From the NCBI GenBank assembly GCA_019925105.1, contig JAHGAU010000010.1:744001-808000 (forward strand): DNA of 64,000 nucleotides. Direction: 5' to 3'. Below the pieces are notes generated by a model, which did no database searches, was not told the DNA's origin, and saw only the letters and a list, made by a program, of their open reading frames with translations. Shown piece by piece: positions 1 to 64,000 of this stretch. This stretch comes from Niebla homalea (taxonomy: Eukaryota; Ascomycota; Lecanoromycetes; Lecanorales; Ramalinaceae). Both the position numbers and the translations under genes were made by a program. Each line of letters starts with the position of its first letter. The first letter of the stretch is position 1.

Positions 1-2620
1 TACTTTAAAAGAGAATTATAAGAATTAAATTTATAATAATATTTTTATTAATAATATTTTAAACGATATACTTATAAATAAAGTATTTCCGATTAAAAAA
101 TAAGGAAATTACCCTTAAATTTAATATAATTAAAATAAATAATAATTTAATAAATCGCGGGAAAAAATTAAAATTATCCTTTAAAATAATTCCGAGCTTA
201 AAATCCTTAAATACTTAAAGTTCCAAAATATATTTTTAAATTTATTATTTATTTTTATTAATATAATTATTTCAGATAAAGAAAAGGATATTTATTATTT
301 AACGTTAATATTATTTAAAAATAAGCCGGAATTATTTAAATTAAAAACCTATTAAGAAGCTATAAAAATACTTATTATAAAATAAATTAATAATTAACGG
401 GAAAGAATAAATATAGCTTTTATATTAAAAATAGTATTTAAATACTTATACTTAAATATACGATACCCCCGGGTATAATTATTTTAAAGGGACGATAAGT
501 TTATATTTTTAAGAAAAACGTTAACGGTTTAATTATTTAATATAAAACCTATTAAGTGGTTTACGATTACGAATAACGGGAAAGTATCGATTATAATAAA
601 ACTTTTATTTTTATAATTAAGCTTATAAGTTATAAGGTACTTTTTATATTAACAACGGTTAACAATTAAAACTTAAAGTAAATAAATGTAAAAACGGCCT
701 TTTTTTATAGTTTAATTAAGGAAGAAATCTATATAAAAAATTTTATAATTAAAAAAGGGTATTAATATATACTATAAACTTAATAAGGCCTTTTACGGAT
801 TAAAGTAATCCTTTTAATTATAATATTATTGTTTTTTTACCTTTATAAAAAAGTAAAAGTTTAAGTTAATACTTACGGATTATTACGTATTTATATACCT
901 TAAAGATAGAATAATTATAGCTTTCTATATAAATAATATTTTAATTATCAACTTATTTAAAGAAAACATCGTAAATTTAAAGAAGGTACTTAATAATTAA
1001 TTCCGTATATTTAATTTAAGGTTAATCTATTATTATTTAAGTATAATTATTATAAAAAACCGTTAAAATAAAACATTTTAATTTAATTAAAAAGCTTATA
1101 TAAAAAAAGTTATTAAGGAATATAAGTAATAAAATATTATTTTTATATATATCTTTATAAAGTTAAAATATAAGTTAAAGCTTATACTTAAAAACTATAA
1201 AACCGACCTGATTTTCCGGAAGAAATATTAATCGGCCATAAATTCTTTAATATACGTTATACTTAAAACTTGCTTAAATATTATTTACTTTATTTTAATA
1301 ATTAATTAATATATTTTAAATTTTATTAAATATTATTGATTGATTTATTTATTTATATACGAGTCTACCTACTTTAAGTTAATTTCGGCATTCTATAATA
1401 CTAATGGTTGAATTACGGTTATTTTAATATTTATATTTATTTTAAACTTATTACTTCAATTTTAAAAGGGAAGAGGAAACCGTAATTAACTAACTTAACC
1501 CTAGTTTACCTTAAATATTAACCCGATTTAAATAAAAACCTCTTCTTTATAATTATTTACCTTAATATTACGATTAAGTTTTTACGTTTATCCGATTAAA
1601 ATTAATAATTACTTTAAATCCTTAATTTATTATTTCCATTAAAAATCTTTTATTTTTTAACGTTATAATCCGTAATAAGGATTTCATAATAATATTAAGT
1701 TTAATCGGGAAAAAAAGGCTCCGATTATATAATTTTATTGTTCTTAATATTTAAATTTTACCTTAAGTACTTTATTATATGGTTTTTCGGATTAACCTTA
1801 TTTAATCTTAATTTTAAACTTTTAACGTTGAATCCCCATAACTTTTTTTTACCGGCCTTATGTGGTAATTAGGCTTATTTAGGGTTAATTACGGGTATTA
1901 ATAAATCATTAGATATTTATTACTATTTTATTTATATTAATTACGTAATTTACCGGATAGGGTTTAAGGGCTTTTAATGAAATCGTCCCTTACCCTTAAA
2001 ATATTCGATTATTCTATAGTTTATCTTCCGCACTCAAAAATGCCATTCCGCCACGCTCGCCCCTATTAAATATTATTAAAAGTTAATAAAAAGAATTTTA
2101 CGTTATTTCCGTATTATTATTATTTTTTAATTAATATATTAAGGTAAATTAAAAACTCTTAATAATTATACCGACTCCGATTTTACCGTAAATTCGACCC
2201 GGAAGTCTATTACGGGCTACGTATTTAATATTGGAAATACCGCGATTAATTAATAATTTAAGCGTTAAGTTACGGTTACCCTTTTTATTTATAAAACGGA
2301 ATATATAAAATAAATATAAATAATTAAAGAAACTTTATAATTTAAGTAGCTTTTAAATAAAATTAAACCGTATTAAGCCGGGAACCTTTTTATTATTATT
2401 ATTTATAAAGATAATTAAGGCGTTATAGCTTTTATTAAAAACCCCGTATTCTATACCCAGATTAAATATATAAGTATTTAATAATATTAACTTTAAAAAG
2501 TTATAAAAAATAACCGGATAAATTTAGAATATATCCCGACGTATAAATAAGTCGTTAACGACTTAATAAAACCTTTATTATATTAGCCCTTTAAGGGGTT
2601 CCGTAAGGTATTTAACCTTA
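1..2620 (+). pseudogene. Ty1/Copia pol remnant (RT and RNase H)
   Basis: Reading through stops gives a Copia polyprotein C-terminal half. Around 690-840 it has a KTAFFYSLIKEEIYIK-like block and LNKAFYGLK, matching Copia KTAFLYG...EEIYM and KALYGLKQ. Around 922-948 it has FYINNILII, which is the catalytic Y-V-D-D with both Asp codons turned to Asn, as RIP would do. After an insertion at 1338-2064 the frame resumes with YTDSDF...KSITGYVFNIG near 2170-2235, then DN-GVIAFIKNP and the TKPL end near 2570, which is the RNase H domain. The element would make a reverse transcriptase-RNase H polyprotein; here it is riddled with stops and dead. It runs in from outside the window. The family is clear; the boundaries are approximate. 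Confidence 0.85.
1338..2064 (-). mobile_element. SINE-like (tRNA-derived?) insertion with LINE-type tail
   Basis: A 727 bp insertion interrupts the Copia RT/RNase H exactly between the codons for the 'EHW' and 'KALKRILRYL' motifs. It is flanked by a perfect 14 bp duplication, TATTAAATATTATT, at 1324-1337 and 2064-2077. On the minus strand its 3' end carries a degenerate AATC/AAAT tail and just before it a stretch (CCGAAATTAACTTA...) resembling the last ~50 bp of the Tad1-like LINEs in this window. Its 5' end (minus strand, 2053-2043) reads TGGCGGAATGG, a full match to the tRNA A-box consensus. A B-box-like core, AATCGAATAT, lies at 2010-2001, at a tRNA-like spacing of about 43 bp. No protein motif was seen. 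The alternative is a 5'-truncated LINE of a related family. Confidence 0.65.
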
Positions 2621-3251
2621 AAGTACCCCCAGAACGTCTTTATACCAATTAAAGTTTTATTAATAATATTAATAGCTTTATAATTTTATCTTTAAGTTAT
2701 TTAAAGTAAGCTTTAAGCTATTTATAAAAGGAGTTCTTAATTATTTATAAGGAGGCCATTATTAGTCCTAAGGAACTTAAGAGTATATTTTAATATAAAT
2801 TTAATATATAAAATAAAGAAATTAAAAAAATTAAAAAAATATTTTAAAAAAAAGGTAAATCGTAAAAAACGATATTTATCCCGGAATATACCCGGATGAA
2901 ATCACGTACCTTAAGGGGTTATTAAAAGATAATTTAAGATATAAAAGAGCTCACTATTATTACGCCGGCTTTATAACTTAAAAAAATAAACAATATATAT
3001 TTAGGGCTATAAATATAATATTTTAAAGGTATTTTACTATAAAAGGACTACCGCTATAATATAGGGAAGTAAAAGATTACCGCTATAAGGGAATAAAAAT
3101 TACCGCTATAGGGGAGCTTTAACAGCTTATAGAAAATATTACTTAAATAAAATATACGTTATATAAAAAATTAAAGCTTAAAGTAATAATAAAAAGTAAT
3201 ATTATAAATAGATAATTATATAGGTAATATATATTAAAGCTTAAAGGGGAG
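2621..3251 (+). other. Copia 3' untranslated tail and polypurine tract
   Basis: AT-rich, RIP-mutated sequence between the RNase H remnant and the 3' LTR. It contains three spaced copies of a TACCGCTATA-type motif (about 3049-3112). It ends in a purine tract, AAAGGGGAG (3243-3251), directly before the LTR, which is where the polypurine primer of an LTR element sits. No other gene was seen. Confidence 0.55.
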
Positions 3252-3490
3252 TATTAAAAGTACTTATATTAATTACCCGGTATTTAAATAGATTAGATAT
3301 GATCTGAAGCTAAACCCAATTAGGGTAGCCGGGATTCAGGAGTACTTAGTCGCACTTCTGTACATAGAGAATAATCAAGTAACTTACACCTCACATTTCA
3401 AGACTTTAATCTCAATATACGTTATAAGCCTAATAAAGAGTATATCGTACTTAACGTATTATCTCGGCTTACTTTAATTAATACTAGTAA
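3252..3490 (+). repeat. Copia 3' LTR (right end approximate)
   Basis: Begins TATTAAAAGTACTTA immediately after the polypurine tract. This is the RIP version of TGTTGAAAGTACTTG, a common Copia LTR start. The core 3300-3425 has normal base composition (for example CTGAAGCTAAACCCAATTAG), unlike the pol region. No second copy lies in the window, so the right edge, probably at ACTAGTAAC near 3490, is a guess. Confidence 0.55.
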
Positions 3491-3740
3491 CCTGCCAGAT
3501 AATTATTTAAAACTCGAATACCTTACTTTTATTACTTTAATTATTTATATAAAAAAAGAATTATATTAACGTATTAAAAAAGGCTATAATAAAGACCCTG
3601 CTTAAAAGCTTATAATTAAGATTCTTAAAAGTAGTAATACTTTATTTCCCTGTAACAGGGCTTCTATATCCTTTACTTATAATAAAGATGTATTAATTTA
3701 TAAAGTTAATCCTTATTTCTTACCGCGGTTAAGCATAGAA
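3491..3740. other. AT-rich remnant, no recognisable feature
   Basis: A RIP-like stretch between two LTRs. A short CCCTGTAACAGGG palindrome lies near 3647-3659. No coding motif was seen. Confidence 0.4.
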
Positions 3741-3878
3741 TGTTGAAATGGTAGGGTGTAACTTGCTTAGTTAGGTACTATGTAAGGTGCTGAGCGATAT
3801 CTATCTATGAGAAGTCCAGGAAATAGGCTAGCCCCCTTTTGGTAATAACCGAGGTCTTTACCTTTTACACTTTTAATA
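3741..3878 (+). repeat. 138 bp LTR, copy 1
   Basis: Begins TGTTGAAATGGTAGGG and ends CACTTTTAATA, the mutated form of CACTTCTGACA. It aligns end to end with 58276-58413, with differences almost all of C/T or G/A type. Copia LTRs usually start TGTTG, so the plus orientation is likely. The flanking pentamers (TAGAA and CTTTC) do not match, so it is either a leftover terminal LTR or a solo LTR with rearranged flanks. Confidence 0.65.
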
Positions 3879-3961
3879 CTTTCACTCGATTAATAGCTTT
3901 ATAATATTATAATACCGTATTACCTATTAAGCAAGAAGCAAAAGCTTTTACTGGAACTATA

Positions 3962-4139
3962 TGTTATGGCAGTACCTACCCTGGAGCAAGGGCTCCGGGG
4001 TAGGGCCTACCCCTGGGGGTGATCCCCCGGGTAGACTACCTTCTTATATATGGTAATAGCGGCTTACCCCTAAGCGCTATTATCTACCCCGGATAGCTAC
4101 TTTTATCTATGAGATAACCGAGTGGTTATTACCCTAACA
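3962..4139. repeat. Left LTR of the TRIM-like element
   Basis: 178 bp, starting TGTTATGGCAGTACC and ending TTACCCTAACA. It differs from the right LTR at about seven sites, nearly all in the RIP direction (for example TAACA here, TGACA there), plus one T/G transversion. The interior begins directly after with GAGTAATAACGC. Confidence 0.9.
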
Positions 4140-4324
4140 GAGTAATAACGCAATTTCAGGGTAATATACCCCCGGAGTTAACCTTAAGGGTTTAAAGGGG
4201 TAGGTTTACAGTTTGAATCCGAGGATGCCCATTTTGGGTAACTTAGGAGGTAAGACTAAGCGTAAATACGGGGGCGGGTAGGACCCGCTACCCTACAGTA
4301 CCGGGGGCCGAGGTCCGAGGTACA

Positions 4325-4446
4325 GCGGGGGGCCGAAATGCCCGAAAAACTACCGAGGGGGGCCGGAATGCCCGAAAACTACCGATGCGGGGGGCCGGAA
4401 TGCCCGAAAACTACCAATGCGGGGGGCTAAAACGCCCTAAAACTAC
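4325..4446 (+). repeat. 30-32 bp G-rich tandem repeat, four units
   Basis: Four successive units begin GCGGGGGGCC or GAGGGGGGCC, contain AATGCCCGAAAA and end ACTACC. Units lie at about 4325-4354, 4355-4386, 4387-4418 and 4419-4446. Each has a run of six G, so a G-quadruplex is possible. The last unit is the most diverged. Confidence 0.85.
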
Positions 4447-4835
4447 GCGGGCCAATCGTAGGACCGTAAGTAAGGCACCCTAAGACGTAGCCTTTACCTG
4501 CCCAATAAGGAACGGTGCGGGTGCGGGTACGGGTACCTACTGAAGGTCACCCGGGCCTGCTTAATGAGAGATACGGGTTATTCCTGACGAAGACACTGAA
4601 CCCCGGGCCATACCCTTACAAAGTCACTGAGCCCTTGGATTATACCTACGGGCCACTGAATCCGGGTCCGGCCTAGGAGGTTCGGACCTATACCGGAGGT
4701 GATCTCCCTTAAGTAAGGAGCTCTTAACCCCTACTTACCTACCCCAATTAGGTTCTGAAAGGACCTCCAGCCCGGGGGGAACTCCCCCCCCCCGGAGGCG
4801 TGGTTTGTAGTCTGTAAGCTCGGGGACGAGCCCAT

Positions 4836-4849
4836 AGGAGAGGGGATAC
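4836..4849 (+). other. Candidate polypurine tract of the TRIM-like element
   Basis: AGGAGAGGGGATAC sits immediately left of the right LTR. This suggests plus orientation, though no clear primer-binding site was identified after the left LTR. Confidence 0.45.
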
Positions 4850-5027
4850 TGTTATGGCAGTACCTACCCTGGAGCAAGGGCTCCGGGGTAGGGCCTACCC
4901 CTGGGGGTGATCCCCCGGGTAGACTACCTTCTCATATATGGTAATAGCGGCTTACCCCTAAGCGCTATTAGCTACCCCGGATAGCTACTTTTGTCCATGA
5001 GATGGCCGAGTGGTTATTACCCTGACA
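4850..5027. repeat. Right LTR of the TRIM-like element
   Basis: 178 bp direct repeat of 3962-4139, ending CCCTGACA and followed by the TSD CTATA. It keeps more G and C than the left copy, so the left copy carries the light RIP-type damage. Confidence 0.9.
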
Positions 5028-5032
5028 CTATA

Positions 5033-6330
5033 TTACCGCAATAAAGGGTATATCCACCCCGATTTTAACAATAAGGGGTATATTTATTCATTTTAAAACG
5101 TTAATAAAAATATAGTACCAATTACTTTAATCCTAGATAATTTCTGAATTTAAGAAAACCGTCCCTTAATAACGGCTTCGTAAGGCCGTTAATTATTATA
5201 TCCCCGGTAAAACAGTATATAAGCTCTACTTATTTATTAATTATATACTTTTAAAGAAAGTAATACTTAATATATATATACTTTATTTTTAAGTAATTTA
5301 TAGGGTTTTTTATTAATATAATCGCTTTTTAATTATTATAAAAGATTACTATAATAAGGGTAAAAGCCTTAATATTAAATTTAAATTAAATAAAAAAAGC
5401 GTAATTCTATATAATATCCCTATCCTTAAGGGTTAATAATATTATTGGATTTAGGGTAATTTTAATAAGTTAAGTTAATAGCCGTTTAAGCTAAATTGCT
5501 TCTTTAATAACGTTATATTATCTTACGTACTTAACCTTATAAATAAATAGGGCTATAATTGGTTAACGTTTTAAAAATTAATTAATAATTATACTTCCTA
5601 AGTTAAAAATATACCCAGAAATAAACCGGCGTATCTATAAGTCGCCGGCATAATTTAAGTCCGTATAACTATTAAAAGGCTTTAAAGGGCCTTCAAAAAC
5701 GAATTTTAAGGAGGCTATACCATAGAGGTAATAAAAAATCTTCTTAACGGCTATTTAATACCCTTTATTAAGGTTAAACGCATAACGTAATATTACCAAT
5801 ACCGTATAAATTATATTAAGTTTAATATCTATTATAATATATATAAGTAAACCGATAACGGACTAATATTTAAGCTGAAATTACTTTAAGGCAGTATACC
5901 TTTTATTAACCGGCTTAAAACGGGTATTTATATCTATAAAAATAGCTATATTATTACTTTTAAAAAAGGATTATTATATATATTAAATTAAGTAAAAACC
6001 TATTTAACGTAACTTTCTTAATTAAGAGTTAAAATTCGATTTTATCGATTACGGGTAATACTTATACTTAAGTATTAATTATATAGGCCCAAATCGGATA
6101 TCTTAAACTTCTTATTTAATTAAGTTTTTAAATCGGTAATAACCCGTTTATTAACTTTTATTATTAAAATATTATCGATATATATGGTAACGATAATATT
6201 AATATCCGGGTTTAAGAATACGTTATAGTCTTTATTAATATAATAATAGTTAAATTTCTTAAGGAATATAAAAAGGTATTAATATTAAATTTAAAGTACT
6301 TAGGGGACCACCCCAGGATTTTAAAGCTTA
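5033..6330 (-). pseudogene. Ty1/Copia pol remnant, minus strand
   Basis: Minus-strand reading gives the C-terminal half of a Copia polyprotein. IVTIYIDNILII near 6194-6168 is the Y-V-D-D motif with the second Asp changed to Asn. Next come DLGLYN-YLSISITRNRIKS and, near 5665-5589, SYTDLNYAGDL-IRRFISGYIF. That last block is the Copia RNase H start (YTDADYAGD...RRSTSGYIF). Stops are frequent, mostly TAA where Gln is expected. The N-terminal part is missing: homology ends near 6330, just before a minisatellite. Its 3' end runs toward the TRIM insertion; no LTR could be delimited. Confidence 0.8.
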
Positions 6331-6377
6331 ATAAATAACCGGCAAAAAATGGGTTTAATCTGGTTCGAGGTTTTAAG

Positions 6378-6508
6378 CTGGGTTTAAAGTAGGTTTAAAG
6401 TGGGTTCAAGGTGGGTTCGAGGTGGGTTCGAGGTGGGTTCAAGGTGGGTTCGAGGTGGGTTCAAGGTGGGTTTAAGGTGGGTTTAAGGTAGGTTTAAGGT
6501 GGATTCAA
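6378..6508 (+). repeat. 11-bp minisatellite (GGTGGGTTCRA)n
   Basis: About a dozen tandem copies of GGTGGGTTCGA, GGTGGGTTCAA or GGTGGGTTTAA. The middle units keep CG while outer units have decayed to TTTAA, AGTAGGTTTAA and similar. The decay is of the C-to-T kind and is strongest at the edges. Confidence 0.85.
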
Positions 6509-6899
6509 AACGGTTTAAAACCGGTTTTAGGTTCTAAGTTAATATTTTTTTAAGTTTATAATTAAACCTTTAATACGCGGAATATTTCCGTTAATTATAA
6601 GTCCTATATTTTATTAAGCTATTTATATATAATAACATTGTGAAATTACTTGTTAGATATAGTAATGGGAGAAATGGCGATGAACAAAGGGACCCCAGAG
6701 GTTTAAAACGATATATATATATATAGCTTTAGTAATAGTGAGGGAAATATATTAAGTACGATAAGTAGAAGTAACGTAATAGTTAAGAATAAGGTAATAA
6801 ATAGGTAAGTAATTTATATTAATAGAAACGGTAACGATACGTATAAGTAATATAATAATAATAAGTTAAATAACGCTTAAAATAAATAAAGGAATTAAG

Positions 6900-8500
6900 G
6901 TTAATAAAATACGCGTATTAAAACGTATAAAACGTATAATAATAATACGGAAATAATAAGTAAATAAGGGGGTAAAAAGGCCGGTACGGTACTAATAATA
7001 AAGAATACAAGCGGAAGGAAAAAACGGGAAGATTATAATAAAAGTACTATTAAGGATATATAAAAGGGAAATAAAGTTAATAAGGAAAATAAAACCTTAA
7101 GGGATTAAAGGTAAAAAACGGAAATAATACGTTGCCCAATAAGTAAAGGCGAGAAAGCAATAAAGGAAATAATAGAGGCTTTAAAAGGACTTTTTACGGT
7201 AAAATAAAAAAATATTATATTAAAGATTTAACCGATACTATAGATTAAATTAAAAAGCGTAAGGGACTTTTATATAAAAATAAAGATAAAGTTAAGGGAA
7301 ACGGAGCGTTTATAGGGTTTTTAAGGGGCGGGAGCGAAAATGTTAATAAAAGGTAAAGACGGCGGCTTAAAATTAAGGGTATAAAATAAAAGTATAAAGG
7401 CGGTAACCCCTTAAGTAAAAAAAAGCTAGGCAATAAGGGTAATAAAAGGGGTACCCGCGGTAGAAAATAAGGGGATAACGGAGGAGAAAACAGCTATATT
7501 AAAGAAAATAAGGATAATAATGGTCTGCCTATTTAATAATAAAAAGAAAAATACGGCTATAAAAGTAAATTTACTATAATTAATAAAGACTTTTAAAGTA
7601 ATAACGGAATTATTAATAAAATAGATTATCGCGGTATATAAATTATAAAGTAAAAATATTTTCCTTAATATAACGTTATTAAAGGTAAAAGAAAGCTTAA
7701 AGAAGTTTAAAACTTAAATTAATAAGGAAGAATATAAATCAATTAAGGTTTTAAGGTAATTATTTACCGTTATAGTAAATAAAATATACTTATTACGTTT
7801 TATAAAAACCGAAAAAGAGGTTACATTAAAAAGGATAGAAAGGGAGAATATAGTTCTTTACTTAAAGTTTAAGATTATTAATTATAGGCTTTTTCCGGTA
7901 ATAAAGAAACTTAATTCCTTAAGATATATAAAGAAATATTTTACCGTTATATTAAACGTAACGTTAATAAAGATATATAATAACGTCCTAAATAAAGGGA
8001 TTATTAAAGGGAAATTATTTAAAATAACTTAATTATAAAATAAAGCGGCGGATATTTATTAATATTTTAAATATTAAAGCTATAAATATATTATTATAAA
8101 ATATTTTAATATTATAAAATATACAGTTTATATTAAAGATTATAATACCTATAAGTATATAAAGTTAATAATTTAAAAACTTATAAAAAACATACTTAAA
8201 TATATTATATATAATAAAAAGGGATACTTAACGTAAGATTCTAAATATATAATAAAAGTTAAAAAGATTAAACGTAAAGAAACCCGGATAACTACGAAAA
8301 TCTAACGGTATAATACGTATAGAATTAATTTAACGGGTTAATTAAAAATAGTTTTAAAACGTAAGCTTAATTAATTAAATAGTAAAGAGTAAATAATAAT
8401 AACGGATAAAGTAAAAAAAAAGAAGTTCCTCGTAATTTTAACCTTAAGGGCCGGCCGTTTTACGTTTTTAATAATAACCAGGAAGGTATTAAATTAAAAA
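6900..8500 (+). pseudogene. LINE copy A ORF1 (gag-like) remnant
   Basis: With stops ignored, the first ORF ends in a zinc-knuckle region near 8055-8160. There YQYFKCQSYGYIIIKYF...TVYIKDYNTYKY resembles CFKCQxYGHxxxxC...CxxxHxTxxC, with most Cys (TGC) turned to Tyr (TAT/TAC) and His altered, the change RIP produces. Such ORF1 products bind the LINE RNA. The long minus-strand open frame at 7245-7433 is only the antisense of this region. Copies B, C and D align throughout. The start codon is not identifiable. Confidence 0.7.
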
Positions 8501-8559
8501 ACGTTTAACTTTAATAAGAAGTCCGTAACTTAAACGGATATAAATAAAGGAGTCCTTAT

Positions 8560-11116
8560 AGAAGTTAATATATAATATATTAATACTTTTAAGAATAATA
8601 TAATATAACGTTTATAATAAAGGAATTAAAGTAATAATATTAATATTTAAGTTTAAAGAAATTAAGGATATTAATATTATAATAATATAGGAATTACCGT
8701 ATAACCCGTATATATATTTATTTATTAACCTGGGGGAAAGGTTCTATTTAACCTTTAAGGGGGATAAAATAATTAAAATATACTTTTTTATAAATAAGCG
8801 GCTTAACGTAAATAATTAAAATATTATTTATTATAATAAAAACCTTTATATACTCCGTATTATAAAAGAAGGGGACTTAAAGGGCGACCTTAATATTTAT
8901 AACGTATATAACCCGCCGCCGGTTAATAAAAAAAATTATTTATAATATTATTACTTAAAGAAATCTTAATTACTTTAAATAAGTATATATTACTTAAAGA
9001 CTTTAACTTATATTATTATATATAGAATAAAAAAGGGCGTACGATAAATTACGTTAAATCGGATAACTTATTAATAGTTACCGTTTAAGCTGATTTTTTA
9101 TTATTAATATTATAAAGGATTATTATATAAAAAAGTTATAAGTTTAAAACAACGATTAATTTAACCTTTAATACGGAAGGGGTTACCGGCGTGGTTATAA
9201 CGTATAAGTTATAAAAAGACTTAAAATATAACTTAAATTATATATTAATATAAATAATCCTAGATTAAACCGTTAATATAACCTTATTATTACCGGTAAA
9301 AAAGACGTAAAAAACGGTTAAGGTAATAAAGGTTTATATAAAAGCAGAAGAAACGGTAATATAATTTATAGACCTCCCTTAATTAAATAATAAAGACTGG
9401 ATCGATTTTTTTATAAAATAAATAATAAAAATATTAAATAAAATAATCGATAAAATAATTTTAATAACGAAACCCTTTTAAAAAGTTCAAACTTATTAAA
9501 ATAAAAAGTATATAACCGTAATTATAAAAGCGAAAAGGCTAATAAAGTAAACTTTTAAGTATAAAAATTAAAAGATACTTAATTAATTAAAAGATACTTA
9601 ATTAATTAAAAGATACTTAATTAATTAAAAGTTATTTAAGAAAAAAAAGAAAAAATTATTAAGAAAATTAAGTAAATATACTTTTAATTTACGGTATATA
9701 ACTTAACGTTTTTATTTTATAGTATTTAAAAGTTAATAAAGTATAATAAGGAATAAAGTAAGAAATTAAAGTTTATTTTTAAATTTTTATTTTTTAAGAA
9801 ACCCAATAATATATTAATTAATACCTTTAACGGTAAGATCGAGGCCCTTAAAGGAGCATTTTCCCCCCTCCGTTAAAAATTAACTTAAACGATATTAACG
9901 GCGTTATATACCTTGATCCTATATTAATAAATAAAATAATAATATAAGATATAGTAATTAAAATAATTAATAAATTAAAAAAAATAAAGCCCCGGGACTG
10001 AATAGAATCCTTAATAGATTCCTATTAATAATAATATTGCTATTTAAAAGGGTTTTTACCCACCTTTTTAAATATATTTTAATATTAACTATTATTTATA
10101 TAAATTTAAAGAAATAAAAACGATTATCCTTAAGAAGCTTATTAAGCCGGATTACTTTAAAATAAAGTCTTATAAACCTATTATATTCCTTTATACGTTA
10201 AGGAAAGCCTTAAAGATAATAATAATAAAAATCCTTAATAACTATATAAAGAATTATAGACTTCTCCCCGATTAATAAATAAAAGTAAAAAAGGTTAATT
10301 AATAAAAATAGCCTTTAAAGGATTAATCGACAGTATATATACGGTATAAGGTTACGGGAAAAGGTATATTATAAATCTTTTTTCTTTTAATATTATAAAT
10401 ATTTTTAATAAGGTAAATTATTAAAGGTTACTATATAATTTAAGGAAAAAGGGGATATTATTTTTTTTAATTAAATAAATAAAAAGTTTCTTAAGCGATT
10501 AAGTTACGTTAATTAACCTAGGATAAAAGATAAATCCGATAAAGCCTATTATAACGGGGATTCCTTAAGGATTGCTTATTTCTTTTATATTATTCTTATT
10601 CTTTAATAATTTATTAATTAAAAAGCTTATTAAGTTAAAATAAAAGGTCTAAGTTAAAAACTTTATTGATAACGTTTACCTTTTAGTTTATGGTATTTTT
10701 ATATATATAAATTATTTGGAATTAAAATAAACTTATAAAGTTTATTTTTAATAAATAAAAATTTACGGAATTTAATTTATACCGTATAAATATAAGCTTA
10801 TTTATATAATTAAAAGCTTAAAGTTATATAATATAATAACTATAATAAACTTAAATAGAATTATAATAAAGTTAAATATTAATATTAAAGTCCTTAATTT
10901 TTAAGTAAATAAGAAGCTTAATTAAAAAGATTATATAAGAAAGGTTTAAAAGAAGATAACTTTATAGGAAAGGGGCTTTATTTATTTTATTATATTAATA
11001 TAGAAAGTTATATTATAAAAGGCCCGGACCGTTTATTAAGCCGTAATAAAGCCAGTTATAATATATATTATAGTTATTTAATATATACTTAAGGGTATTT
11101 TAGGATATAAGAAGGA
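8560..11116 (+). pseudogene. LINE copy A ORF2, endonuclease and reverse transcriptase part
   Basis: Endonuclease: ELPYNPYIY near 8691, EGDLKGDLNIYNVYNPPP near 8870-8927, and LKDFNLYYY near 8991-9020, which corresponds to LGDFNLHH of apurinic-type LINE endonucleases. Reverse transcriptase: TIILKKLIKPDYFKIKSYKP near 10119, GDSLRIAYFFYIILIL (from GxPQGSPLSPILF) near 10557-10604, and IDNVYLLVYG (from FVDDVxLLAYG, one Asp changed to Asn) near 10665-10700. The frame carries dozens of stops. It is cut at 11116 by the Gypsy insertion and resumes at 18555. Family membership (Tad1-like) rests on these motifs plus the (AATC)n tail. Confidence 0.8.
9574..9630 (+). repeat. 19-bp triplicated unit in LINE A
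   Basis: GATACTTAATTAATTAAAA occurs three times in a row (starts 9574, 9593, 9612), followed by a decayed fourth. Copies B (near 33280) and C (near 44690) have a single unit. It is a copy-specific slippage expansion between the endonuclease and RT regions. Confidence 0.8.
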
Positions 11117-11327
11117 TATTAAGCCAGACGTATGCTTAAAGCTTGAGGGTAGTATGGTAATATGAAATGTATATATAGCCTTAATAAATGGTATATTTAA
11201 TAAGTAAATTAATTATTAAAGAAATAGAAGGAAAAGTGGGAAGGATAAGTATTAAGTATTCCTATAGCCTAGTTACGCTAAGGTTATAAGGTAAATATTA
11301 ACCTTTATATTATTTCCTACTATAATA
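11117..11327 (-). repeat. Gypsy LTR (coding-sense 3' LTR)
   Basis: Outer end TATTAAGCCAGACGTATG, inner end CCTACTATAATA. The outermost ~45 bp keep normal composition while the inner end is RIP-mutated. In the coding sense it is preceded by AAGGAAAAAAGGTAT, a plausible polypurine tract (11328-11342). Confidence 0.9.
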
Positions 11328-13650
11328 ATACCTTTTTTCCTTAATACTTTATCCTTAAAGCTATAGTTCTTAATTATAACCTTAAAATAACTTATTAAAA
11401 ACCTTTAAAAAACCCAATAAGAAAAAAAAGGAAAAAAGTCTATAGGTTTTATAGTACGGGTATATAATGTATTCGCTTAATTCTTAACGTTAATAATATT
11501 AATATTACCCGGTAAAAGTCTTTATATTTATGAATAAGAATACTTTAAACTTATAATAATATATATACTCTTTTAAACGCGTATTTTACTTTTTTTACCG
11601 TATAATAATATTTAAGTTATAACCGATTTACGTTTAAGTTATATAATTATATTAAAATTATTTATTAATAATTTCTTTTAACCCGCTTAACTTCCGGTTA
11701 AGTTATTTTTATAATTATTAAATAAATTATTTATGAGGTTTATTTATACTGTATAAATAACGCTTAATAAAAAGTATTATTTATAATATATTTATTATTT
11801 TTGTAAGTTTTTATATAAGTTATATAATATTAAGGTTAATAAAAAAGGGTTTAAATTAATAAAGTATTCCCGTTATTTAGTTAAAAAGGTATTATATAAG
11901 ACTATATATCTTTAATTTTATTATTTTTACGTAATATAATTATTACGTAAATTAAACGTATATTTAAATTTTACTTAAGTTAAACGTTTAAATAAATCGT
12001 ATATTTTTACATTACTATTAATTTACTTTAATATTTAAAGAAAATAAAAAGTTATATAAGAATATATAAATAAATTTTATTAAATATTATATAAAGTTCT
12101 TACGTTTTTTAATCGTTATAAAATTAAAGTTTTTTAATAAAGTATTATTAAAATATTAATATTAATTAAATATAAACGTAATATAATTATTAATACCGGT
12201 TATACGGCTTTTATACTTAAGTAATTAATTAACTTAGGTCGCTTTATCATAAATATATCCTTATTATAGCTTATATATTATTAATTATATTATAATTTAA
12301 ATTTAATTTACTTTAATTTCCGGATCTTAATATAAAATTTAAGTAATTAATATATAAGAATCCCTTCTTTAAACGTAACTTATCTATTATAAACGTTAAT
12401 AAGTCATTTATATAATATACTTTTATTTTATTAATACTTTATCCGTTTTTAATGTTTATTCTATAAATTTTACGTTTATTAATTAATTCTAAGTTTTCTT
12501 TAATATTTTCCGTTATTCTTCCGGTAAGTTTATTATAGCCTGATTTCCCTATATTACGTTGGACCCCTTATAGCCTTTTAACGGGTTATAAGCGTTCGTA
12601 TTTAAAAGTATTAATAAGCCTTTAATTATAAACTATTTTATAAAATAATAACTTTTTAAATATATTTACTCCGTATTATATAATATTATAAGCTACTTAA
12701 TTAATTAAGGTACGTTTTTACCGTAAAAAGATTATAAGTTTAAATACTGGTTCTTATATAAGGTTTAAATAGGTAATAAGTAAATCGTAATAAGGGAGTA
12801 TAGAGGATAATAAATTTAAAGGATTATAAGTTAATAGTACTTAATATATATATATAAATAATAATATTTTTATATTTATATTAAGGCTTATCCTTATAAT
12901 AAAATTGAATATTTTATATTTAAGTTATACGTTTTATACTTTATATCGTAATTATTTATACTTTTTATTAAATATACTTTATAGCTCCTTTCTATATTTT
13001 AAATTCTTTATTAAAATTTATTTATTATAGATAATTAAAAACTTTTTTTATTTAATTTTATAATATAATTCCTTATTAATCTTATTATAATTAAATAATT
13101 TTTTAATTTTTTATTCTGGTTTATTATTGATAAAATCCGGTAATAAATAATTATTTTTAACCTTAAACCGCTTCTTATATAGTTTAAATAAAAATACGTA
13201 AAATATATTATATATCCTATAAATAAATAATAAAGTTAAGTAATACGCTTAATATTTAATTAATTTAAAAACTATAAATAAACCGATAAATTTATATAAA
13301 AGTTTTTTATTTAATCGTTTTTATTTAATATTTTTTATAAATAATATAATTATATTTTTAATTTTATATTTTTAAACTTTATATTTATAATTATAAAATT
13401 TTATTTCCGTTTCCTTAATACGTTATTAATACTTTATTATATCTTTTTAAACCGTTAATAGCTTTTTAATTCTTTTAATTATAGTTAAGATTTTTATTTT
13501 ATTTAATTCATCGTTAACCCGCTTTTAAAACGTTAAAAGGTACCTTATTAAGGCTTCCGATAAAAGCTTATTAATTATAATATTATTACTTATAGAATAA
13601 ATAAAGTTTATAATCTTTAATATTAAAGCTTAATCGTTTTAATTCTTATA
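11328..13650 (-). other. Gypsy 3' coding remainder after integrase
   Basis: This lies downstream (in coding sense) of the integrase core and upstream of the 3' LTR. A chromodomain is often found here in fungal chromoviruses. I could not make out a convincing one because of stops and frameshifts, so this is only assigned by position. Confidence 0.4.
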
Positions 13651-16279
13651 ATAATATATTTTAAGATAATACTTAAGAATTTAATTTTATTATTCCGTTT
13701 AACCATCCGTTTAAAAATAGAAAAAAATACTTAATTTACGGAGCATATATATTACGTTATATACCTTAAATTAATAAAAATTTATAAAAAGTAAACCTTA
13801 ATCGGTTACGATACCCTTGGGAGCCCTATACTCCCAGAATATATATTAAAAGAAAAGTTTAATTAATTTAAAAATAATAATCTTTTTAATTATAGGAAAT
13901 AATCTTAATTTCTTAATTAAATAATCAATTATAATTAAAATTATATTATATATATAACTTTATTATTTATTAAGTAATAAATCTATAATAAAATCTATAG
14001 TAATTTCCTAAAAAAAAAAAAACGATATTAATAAACTACTTAATTTATTATAAGGCTTATATTTAAGAACTTTAACTCTTTAATAAATATTATATAAATT
14101 AACGTATAATTTAATATCTATATTTATATTTTCTTAGATATAAGATTTATTAAGGACTTCCTTAATATAATTACTTTTAAAGTATCCTGAGGTAGGGTTA
14201 TTATAATATTATCTTAATAACTTTTCTTATATAGCCTTTTTAATAGGGATATATAAGCGCTTATTATATCTTAAAAGATTAATTAAGTTAAATGCTTATT
14301 TATTAATTCTTTTAAATATTTTACTTATAAACTTAATGCTTTTACGGTTTAAAATAAAGGTATTTTTAACTTAAAGCGTTTTAATAAGTTTTATTATAAA
14401 TTTAATTTCGGGATTATATACCGTTTTATACGTTATTATAATTTAAATAACGGTACGTAAAATAAACTATTTATAATTAATAGTCCCAATAATAAGGTTA
14501 AGCTATTCTTTAATTATATTATAAATATATATAGCTTATATACCTGTAATATTACTTTTTCTTAGAGTTTAAGGGTCTTTATACCTTATATAATATACCG
14601 ATTTTAAGTACGTTTTCTGAATAACGTTAATTATTGAATTCCGAATTATTTCCTTTGAAGGAAGAATAATTATTAATAGTTTATATACGTTATTCCTATA
14701 TTTTTATGCCGCCTTACCTTAATTAATTAAGGCTTATTCGTAGATTTTTAAGGTTTTTAAAATATAAAATTAATTAAACTTTTTATAATCGTTAACTTCT
14801 TTTATAATATAAATAATAACTTTAATATTAATATATTAATAAATACGTAATTAAATTATCGATTAAGTGTATCCGCCGGGTTAAAAATACCCGATCGGTG
14901 CTTAATAATAAAGTTAAATAAAGCTAGTTTCATTATTTATTATATTTACTTACCGTTTAAAATAATAACCCCTATAAAACCTCTTAAGTTATTATAATTA
15001 ATTAATACCCTAATTATATAAAAATTACCCTTAAGGTAATAACGTTATTATTTAAAAGTTACGATAATTACTAATAATTCCTGGTTATAAATTTTGTAAT
15101 TACGTTTTATATCCGTTATTTTATGGGATTAAAAAGTAATAAATCATTATTATTTATTTTAATATAATTAAGATAAAATACCTATAAAACCGAAGTTAAA
15201 CGTATTTATTTCGATTTTAATTTAAAGGTTTAAATTAAAATAACGTAAAATCGGGATATTAAGGAACGCCTTACGTAACTCTTTAAACGTTTATTCTGCC
15301 ATTAAAGGCCACGTAAATAAGCTATACTTTATACCCTTTATATTCCCCTTTAATAGTTTTATTAAAGGAGCCGTTTTTACGGAATAATAATAAATAAAAC
15401 GCTTAAAAAAGTTAATAAAATTAAGGAAAACCTATACGTTATAAAAAGACTTAAACTTAAATTACGATATAATTATATTTACCTTACTTTTATCCATTAT
15501 TATGCCTATAATTAATATTATAAATCCTAGAAATTTTATTTTAATAATAAAAAATTTATATTTCTTAAAACTTACAAAGAATTTAAACTTTTAAAGCCGT
15601 TTTAAAATTTATTTTATATACGTTAAATGTTTATTTTTAATATGTAAAAAAATCAGGATATTATTTAAGTATATAACGTAAAATTTATTAATAATACCGG
15701 TTAATAACTTATTAATATAAGTTTAAAAAGTTATTAATACGTTTATTAACTTAAATAGTATAATTATATACTTAAAGTAACCTAATATATCCGGAATATA
15801 GTTTTTTATTTATTATTTATTTTAATTTATATATAATAATAAGTATCTTTAAAATTAAGCTTTATAAACCTTTTTACTTTATAAAGTCGATTTAAAGTTT
15901 TATTAATTAAAAGTAAAAAATAACGATTCTTAACCGTTACCTTATTTAGCCCCTAGTAATCTACGTAAAAGCGTAAACCCCCGTCTTTCTTAAGTATAAA
16001 AAGGATTAATAAACCTATAAAAGTAATAAAATATTATATCTATCTTTTTATTAATACTTTATTTATATAAACTTAAGAAGCCGTTAACTCTGTATTAAAT
16101 AAATTATATAAAGGTCTGTACGGCGGTTTAATGATGGTTTTAATTACATAATTATATCTTATATATATAAGGAGCTTACCGGCTTTTTTTATTAAAAAAA
16201 TATCTATATATTTAGATAATTCGGCTGGTAAGGACGGTTTTTTTATAATTAAATTACGGCCCATATAACTTTCAACCAC
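13650..16279 (-). pseudogene. Gypsy pol remnant: RT, RNase H, integrase
   Basis: Minus-strand motifs in order. The pre-RT segment TIIKPPYRPLYNLFNTEL (within an intact 68-codon stretch, 16279-16073) matches PPYRPLYNLSxTEL. LVVLIKKKDGGLRLCVDYRG lies near 16015-15945. FYVIYLNNILIF (from VYLDDILIF, both Asp changed to Asn) lies near 15685-15644. The integrase core follows: EITIDFIIDL near 14008-13979, APKGIVTDQG near 13830-13798, and TDGQTE with Q codons as TAA near 13715-13694. Protease was not recognised. Many TAA/TAG stops sit where Gln or Trp is expected. The product would copy and integrate the element; it is dead here. Confidence 0.85.
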
Positions 16280-18338
16280 TCTTAAATTAATTTAATTTTT
16301 AAGTAACGGATTTATAATTATTAAGGTATATATTACCGGTTCTTTTTTTAATATTACCGTAAATATATATAATTTATTAATTTAGAAAGCTTACTTATTA
16401 ATTCCGAAGTATTACCTTTTCTTTTTAAAGTTTAATTTAAATCTTAAATTAATTAAACCTAGTATCCTTAAGGTTATCGGCAGACCTTATTTATTTATTA
16501 TATATATAATAATTTTTATTATTCCCGGTTACTTTTAATTATTATATATATAAAGCTTTAATAAATAAATACCGTAATAAAATATATTATTATTATTTAT
16601 TTAAATAGGCTTTAATAAGGCTACGTTTTAAATATAAAGTAAATACTTTTTTATTATAAAGTTTTAATTAATTATATTAATTTTTATCCTTATATTAAAA
16701 TAAATTTTTATACTTTTTTTCTTAATATTATTAAGGAATATTTAACCCTTATTAATAATAGTTTTTTCCAAGATTAATAATTACGGCCCCCGTATTCCGA
16801 TAGAGCTTTTATTATAAAATTAACGTTTCCTGAACTATTTTCCCTTTTTATATATAAAGCGGATCCAATAGTCTTCCGTTTTTTTTTAAATAACAGATAG
16901 CTTAATTTCTTATACCTTTTTATTTAATAATAATAATATATTATATCGGAAAGGTCCGTTTATTAACCCTATAAAAAGCCTTAATTTAATAGTTAACTTA
17001 TAAAGAGTTTAAATTCCTTCCTTAAAGACTTATTCTTAATAGTTTTTTCTTTATTTTTCTTTTATAAAGAATAAGTAATTATATTATTAAATTTAAAACG
17101 ATTTATATACGTAATAATTTTATTACGTATAAAGGGAACCCCGTTTAATATTTATATTATTATATAATATAATTACTTTTTAAGCTTATAGAATAAATAA
17201 ATAATTTATTATTTTTCTATATACTTTAAGAGTTAACTTTCTAGAAATATTATTTATATATTAAAGCTATAAATTAACTGTTTTTTATTTTATTTTAAAC
17301 CTATATATTAAAGCCAGACTTCTATCTTTTTATTAATAAGGTTTAATATTAAGGAACCTAAGAATTTAATAAATCCTTTTTAAATTAATATAGAATCGGG
17401 TTTAAATTTACGCTTATAATATACTTATAAGCCTTTAATCTTACCTTTTAAGGAAAGTAAAGCTTATATAATACGGACGTAATCCATATTATAATTAAAA
17501 TTTAAAAAGAAAGCCGTAAAAGCGTTTTTAATTTACTTTTAAAACTCCTTAATACTTTTATTTTTATACTTAGGAAGTATAAAAACCTTAATATAATTAT
17601 AGGATTTTTTCTTTAGACTCTTAATGTAAGTTTCGTTTATAATTCGTTTATAACTATTTAACGATACGGATTTATAATTAATAATAATTAAATAAAGCGT
17701 TTTAATCCGTATTATACGGTTTAATAGCAATTTACGTATACTTTAAGAGTTTATAAAATAAATTTTTAATATTTATTTATCTAAATAAATAAGCCGTTTA
17801 TAAAGCTTTACTTTATAAAGTTTAGCTTAATAAATTATTTTATTTAGCTTTTTTTTTTTTCTATATAATAATAATATAAAGGCTTTATTTTTCCTTATTA
17901 TAATATACGTTTATAAAGGATATTTATTCTAAAGGAAAGAAGTCTTATTCCGGGGGAGTAGGTACGACGGACTTAAATCGTTATCTTTAACGTTCTTATT
18001 TTTAAGGAGGGTTTAATACGGATTTAAATTGTATCCGTTTTTACTTATAAAGAAGAAATATAACGGATTTAAATTAGGATATTTAGTGTTAATTTTTACC
18101 GTTAACGGTTACGGATTCCGATTCAGATAAGGATTTAAAAAAGATTTCTTAAATCCAAAAAATAAAAAATATAATATTTTCCTTTTTAAGTTAAATTCTT
18201 TGGTATAAAGTATTAGGATTTATTATACCGATAAATATAGCCTAAGTATAAAAAGTATATGGTTCTTTCCCTTTTTAATTACGTACGTAATTTAGTATTT
18301 TAAATTATTCCCTTTAAAAAAATTGGTAATAATTAGAA
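16280..18338 (-). pseudogene. Gypsy gag/protease region, degraded
   Basis: By position between the coding-sense 5' LTR and RT, this should hold gag and protease. The only sizeable open stretch (17730-17539, 63 codons, rich in Lys, Ile and Tyr) has no motif I recognise. No intact CCHC knuckle or DTG protease motif was seen. The assignment rests on element structure only. Confidence 0.5.
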
Positions 18339-18549
18339 TATTAAGTTAAACGTATATTTAAAGCTTAAGGGTAATATAATAATATAAAATATATATATAG
18401 CCTTAATAAATAATATATTTAATAAATAAATTAATTATTAAAGAAGTAGAAGGAAAAATAGGAAGGATAAATATTAAGTATTCCTATGGCCCAGCTACGC
18501 TAGGGTCACGAGGTAAGCACTAACCCCTATGTTGTTTCCTACCATAACA
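18339..18549 (-). repeat. Gypsy LTR (coding-sense 5' LTR)
   Basis: A direct repeat of 11117-11327. Here the last ~70 bp (18480-18549, CCTATGGCCCAGCTACGC to CCATAACA) keep normal composition, while the first part, facing the interior, is RIP-mutated. Every difference from the partner I compared in the outer 65 bp is C-to-T or G-to-A. Confidence 0.9.
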
Positions 18550-18554
18550 AAGGA

Positions 18555-20730
18555 GCTTATTTAAATATTATAGAAAGTCTAGAATTAATATTTAAAAGTA
18601 ATTAACGGTACTTATAAAATAACCCTTATTTCAGTATTAAAGTTTAAGGTCTTTATATTATTAATTAAAATCTTATTAAATTAAATAATCGCTTAAATAA
18701 GGTTAAAGAAATATATATATTTAATTACGATAATAAGAAACGGGCGGATCCATTAGAATCTTAATAAGCCTTAAGTTAAAAAGAATAAATTAAAAAAATT
18801 TATCCTTTTTTTTATTAAGATAAAGTAGGAATAAGTTAAAAGGAAAGTTAATTTTACCGGTATTCCTGAGGTTAATTTAAATATATATAAATTCCTATTA
18901 AACGTAAAAAAAACCGAAATTAAGGGGATTACAAGAACGAAAATTATAACGATTATTTTATAAATTACGATAAAGTAAATTAAACGTTAATAAAAATATA
19001 AGGACTTTATATTTTAAGGTTATTATTATTTAGTTTTTAATAATAAAAAGATTATTAATAATTATTTCCGTTATTATAATATTATAAAAAGAAGTAATAA
19101 CGTATTAACGATTTAATTCCAAACGGATAAAAACGGTTTAATTTATTTCTTATTTATTATATATACCGGAAATTGGATAAACGCTGGATAGAAATATAAA
19201 TAAAAAAAGTAAAACGCTATATACGTTTTTATCTTTTATTCTTTATTTATAAAAATTAAATTAAAACTTATCGTAAAAGTTAATACTTATAATTACCGTT
19301 AAATATTATTTATAAAATAAGGTATTTAAGTAATTATTAAGTTTATAATATTTACCGGATTATTATTATAGTTTAACTTCGTTATAAAGATAAATAAAGT
19401 TATTAAAGATCTTCCGGAAAAGGCCCGTTATTAATTAAAGAAAAAAAGGAGAAACAGAAACCGATTACGTTAATTATATAAATTAGAAAGCATTTTTTAT
19501 AGCCGTAAAAATATAATAATAAACGTTTATTAAAAGTTTTTAAAGGAATTAACGGCGATAATAAAATAAAAAAGGTATATATTAAACGCGTAAATATTAA
19601 TAAAATAAAATTTATTAAAATAAAATAAGAATAAACTAAAAAAGAAGTTAATTTTACTAATATCCCGGAGGTTAATTTAAACATATATAAACTCCCGTTA
19701 AGCGTAAGAAAAACCGAGATTAAAAAAATTTAAAAAGTAAAAGCTATAATAATTATTTTATAAATTATAATAAAATAAATTAAGTATTAATAAAAGTATA
19801 AAGATTTTATATTTTAAGGTTATTATTACTTAACTTTTAATAATAAAAAGATTATTAATAAGTATTTCCGTTATTATAATATTATAAGGAAGAATAATAA
19901 CGTATTAACGATTTAACTCCGGATAAATAAAAATAATTTAATTTACTTCTTATTTATTATATATACCGGAGGTTGGATAAACGCCGGATATAAGTATAAA
20001 TAAAAAAAATAAAACGGTATATACTTTTTATTTTTTATTTTTTATTTACGGAAATTAAATTAAGATTTATTATAAAAGTTAATATTTATAATTACCGTTA
20101 AATATTATTTACGAAGTAAGGTATCCGGGTAACTATTAAGTTTATAATATTTACCGGATTATTATTATAATTTAACTTTATTATAAAAATAAATAAAATC
20201 ATTAAAAACCTTACGGAAAAGGCTTATTATTAATTAAAGAAGAAAAAGAGAAGCGGAAACCGGTTACGTTAATTATATAAATTAAAAAGCATTTTCTATA
20301 GCTATAAGAATATAATAATAAACGTTTATTAAAAGTCTTTAAAAGAATTAACGGCGATAATAATATAAGAAAAATATATATTAAATACGTAAATATTAAT
20401 AAAGATATTTAAAGGCATTATATAAAATTAAGGTAATATAAATATATAAAGGAGCGGAAAAACAATAAGCTTAAAAGTAGCCTTTATAAGGATATAATTA
20501 TAATATTATGGATTTTCTTAAAAGAGTTAAAATATAAAAAGTATATAAATAAATTATTACTCTTTAAACGGCCATTAATATCTTTTACCTTAAGGGATAA
20601 AGGGTAAAAGCCTGGTAAACGCCGGTTTTTACCTTAACGTTATAAATATCAGGTTTTTACGGTTATTAGTAAAATTAAAAGGCCGCGTATTAAGGAACGC
20701 CGGAATTAACTTAACTAGATCCGTAATATA
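18555..20730 (+). pseudogene. LINE copy A ORF2 C-terminal part, duplicated
   Basis: Continues the LINE from the Gypsy insertion site. The C-terminal part of ORF2 in this family usually carries RNase H; I see no motif clear enough to mark it. It contains an 800 bp tandem duplication not present in copies B and C. The final ~50 bp (GGCCGCGTATTAAGGAACGC to GATCCGTAATAT) are nearly identical in A, B and C. A 93-codon minus-strand open frame (19684-19403) is antisense shadow. Confidence 0.65.
18822..20420 (+). repeat. 800 bp tandem duplication inside LINE A
   Basis: Two consecutive units with offset 800 bp. For example AGTTAATTTTAC occurs at 18846 and 19646, each followed by matching sequence through the GCATTTT...ATATAATAATAAACG block (19490s and 20290s). 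Units are about 18822-19620 and 19622-20420. Both are RIP-mutated with independent C/T and G/A differences. Confidence 0.85.
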
Positions 20731-20753
20731 AATCAATCAATCAATCAATCAAT
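20731..20753 (+). repeat. (AATC)n tail of LINE A
   Basis: Five-plus AATC units directly after GATCCGTAATATA. Tails of the same type end copies B and C, and a decayed one ends the SINE-like insertion at 1338. Confidence 0.9.
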
Positions 20754-21263
20754 AATAACCTTGTTTTATTTACTCTTTTTATTTATTACCGTTATCTACT
20801 TATTACTTTTACCTATTACTTTACCCCTTACCACCGTTACTACTTATTACCTCACTTACCACCCGCACTTACACCGGCACTTGCCCCTGTACTTGCCTTA
20901 GTAGCTGCACCTGCACTTTTACTTATTACCACCCTTACCACTCATCACCCTCACTCACCACCCTCACCCTCACTCACCACCCTCACTCACCACCCTCACC
21001 CTCACTCACCACCCTCACTTACCACCCTCACCCCCTCACCACCACCCTCACTCACCACCCTCACTTACCACCCTCACCCTCACCCTCACCCTTACCCTTA
21101 CCCTCACCCGCATCCATACCTATACCCTCACCTGGACCCTTACCTACACCCTCACCTGCACCCTTACCCTCACCCTACCTGCACCCTTACCCTCACCCTA
21201 CCTGCACCCTTACCCTCACCCTTACCTGCACCCTTACCCTCAGCAAACCCTTCAGCAAGAGGT

Positions 21264-21347
21264 GACGCCTGATGCCTATATGCCCTTACCGCAACAGGCC
21301 CAAAGACACCGTGATTTGGATGGAGAACCTAAGAGCTAAGCAAGGCC
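21264..21347 (+). repeat. 84 bp unique-sequence unit, copy 1
   Basis: GACGCCTGATGCCTATATGC through GAACCTAAGAGCTAAGCAAG, a non-simple sequence embedded in the CACCCT island. The same unit recurs at 22483-22566 with about nine differences. It is not recognised as part of any gene. Confidence 0.85.
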
Positions 21348-21380
21348 TCCTTATACCTGATGTAAGGCCCCATCCTCATT

Positions 21381-21520
21381 CACCCTTATCACCCTCATCA
21401 CCCTCATCACCCTCATCACCCTCATCACCCTCATCACCCTCATCACCCTCATCACCCTCATCACCCTCATCACCCTCATCACCCTCATCACCCTCATCAC
21501 CCTCATCACCCTCATCACCC
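21381..21520 (+). repeat. 9-bp (CACCCTCAT)n array
   Basis: About 15 nearly perfect units. The near identity suggests recent slippage, in contrast with the irregular surrounding words. Confidence 0.9.
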
Positions 21521-22482
21521 TTACCCTCACTCTCACCCTCACCCTCACCTGCACTACCACCCTTACCTACCTCACTATTACCATTACCATCACCATCGCC
21601 CTCACCATCACCCTTACCATCACCCTTACCATCACCCTCACTATCACCCTCACCATCACTATTACCCTCACCCTCACCTTTATTATCACCTGCACCTTAC
21701 CACCCTCACCTGCACCCTCACCGTCACCATCACCCTTACACTCACCCTCCCCCTCCTCACCCTTACCCTTACCATCACCATCACCCACAACTTCACCCTC
21801 AACATCACCATCACCCTTACCACCACCATCATCTTCATCACCCTTACCACCCTCACTTGCACCCTCACCTGCACCCTCACTTACCACCCTCACCACCCTC
21901 ACCTGCACCCTCACTTACCACCCTCACCACCCTCACCTGCACCCTCACTTACCACCTTCACCACCCTCACCTGCACCCTCACTTGCACCCTCACCTGCAC
22001 CCTCACTTACCACCCTTACCACCCTCACTTACACCTTCACTTGCACCTTCACTTGCACCCTTACCACCCTCACTTACACCCTCACTTACCACCCTCACCA
22101 CCCTCACTTGCACCCTCACTTACCACCCTCACCACCCTCACTTGCACCCTCACTTACCACCCTCACCACCCTCACTTGCACCCTCACTTACCACCCTCAC
22201 CACCCTCACTTGCACCCTTACCACCCTTACTTGCACCCTTACTTGCACCCTCACTTACCACCCTCACCCACCCTCACTTACACCCTTACTTATCACCCTT
22301 ACCAGCCTCACTTGCACCCTTACTTATCACCTTCACCACCCTTACCCTCACCCTCACTTGCGCTATCACCTTTACCACCACCCTTACCTACTGCACCCTC
22401 ACCTACTGCACCCTCACCTACTGCACCCTCACCTACTACAAGCCCTTTACTAAACCCTTCACCAGGCTCTTCACTATGATGC

Positions 22483-22566
22483 GACGCCTAATGCCTGCAT
22501 GCCTTTACCGCAACAGGCCGAAAAACACCGTAATTTAGATGGAGAACCTAAGAGGTAAGCAAGGCC
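22483..22566 (+). repeat. 84 bp unique-sequence unit, copy 2
   Basis: A direct repeat of 21264-21347, 1219 bp downstream. The copies suggest the simple-repeat block between them and the unit were amplified together as a larger tandem repeat. Confidence 0.85.
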
Positions 22567-22589
22567 CTTTACCTGCACGCTTACCACAC

Positions 22590-22736
22590 CCTTAGCAAAC
22601 CCTTTACTAAGCCCTTTACCAGGCCCTTTATTAAGCCCCTTGCCAAGCCCTTTACCAGACCCTTTACCAAGCCCTTTACCAAGCCCTTTACCAGGCCCTT
22701 TACCAGGCCCTTTATTAGGCCCCTTAATAAACCCTT
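22590..22736 (+). repeat. 12-bp CCCTTTACCARG array
   Basis: Around a dozen units of GCCCTTTACCAG or GCCCTTTACCAA, some as GCCCTTTATTAG, running to the end of the C-rich island. Confidence 0.85.
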
Positions 22737-22799
22737 TAAAAAATAGATATATAGATAGATAAGAAATGAATTAAGAATTCTTTATTACCTTAAAGCCCC

Positions 22800-23010
22800 C
22801 CCTAAGCAGCCCCAAAAGCGGATACCCCCTTTAAATCTCAAAATGGTGTTAAAAGGGTGTTAAAAGGGTAGTAAAATGATTATTTTTCCAAAAGGCTTTT
22901 TTGAAAAAAAGGCTTAAAATCTCAAAGTTTGATCAATGAGAACGGCATTTTGAGAATTAAATCATTTTGACACCCTTTTAACACCCTTTTGGACCTTTGG
23001 TGGAAACCGG
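22800..23010. mobile_element. Hairpin/MITE-like inverted repeat
   Basis: A 32 bp arm at 22849-22880 (core AAAAGGGTGTTAAAAGGGT) is matched in inverted orientation at 22961-22992 (27 of 32 positions), 80 bp apart. Composition is normal. No transposase and no certain target duplication were found, so MITE is a guess from shape. Confidence 0.5.
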
Positions 23011-25234
23011 TAAGGTAACTTATTACCGTAATTATTTTAAGAAATCCTTTTATATTAAAACCTTATTATTAAGTAAAAGTCTTATTCGTTAATTAATAAA
23101 ATTCTATAAGATTAATTAAAAAAAGATTTATAATTATTTTTATAATAATCCGATTAAAAAAGAAATTTAATTATTTTATCGATTATATTAGTTTAAATTA
23201 ATACTTATCTTAAGTTCTTAATATAATTAATTTTCTTATAGTTTTTAATTATTATATAATTCTTTATCTTTAATATATTATCCTTTTTTAAGTACCGTAA
23301 ACCTTTATTATATCTTTTATATACGATAAAAAATAACTTTATATTATTATTAATACGTATAATATTTTCTTTAAAATACTTTTAAGCGTTAAATTTCTTA
23401 TTAATACTTTATATTAAATATTCGATTAAATACGTTTAAACTTATAAGGTATTCCTTATTATATTAAGAATTCGTCTTTAATAATTACTTTATATATATA
23501 ATACTTAAACTTACGTTTTAATTCCGATATTAAAAAATTTAATATTAAAGGGTTTATATAAAATAAGTTTATATTATTAAATGTATTAAAAGATATAATA
23601 ATATAATAAAGTTAATTATAAATAAAATCTTTAAATAAAGTAAAATAATAATACTTCTTTTTATTAATAATTGATTAATTAATATAATACTTTATTTATT
23701 ATAATTAAAATAATTATAAAAATATTATAAATATATAAGCTTATAATAAAATTAATAATTATCCTTTACGTAAACCCTTTTAAGAAAAACCGTAAAAATT
23801 AATTTAAAATATTTATAAATAAAAATGACCTTAAAATATAATAAAAGCGTATTGGTATTAAAAAATTATCTTATAATTAAGTAATAAATAAATATACTTT
23901 ATATAATCCTTATAAAATAATTTTTAAAAGCTTATTTTAAAAGATGATTCTTAAAGAATAATTTCTTTTTAATTAAATTAAAATAATTTCTATATTATAT
24001 ATAATAAAGGTTTTTTTTTTACCTTTAATATAATCTTTATATTATTAAGCTCCTTAATATTTATATTTAAAAATAACCTTAAAGAAAAAAGTTTATATTT
24101 TAAAAACTATAATATTAAAAAATCAAAAAAGTTATAACGGGATTATATAGAAAATCCTTTAAAAGATAGTTTTAATATAAAATATTATTTATAAGTTAAA
24201 AAATAAAAGTACGTTTTATTAATATTCCTTAACGTTTTAATAATTAATAAAAGTTAAATACTATATGATATAAAATTCGTTAATTCTAAAAGTTTATAGT
24301 ATTAATAATATTAAAATTGAACTTTACGAGATTAATTAAAGAAATAATTAAAAAAATAAAGGATAAAAATATATATCAATTTTATTTTATAAGCTTCAAA
24401 GCGTTATAAGAAATTATAAAAGTTTATTTTATTAATAAATTTTAATATAAAATAATTTATAATAAGCTTTTAATATATAATTAGTATATATATCTTAATA
24501 ATTTTACTTATTATTATATATATAAGACGAATTGTATTAATATAGAAGAATATAGAATTAATTTAAACGTTTAAAAATAAATGATTCTTATTTAAAATTT
24601 AAATATTATTATAAAATTTTAATTTTAATTAATAAACTTAATTTAATAATTTTCTAAAATTATTAAATAATAAAATACTTAACTTTTATTATAATATTAT
24701 AAAAAAATTTTTATTAAATATATTAAGATTAATTATAATAATCTTTTTATTAATTATAACTTTAATTAAAGGGTTAAATTCCGATATATTTTTTAATTAA
24801 ATTTTTAGTTAAGTTATAAGTTTTTTAATTAAGAAAAATGAATTTTATAAAAGTAATATTATATTTAACTATATTTCTTAAATTAAAAACTCCTTATTAA
24901 GTTAAATATATCTTTTTTAATAAAGGTTATAATAGAAATTGTTATCCTTAAGAATTATAATTAATTTATTAATAACCGTAATAATACGTTAATAATTAAT
25001 AAGAATCTTATCCTTAAAGCTATTTATAATTAATATTTAAGCTTCTTTTATTTTTATTACGTTTATTAAAAGGTCTTAATTCTACTTTTTAAAATTATAA
25101 TCCTCCTATTAAGATATAAGTTTAAGTAATATTATTTACTCATTCTTTTTATAATCCTTATTATATAAAAATAACTTATAAATATAAGTAACTTTATTAC
25201 GTTAAATTATTTACTTTTATTTAAAGAAATATTT
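23011..25234. other. AT-rich unclassified remnant
   Basis: RIP-like sequence with residual codon texture but no domain I can name on either strand. It shares no obvious block with the LINE, Copia or Gypsy copies in this window. Probably another degraded transposon. Confidence 0.4.
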
Positions 25235-25239
25235 ATATA

Positions 25240-25414
25240 TGTCACGGTGTGAGGACTGCGATGCTGATAGCCAAGAGCCCAGTCAGTGCGCTAGGCCCAA
25301 TCGAGCCTAGCGCATGCCCTCCGCACACTTCCATGCATGCATACTGTACAATAGATTTCTCTTCATAGTTGAAATTCAGTCATATTCACCCTTACCCTTA
25401 CTGAGTCCCTGACA
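25240..25414 (+). repeat. Solo LTR, 175 bp TGTCACGG family
   Basis: Starts TGTCACGGTGTGAGGACTGC and ends GAGTCCCTGACA. Perfect 5 bp duplication ATATA at 25235-25239 and 25415-25419. No internal region, so it is a solo LTR left by LTR-LTR recombination. Composition is normal inside strongly RIP-like flanks. Related copies lie at 48397-48571 (+) and 50468-50642 (-). The family may belong to the Gypsy at 48397. Confidence 0.92.
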
Positions 25415-25419
25415 ATATA

Positions 25420-27900
25420 ACGGCGGTAAATCCTTATATAAATAATTAATCTTATATTTAATGAGTATAATAATAATTAGAAAACTTTAATTTCAATATA
25501 CTTCCTTAAAAAAATATATAAGAATTAGGAAATCGGGTATTTAATTTATTTATAATTTTTATATTTTACGTTATATAGATTTAATAGGGTTATATTATAA
25601 ATGTTTAATTCTTTTAAATTAAATTATTTTATAATTATATAATTAAATATTTTATATTTTAATTATATTTATTTAAAGCTTTTTAATATTAAACTTATTT
25701 AAGTTAATTTCCTTAATTTCCGTTTACGTTAAAAGCATTATAAATCTCGGATTTATTAAAATTAAATTAAATTTATATATATTATAATAAAGGCTTATAC
25801 TTATTATTACTTTATTATTACTTAAATCCTTTTATAATGGATTATTATTATCTTTTATTAACTTTAACTTTTACATTTTATTTAACTTAAGACCGTTATT
25901 TAAAGTGAAAACGTTAATATATTAAATATTAAGAATATTAATAATTATAAGCGTAATAAATATAAAGATATTTATATTAATTAATATACCGGTCATCTAT
26001 AACGTTCTTTTTAATTTATGTTTTTAATAAAACCTAATTTTTAATAATAACCTTTTTCCATTTATTAATTTTTTTTAACTTAAATAAATAATAGCTGAAA
26101 ACTATTTAATTTATAAACTTTATTTTTTAAAATTGTTATTTTAAAGGGTAAAATTAAGTAATATAATTACGTAATTTTATTATATTTAAATTTTATAAAA
26201 GCTTTTTTTCTGTTTTACGTTTCTTTTATGGATTAAACTTTTTATTACGTAATTTATAAGGTAAGTTATCCCAAAGAATAATATTATTAATCGTAAAAGA
26301 TTTATCCTATAAAAGTTCTTTTTCTATCTTAAGTTCTATTTACAAATTAAGCTTTTTATTACGTAACTTATAAAATATATTATCCTAAAAAGTAATATTA
26401 TTAATTATAAAAGACTTATCCTTTAAACAATTAATATATATAAAAAAAAGTACTTAAGCTTTAAACTTTTAAAACTTTTTATATATAACGATTACTTTTT
26501 TCGGATTTTACTTTAAGTAAGAAATTTATGAAAAAGTTCTTAAACTTCTTAATATAATTTATAATTATAAGACTTAAAACGATAATATATAAAAGTATTA
26601 AAATAAAAGATTACTTAATAAGTTATTTAATAATAAAAAAAGAAAGTAAGATATTAAAAATTTTAAATTAAGAATTTTAATAAATATATTAATAAATAAA
26701 ATATACGTTAAACTTAATTTATTAAAATTTCTAAGGTTAAATTCCGGGGTTAAGAATCTATAAAAAATCATATTTTAATTATTATAAAGATTAATATAAA
26801 TAATCCGGCTATAAGTTAAAATACTTATATTATTAAAATGATATATATTACGTATATTCCCGAGTTTTTAAAGTATTCTAAGGCCTTTTTTTTTAGTTAA
26901 TTAGAATTAAGGTTAACGTTATATAAACCTTATAAGGATTAAATAATATTATATTTAATAGCTTTAATTATTAAAAAGATGGGTAGAAAGGTTATTACTT
27001 GAAATATTAAGTAATAATAAGATAATACTTATTACTTTATATTATTTAACTTTTTTCTAAGTGAGTTTAAAGTATTTACTTTTTTAATATTAAGCTTAAA
27101 TAAATATAAGTCTTAACGGTATTAAAATTCACTATAAATCCATATTAATTAATAATTTTACCTTAAGAATCTCTTACTTTATACTTAACTATATTTATAT
27201 TTTATATTTAATTAATATCTATCCTTTATATCCTTTTTATATTAGATATTTAATAGATATTATTTTTATATTACTATATATATATTAAACCGCGTATAAT
27301 ATACCCGTATTAAATAAACTATTAAAAAATTATTTAAAGAGAGGGTTTAATTATTATTACGATAAGTATATAATATAAAGACTTTAAAAGGTTAAGGAAT
27401 ATTAATTAATAAGAAGAATCTAAAGTATAATTAAGGAGTAAATCCTTATTTTAAATATTATTATAATTATTAAGATTAATACAATTAATTTAATAAAAGT
27501 ATTACGTAAAATTAAGCGTTATTAAAAGTTGACCGAATTTTAATTCCTTTTTACGTTAATTATACGTTTATATAAATAGATTATTTATAATTAAACTCGT
27601 AAAAACGATTTCCGGTTTTAATGAATAATTATTTATATAATCCGAAAAGTAATAAAGGTATATTTTATCTCTTACTTTAAATATAAAATTATTAATATAA
27701 TTCCTTACACTTTATTAATTTTACGTTAAAAGTATATAATTTCGTTTATATTTACGTTAAACGTATTATTACCCAGGTTAAAGAAAATTAATTAGTTAAG
27801 GCAATAATATAAGCCAATAAGGCTTTCTTTTTTTTTACGTTTATAAGTTGATTAAGCTTTATATTATTATCTATAAATATATAGCCGTTAAGCGATTTAA
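25420..27900. other. AT-rich unclassified remnant
   Basis: RIP-like sequence without recognisable domain. The minus strand has the better codon texture, for example repeated 'DKSFTINNIxxWDN' type phrases at 26415-26220, but I cannot assign a family. Confidence 0.4.
26232..26430. repeat. 114 bp tandem duplication
   Basis: ATTAAACTTTTTATTACGTA at 26232 recurs as ATTAAGCTTTTTATTACGTA at 26346, and the similarity continues through both units. The period is a multiple of three (38 codons), which suggests it arose while the sequence still coded on the minus strand. Confidence 0.65.
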
Positions 27901-27908
27901 CTTATTAG

Positions 27909-28260
27909 TTTAAACGCGGTAATAAATCCCGTAATAATAAATCCCGTAATAATAAATCCCGTAATAATAAATCCCGAAGTAATAAATCCCGGGGTAATAG
28001 TACCGGGGGTGCTCTACGTAATCGTAATAATCGTAGTAATAATAATAGTGGTAATAAACCTTACCATAATAATAGCGGTAATAATAATAGCGATAATAAT
28101 AATAATAATAACGGGGGTAATAAAAATACTAATAACGATAATAATAATATTTATACGGATATTATAAATACTTAGGGGGAAAATAATAATACTTAAAGGG
28201 ATATAAATACTTAAAGGGATATAAATGCTTAAAGGGATGTAAATACTTAAGGGGAGAATA
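27909..28260 (+). repeat. Asn-rich coding-type minisatellite
   Basis: A 15-bp unit, CGTAATAATAAATCC, is repeated about four times from 27922. It grades into AAT-rich triplet sequence and then 18-bp AATACTTAAAGGGATATA units (about 28180-28256). Read on the plus strand it stays open for some 85 codons (27909 to a TAG near 28172) as NNKSR repeats followed by Asn/Gly/Ser. The period is a multiple of three, so it may be a low-complexity tail of a lost protein. No start codon or domain was seen. Confidence 0.6.
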
Positions 28261-28461
28261 ATATTAATACTAATACTAATATTAATATAAATATATAAAT
28301 AATTAAGATTATTATTATAAGAAGTACTATAATCATTATTATATTTATCGTAATCTTTAAAAAGCAGAATTAATGAATAGTTCTTTCCTTAATTTTAATT
28401 AATTAATCTCTATTAAATAATATTTTAATAATAAATATTGGGATCTTAATATATTTTTATT

Positions 28462-28565
28462 TTATCCCGGCGGGATAAAGATAAGATAAGATAAAATATA
28501 GCCTTATCTTATCTTATACGGGATGGGATATACATTGCCAAATCCCGTCCCATCCCGTCCCGCTT
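28462..28565. repeat. GATAA-type hairpin and CGGGATGGGA inverted repeats
   Basis: CGGGATAAAGATAAGATAAG (28472-28491) faces CCTTATCTTATCTTATACGG (28502 onward) across a few bases, giving a long stem. It is followed by GGGATGGGATATACATTGCC and then CCCGTCCCATCCCGTCCCG, a second stem. A short TATCCCGGCGGGATA palindrome opens the block. No element could be delimited. Confidence 0.65.
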
Positions 28566-28799
28566 CCCGGAGTATTCTCCTTTACCCGCCTTCTTAATAA
28601 TGTTAATCCATAATACTTTAATTAATATTTTTAAGGCGAAGCTTAAGAATGATATAAGTTATTTAATAAGATAATAAGAGCCGGTATTGATATCAATATA
28701 AAGTTTTAATTATAAGAGCTCGAAAAGAGATTTGGATATATAGCTGGGAAAACCCCAGTCCAGCATAATACCCCGTCTAACACCCCGCAAGACACAAAT
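28566..28799. other. Mixed-composition spacer, nothing identified
   Basis: Partly normal composition (for example AAAACCCCAGTCCAGC near 28752). It is not homologous to the 53209-54763 element, which begins to match only near 28800. Confidence 0.35.
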
Positions 28800-29559
28800 A
28801 CGTCCTTATAACCTTTACAGTTAATTCCTTAATAAATTCAATCTTAGACGGTTCAGTAATAAGCACCTGAGCCACGGCGTCTACCTATAATAATAAGATT
28901 CAAGGAAAAGGTGGACTATAAATATACCGGATTATATGTTATACGTTACCTCTTAAAGCCTATCTATGAATTTAACACTATTATTATAATTTTAATACTC
29001 TTAACAAGCCTAACATAGCTTTAATATTAAGCCTTTTACTCTTATAATATTTACTTTTAGAGCAACTTAAGGTTACCGGGCCTTATTTATAAACTCGACT
29101 TCGGGATTACCTCGAAGATTACGTTTTTAAGCGATTCAGAGCCCAAAAAACCACGATTATCTCCCAGGTATAATTACGATAATTGCCCGGCTTAATTTTT
29201 TTCTCGATTTTTTAACTTTTACCCATTATTATACATTAATACTTAACCATTATTTTAGACAATCGCTCCTATACTAGCTCGGACCTTTATATATATATTC
29301 TCTACGTCCGAGAAGCTTATTATAATATTTTTAATAATGAATTATTCTTGGGGTAAGAGAATTTTTTATTAATAACAATTTATTAAGGCATTAGTAAAGC
29401 TGATCCTTAGACCTTAGCCTTACCGGAGCGGAGCGGCTCTACCCTATTCCGCTTGCTTGGCCCACGCAACTTCATATTTATAACAGCCATATAGTTAGCT
29501 ACCTACTTAACAATCATACATATTACTTATTACCCACCCTTTCTACTGAGCACGCCACA
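28800..29559 (+). mobile_element. Truncated non-autonomous LTR element, 3' half
   Basis: Matches, in opposite orientation, the interior and one LTR of the complete element at 53209-54763. Shared blocks include GACGG-TT-A-TAA...CACCTGAGCCACGG near 28850 and ATATACCGGATTATATGTTA near 28920. The right-hand LTR is 29381-29559. The left LTR and left interior are missing. Confidence 0.7.
29381..29559 (+). repeat. LTR of the truncated non-autonomous element
   Basis: TATTAAGGCATTAGTAAAGC to TGAGCACGCCACA. It aligns with the reverse complement of 53209-53376 (TGTTAGGATCTCAGCATAGC to TGAGCACGCCACA). The outer part is hardly RIP-mutated. Confidence 0.75.
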
Positions 29560-30369
29560 AATACTTTTAAAATGTTATAAGTATTAAAGCTTAAAAAAAG
29601 AATTCATAAATAAATTTAATTTTATCAAGAATAATAGTTCCCCGGAAAGCGTTATACGTTATATAAAAAAAATATTTAATAACCCTTAATTAAGTAGTAG
29701 ATAATAAAATTTATTATTTTGTATTATATTTATAATATTTTGTCTTATTTAATTTTTTTAGAAGATGAAATATATACTATTTATTATATTATTATTAATA
29801 ATATTTTTAATAATCACAACAGGAATTTAGTTTTATTAAGGTTAACTTTTATATAACTTTTTATTAAAGAATTATAACCGGTTCCGTTGAGTTTAATAAG
29901 AAGCCGTAAAAAACGTTATAGTATTTATAAATATTAATAATAAAATTCATTATAATAAAAATAATAAATAAATAGATCTTAAAGTAAAGAATAAATTACT
30001 TTTAAATTTATATTATAGGTATTAAATCCCAAGTATAAGGAATAGGAAATTAGAGTTATAATATGTTAAGTTATTCTTGATTATCTATAAGGTTAAGAAC
30101 CTGATTTATAGATTTATAAATTAAATTTATTTAAAAATATATATATTTATCTTATTATCTTTATAGTATAATCAAAACCCGTTAAAGTTTATAATTCCTT
30201 TAAACGTTTTTTTAAATTATATTTATTTTCTTTATAAATAACTTATTTAACGATAAATTATTTTATAAAATTAACAAGTTATTAAATAAACGTATTATAT
30301 TAAAGGGATATATAAATTATTTAATTAAATAGAAAAATTTACGGGTATATATATAATTAATAATTATCT
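29560..30369. other. AT-rich stretch, no recognisable feature
   Basis: RIP-like, with no repeat shared within the window and no domain recognised. Confidence 0.4.
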
Positions 30370-30619
30370 AAATTAAACCTATGAATAAGAATTTGAGGAT
30401 GGCGACGAACAAAGCGACCTTAAAGGTCTAAAACGATACGTACACGCATAGCTCTAATAACAGTGAAGGAAGTATATTAAGTACGATAAATAGAAATAAT
30501 ATAATGGTTAAGAATAAAGTAATAAACGGGTAAGTAACTTATATTAATAGAAACGGTAACAACGTATATAAATAATATAATAATAATAAGCCGGATAACG
30601 TTTAAAATAAATAAAGGAA

Positions 30620-32220
30620 TTAAGGTTAATAAAATATATATATTAAAGCACATAAAACGTATAATAATAATACGGAGGTAATAGGTAAATAAGGGGGTAG
30701 GAAGGCCGATATGGTATTAATAATAAAGGATATAAGTGGGGGAAAAGGCAGAAAGATTATAATAAAAGTATTATTAAGGGTATATAAAAGGGAAATAAAG
30801 CTAATAAGGAAAATAAGATTTTAAAAGATTAAAAGTAAAAAGCGGAGACAATATATTGCCCGATGAATAAAGGCGAAAAAGCGGTAAAAGAGATAATAAA
30901 AACTTTAAAAGGACTTTTTACGGTAAAGTGGAAGGATATTATATTAAAGATTTAACTAATATTATAGATTAAATTAAAAAACGTAGAAGACTTTTATATA
31001 AAAATAAAAATAAAATTAAGGAAAACGGAGCGCTTATAAGGCTTTTAAAAGGCGGAAGCAAAAATATTAATAAAGGGTAAAAACGGCGGCTTAAAATTAA
31101 GGGTACGAAATAAAAATATAAAGGTAATAGTCCTTTAAGTAAAAGAAAGTTAAACGATAAAAATAATAAAAATGGTACTTACGGTAAAGAATAAAAAAAT
31201 AACGGAGGAAAAAACAGCTATATTAAAAAAGGTGAGAATAATAATAATCTGCTTATTTAATAATAAGGAAAAAAACGCGGTTACGGAAGTAAACCTATTA
31301 TAATTAATAAAGGTTTTTAAAATAATAACGGAATTATTAATAAAATAAATTATTATAATACGTAAATTATAAAGTAAAAATATTTTCCTTAATATAACGT
31401 TTTTAAAAATAAAAAAAAGCTTAAAAAGGTTTAAAGCTTAAATTAATAAGGAAGAATATAAGTTAATTAAGGTTTTAAGGTAATCGTTTACTATTATAAT
31501 AAATAAAATATACTTTTTATATTTTATAAAAACCGAAAAAAAGGCTACATTAAGGAATAAAAAAAAAGAATATAATTCTTTATTTAAAGCTTAAAATCGT
31601 TAATTATAAGCTTTTTCCGGTAATAAAAAGACTTAATTCTTTAAAATACGTAAAGAAATATTTTACCGTTATATTAAGTATAACGTTAATAAAAATATAT
31701 AATAATATTCTAAATAAAAATATTATTAAAAGGGGATTTCTTAAGATAACTTAACTATAAAATAAGACGGCGGATATTTATTAATATTTTAAATATTAAA
31801 GTTATAAATATATTATTATAAAATATATAATTTATATTAAAAGTTATAATATTTATAAGTATATAAAGTTAATAATTAAGGGGCTTATAAAGGGCGCGCT
31901 TAAATACGCCGTATATAATAAGGAAGAATATTTAATATAGGATTTTAAATATATAATAAAAACTAAAAAAACTAAACGTAAGGAAACCTAAATAATCGTG
32001 AAAATCTAACGGTATAATACGTACGGAATTAATTTAACGGATTAATTAAAAATAACCTTAAGACGTAAACTTAACCAATTAAATAATAAAGGGTAAATAA
32101 CGATAATAAATAAAATAAAGAAAAAAAAGCTTTTTATAATCCCGACTTTAAAGGCCGGCCGTCTTATATTTTTAATAATAGTTAAAAAGGTATTAAGTTA
32201 AAAAACATTTAATTTTAATA
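30620..32220 (+). pseudogene. LINE copy B ORF1 remnant
   Basis: Aligns with ORF1 of copy A. The zinc-knuckle region lies near 31770-31860, again with Cys codons changed to Tyr. Some short deletions relative to A are visible near the knuckle: the A segment TATTTTAATATTATAAAATA is shortened here. Confidence 0.65.
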
Positions 32221-32259
32221 AAAAGTTTATAACCTAAACGGGTATAAATAAAGGAGCCC

Positions 32260-35200
32260 TTATAAAAATTAATATATAATATATTAACGTTTTTAAGAAT
32301 AATATAATATAACGTCCGTAATAAAAGAATTAAAATAATAATACCAATATTTAAGTTTAAAGAAGTTAAAAACGTTAATATTATAGTAATATAGGAATTA
32401 CTATGTAGTTTATATATATATTTATTTATTAACCTAAAAAAAAGGTTTTACTTAACCTTTAAGGGGAATAAGATAATTAAAATATGCTTTTTTATAAATA
32501 AGCGGCTTAACATAAATAATTAAAATATTATTTATTACGGTAGAAATTTTTATATACTCCGTATTATAAAAAAAAAGGGGACTTAAAAGGTAACCTTAAT
32601 ATTTATAACGCATATAATCCGTTATTAATTAATAAAGAAAGACCGTTTGTAATACCGTTATTTAAAAAGGTCTTAATTACCTTAAGCGAATATATATTGC
32701 TTAAAGACTTTAATTTATATTATTATATATAAAACGAAGAAGGATATACGATAAATTATATTAAATCGGATGATTTATTAATAATTATTATTTAAGTTAA
32801 CTTCTTATTATTAATATTATAAGGGATTATTACGTAAAAAAGTTATAAGTTTAAAATAATAATTAATTTAACTTTTAATACGGAAAAAATTATTAATACG
32901 GTTATAATACATAAGTTACGAAAGGACTTAAAGTATAACTTAAATTATATATTAATATAAATAAGCTTAAATTAAACCGTTAATATAACCTTATTATTAC
33001 CGGTAAAAAGGGCGTAAAAAACGGTTAAGAAAATAAAATTTATATAAAAGCGGAGGAGATAATAATATAATTTACGGACCTCTTTTAATTAAATAATAAA
33101 AACCGGATCGATTTTTTTATAAAGTAAATAATAAAGGTATTAAACGAGGTAATTAATAAAGTAATCCTGATAATAAAGCCTTTTTAAAGAGTTAAAATTT
33201 ATTAAAATAAAGGGTATATAACCGCGATTATAAAAGTAAAAAAATTAATAAAATAAACTTTTAAATATAGGAATTAAAAGATACTTAATTAACTAAAAGT
33301 TACTTAAAAAGAAAAAGAGAAAACTATTAAAAAAGCTAAATAAATATATTTTCGGTTTATAATATATAACTTAACGGTTTTATTTTATAATATTTAAAAG
33401 TTAACGAAGTATAATAAAAAATAAAGTAAGAAATTAAAGTTTATTTTTAAATTTTTACCCCTTAAAAAACCCAATAATATATTAATTAATATCTTTAATA
33501 ATAAGATTAAAGCCCTTAAAGGATTATTTTTCCCCCCTTTATTAAAAATTTACTTAAATAATATCGACGGTATTATATATTTTAACCTTATATTAATAGA
33601 TAAGGTAATAATATAAGATATAATAATTAAAACGATTAATAAATTAAAAAAGGATAAAGCCTTAAAACCGAATAAGATCCTTAATAAATTTTTATTAATA
33701 ATAATATTGCCGTTTAAGAGGGTTTTTATTTATTTCTTTTAAGTATACCTAAACGTCGGTTATTACTTACGTAAATTTAAAAAAAATAAAAATAATTATC
33801 TTTAAGAAGCTTATTAAGCCGGATTACTTTAAAGTAAAGTTTTATAAATTTATTATACTTTTTTATATATTAAAAAAAACCTTTAAAAACGGTAATAATG
33901 AAAATCCTTAGTAATTATATAGAGAATTACGGACTTCTTTTTAATTAATAAATAAAAATAAGGAAAAATCGGTTAATAAAAATAACCTTTAAAGGATTAA
34001 TTAATAACGTATATATAATATAAGGTTACGGGAAAAAATATATTATAAATCTTTTTTTCTTTTAATATTATAAGTACCTTTAATAAAGTAAATTATTAAA
34101 AATTATTATATAACTTAAGGAAGAAGGAAATATTTTCTTTTTTAATTGAATAAATAAAGAATTTCTTAAATGATAACGTTACGTTAATTAACCTAAGATA
34201 AAAAATAAGTTTAATAAAGCCCGTTATAATAAGGATTCCTTAAGAATTGCTTATTTTTTTTATATTATTTTTATTCTTTAACGGTTTATTAATCGAGAAA
34301 CTAATTAAGTTAAAATAAAAAGTTTAAGTTAAAAACTTTATCGATAACGTTTATTTTTTAATTTATAATACCTTTATATATATAAATTATTTAAAATTAA
34401 AATAAACTTATAAAGTTTATTTTTAATAAATGAAAACTTATAAAACTTAATTCGCGCCGTATAAGTAAAAATTCATTTATATAATTAAAAGCTTAAAGTT
34501 ATATAATATAATAATTATAATAAACTTAAATAGAATTACGGTAAAACCGGATATTAATATTAAAGTTTTTAACATTTAATTAAATAAAAAGCTTAATTAA
34601 AAAAACTATATAAGAAAAATTTAAAAGAAAATAACTTTGTAAGAAAAAGGTTTTATTTATTTTATTATATTAATATAAAAAGTTATATTATAGAAAGCCT
34701 AAACTATTTATTAAGTTATAATAAAGTTAATTATAATATATACTATAGTTATCTAATATATATTTAAGGGTACTTTAGGATATAAAAAAAAGTTTATTTA
34801 AATATTATAGAAAGTTTAAAACTGATATTTAAGAATAATTAATAATATTTATAAAGTAATTTTTATTTTAATATTAAAGTTTAAGGTCTTTATATTATTA
34901 ATTAAAGTTTCGTTAAATTAAATAATCGCTTAAATAAGGTTAAAAAAATATATATACTTAATTATAATAATAAAAAACGGACGGATCCATTAGAATCTTA
35001 ATAAGTTTTAAGTCAAAAAGAATAAATTAAAGATATTTATCCTTTTTCCTATTAAGATAAAATAGGAATAAATTAAGAAAAAGTTAATTTTATTAATATC
35101 TCGGAAGTTAATTTAAGCGTATATAAATTCTTATTAAATATAAGAAAGATTAAAATTAAAAGGATTTAAAAAGCGAAGATTATAATAATTACCTTATAAA

Positions 35201-36120
35201 TTATAATAAAGTAAATTAAACGTTAATAAAAATATAAGGACTTTATATTTTAAAGTTATTATTATTTAATTTTTAATAATAAAAAGATTATTAATAAATA
35301 TCTTTATTATTATAATATTATAAAAAAAAGTAATAACGTATTAATAATTTAACTCCGGATAAATAAAAACGGTTTAATTTACTTCTTATTTATTATATAT
35401 ATCGGAAATCGGATAAACGTTAAATATAAATATAAATAAAGAGAATAAAACGTTATATACGTTTTTATTTCTTATTTTTATTTACGGAAGTTAAATTAAA
35501 ACTTATCGTAAAAGTTAATATTTATAATTATTGTTAAATATTATTTATAAAATAAAGTATTGAAATAATTGTTAAATTTATAATACTTATTAAATTATTA
35601 TTATAATTTAACTTTATTATAAAGATAAATAAGGTTACCGAAGATTTTAAGGAAAAGGCCCGTTACCGGTTAAGGAAGAAAAAAGAAATAAAACCCGGTT
35701 ATATTAATTATATAAACCAGAAAATATCTTTTATAATTATAAAAATATAATAATAAATATTTATTAAAAGTCTTTAAAGAAGTTAATAACAATAATAATA
35801 TAAAAGGGATATATATTAAGTACGTAAGTATTAATAAGGATATTTAAAGGTATTATATAAGGTTAAAATAATATAAATATATAAAGGAACGGAAAAATAA
35901 CGAATTTAAAAATAGCCTTTATAAAGATATAATCATAATATTATGGATTTTCTTAAGGGAGTTAAAATATAAGAAATATATAAATAAATTACTATTCTTT
36001 AAACGGCCGTTAATATCCTTTACTTTAAGGGGTAAAAAGTAAAGGCCTGGTGGACGCTGGTTTTTACCCTAACGTTATAAGTACCAGGTTTTTGCGGTTA
36101 TTAGTAAGGCTAAAAGGCCG
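32260..36120 (+). pseudogene. LINE copy B ORF2 remnant
   Basis: Endonuclease block near 32578-32625 and reverse transcriptase with the altered GxPQGSP block near 34230-34280. The catalytic site reads IDNVYFLIYN near 34340-34370 (the FVDD motif with one Asp changed to Asn). Stops are dense. The last ~50 bp before the tail (GGCCGCGTATTAAGGAACGC onward) match copies A and C closely. Confidence 0.75.
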
Positions 36121-36202
36121 CGTATTAAGGAACGCCGGAATTAACTTAGCTAGATCCGTAATATAAATCAATCAATCAATCAATCAATCAAATTAAACCT
36201 AT

Positions 36203-37313
36203 AAAATACGTAAATATTAATAAAAAAAAACTATAAAATAAATAAGGATAATATATTAATTAAGTATTTACTTTAAAAGGTATTAAAGTAAAAAAAGCGC
36301 TTAAAAAATAAATGTAATTATAATATACTTACGGAGACGTAAATATTTAAGGCGATTAAATCAAAATAAATATAAAAATATTATTTTTATTTATATATAA
36401 TATTTTATAATATTAATTATTATTTAAGTATTTATTTTTTAAGACGTACTATTTATATTACTTTTAATTTCCCGTTATTACCTTAAAGGAAATTAATAAT
36501 TTTTTAAGACGGTTTTAAGACGGTCTTTAAACCGTTTTAAGCTAAAGATTATATTAAAAGAATAACGATCTTAAGACCGTTAAAAGACCGTTTAAAGACT
36601 ATCTAAAGACTATCTTAAAACTATCTTATAATAAAGACGATCTTAATACAAAATTAATATAATTTTTTATTTTAATTTTTTTAAGAAGTAATTATAATAA
36701 AACGTAATATTTTTTAAATTTTTTTTAAGATAGTTTTAAATATAAAACCGTTTTATAACTCTATTATCTTAAAAATTATCTTTAAAATTAAATATACTAC
36801 TTTAAGGTAAATAATAACGGTAAATAAAGAAAATTATATTTTTATAAATTCTTACTTTTTAAGTATATATTCTTAAAATTATTCCTTCTAATTTTTTTAT
36901 ATCTTTTTATTTTTCTGGGCTTAATTCGTTTTTATTAAAGTTTAAAAGTATTAATAACTTAGGATTAATCTGGTACTTAAGAGTATTACCGACTAAGTAT
37001 ATTAGGGCCTTCGGCATTTTTACTTTTATACCTTTATACTTTAATATCTTTAATTATACGTAATATATTTTTTGCCTTTTAATTACTTTAAAGGGGCTTA
37101 TACTTTAATATTATATTAAAGTCAACTTATTTACGCTTTTATAAAGAGTAATAAAACAAAAGAAAGGCTTTTATTAATAATACTTATTAATAGCGGATGG
37201 TAAACCGATAATTAATGATGGTATTAAATAAACGGTAATTACGGTTAAAACGGATGGCGATTAATATCCGGACGGGTTATAAAAAAACGTTAATAATTAA
37301 AACGGAAGGTTAT
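36203..37313. other. AT-rich stretch with inverted minisatellite
   Basis: No gene recognised. Contains the inverted AAGACCGTTT repeat described separately and otherwise RIP-like sequence. Confidence 0.4.
36502..36628. repeat. Inverted ~11-bp AAGACGGTTTT minisatellite
   Basis: AAGACGGTTTTAAGACGGTC at 36508 and ACCGTTTTAAG are followed, after about 20 bp, by GATCTTAAGACCGTTAAAAG, ACCGTTTAAAGACTATC and ACTATCTTAAAACTATCTT. Units occur in both orientations, so the block can fold on itself. The later units decay CCG to CTA. Confidence 0.65.
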
Positions 37314-37318
37314 AATAA

Positions 37319-37529
37319 TGTTACGTGCAAGCAGTACAGATACCAATATAGGCATAGCGCAGGGGCTTAAGGCTATATATGCTTGGCGCGCCAATATAGG
37401 CATAGCGCAGGGGCTTAGGGCTATGTATGCTTGGCGCGCACCCACATAACTAGCAACACCGTCCATAGTTGCAATCCAGGCAGTTACCACTCCACCCTCA
37501 ATACCTGCACTTCGTCTTTTTCCCTGACA
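37319..37529. repeat. Solo LTR, 211 bp TGTTACGTGC family
   Basis: Begins TGTTACGTGCAAGCAGTAC and ends CTTTTTCCCTGACA. Perfect 5 bp duplication AATAA at 37314-37318 and 37530-37534. Normal base composition inside AT-rich flanks. The 66-codon minus-strand open frame across it is not a gene: its repeated ARQAYIALSPCAMPIL is the 48 bp duplication inside the LTR. Confidence 0.9.
37343..37438. repeat. 48 bp direct duplication inside the solo LTR
   Basis: CCAATATAGGCATAGCGCAG...GCTTGGCGCG occurs at 37343-37390 and again at 37391-37438 with two transitions between units. It contains a GGCGCGCC site at the junction. Confidence 0.9.
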
Positions 37530-37534
37530 AATAA

Positions 37535-39049
37535 CTTTAAATAGGTAAATATTAATTCTATTAAATTATATAAAGAATTAATTTAAGGGTTAAGTTTTAA
37601 TAAGACGATTTAAAGGTTATAAGTAAAATAAACCTTAAAAGAATTACTATAAATTTAATTCAAAATAAACTCATAAAAGTTTATAAAATCGTGATTTTTT
37701 TTATTTATTTATTAGAATATTTAGTCAAAATACCTGCCTTTATATTTATTTTATAATATAAAGTACTTAAGACTCAAAAGAAAAACATTTTTTAAGTATT
37801 TTATAATATAAAAAAGCAATATTAACCCTATTATAATATAAAGTTTATTATTTTACTTTATAATATTACCCTTCTAATACGGAAATTATTAAACGGAGAA
37901 GTTAATAAATTTACTTTATAATTAAAATCCTTACCAAAAGCTAATCCTTCTTTTATAATAATAACTTTATAATTAAAATTATTTATTACTCCTTTATTAT
38001 CGATTTTATTAAGGAAAAACTTTTCTTTTTCTTTTATTTACCTTTATCCTTCTTTTATTTTAACTTACTTTTTATTTATATTTTACTTATTAAAATTATG
38101 AATAATGAACCTTAATAAACCTTTTTATTAAAGGCCTTTACGGGTTTTAAATATAACTTATAAAGTAGTTCTTAAGGAAACTTAAATTAATTAATATAAT
38201 TTATTGAAAAAAAAAAAACCTTTTCCCGGTTAAATAAAGAGAATAAAGATTTAATAAATTATTTAATAACCGGGAACCCGGTTTTAAATAATTATAATGG
38301 GGGATATAAAGAATATTTTACCCGTTAATCTTATTATAAATTAAAGGGTATCGATTTAAAAGAATTGATTAAATGTACTTTTTACTTAATAAAAACCTCC
38401 GCTTATTTTACCTTATGGTCCGTAATACTTAAAAAATCCAAAGAATTCTTAAAATAATTAAATTTTTTATATTAAGAACGTAACGTTAATATATAATATT
38501 ATAAGGACGGCGTAAAGAATAAAGTATAAGGTTTTTTAAATAAAATAAAATAATATTGAAAAAGATTTATAATTAAAAATTAATGAAATTACCCGCTTAT
38601 AGTAATAAAGTTTTAAAAGTTCCCCTCCTTTAAAAAATATAAACCGTTTTAAGGCGTTAAAAATCCGTAACCGTAAGTTAAAAAATTAAAACGTAAATTT
38701 TATTATTAAACTGAAAAATCTTTAATAAAATAATTCAACTTTTTCTTTTTATTGATTAATTAATCCTTAACCTTTTTCAAAAAGTTCAAGTTTATTAAAA
38801 TTAAAGATTTAAAACCCTTTATAAAGGAAAACCGTAATTAATATTGTTTCTTTAAATACCGTATTATTATTAAATTTTATATTAATAAGGATTAATACCT
38901 AACTATATAAGCTTAAGTTAATTATATTTTAATATTATTAAGTTTAAAAGTCTTTAAGTAATTCAAAACGGAATATAATAAGGATATTTTATTAACTTTT
39001 TTTAATTTTCAAGGAATTTTAAACTTTTTTAAACTAAATCTTTAAGCGG
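37535..39049. other. AT-rich unclassified remnant
   Basis: RIP-like; no domain recognised. An imperfect inverted repeat CCCGGTTAAATAAAG...TTTAATAACCGGG lies near 38224-38275. Confidence 0.4.
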
Positions 39050-40180
39050 AAAATAACGACGAATAAAGGGACCTTAAAGGTTTAAAATAATATATATATA
39101 TATAGCTTAAGTAATAATAAGGTTCATACTTTAATTACGATAAATATAAATAATATAATAATTAAGAACGAAAGAATATATAAGTAAATAGCTTATATTA
39201 ATAAAACTAACGGCAAATTATATAAATAACGCGATAAAAATGTAGTAAACGGCCGTTAAACTATATAAAAAAATTATGATCAGTAAAAAATACGTAAAGG
39301 GACCTATAAAACGTAATAAAAAAATAATAAGTAAAAAGGGCGTTAAAAAGGTTAGAGTAATAACGGTAACGGGGGGACAAAGTAACGGATATATATAAAA
39401 TAAGTATAAAGTTAACAGTATTAAGAATATATAAAATAAAAATAAAGATAATAAAAACGATAAATTTATAAATAATTAAAGATAAAAAAAAATAATACAT
39501 TAAATATATAAAGAAACCAAAATAAGAAAAGAAAGAAGAAAAGCCTTAATCGGATTATTTACAACGTAATAAACGGCTATTATATTAAAGACTTAATTAA
39601 TATAATAAATAAAACTATAAGGAATAAGGGATTTTTATATAAAAAAAGATAGGAACAAGATTAAAAGAATTAAAGTATTTTAAAAAAAACTTAAAAAGTA
39701 ATAATAAAGGTATAAATAAAAAATAAAAATAAATATTAAAAGGCAAACGTATAAAGTGAAAAAACTAAAATAAAAACTTATAAAATATAAGAAATTTAAA
39801 AATATATAATAATTAAAAAAAATATATAAATTAGTTAGAAAATAACGGTATTAAAGAAAGCGAAAACAGTAAAAATCCATTTATTAATTAAAGAAAAAGG
39901 AATATTATTATAAAAGTAAATCCTTTATAATTTATAAAAATATTTAAAATAATAAAAGAATTATTAATAAAAGATATTTTTTTAAAATATAAATTATAAA
40001 TTATAAAATAAAGATATCTTTTTTAATATAATATCTTTAAAAATAAAAGAAAACGTAAAGAAATTAAAAATATAAATTAATAATAATAAATTTAAATTAT
40101 TAAAGATATTAAGATAAATAATTATTATTATAATAAATAAAATATATTTAATATATTTTTTAAAAAAAGGGAGAGTATAA
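39050..40180 (+). mobile_element. LINE copy D, diverged 5' fragment
   Basis: Opens AAATAACGACGAATAAAGGG, the decayed family 5' end, and stays roughly colinear with the first ~1.1 kb of copies A-C (5' leader and start of ORF1). It is more diverged than they are from each other, with many A insertions. It stops near 40180 where an unrelated dispersed repeat starts; no endonuclease or RT follows. The 79-codon minus-strand open frame at 39500-39261 is antisense shadow. Confidence 0.65.
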
Positions 40181-40189
40181 AATACATAA

Positions 40190-40420
40190 AACTTACGGAT
40201 AAATATATAAAGGAATAAAAATATTAAAAGGGTTAATTAATGGTAAAATTAATTTATATATACTTTAAAAAGGAAGGGTATAACGGATTATTATAATAAG
40301 TAACCGATATTTTATTAACTTATATAAGGGCTACGGTTTATCTTTAATTATACTTTATTATTATTTACTATATTCTTACTTTTAACTTTTTTATGCCTTT
40401 TTAGTTTTTTTAACGGTTTT
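40190..40420 (+). repeat. Dispersed repeat, possible LTR end (copy 1)
   Basis: Matches the reverse complement of 52390-52620: shared blocks ATAAATATATAAAGGAATAA, TATAACGGATTATTATA and AACTTATATAAGGGCTACGG. The last looks like a TATA box region. This copy is RIP-mutated; the other keeps normal sequence past the TATA box. Confidence 0.6.
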
Positions 40421-41770
40421 AAGAAGGCTTTTATTTACTTATATGTATTAAGGAATCCGGTTTAATTATATAATTTAATTAAGAATAATTTATTATACTT
40501 TTTCTTTAATTAACAATAATAAAAATTACGGAAATATTATAAAAAATAACCTATATTATTATTATTTTATATATATATAATAAAAGTAATAAATTGTAGA
40601 TTTATATATATTTATAAAAAAATTTAATTATTACTTATTTATCAGATAAATATTAAAATTAAGAAAAATAAGGATATTTCTATAACTTTTTTCTAGGTAC
40701 CCTTATTTAAATATTCTTATTATTACCCTTAATTAATACGGGGATCCTGTTTATAAATATTAATAAAGTATTATTAATATTTATTAAGAACTAAAAAGTT
40801 AAAAAAACAATAACTTTTTTTAAAGCGCCTTAATTATAAAAGGATAATATTACCCTTTATATTAATATTAAGCTTAAACTTTAATTAAAAAATAATTATA
40901 TATGATACCGAATATTTTAAATTATCTTTAAGGAATTTATAATATATATCTATATAAGCTGCTTTTTTAAAATAAAAGAAATTAAAACAATTAAAAAATA
41001 TAGAAAAAAATTTAATTATTTGAAATAAGATAAAATTATTATATAATAATTAACGATTATAATAATTAAAACATAAAACTTATATAATTAATTTAAATAA
41101 TTAAACCGAATTAAATTATAAGCCTTATTAAACTATTTTAAATAATTAAACCGTAAATCTTATAAAATAATTCTAAGTAATTAATTTATATATTATAAGT
41201 AAAACTTTTTAATTTAATCTAGAATATTATATATATTTTTTAAAAACGTAAAATTAATATTGAAGATTTTTTATATTAAGTAAATAATTTTTTAATACCC
41301 GTTAAATAATTCCGGGTACTTTAATATTAATAAATATATAAGATTCCTTGATAATTATCGGAATAATTAAATTAAATTATATATTTTAATAATAAAGGTA
41401 ATAAAAATAAATTTCTTAATAAGACTTAAATAATTATATATATTTCTTTAAGAAAGATTTTTATTAAAACGTAAATTATTAAGTTAAAAGTTATTTAAAT
41501 AGTAATTAAATTTTAAACTATATATAGAGATTTAAACCGGGTTTAAAAATTCTTAAGAAATATCCGTAAGCTATATAATACGTTAATAAGATATAATAAA
41601 CCCTTTATTTTGAACTATAAATTAAATAATCAAAAATTAAAAAATTAAAAAATAAATTAGGAAAACGGATAATAAAAAGAAATAAATAATAAAATTAATT
41701 AAAAGAATTAATAAATAAATATATTTATAATAATAATTATATCGTATATATTTCAATAATATTAATAATT
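40421..41770. other. AT-rich unclassified remnant
   Basis: RIP-like; a loosely repeated TAATTAAACCG-type phrase recurs near 41040-41160. No domain recognised. Confidence 0.4.
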
Positions 41771-42019
41771 ATTTAAAGCGGTTAGAATGGCGACGAACAA
41801 AGGGACCCCAGAGGTCCAAAACGATACGTATATATATAGCTTTAATAATAGTAAGGGAAGTATATTAAGTGCGATAAGTAGAAGTAACGTGGTGGTTAAG
41901 AATAAGGTGGTAAATAAATAAGTAATTTATATTAATAGAAACGGCGATAACGTATACGGGTAATATAATAATAATAAGCCGGATAACGCTTAAAATAAAT
42001 AAAAAAATTAAGGTTAATA

Positions 42020-43640
42020 AAATATACGTATTAAAGCGCGTAAAACGCGTAATAATAATACGGAAATAATATATAAATAAAGGGGTAAAAAAACCGGTAC
42101 GGCATTAATAATGAAAAATATAAGCGGGGGGAAAAGGCGGGAAGACCGCGGTAAAAATACTATTAAGGGTATATAAAGGGGAAATAAAGTTAATAAAGAG
42201 AATAAAACCTTAAAGGATTAAAAGTATAAAACGGAGATAATACGTTGCTTAATAAATAAAAATAAAAGGGTAATAAGGGAAACAGTAAAGGCTTTAAAAG
42301 GATTCCTTATAATAAAATAGAAGGATATTACGTTAAAGACTTAACCGATATTATAAATTAAATTAAAAAATATAAGGGACTTTTATATAAAAATAAGAAT
42401 AAAATTAAAGAAAACGGAGTATTTATGGGACTCTTAAGGGGCGGGAGTAAAGGCGTTAATAAAAAGTAAAAATAGCGGCTTAAGGTTAAGGATATAAAGT
42501 AAAAATATAAAGGTAATAACTTTTTAAGTGAAAAAAAGCTAGGTAATAAGGATAATAAAGGGGGTATTTACGGTAAAGAATAAGGGGATAACGGAGGAAA
42601 AAACAGCCGTATTAAGGAAAATAAAAATAATAATAATCTGCCTATTTAATAATAAGGAAAGAAACGCGGTTACGGAAATAAAACTATTATAATTAATAAA
42701 GGCTTTTAAAATAATAATAGAATTATTAATAAAATAAATTATTGTAATACGTAAGTTATAAAATAAGAATATTCTCCTTAATATAACGTTATTAAAGGCG
42801 AAAGAAAACTTAAAAAAATTTAAAACTTAAATTAATAAAAAGAAATATAAATCGGTTACGGTTTTAAGGTAATTATTTACCGTCGTAATAAATAGAATAT
42901 ATTTATTACGTTTTATAAAAACCGAAAAAAAGGTTATATTAAGGAATATAAAAAAAAAGAATATAATTCTTTATTTAAGGCTTAAAATTATTAATTATAA
43001 GCTTTTTCCGGTAATAAGGAGATTTAATTCCTTAAAATACATAAAAAAGTATTCTATTATTATATTAAGCGTAACGTTAATAAAAATATATATTAATATC
43101 TTAAATAAAGGGATTATTAAAAGGGGATTACTTAAGATAATTCGGTTATAAAATAAAGCGGCGGATATTTATTAATATTTTAAATATTAAGGTTATAAAT
43201 ATATTATTATAAAATATTTTAATATTATAAAATATATAATTTATATTAAAAATTATAATACCTATAAGTATATAAAATTAATAATTAAAGGATTTATAAA
43301 GAACGTACTTAAATACATTATATAGAATAAGGAAAGATACTTAATATAGGATTCTAAATATATAATAAGAATTAAGGAGATTAAACGTAAGGAAACCTGG
43401 ATAGCTATAAAAATCCAATGGTATAATATGTACGGAATTAATTTAACGGGTTAATTAAAGATAACCTTAAAACGTAAATTTAATTAATTAAATAATAAAA
43501 GGTAAATAACGGTAACGGATAAAATAAAGAAAAGGAAATTCCTTATAATCCCGACTTTAAGGGCCGGCCGTTTTACGTTTTTAATAATAGCCGGGAAAAT
43601 ATTAAATTAAAAAACGTTTAACTTTAATAAGAAATCTATA
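42020..43640 (+). pseudogene. LINE copy C ORF1 remnant
   Basis: Aligned to ORF1 of copies A and B. The decayed zinc-knuckle segment lies near 43170-43270. No usable start or open frame survives. Confidence 0.65.
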
Positions 43641-43659
43641 ACTTAAATAAATATAAATA

Positions 43660-46600
43660 AAAGAGCCTTTATAAAGGTTAATATATAATATATTAATATT
43701 TTTAAGAATAATATAATATAACGTTTATAATAAAGGAATTAAAATAATAATATTAATACTTAAGTTTAAAAAAGTCAAGGATATTAATATTATAATAATA
43801 TAAGAATTATTATATAATTTATATATATATTTATTTATTAACCCGGGGAAAGGGTTCTATTTAGCCTTTAAGGGGGATAAGATAACCAGAATATATTTCT
43901 TTATAAATAAATAGCTTAATATAAATAATTAAAATATTATTTATTATAATAAAAACCTTTATATATTCCGTATTATAAGGGAAAAGGACTTAAAAGGCGA
44001 CCTTAATATTTATAATATATATAACCTACCGCCGGTTAATAAAAAAAGATTATTTACGATATTATTACTTAAAAAGGTTTTAATTATTTTAAATAAATAT
44101 ATATTATTTACAGACTTTAATTTATATTACTATATATAAAACGAAGAAAAACATATAATAAATTATATTAAATTAAATAATTTATTAATAATTATTATTT
44201 AAGTTAATTTTTTATTATTAATATTATAAGGAACTATTACGTAAAAGAGTTATAAGTTTAAAACGATAATTAATTTAATTTTTAATATAAAAGGGGTTAT
44301 TAACGCGGTTATAACGTATAAGCCACGAAAGGACTTAAAATATAACTCGGACTATATACCGATATAAATAACTTTAGATTAAACCGTTAATATAACCCTA
44401 TTACCACCGGTAAGGAAAACGTGGAAAACGGTTAAAATAATAAAGGTTTATATAAAAATAAAAAAGACGGTAATATAATTTACGGACCTCCTTTAATTAA
44501 ATAATAAAGACCGGATCGATTTCTTTATAAAGTAAATAATAAAAATATTAAACGAAATAATTAATAAGATAATCCTAATAATAAAGCTTTTTTAAAAAGC
44601 TAAAATTTATTAAAATAAAGGGTATATAACCGTAATTATAAAAGTGAAAAGGTTAATAAAATAGGCTTTTAAGTATAAAAATCAGGAAATACTTAATTAA
44701 TTAAAGACTACTTAAAAAGAAAAAGAGAAAATTATTAAGAAAGTTAAGTAAATATACTTTTAATTTATGGTATATAACTTAATAATCTTATTTTATAATA
44801 TCTAAAAGCTAATAAAGTATAATAAGGAATAAAATGGGAAATTCAAGTTTATCCTTAAATTCCTGCTTTTTAAAAGACCCAATAATATATTAATTAATAT
44901 TTTTAACGGTAAAATCGAGGCCCTTAAAAAAGTATTTTTCCCCTTTTATTAAAAATTCACTTAAACGATATTGACGGCGTTATATACTTTGATCCTATAT
45001 TAATAAATAAGGTAATAATATAAGATATAATAATTAAAGCGATTAATAAATTAAAGAAGGATAAAACCCCGGGATTAAATAAGATCCTTAATAAATTCCT
45101 ATTAATAATAATATTACTATTTAAAAAGGTTTTTACTTACCTTTTTTAAGTATATTTTAACGTTAATTATTATTTACGTAAATTTAAGGAAATAAAAACG
45201 ATTATTTTGAAGAAGTTTATTAAGCCGGATTATTTTAAAATAAAGTCTTATAAACCTATTATATTCCTTTATACGTTAAGGAAAACCTTAAAGATAATAA
45301 TAATAAAGATCCTTAATAACTATATAAAGAATTATAGACTTCTCCCCGATTAATAAATAAAAATAAGGAGAAATTAATTAATAAAAATAGCCCTTAAAGG
45401 ACTAATTAATAACGTATATACGGTATAAGGTTATAAGGAAAAGTATATTATAAATCTTTTTTTTCTCGATATTATAAGTATTTTTAATAAGGTAAATTAT
45501 TAAAGGTTATTATATAACTTAAAGAAAAAAAGTATATTATCCTTCTTAATTAAGTAAATAAAAAGTTTTTTAAGTAACTGAATTACGTTAATTAACCTAG
45601 GATAAAAGATAAGCCCGATAAAGCCCGCTATAATAGGGATTCCTTAAGGATTACTTATTTTTTTTATATTATTTTTATTCTTTAATAGTTTATTAATTAA
45701 AAAGCTCGTTAAGTTAAAATAAAAAATGTAAATTGGAAATTTTATTAATAACGTTTATCTCTTAACTTATAATACCTTTATATATATAAACTATTTAGAA
45801 TTAAAATAGGCTTATAAAGTTTATTTTTAATAAATAAAAACTTACGGGGCTTAATTTATATTATATAAATATAAGTTTATTGATATAATTAAAAGCCCGA
45901 AGTTATACGATATAATAATTATAATAGACTTAAGTAGAATTACGGTAAAGCCAGATATTAATATTAAAGTCTTTAACCTTTAAGTAAATAAAAAGCTTAA
46001 TTAAAAAGATTATATAAGAAAAATCTAAAAAAAGATAATATTATAGGAAAAAGGCCTTATTTATCTTATTATATTAATATAAGGAATTATATTATAAAAG
46101 GCCTAAACCGTTTATTAAATTATAATAAAGTTAACTATAATATATACTATAATTATTTAATATATATTTAAGGGTACTTTAAGATATAGGAAGGAGCTTA
46201 TTTAAATATTATAGAAAGTCTAAAATTAATATTTAAGAATAATTAATATTACTTATAAAATAACCTTTATCCCGGTATTAAAGTTTAAAATCTTTATACC
46301 GTTAATTAAAATTTTATTAAATTAAATAATTACTTAAATAAGGTTAAAGAAATATATATATTTAATTACGATAATAAGAAATAAACGGATCCGTTAAAAT
46401 TTTAATAAGCTTTAAGTTAAAAAGAATAAATTAAAGATACTTATCCTTTTTCCTATTAAGATAAAGTAGGAATAAATTAAAAAAGAAATTAATTTTACCG
46501 GTATCCCGGAAATTAATTTAAACGTATATAAACTTTTATTAAACGTAAAAAAAATTAAAATTAAAAATATTTAAAGAATAAAAACTATAATCATTACTTT

Positions 46601-47510
46601 ATAAATTATATTAAAGTAAATTAAATATTAATAAAAATATAAGGATTTTATACTTTAAAATCGTCGTTATTTAATTTTTAACGATAAAAAGATTATTAAT
46701 AAGTATCTTTATTATTATAATATTATAAAAAAGGATAATAACGTATTAATAATTTAACTCCGGACGGATAAAAATAATTTAACTTATTTCCTATTTATTA
46801 TATATATTGAAAATCGGATAAATACCGGATATAAGTATAAATAAAGAAAGTAAAACATTATATACGTCCTTATTTTTTATTTTTTATTTATAGAAATTAA
46901 ATTAAAACTTATTATAAAAGTTAGTACTTATAATTACCGTTAAATATTATTTATAAAGCGAAGTATTTAAATAATTATTAAGTTTATAATATTTATTAAA
47001 TTATTATTATATTTTAATTTTATTATAAAGATAAATAAAGTTACCGAAGATCTTACGGAGAAAACCTATTATTAATTAAAAAAAAAAAAGAAACAGAAAC
47101 CGATTATATTAATTATATAAACCGGAAAGTATTTTTATAATTATAAAGATATAATAATAAATATTTATTAAAAATCCTTAAAAAAATTAATAATAATAAT
47201 AATATAAGAAAAATATATATTAAACGTATAAATATTAATAAAAATATTCAGAAATATTACGTAAAATTAAGTTAATATAGATATATAAAGGAGCAAAAAA
47301 GTAATAAGTTTAAAAATAGCCTTTATAAGGATACGGTCGTAATATTATGGATTTTCTTGGGGGAGTTAAAATATAAGAAGTATATAAATAAATTATTATT
47401 CTTTAAACGACCGTTAATATCCTTTACCTTAAGGGATAAAGGGTAGAGGCTTAATAGACGCCGGTTTTTACTTTAACGTTATAAGTATTAAGTTTTTACG
47501 GTTATTAATA
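43660..47510 (+). pseudogene. LINE copy C ORF2 remnant
   Basis: Endonuclease block near 43985-44035 and reverse transcriptase block G-D/G-x-L-x-I near 45637-45690. At the catalytic site both Asp codons are lost: ATTAATAACGTTTATCTC near 45742 reads INNVYL where A and B keep IDNVY. Stops are dense throughout. Confidence 0.75.
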
Positions 47511-47600
47511 AGGTTAAAAGGCCGCGTATTAAGGAACGCCGGAATTAGTTTAGCTAGATCCGTAATATAAATCAATCAATCAATCAATTTAAAGCGGTTA

Positions 47601-48391
47601 TGAATATAAAACTTATTTTACTTAATATAATTTTCTTTAAAATTCTTTTATATAAAAAATGAAAAAAATGAAAATAAATATTTAAAACTTACTTTAATTT
47701 AAAAGGAAATATAAACTTATAGTAAAATATAACTTATATCTATATATAATAACTTAAGAGACCAGAAAGAACCTTATTAACGTTATATAATTATATATTA
47801 ACTTAACCTTTTCCTTTAAAAAAAAAATTTAAAAATAAAATATAGTTACCTAAAATAACCGTAAACTTTTTTCTTTAAAATATTTTTATTAATACTAATA
47901 ATATCTTAATAATAATATATTTTATTTTATATATATCTTAATACCCTTAAAGTAGAAAAGTTAAAGTTAAATATTATTATATAAATTAAAAGATTAATTA
48001 CGCTATTATTATTCTTTTTATTATTATTTTATTTTCTTTATTAAAAAAAGTATTTATTTTTTTACTTTATATAAAATAAAAAAAAAGATTAGGATAAATT
48101 TATAAAAATTACGGAACTATCCTATATTTATTACTAATTATAAGTATTATCGAGGATTAATTAATAATAAACTTTATTAACCTCTTTTTAAGGAATAACG
48201 TAATATTATTAAGAATCCCTTAATCCCTTAAATATAAAAAAGAATTAATTAATATATATAAAATAAAAAAATTATTTAAATAATTCTAGGTATTTGATTA
48301 ATAATAATAATAAAGTTAAGTATAGAAAAAGATTTTATAACATTATTAATAATTCTAATTTTTACCTTAAATTAATTAAAAACTTTAGAAT
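47601..48391. other. AT-rich stretch, no recognisable feature
   Basis: RIP-like; no shared repeat or domain seen. Confidence 0.4.
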
Positions 48392-48396
48392 AAAAG

Positions 48397-48571
48397 TGTC
48401 ACGGTGTAAGGACTGCGATGCTGATAGCCAAGAGCCTAGTCAGTGCGCTAGGCCCAATCGAGCCTAACGTATGCCCTCCGTACACTTATATATGTATATA
48501 CTGTACTATAGATTTCTTTTTATAGTTAAAATTCAGTTATATTTACCTTCACCCTTATTAAGTCCTTAATA
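48397..48571 (+). repeat. TGTCACGG-family LTR, probable 5' LTR of the following Gypsy
   Basis: 175 bp, colinear with 25240-25414. The first ~85 bp keep normal composition and the right end is RIP-mutated (CCTTAATA for CCCTGACA). Flanking pentamers AAAAG and TAATT do not match, as expected if its 3' partner was lost. The RIP damage toward the interior is the same polarity as in the Gypsy at 11117-18549. Its role as 5' LTR is inference. Confidence 0.7.
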
Positions 48572-51500
48572 TAATTTTAATTATCTTTTTAAAGAAACAA
48601 GCGTTAATTAAATTATACAGAACCGTTATTAAGTTTTAAGTAAAGGACTTATTAATTAATTAAAGCGGGTATTATTAAGTAAAAACGCATTTTAAGATTA
48701 TAGTAAAATCCAACTTAAGAGCTTAATTTAAGTAAACGGGTCATACTATTAATAATAACCCGAATTAAAAACGTTAAGAAAAACTATATAAATATTAATA
48801 TTAATAATAATAAGGAAGTTATTCCTTACCCTTAAATAGTACGTATTTAAAGGTTACTTCCAAGATAAATCCGGTAATAAAAATAATAATAACGACTTAG
48901 AAAACTTATAATTATATATATTTATATTTAAAAAAAGCTAACGGAAAGAAGAAAAAAACAATATATATTAAACGTAAATAATATAATTATAATAATAAAG
49001 TTAATTAACGATAAAAACTAGATACTCCGCGTTAAAAACTTAAAGGATCTTAAGAGATCCGTTAATTATAACCTGTAATTATAAGTAAACGCTATTAAAT
49101 ATATAATTAACGTTAATATATTGTTATAAAACGAGATCGATATATTTACCTTAAATATAATAGAAATAAAAAGTTAAATTACGGAAAATAAAAAAACGAA
49201 AAAATATATAAATAAAATTATTTAAAAAGTATAAAAAGCCCTTAAAAAATCAATATTTATTACGTAAGGCGTAAAGATTAATTTATTTTTATCCAAGGAT
49301 AATATAAAGAAAATCCGTAATTATCATAATTAATATAATTAAGAAACGGATAATTACCTTTATAAAATTAACCGTTTAAAAGATAAAATTATATAATTAA
49401 GTAAAAGTATTTAATTTAATAAGTTATTAAACGATTTTAATAATAATATAAATTTAATAACCGGAACGGGAAATTACCTTATATTGAAAAGGTTTAAATA
49501 ATAAATAAGATTAATATTATCCTCTTAAAAAGCCGCGGTTATTATTATAATAATATTAAGAGAATAAAGTCGGAGGAAATATTTATTATTTAAACCTTAG
49601 GTTATTTAAAGATAACGATATCGTATATAAATAAAACGCTTGGAAAATAAGGGTAAACTTTAAGTTTTAATAAAGCGTTATTTTTTTCCCGGATAAATAA
49701 TTAAAAAAATAATATATTTAAGATTATTATAAATTAATTATATTTAAAATTATTAAAGCTTAATTAATATTAAATAATAACAACTTATATTTAATAATAA
49801 TAGAAATTATAACGGACTTTATAAGTTTATTTAAAAAATTCAATTAAAAAAGAAATCTAATACCTTATTATATAATCTTAACTTTCCTATAAGCTTTATA
49901 AATAAGGATAAGAAATTCAATAAGTTCTTAATGAAATTTATTATATTTATTGTGTTACTATAGATAATTACTTTATAAAAGATTTTAAATTTAAAACGTA
50001 TAATTATATTAAAATTAAGATAAAAAATAATAGAGGGTATAATTTATATTAGTTTCCCCGTATATATTAACCGCCTATAATAATACAATTTAGATATACG
50101 TATAATGAATACGTTAAATTTAATATTATCGAAAAAAAAAGGTTATTATTATTAAAATAAAGAAGGATAATAAAATAACCTTGAAAATATAATTATATTA
50201 AGTAAATCATCGTAATATTAACCTTAATTTAATCCGCCGTCCTTCTTATATTATATAAAAATTAATAAGAAATAAACGGTACTTTATTTACGGAAAGAAA
50301 GGATATTTAATAATTAATAATTTACCCCTATATAAAAGAAAAAAGTGGGTATTTTCCGATAAATTAATCATTAAACTTAAATACGTTAAATTTAATATAA
50401 ATAAAGATAATTTCAACGGTAATAAGGAAATAACGTCGGGTAAGTCGGAAAACGAATAATCCTTAATTGTCAGGGACTCAGTAGGGGTAAGGGTGAATAT
50501 GACTGAATTTCAACTATAAAGAGAAATCTATGGTACAGTATGTATGCATACAAGTTCACGGAGGGCATACGCTAGGCTTGATTGGGCCTAGCGCACTGAC
50601 TGGGCTCTTGGCTATCAGCATCGCAGCCCTCACACCGTGACATTAATATAAATTACGATTAAGGACTCCTTAATTGAATATATAAAAAAATTATATAATT
50701 AAAGAATATTAATTAATTCGTTACTATTTAATTATTATTATATTATATTTAACCGTCTAAGTAACTTAAGTAAAGGCGATAATTTGACTTTAACGGATAC
50801 ATCATATTATTAAAAGGAACAAAGAAAATAAGGTATTTTACCGATATTAATATATCGGCGTTAATATTCGTAAATAAAACTTTTATTAAAGTTTATAATT
50901 TATATATAGGCTCCTTAATAAAGTTATATAAACTTAAATATATAAATAACGAGTTTAATATAAATATTATTTAAATATTTAAGGTTATAATAATATTAAG
51001 AGATTACGTTAATGAAACATAGTATATAATAATAACTTTAAGAAAGTACAATATAATATTAAGTATACCGTAATTAAAGTTATATAACTTAAAAGTAAAG
51101 TTTTTAATACGCTTTATAATATTTAACTTAAATTACTATATATTTTATTGTTTTTATTATTATAAATTTACGATAATAATAAATAATATATTTATTTTAT
51201 AGCGAAATAAAGCCGTTCTTAAATATAATATAGCGGAAATCTTTATATACGCCTTTTTTAAAACGTTAAAATTTAAAAATAATAATATAATTATTATATA
51301 ATTTTAATACTTTAAGTAATTAGAAAAAAAGAACTCGATAAGTCCGCCGCTTTAATAATTAATATCGTAATTATTATAATAGATAATTATAAAAAATTCT
51401 TTAATAAGCTTACGAAAAACTTTATTATATAAAAGTAACTTAAAGAGAAGGTATTAATACCTTATTGTGATTTTCTTAACGTATAAAACTTATAAAAAGT

Positions 51501-52390
51501 AAATAAAATTCTACCTTTTAAATTAATCGATTATACTATTGAATTAAAAGATAATTCTTAATTATTAATAAAGAAAATATTTAAGATATTAAGGGAATAA
51601 ATAATTTTTATTAAAAAGTATATTAATAACATATTAAGTAAAAGTTATATTAAGCTTAATATTTTATTATATATAGTATTAATTTTAATAAGTAAGAAAC
51701 CTAATAATAAGCTAAAAGTATACGTTAATTATAAAGTATTAAATACTTTAACGATTAAAAATAAAAACGTATTATTTTTAATTTATAAAATACTTTTAAA
51801 ACTATATTGAATTTAAATATATATAAAGTTTAATATTATAATTATTTTTAATAAAATATAAATTAAAAAAACATATATTAAAGACCGCTTTCTTTATAAA
51901 ATATAAATTATATAAATATATCGTAATACCCTTTAAGCTTTATAATATATTAAATACATTTTAATCCTTTATTAATAAAGTTCTTTAGGAGTATTTTAAT
52001 ACCTTCTATACTACGTATTTCAACGATATTTTAATATATAATAATAAAGAGGAACTCTATATATGATACGTTTATTCGGTTTTACTTAAATTAAAATAAG
52101 TATATTTATTCTTGGATATTAATAAATATAAATTTAATATAAAAAAGGTTAAGTACTCAAGGCTTATAATTATAACGGATAATCTTAAAATGGATTATAT
52201 AAAAGTTAACGTTATTAAAAGGTAGTAAATACTTAAGTATATTAAAGATATATAGGTCTTTTTTAACTTTATTAACTTCTATAAAAGGTTTATTATTAAT
52301 TATTTTAAAATAATTACGCTTTTAATTAACTTAATAAAAATAATACTCAAATAAGAATTTAAATATCTATAACCGTTAAATAAATTTAAA
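48572..52390 (+). pseudogene. Ty3/Gypsy gag-pol remnant, plus strand
   Basis: The Gypsy RT is visible around 51480-52200. NNKLKVYVNYKVLNTLTIKNK near 51703-51765 is from GGGLRFCVDYRALNxITIKNR. FYTTYFNDILIY near 52013-52048 is from YVDDVLIY, first Asp changed to Asn. FFNFINFYKRFI-like residues follow near 52260. Upstream 48600-51400 should be gag and protease; only texture is visible. The element is cut at 50468-50642 by a solo LTR and ends near 52390, before RNase H and integrase, against another repeat. Confidence 0.75.
50468..50642 (-). repeat. Solo LTR inserted in the Gypsy, TGTCACGG family
   Basis: Reverse complement of the 25240-25414 LTR, 175 bp. Perfect 5 bp duplication TTAAT at 50463-50467 and 50643-50647. 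Nearly free of RIP changes, although the surrounding Gypsy is saturated with them, so its length or its age has protected it. Confidence 0.92.
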
Positions 52391-52620
52391 TAAAAGGAGA
52401 AAAGATGGGAAGGAATAAAAGAGCAAAAATGATGAAATAGCAGGTGGCAATGGAGTACAATTGAAGATGGGCCGTAGCCCTTATATAAGTTGGTAAGGTA
52501 TAGGTTACTTACTATAATAATCCGTTATATTTTTCTTTTTTAAAGTGTATATAAATTAATTTTACCCTTAATTAATCCTTTAAATGTTTTTATTCCTTTA
52601 TATATTTATCTATAAGTTTA
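52390..52620 (-). repeat. Dispersed repeat, possible LTR end (copy 2)
   Basis: The minus strand reads ATAACGGATTATTATAGTAA, then CCAACTTATATAAGGGCTAC, a TATA-box-like site. It is followed by ~90 bp of normal composition (CCCATCTTCAATTGTACTCC onward), as expected of an LTR promoter and transcribed leader. Inverted relative to 40190-40420. The ends are not defined. Confidence 0.55.
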
Positions 52621-53203
52621 ATATTTTTTATATTTTCTTCCTTTCTAGCTCCCTTTATAATAAGGTATTACCTTTAATATTATTATACTTTAGATTATAT
52701 TATACTTATTTATATATATTTTAATCATATATATATTTCTTATAATATCTTTTAATAATTTAAATTATTATAAATATAAAAGTTAAAAAAAAAAATATTA
52801 ATACGGTAATAACTTATCTTTACTCCCTTTATAATAAATTAATTTTTTTAATATTATATATTATTAATAAGTGGTTTTTATCTTTTAATATTATTTGTAT
52901 ATATATTTACTTATCTTTTTTATAGCCTTATTCTTAAATCTTACTTAATAATAATAAATGGATATATTAAGACTTAATTTTCTTAAGGGTAATCTTTTTT
53001 TTATTATCTTAACTTATTAATAATAACGATTTCGGTACTTTATATCTATTTATTTTAAGGCTTAAATTACTTATATTTATATCTTTTTTAAATATAATAC
53101 GCTTAGTCCATATAAGGGTATAATGCGTTTTATTCCGCTCGTTAAAAAATTATAAATACCGCCTTTTATAAGGATCGGACCTTACGACCGGTTATTTTTC
53201 ACC
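52621..53203. other. AT-rich unclassified stretch
   Basis: No motif recognised; moderately RIP-like. Confidence 0.4.
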
Positions 53204-53208
53204 TTATT

Positions 53209-53376
53209 TGTGGCGTGCTCAGTATAAAGGGTGTGTAATAAGTAATATGTATAATTGTTAAGTAGAACTACCTATATTAGTATTATATATATAAAGGTGC
53301 GCGCCAAGTAAGCGGAACAAGGTAAGCCCGCTCCGTACCAAGGGTGCCAAGGATCAGCTATGCTGAGATCCTAACA
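53209..53376 (-). repeat. LTR of the 1.55 kb element (coding-sense 3')
   Basis: TGTGGCGTGCTCAGTATAAA to GCTGAGATCCTAACA; matches 54596-54763 and, inverted, 29381-29559. Confidence 0.88.
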
Positions 53377-54595
53377 ATTTACCATTAATAAAAAAAATGT
53401 ACTTATCTTAAGGGCTATTTTACCAATAAAAGTATATATATAATAACTCCGGTACTTTAAGTATATCCATTTCAGCTCCGAGTAAGAATATAAGTGATTC
53501 GGTAGGGTAATAATTGAGTATTAATATAAAATGGTAAGTAAAAGTTGAAAAATCGAGAAAAATGCAGGCCGGAAAATTGTCGTGGACGTACCCGGTTTAT
53601 AGTCGTGGTTTTGTGGGTACTGAATCGTTTAAAACCGTGATCTCCGGGGTATTGCCGAGGTCGAGTCTGTAGTTAGGTGGGCTACTTATATAGGTATAAG
53701 AGTAAAAGGGTATAGGGCCCGGTGGCCGTAAATTACTCCAGAAATATGCGGAGTTTACGGTGAAGGCCTGGTGCTGGAGCTATATTAGGCTTATTAAGGG
53801 TATTAATATCGTGGTAATAGTGTTAAAATAAGTAAGCTTTGAAAGGTAACGTATAACGCATAGCCCGGTATATTTATAATCCATTTTTTCCTTAAATCTT
53901 AATGCTATAAATATATACCGTGGTTTAGGTGCTGGTTATTAAACCGTCTACAGTTAATTTTAATAAGGAATTTACTACGGGGGTAATAAAGATATATCGG
54001 TATTATATTAAAGTATTATAGAGGCCTTACTTACTATATATAAGTATTTCTTCTTAAGTTTTTATATTTAAAGCTTTAAGTTTATAGTAAGTTTTATTCT
54101 TATTATTTTATTAAGCTTAATCTTATATTATTCCTTAACCTCGCTTTAAAGGTACTTATGGATACGTATTGGGTCCGTATTTATAAGCTAAAAGGTAAAA
54201 ATAAAAACGTTATATTAATAGGATATAAATTAAACTTATAAAAACGTTGTCTTCTTGATTATTAATATAGTTTTAAGTATAAGCGTATTAAGAAGTCGCT
54301 TAAATTTTTTATCGCTAAAAGTAAATATTATTATAATATCGTCGTTTAACCTATTAAAAAGGACGGACTTTAAGGCTCGGCTTCATTAAACCGTATTAAT
54401 TATCTATTTATTAACTCGATATAATAAAATTAATAATAATAATACTATTGCTTTAAAGTTATTAATAAAGAGATTCTCGTAAACGTTATTATTGTCTATT
54501 GCGTTTTTCGTTATTTCAATCTAAGATCTTCGTAATAACGGTTATGCGTTTATTACAATAATAACTACTGCGATCTTATGCTATTGCTACCAAAT

Positions 54596-54763
54596 TATAG
54601 CGTGCTTAATATAAAGGGTATATAATAAGTAATATATATAATTGTTGAGTAAAACTACCTATGTAAGTATTACATATATGAAGGTGTGCGCCAAGCAAGC
54701 GGAACAAGGTAAGCCCGCTCCGTGCCAAGGGTGCCAAGGATCAGCTATGCTGAGATCCTAACA
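54596..54763 (-). repeat. LTR of the 1.55 kb element (coding-sense 5')
   Basis: TATAGCGTGCTTAATATAAA to GCTGAGATCCTAACA. The inward end is RIP-changed (TATAGC for TGTGGC), the outward end intact, the same edge pattern as the Gypsy LTRs. Confidence 0.88.
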
Positions 54764-54768
54764 TTATT

Positions 54769-57700
54769 CCTTTATTTATATACTTTTAATATCTCTTTTA
54801 ATCCCGTTATTATTAAGTATATCTTAAGTAAATTCGTTATATAATTTTAAGTACGTTTTAAGAAGGCTTAATCGTTTGAATAGGCTTTATTTAAATTTTA
54901 TTTTATAAATTTTAATATCTTTTTTTATTAATATATTTATGATAATATTATACGTAATTATTTAACTTATATTTGTTTATTAATACTATTTCTTTATCGG
55001 TTTATTATATTGGTCTTAAAAAAGTAATTAAAAGGGGTAATAATTTATTATAATTATTATTGCCTATATATTATTACTTAGGAAGGTAAAAGAAAGAAGA
55101 AAAAATAAAATAATTATTTATTAATCTTCGGATAACTCTTTAACCTTTATATAAATTCCTTTAACGTTTATTATTATACTTGATGACCTTTATTAAAGGT
55201 ATATTTTTTATTATAATTTTTAATATTTACCTTTATTTATTTATATGTTTTTCCCTTAATTAATTAATATATTAAATACCCTTAAGGCTATATTTACTTA
55301 TAAATAAAACATATTTTTATATTCTTTTAATAACTTACGTATAACTATCCCGATATAAATATTTTTAAAAGGCATATTGAAAGGGGTTCTTTTTAAACGT
55401 AATAATATTACTTATTATTTTTATTAAGTTCCGTCTTAGCCGGTTCCGTTAACGAGTAAAACATTAAAGGTAACGTTTAATTATTTACTTATTTAATAAT
55501 TATACCACGTAACCGTTTACTTTATCCTTTTCGTTTATCCATTTTTTTAAATTTTTTTTTACTTTTTTAAATTCTTTTACTTCTTTAACCTTTTTAATCT
55601 TTAACTTTTTTTATACTTTAATTAATTTATTTTAAATTTAATTTAATTTTATACTTAATTATTAATTATCCTTTTAAAAGTATATATAAATTTATAATTT
55701 TAATATCGGTTATTTCTTTTAAATTTATATTAACTTCTTTATAGTTTTTTTAGAATTTTAAACTTAAATTATATTAATTAAAATTACCCTTATTATATCT
55801 TTATATTTTAAAAAACGTACTTTAATTATTACCCTCGTTAAATTAAATAAATTCATTTTTATTATTATTAAAATTTATTTAAATATTAATTAAATAATTT
55901 ATTTAAAGTTATATCCGTTAATCCCTTATAACCTTAGTTTATTTTAATTTCTTTATTTTTAAAAGCTTTTTACGGTATATATTTAGGTTTACGCCTTTTA
56001 TATACGTAAAGGTACTTAGGTATATATCCGGTATTAATAAATTAATAGTAATTACTATTTTATTTTTATTAATTATTATTATATTGAAGGTTTATTTAAT
56101 AACGTATATTTAAACTATATTTTTAGGTATAAACCCCGTAATTATAACTTCTATTTAAGTATATATAGATTAATCCGTTTTTAATTAATTATCGTTAATT
56201 TTTCTTTATAGACTTTTAATATAAAAACGTAATTTAAATGAATACTTTTTTTAATATACTATATATTCTTTAATCTTAATATTAATTATAAGTTTAATAT
56301 AAAAAGTTATACGTACTTTATAATTAATTATAATTTATAGTTAACTTAATAATTATAGCCTTAATAAATATCCCCTTCTTTATCCTTTATATTTAATATT
56401 TAATTATTATTATTATAGCCTACTTTTAATCCTTAGTTATTTCGTTTTATTACTTAATTACTTTAGTAATCTCGGTTATTCCGTTTATTTCCTTTATTTT
56501 CCGTTTAATTAATTTAACCGTTTATATCGTTTTCCCCTTGTCCGTTTATTTAATCGACCTTTTTAATTTAAACGCGTTAATTATCTTTACGTTAATCCGG
56601 CCTTACCGGTATCGTTAATTTATCTCGGTTATATAAACCTGATTAATATAAAAAAGCCCGTATAAAATATAGCCCGTCCTTTTTAAAGATTAATATTTTA
56701 ACGGAATTACGTAAATAATTATTTAAAAAAATAATAATATCGTTTATCCGACTTAAATTTAATTAGGGATATTTCTAATTTAGGTTTTAATAATCCCGAT
56801 CTTAATAAGTTGTTTTTCTTTCTTATATATAAAGTAATTATTAACCGGTTCCTTATTTAAACGATATACCTACCTGAATTCCTTTATTAACTTTCCTTTT
56901 TTTTGGGTCCGTTATTCGTATTATACGTACGCGGTAATCCTTATCCGTATCTCTATAAGTATCTTTTCCTTAATAAGCTTTTTCTTTTATTTTATCCCCG
57001 TATATATAATAACCTTTAAAGTCTTTAACTTAAATACGATTTTTTAATCGTTTTTATTTAAAGTTACTTCCGTAAATAATACGGTTATACTTTAAGGAAA
57101 GGTTTATATCCTTCTTTAACTTTATATCGTTAACCTTAATAAACCCTATATTTCGGATTATTCTTAAGCTTATTATATTTAATTTATATTTTTTTAACTT
57201 TAACTCCGGACCGTAATTATTATAAGTATTATTATAGTTTTAATTTTAATATATATTTTACCGATAAAATATATATATAATTATCCGCGGATCAGAACCT
57301 TAATTAGTCTTCGGGTTATTTTATTAGTTTCCTCGGTTATATTACCGGGTTTACCCGTTGGGTTATTTCCTTAATAACGGGTTATTTTCGTTTTAGGTTA
57401 CGTCCTTATATATATACCGGTTTTCCTATTCCGTTTCCGCCCCCGTTCTTAAGGTAAAATAATTAATACGGTTTTATGCCCCGTAATTATTATAATAAAG
57501 GATAATCCTAAATATATTCTTTTATTTTAAGGGTATACTTAAAGCCTTAATTACCCGCTATTTAAAATGGTTTTTATATTTATATTAACGGTATATTTTA
57601 TTTATTTTTTTAATATAATATTTATAATAAATTTAATAGATCTTAATAAAAAGCCTTTAGAAATAAAGCTATAATTAATTTAAATTTTAATAATTTTAAT
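54769..57700 (-). pseudogene. Unidentified degraded coding block, minus strand
   Basis: On the minus strand, long stretches read as plausible protein if TAA is taken as former Gln, for example around 57250-56950 and 56850-56300, and basic Lys-rich residues are common. I could not match it to reverse transcriptase, integrase, endonuclease or a transposase. It could be a gag or ORF1 region of another retroelement. The assignment as coding is inference from texture. Confidence 0.35.
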
Positions 57701-58275
57701 AAAAAGGAAAGAGTTTTAAAAATAAGTATTTTACTTCTCTTTATACTTAAACTTTAATACGGTAATTAAAGTAAACTTTAATATAAAGCTAAAATAATAA
57801 TAGCTTAAATTAAGTAATTAACTTAATTAAAAGGTTAAATATACGTAATAATAGGTTTTATAAGCCGCTTTAATCGCTTTAATAATAAATAAACGTTTCC
57901 CTTTATTCTTTAAGGGTATTAGTATATATATTAGGGATCCGTTAATCCAACGGCTTTATAGGTGCTTTTATACCCTTATAGCGTACGCGTAAATCGGTAT
58001 ATAGGGCTATTATACCTTACGGTCTGCGTATAAATAGGGTTTCAGGCTAGGTATCGTCCTAGCCTTTTTATTTTCCGTTTTAGCCTTTCTATTATTCTGG
58101 TGGCTAAAGCTTAAATCGATAGGACTATTAAGTAACTATAGCAGTTATAATAATAATAAGAGCCGTTACGATATTAATAGAATGATAATACGGTTCTTAA
58201 GGTATTTAAGCTATCGTTACTAAGGCTTACTAATGATTAAGCGTAGTGGTAAGCATATAAGTTAGGCTTATAACC
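57701..58275. other. AT-rich spacer with a short perfect hairpin
   Basis: Partly normal composition at 57940-58100. AGGCTAGG (58044-58051) pairs with CCTAGCCT (58058-58065) around a 6-base loop and is followed by T-rich sequence. No gene was seen next to it. Confidence 0.4.
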
Positions 58276-58413
58276 TATTAAAATAATAGGATATAACTTA
58301 CTTAATAAAGTACTATATAAGGTGTTAAGCGATATCTATCTATAAAAAGTCCAGGAAGTAGGCTAGCCCCCTTTTGGTAATAGCCGAGGTCTTTGCCTTC
58401 TGCACTTCTGACA
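58276..58413 (+). repeat. 138 bp LTR, copy 2
   Basis: TATTAAAATAATAGGATATA to CACTTCTGACA; the RIP-changed left end corresponds to TGTTGAAATGGTAGGG of copy 1, and the right half is normal. The central block GCGATATCTATCTAT and GGCTAGCCCCCTTTTGGTAA is identical or nearly so in both. Flanks (TAACC, AAAAG) show no duplication. Confidence 0.7.
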
Positions 58414-58418
58414 AAAAG

Positions 58419-58775
58419 TAAAAGTAATAAATTAAGAACTTAATTAAAAATAACCTTAACCTTATATTTCCGGATAAATTATATAATATATTATTAAATT
58501 TACTCTTTTTCTCGGCTTTATTAACTTATAATAAAAATAAATTATTATACTTTTTAACTTTAATATCTTTTAAAATAACCCCGGAACTTATTAAGTTTAA
58601 AACCTATAAAGAAGTTATAATAAATAAGTATACCCGGATAAATTAAAAGTTAACGGAAAATAATAAATACGGTTCCTTTAAAAAGAACGATACTTAAATT
58701 TTAATTATATAAAGTTAAATCCTTATTAGCGTAATAATACTATAAGGACGGTAAGTTTATATCCTTAAATGTAAA
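58419..58775 (+). pseudogene. Copia RT N-terminal fragment
   Basis: Homologous to 63250-63610 in the Copia at the right end: AATAAATTAAGAACTTAATT, ATATTTCCGGATAAA and ATACTATAAGGACGGTAAGT are shared. It ends abruptly near 58775 and begins just after an LTR. It covers the segment just before the catalytic RT motifs, so it is a short broken piece. Confidence 0.7.
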
Positions 58776-58815
58776 ACTAATACCTTAGGGGAAATCATAA
58801 GTTTCTTAACGTACC

Positions 58816-58995
58816 ATCAACTGGTAGTTAAAGCCACTTGTATTTCAAAGACCAGTTGATATTACGTTAACTTAACGTTAATATAACGTTAAATTAACGT
58901 TAAAAAAACAGCGGCTTAAAAATAAAGTTAAATTAAATTTAAAATTAAAGCAGCTTTAAAGTTACGTTAACTTAACGTTAACTTAACATTAAAGT
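58816..58995. repeat. Palindrome-rich patch (AACGTTAA)
   Basis: ATCAACTGGT (58816-58825) and ACCAGTTGAT (58851-58860) form a perfect 10 bp inverted repeat. Next come several GTTAACTTAACGTTAA-type words at 58863-58905 and again at 58968-58985, flanking ~60 bp. Resembles a small foldback element; its ends are unclear. Confidence 0.55.
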
Positions 58996-59260
58996 GACTT
59001 TCAAAAATTTCCAATATCCGAAGATAACCCGGCTGGGGGTCCTTTAAGCTATAAAGGTAGAAAGCCTAGGAAATAAGGGAGGTTCATAAGGAGTAAAGTA
59101 TTTATAATATATCTACCTAAAGACTTATATATATCTATTTATTTATAAGTTAGAATTAATGCTTAAACCTTAACTTACTTCCCGTATAACTTAAAAGATA
59201 TCATAATAAGTAAGAGAATTTAACTACTGCTTAAATTTGGTATTGGTTATTAAATATATT
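58996..59260. other. Spacer, nothing identified
   Basis: Mixed composition; no motif recognised. Confidence 0.35.
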
Positions 59261-59432
59261 TGTTGAATATGCAGGATCGCCACTTGGGAGATCACGTGAC
59301 GCGGATCAGATTAAATAAGGCGGACGTGCTAAACCTAAGTAGGATAGCGGTATATAACTTTATATATAGTCTTACTTTATATATAGTAATAATTAAATAA
59401 CTTATACCTTTTAACTTTAATAAGTTATAAGC
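59261..59432 (+). repeat. Copia 5' LTR (right end approximate)
   Basis: The first 90 bp (TGTTGAATATGCAGGATCGC onward) have normal composition. TATAACTTTATATATAG near 59351 may be the promoter TATA region. The end is placed at CTTTAATA before AGTTATAAGCCCGGAC, a guess for the primer-binding site. Confidence 0.55.
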
Positions 59433-59460
59433 CCGGACTACGCGTCCAGGTACTTAAATA

Positions 59461-60450
59461 ATGTCTTCTTAATGTTTAATTTAGCCTATAAACGGTGGTA
59501 AACTTATAATATAAGATATACCCGTAAATAATATTTATACGCAGATTATATTATTAAAAATCGATTTAGCCAGGCGTATAATACTACGGCCATAAATAAA
59601 GAAGCCTATTTAATCACTTATATTCTTAAATTAAAGGGGGAGGACGTTTTATTAACGAGAATATATAAACCGTTATTTCTTAGCCTTATTAAAGGCCGTA
59701 AACGCTTATATATCGGAGAGTTAACCCGGTATTAAATTAACGGAATTAAAATATAAGGCCTTTAAGGCTAGCTTATATACGTAAAGCCTTAACCGGGGTT
59801 TAAATAGGAAATTTAAGATATTAAATAAATATTAAATATATTATAGAATTTTACTAAGTTTAAAGTTTTAAAGACCATATTAAAATTAAGTTTTTTAAGA
59901 TTAATTAAAAATAAATTACTTAAATTTAAGTATATTATAACTTAAAATTATTTACTTTAACTTAATTTTAAAAAGTAAATACGGGACGGAATAAGTAATT
60001 AACGGTTAAACCTCCTAAAATAAAGATTAATCCTTAAGAAAGGAGGGTTAAGAATTAATTATTAAATTCTTTAATAAATAATTAAACTTAAAACGAGTTT
60101 ACTTATTACGGATCGTAAAGATTAAAACCTTTAAGTTAAAATAAAATAATTAAAATAAACTTAAACGTTTTAATTATAGAGATTAAAAGCTTTTAAATAA
60201 AAAAAGATAATAATTTTAAAGGTATATATATAGCGTTATAATACGTTATAAAGTTCTGTTTTGGACTTAACCGGAATAAAAAATACTTTAATTAATAAGG
60301 CCTTATATTACTTATTACCTTAAAGTATATAATAGTCCTATATGAAATATGGTATTTAAACCTTATTATTCATTAATATTATTAAATATAAAGTATCCTT
60401 TTTTCTTTTTATACTTAAAAACCTAAGGAAGGAAGATTATTTTAATCCAA
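59461..60450 (+). pseudogene. Copia gag remnant
   Basis: ATG at 59461 opens MSS-x-CLI-x-PINGGKLII-x-DIPVNN. A frame continues as NKEAYLITYILKLKGEDVLLTRIYKPL and GELTRY near 59600-59730, compatible with a Copia gag (nucleocapsid precursor). Stops at former Gln or Trp codons and at least one frame change break it. I recognise the style of the region, not a specific protein. Confidence 0.55.
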
Positions 60451-63240
60451 TTAATAAAAATTAAGTCGAAAATAGGGATTACTTATTACCGTAAACGTTA
60501 AAGTTATACAATAACTTCGGTCTAAAAACATTTAAAAAACCCTTAATCGATCTATTAAATATTATTATTTTCAGGCTGGATATAAACGTTAAAAATTAGA
60601 TATTATCGTTTAACGTAAATTACCCTTTATCTTTAAATAATAAGTCTTTAAAGTATTAAATATCGTTAAACTTAAACTTAAGTATTATTAATAATTATAA
60701 TATAATTAATATCTTATTAATATCTTATTAATATCTTATTAATATCTTATTAATATCTTATTAATATCTTATTAATATCTTATTAATATCTTATTAATAT
60801 TATCTTTTATATACTTTATTAACGATAATAATTAAGAAAAACTCTATTATAAAGGGGTTTCCTTTAAGCTTAATCCTTTTATTAATAAATTAACGGTAAT
60901 AAATATTATAGAATTAATAAATAAAGGATTAAATAACGATTAATAACCTTTAAAAATTAAAGGAAAAAGATACCCTTAAAATATATATAACTTTAAAGAA
61001 CTATTACGGTATTAATATTAAATATTTAATTAATACTATAGAAAACCCGGATACGATTTAAAAATAATTTAAGGATTAATATAAGTTATAAGGGTTTAAA
61101 CTATATACGGAGTTTATATAAAAGCTTATAAGTTTATAAAAAACCCCAAATATAATAATTAATAAATATAATAGCCGTTATTAGAAAGTTTATACCGAGA
61201 TTAAGGCGATTAATAATTCTTTAATTATCCCGGATTACCTTATTATTTAAATATTTTTAAATAAACTAAAAAAAGTCATAATAAACATAATACTCCGTAT
61301 TTACTTAAACGGCGGTATAATAAGGTTCAGGTACCCTTAAATTTCACGATATTATATAAAGGGTTTATAATAAGGAAGCTTAAGCGGCCATTTAATAATT
61401 AAACGTTTCAATATAAGCTTATAAGGATATATTAAAGGGTTATAATAAAAAGACCTTTAATAAAACCCGGGAAAAGCCTATTTATTAATATTATATTTAA
61501 AAAAAACGTAACAATAAGTATATTAAGGATAAATATTGGGATTTTTACCCTGAAAAAAAGCTTATAAAATTCTGTATTAAGAAGCTTAAGATTATTAAAA
61601 AAATTATTATATTTATAAACCTCTTAATAACCGACTTTTACTTATTAATATATATATAATAATTAACGATAATAATATTGGCTACCTTAATAAAGCTATA
61701 AAAATTAATAATCCTTAATATTAATTATAATTAATATATTTTTTATAAAAAAAGATTCTTTTAAAGGGAGTTAAAACCCTATTAATCCTCGTCTTTAAAG
61801 CTTAAATTAATAAGAATAAATTATATAAAGGGTATAAGTATTATTTATATAATATATAAGGTGGATAATAAGCCCGTTAAAATAAAATTTACAGATACGG
61901 TATATTCCCCGACGAACTTAATTAATTTTATATTTAAAACGTAACTTTTAAACTATAAGGCTTAACTTAATATAACGCGGACGGTCCGGACGGTAACGTA
62001 TAATTAAAAAAAGCTTACTTATAGTAAGTAAAACGGTTTATTTATAATTAACTTATAAGAATTTACCCTTATTATAACGGCGGATAACGTATTTTCGGCT
62101 ATATTTATTTAATATATATATATAAGTTACCTTAAAGCTTAAAAATTATTCCAATTAATAAACGTATTAATTAAGATGGATCTTAAACGTAAATACTATA
62201 ATAATAATAAGGCTAAAAACGCTTATTATACGTATTATATTACCGGACGGTTATATTTTTAACTATATAAAGGATACTTTAAACCTATAGAAAACCCGTT
62301 AAAGCTTATTTATATAAACCTTTTAAAGATAATTAATCCTTAAAAATATAACGGAATAACGTATTATATAACCTTCCGTAATAATAAAATTATAATATTA
62401 AAGGTTTATCCGTTAATATATAAATTAAACGTAATTTAACGGTTTAAGGAGTTTAAAGTTAAATATAAATAACCCCCGGATTAAAAGATTAAACGTTTTT
62501 AAACCAATAGCGGAGGTAAATATACGTTTAAGGTTTTCTTAAACTATTTAAAATAATATAAAATTATCTTTGAAATAATAATATATAAAAGCCTTAAATA
62601 AAATCCAATTAATAAAAAGATTAACCGGAAAATTAATAAAAAGATTAAAATTATACGGGTAATAAAAGGTATATATAAAAGTTTTTAACCAGAGTTAATT
62701 TAAACGATAAACTATATAATTATATAAATATTATATATACGGCTTAAAAAGGTAATATTATATTAAGTTTAATATAATAAAAAACCAGATGTATCCTATA
62801 TACGGACCTTAAGGTTAATTATATACGTAAAAACTATAAATTATTAAGTTAAGCTTAATAATAAATTAAAACCATATATCTTAATGGATTTTAATAAAGG
62901 GATTAATAAATACTTTAAAATAATTAATTTACGGGTAAAACGGTTTAATTTTATAGTAAAAAACGTATATAACGTATATATTAAGGAAAGACGGATAATA
63001 TCGTTAAATAACTTAGATCGTAAGGAATTTATTAATTAAATTTAAAAACTTAAAAAAATAAAAAAACCTTAATAAGATTTTAATTTAAAAAAAAAAGTTT
63101 AAGAATTACGGTTTAATTAAAACGGATATTATTAATATAAACTTTATTTTTATTAAATAATTTATATATTTAATTATAGTTTTTACTTAATAAATAATTT
63201 TATCGGACTCCTTAAGTTTAACGGTTAAAGACTTAAAGAT
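60451..63240 (+). pseudogene. Copia protease/integrase region, degraded
   Basis: By position between gag and RT. Long read-through stretches exist on the plus strand (for example 61740-62400), but I could not fix the integrase catalytic residues. It carries an 11-bp repeat array at 60707-60799. Confidence 0.5.
60707..60799 (+). repeat. 11-bp (ATTAATATCTT)n array
   Basis: About eight perfect tandem units within the Copia interior. A period of 11 would break the frame, so it most likely expanded after the element died. Confidence 0.9.
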
Positions 63241-63249
63241 TAATTATAA

Positions 63250-64000
63250 TTAAAAATAAAAATAATAAATTAAGAACTTAATTAAAGATAATTTTAACCT
63301 TATATTTCCGGATAAACTATATAATATATTATTAAATTTACTTTTTATTTTAATTTTATTAACCCGTGGTAAAAACGAACCGTTATACCCTTTAACCCTA
63401 ATATCCCTTAAAATGACCCCAAAATTCGTTAAACCTAAAATTTATAAAAAAATAATAATAAATAAATATATCCGGATAAATTAAGAATTAACGGAAGGTA
63501 ATAAATATAATTTCCTTAAAGAAAATGATATTTAAGTCTTAATTACGCGGAGTTAAATCCCCGCCGGCGTAATAATATTATAAAGACGGTAAATTTATAC
63601 TTTTAAACGTAAAGTTAATAATAATATAATTTATTATAAAGCTTAATGGATAATACGTAATTTTAAATAACGTAAGGGTATTAACTATAATAAGACGTTT
63701 ACTTTAATAATAAAACTTATAAATTATAAAATTCTTTTTATTTTTATAGCGGTTAATAATTAAGATTTAAAGTAAATAAACATTAAAATAACGTTCCTTT
63801 ATAATCTTATTAAGGAAGAAATATACGTAAAATAATTAAAAGGATAAGAAAAAACTAATAAGGACGGTAAGAAGCTTTATTATAAGCTTAAAAAAAGCCT
63901 ATATAAATTAAAGTAATTATTATAATTATAATATAATTATTTTTAAGAGTTTATAATTATATAGGGTTTTAAACTTATTTATACGGATTATTACGTATTC
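63250..64000 (+). pseudogene. Copia reverse transcriptase remnant (partial)
   Basis: KDGKFILLNVKL near 63590 leads to ITFLYNLIKEEIYVK near 63790-63835 (from KTAFLYGxxxEEIYV), then KLYYKLKKSLYKLK near 63870-63915 (from VCKLKKSLYGLKQ) and IYTDYYVF at the very end. The Y-x-D-D site would follow just outside the window. Stops at Gln positions throughout. Also homologous to the Copia at 1-2620 at the motif level. Confidence 0.8.

Follow-up and report, generated by a model that had tools for sequence, protein, structure and literature searches.

A SINE-like retroposon family that very probably depends on a local LINE and whose 5' end is not demonstrably of tRNA origin

Fungal pairs of a SINE and a Tad-type LINE are already known, and the family that we describe here works like them. 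The fungal SINEs listed in an excerpt of PMC5063351 include MgSINE (472 bp), mgsr1 (800 bp), Foxy, Egr1 (700 bp) and EGH24 (900 bp), and the same excerpt reports that AfuSINE2-1a and the Tad-clade LINE I-1_AF have a common 3' end. A table of 58 SINEs with their LINE partners is given in PMC3747384, and the part of it drawn on here has two fungal entries, Mg-SINE with MgL (MGR583) and SINE2-1_BG with Tad1-24_BG. An excerpt of PMC6022598 presents Eg-R1 as a SINE-like element that has internal poly(T), lacks A and B boxes and gives a Pol II transcript. Finally there are the MINE chimeras of Magnaporthe grisea, in which WEIRD RNA is joined to MGL (PMC2104539, in part).

The element of interest lies in a stretch of 64,000 nucleotides, which we refer to as the window (Table 1), and is one member of a short, non-coding repeat family whose copies number well above a hundred. 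Mg-SINE with MGL/MGR583 (Magnaporthe grisea) is alike in having a LINE-like 3' end and in being thought to be mobilised by the LINE (PMC3747384 and PMC2104539, both in part), but, compared by description, it is 472 bp long and listed as tRNA-derived (excerpt of PMC5063351), whereas the element here is 726 bp and has no demonstrable tRNA head. In the case of SINE2-1_BG/Tad1-24_BG and AfuSINE2-1a/I-1_AF the likeness is again that SINE and Tad-type LINE share a 3' end (parts of PMC3747384 and PMC5063351). However AfuSINE2-1a has 370 bp, about 4 copies, ACT repeats at its end and a tRNA-Arg head (PMC5063351, same excerpt), while our family has over a hundred copies and an AATC tail. Eg-R1 of Blumeria graminis resembles it in its length of about 700 bp, its SINE-like nature, its internal poly(T) and the want of a convincing Pol III promoter (PMC6022598 and PMC5063351, in part). 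It differs in being reported to lack both boxes and to give a polyadenylated Pol II transcript (PMC6022598, in part), whereas our family, known here from DNA sequence alone, has an A box in one subfamily. In the MINEs, too, the 3' part of a LINE is attached to a non-coding RNA between direct repeats of 10-20 bp, but their junctions are individual and the LINE parts often long (PMC2104539, in part), whereas the window family has one junction and about 50 bp of LINE. It is a clean fungal SINE/LINE pair, and as only about 50 nt and the tail are shared it could be used for testing what a fungal LINE enzyme needs in its RNA.

Table 1. Positions in the window of the retroposon, its parts and the partner-type LINE copies
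Feature	Position	Strand	Remarks
Complete SINE-like retroposon, subfamily A	1338..2063	minus	726 bp; bounded by TSD
TSD, 14 bp, perfect	1324..1337		sequence TATTAAATATTATT; empty site known
TSD, 14 bp, perfect	2064..2077		sequence TATTAAATATTATT; base 2064 is its first base
Head, element positions 1-40	2024..2063	minus	nearly RIP-free in 31 aligned copies
A-box match TGGCGGAATGG	2043..2053	minus	3/1000 shuffles as good
T5 run between boxes	2036..2040	minus	potential Pol III terminator; in 50/50 copies
B-box-like site, consensus TGGTCGAACAT	2001..2011	minus	139/1000 shuffles as good
LINE-like 3' end and decayed (AATC)n tail	1338..1401	minus	from alignment to LINE ends
3' hairpin region common to LINE	1360..1387	minus	stem disrupted in window copy
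Partner-type LINE copy, about 5.8 kb	41786..47588	+	TSD 14 bp (about 41771-41784, 47587-47600); heavily RIP-mutated
Second LINE copy	30399..36188	+	13-bp TSD; same 3' end
3' end of third LINE copy	20687..20753	+	5' part from 6673, interrupted

An earlier note on this DNA had described a 727 bp minus-strand insertion with a perfect 14 bp target-site duplication (TSD). Insertion, strand and duplication all stand, and only the length changes, to 726 bp, as base 2064 belongs to the TSD. When the flanks are joined with one copy of the duplication they match elsewhere in the genome, and all 40 of the scored matches (158 candidates) cross the junction; these matches are the uninterrupted target of the window insertion. 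The host repeat at the target is apparently Copia-like, judged by an RNase H motif. The A-box sequence TGGCGGAATGG and the B-box-like sequence AATCGAATAT are present where the note had placed them, and both the TSD and the LINE-like tail of the window element clearly exceed chance. A match of 50 bp, AT-rich, between element positions 122-171 and window 56030-56075 (E 3e-9) was judged to be low complexity, since the stretch matches many places there and the match vanishes when the consensus is used.

The genome searched was the window's own, of 50.6 Mb in 52 contigs. With the window element as query there were 206 candidates, and all 40 that were scored, the window copy included, span at least query positions 3-726; the other 39 are 84-88% identical to the window element. 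Genome-wide, a head pattern of 17 bases is found without mismatch at 57 places and its reversed control at none, with a common start point in all 30 loci fetched from these matches, and a 28-bp head pattern, with up to three mismatches allowed, matches 145 places (control 0). Other copies with the same 5' end, the lack of which would have spoken against the proposal of the earlier note, thus exist, and many of them share the one fixed start. Our alignments use 31 distinct copies from the first 30 loci and, as a wider set, 50 distinct full copies from 60 family loci and the window, some of them picked by their head. In this family sample of 60 loci and the window there is no longer relative that continues into LINE ORF2. 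The incomplete copies in it, as far as they were traced, seem to have been broken up by other insertions or to run off the edge of a locus. In one further copy (L107, G000:C11:1090578-1090688) GGGAT-type repeats and other sequence stand in place of the first 78 bp or so, and this is either a nested insertion or a chimera.

Perfect TSDs of 9-16 bp bound 44 of the 50 full copies, and in 42 of the 50 they have at least 11 bp; the commonest length is 13 bp (19 of 44). As a control the right flank was taken from another copy, and repeats of at least 9 and at least 11 bp were then seen in only 23 and 3 of 500 cases respectively. For 6 of the 50 there is no TSD of at least 9 bp. The full copies fall into two subfamilies, type A with 39 and type B with 11; what separates them is a deletion, three transversions and 35 transitions. 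We also considered, and rejected, a coding head: an ATG at position 18 of the consensus opens a frame of 53 codons. The frame has no Pfam match, and it is no evidence for coding since the consensus rule itself strips stop codons; by manual reading the type B consensus has one codon of the frame changed and an in-frame TAG. A search of the literature for this particular family found no description, which does not of itself establish that it is undescribed.

With regard to the 3' end, the claim that it resembles the last 50 bp or so of the window's LINEs is borne out. The window element is 77, 77 and 74% identical over 65 bp to the LINE ends at 20687-20746, 36122-36181 and 47526-47585 respectively. 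When the two consensus ends, less their tails, are aligned locally the score is 48, where the maximum in 2000 dinucleotide shuffles is 25; 40 of 46 LINE bases are identical and the element has a five-base insertion. The shared part comprises the last 50 bp or so before the tail, and is followed in both element and LINE by AATC repeats; the (AATC)n tail of the element is variable among family copies. The junction between LINE-like and unrelated sequence is fixed at about position 660, and upstream of it there is no match to the window's LINE copies at E 1e-6. The association of this 3' end with the head holds also when the ends are found independently of the head: for 43 of 53 such ends a known start lies as far off as expected, 38 of them at the first matching and 5 more among the rows listed of the 145 head matches.

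It is plausible, on folding of the consensus ends, that a hairpin is shared by LINE and element. Both ends are predicted to take the same fold, with the extra bases of the element in the loop, and the energy is equalled by 24 of 500 shuffles for the LINE consensus and 91 of 500 for the SINE consensus. In single mutated copies there is no fold signal (mean z -0.43 for 14 LINE copies and 0.08 for 48 SINE copies). One outer pair, G-C in the LINE (14/14) and A-U in the element (47/48), is preserved through a change on either side, and its neighbour, A-U in the LINE, is lost in the element (A-C in 46/48). Further in, pairing at positions 9 and 10 of the LINE is seen in 8 of 14 copies each; for the element, position 9 is paired in 21 of 48. 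The 48 SINE rows are the 50 copies less L074, whose end is off the pattern, and less one identical row; they include some noise, as at least row L086 is mis-anchored and about six rows with an extra base are out of register.

TSDs were found for two of the three LINE copies in the window, and their lengths, 14 and 13 bp, are in the range of those of the element; for the third copy (3' end 20687..20753) one was looked for and none found. A LINE-specific 3' pattern matches 634 places in the genome (control 0), and LINE 3' and 5' segments used as queries give 1486 and 1117 candidates. These counts are loosely comparable with those for the element, and from them the LINE is several times commoner. 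Single read-through LINE copies gave no reverse transcriptase with Pfam, and a profile built from three such copies hit a single protein, P0001 (RVT_1, E 1.6e-13, 7994 candidates scored), the match having 22% identity over 47% of the query. The region FVDD...HGAKFAPDKYE of P0001 corresponds to the frames of the window LINEs, and as a motif it is typical of Tad1-clade elements. In the name "Tad1-like LINE" used by the earlier note the LINE part is thus supported by a LINE-type reverse transcriptase, and the clade part is a tentative assignment by motif.

No intact partner LINE was identified among the reverse transcriptase frames read, which comprised one long open frame, C38, with four other stop-free rows left out. 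C38 (G000:C38:226935-227417, L104) was rejected as the partner: it is RVT_1 by Pfam and, judged by its motifs, Ty3/Gypsy-like. In its own right it is an apparently RIP-free copy of LTR type, with an open frame of 1225 aa and a GC content of 53%.

The family has many copies, a fixed 5' end, TSDs of variable length and a 3' end with simple repeat shared with a LINE. The copy family, the TSDs and the LINE-like 3' end together make LINE-dependent retroposition well supported, and we are confident that this is a LINE-dependent, non-coding, SINE-like retroposon. Judged from the shared 3' sequence, it very probably uses the copying enzyme of the local LINE by imitating the LINE tail.

As to where the element came from, it could be suggested that it is an internally deleted LINE with both ends derived from the LINE, which would suit the LINE-like 3' end and the fact that the LINE also begins near AATGGC. 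However only the last 65 bp or so of the consensus match the window LINE copies at E 1e-6, which largely rules this out, and the LINE 5' end, AATGGCGACGAACAAAGGG, does not continue like the element head; we regard such an origin as very improbable. A MINE-like origin deserves more weight, and we consider it possible if rather improbable. Here the LINE reverse transcriptase would have switched from the LINE 3' end to another non-coding RNA, and one such chimera would then have been amplified, which is compatible with LINE-dependent retroposition. The single fixed junction at about position 660 between LINE-like and unrelated sequence is what one would expect, and there is the precedent of the Magnaporthe MINEs, made from WEIRD RNA and 3' parts of the MGL LINE and having direct repeats of 10-20 bp (PMC2104539, in part). 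On the other hand MINEs have 5'-truncated LINE pieces of up to 5 kb, where there are about 50 bp here, and junction-specific primers distinguish individual MINEs, while the junction here is constant. Nor was a source gene for the 5' part, these 660 bp or so, seen among the 40 scored consensus matches (304 candidates). All of them begin within the first two positions of the consensus and span 645 bases or more, and their identity does not exceed 91%.

The more difficult question is that of the 5' end. A classical tRNA-derived SINE, as the earlier note had proposed, would have its first 75 nt or so from a tRNA gene and be transcribed by Pol III from internal A and B boxes. We scored the boxes with matrices built from 24 nuclear tRNAs of the same genome. 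For subfamily A the A box is equalled by 3 of 1000 shuffles and the A and B pair also by 3 of 1000, but the B box by itself by 139. In subfamily B the A box is equalled by 262 of 1000, the B box by 128 and the pair by 79, and 10 of the 11 copies carry C in place of the first A-box T. The pair score of subfamily A is owed nearly entirely to the A box. The main remaining point in favour is that the best pair in the scan lies at positions 11 and 53, a tRNA-like spacing; its combined score of 13.1 is within the range of 26 nuclear tRNAs (minimum 9.4, median 21.2). Of the two boxes of an internal Pol III promoter the A box exceeds chance, in subfamily A only, and the B box is at chance level.

For homology we used 40 tRNAs of the genome, an incomplete set of 26 nuclear and 14 mitochondrial. 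(The contig G000:C49 has 15 of the 46 tRNA matches and is probably mitochondrial.) The best nuclear alignment of the head, with a score of 33.0, is to tRNA-Arg(ACG), in which the surroundings of the A box match, but as good a score is reached by 79 of 400 shuffles against the nuclear tRNAs and by 98 of 400 against all of them. The head RNA gives no cloverleaf when folded, and its fold is equalled or bettered by 168 of 200 shuffles. A search of Rfam at lax thresholds, with 16 loci and then three low-mutation loci (one of them new), found no tRNA match; a Y_RNA match inside an element (E 9.7, 18 bits against a cut-off of 38) is put down to chance. There is in addition the T5 run at +24, between the boxes, in 50 of 50 copies. 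With this evidence a tRNA origin of the head is not borne out by the sequence comparisons, and we think Pol III transcription of a tRNA-derived SINE unlikely, although it keeps some weight. What survives of the proposal that a SINE parasitises the local LINE is the LINE-dependent retroposon and not the tRNA derivation; as the LINE-dependent features that can be tested from sequence are present and the tests for a tRNA head came out negative, we file the element as SINE-like rather than as a tRNA-derived SINE.

An alternative to which we give a chance not far short of even is a retroposon like Eg-R1, in which the RNA would be a non-coding Pol II transcript with a LINE-compatible 3' end and the A box would be fortuitous. 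The length of 726 bp, the internal T runs (T5 at 24 and 526) and the weak boxes are much like what is reported of Eg-R1 (PMC6022598, in part), and subfamily B has been amplified without the A-box T. A further point comes from the 5' junctions, where 25 of the 44 TSD-bearing copies have extra bases between the TSD and GGGG. In 15 of these 25 the base next to the element is G, and G makes up 9.8% of the flanks. A cap-derived G would give this, so that the extra 5' G would fit a capped Pol II transcript but is no proof of it, as it could equally well come from sources with a longer run of templated G, and 19 of the 44 copies have no extra base. It also has to be set against this reading that the A box of subfamily A is unlikely to have arisen by chance. 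Subfamilies with and without the A-box T make the choice between Pol II and Pol III directly testable.

The Eg-R1-like reading can be taken one step further, and this we offer tentatively, with somewhat less confidence than the reading itself: the A box would be fortuitous, the gain of the last 50 nt or so of a LINE would by itself have turned a capped Pol II transcript into a SINE-like parasite, the family would belong with Eg-R1 to a Pol II branch of the SINE-like elements of fungi, and the first 40 bp, with the start site, would be shielded from RIP.

The cycle that we propose for the LINE-dependent retroposon would then run as follows. The RNA may come from a Pol II transcript of the Eg-R1 kind, for which the prospects are slightly less than even, or, as the less likely source, from Pol III with a degenerate internal promoter. 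It would carry the 3' hairpin and tail of the LINE and be taken in trans by the LINE enzyme, which would nick an A+T-rich target and copy the RNA by target-primed reverse transcription. RIP would then mutate each new copy independently.

The mutation spectrum of the family is a RIP-type signature: the 31 copies differ from the consensus by 1848 G>A and 1297 C>T changes against 141 other changes. The latter comprise 81 reverse transitions and 60 transversions, few for 22,308 bases, which makes the family young if RIP is left aside. For positions 41-720 of the 31 copies the frequency of C>T-type changes in all contexts is 68% for CpA, 47% for CpT, 39% for CpG and 26% for CpC. RIP in Neurospora is centred on CpA, and is narrower than the contexts seen in this family.

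The mutations are not evenly distributed along the element. At positions 1-40 of the 31 copies 5.6% of C/G bases are changed against 44% expected from dinucleotide context, and at positions 41-80 it is 41% against 44%, with a sharp shift at about position 40. With all 50 copies, those chosen by their head included, 8% and 18% are changed in the first and the second 20-bp bin, followed by 48% for 41-60, 31-34% for 61-120, 51% for 121-640 and 24-35% for 661-727. In the LINE 15% are changed over the first 40 bp, where the nineteen bins that follow have 21-46%, and 9-11% over the last 80 bp, these edge figures being from three copies, one of them trimmed at the 5' end. We considered whether the low figure for the head could be an artefact of searching with it, and rejected this because of the 43 of 53 head-independent 3' ends that have a known start. 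Counted among the 100 rows listed of the 145 head matches, at least 35 of the 53 have a head within one mismatch of the 28-base pattern. For the 15 ends without known start at the first matching, four 5' regions were read: one has a nearly intact head, one is joined to foreign sequence and two have no element sequence.

A second possibility, that RIP-damaged copies serve as sources and selection keeps head and tail, was also rejected, as the mutation counts look independent for each copy. There are 23 sites with a mutation in every one of the 11 subfamily B copies, where 27.2 are expected from the frequencies in A, and 47 with a mutation in none of them, where 52.4 are expected. Four sites are exceptions, of which 11, 547 and 548 are fixed in A and 16 is fixed in B. 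The simplest reading of the low mutation in the head is ordinary tapering of RIP at the edges of repeats, and protection by something bound at the ends is still to be reckoned with. The nearly mutation-free first 40 bp are in either case a natural data set on RIP at repeat edges.

For the rest of the window, in which no intact gene was recognised, two regions may be mentioned. At 20847-22575 there is a C-rich minisatellite-like block of 47-56% GC with strong GC skew and, in three reading frames, long open stretches of repetitive Pro/His/Leu/Thr, which is probably no gene. At 3962-4190 and 4850-5077 there are repeats of about 230 bp, 90% identical, that flank a GC-rich kilobase in very AT-rich DNA.
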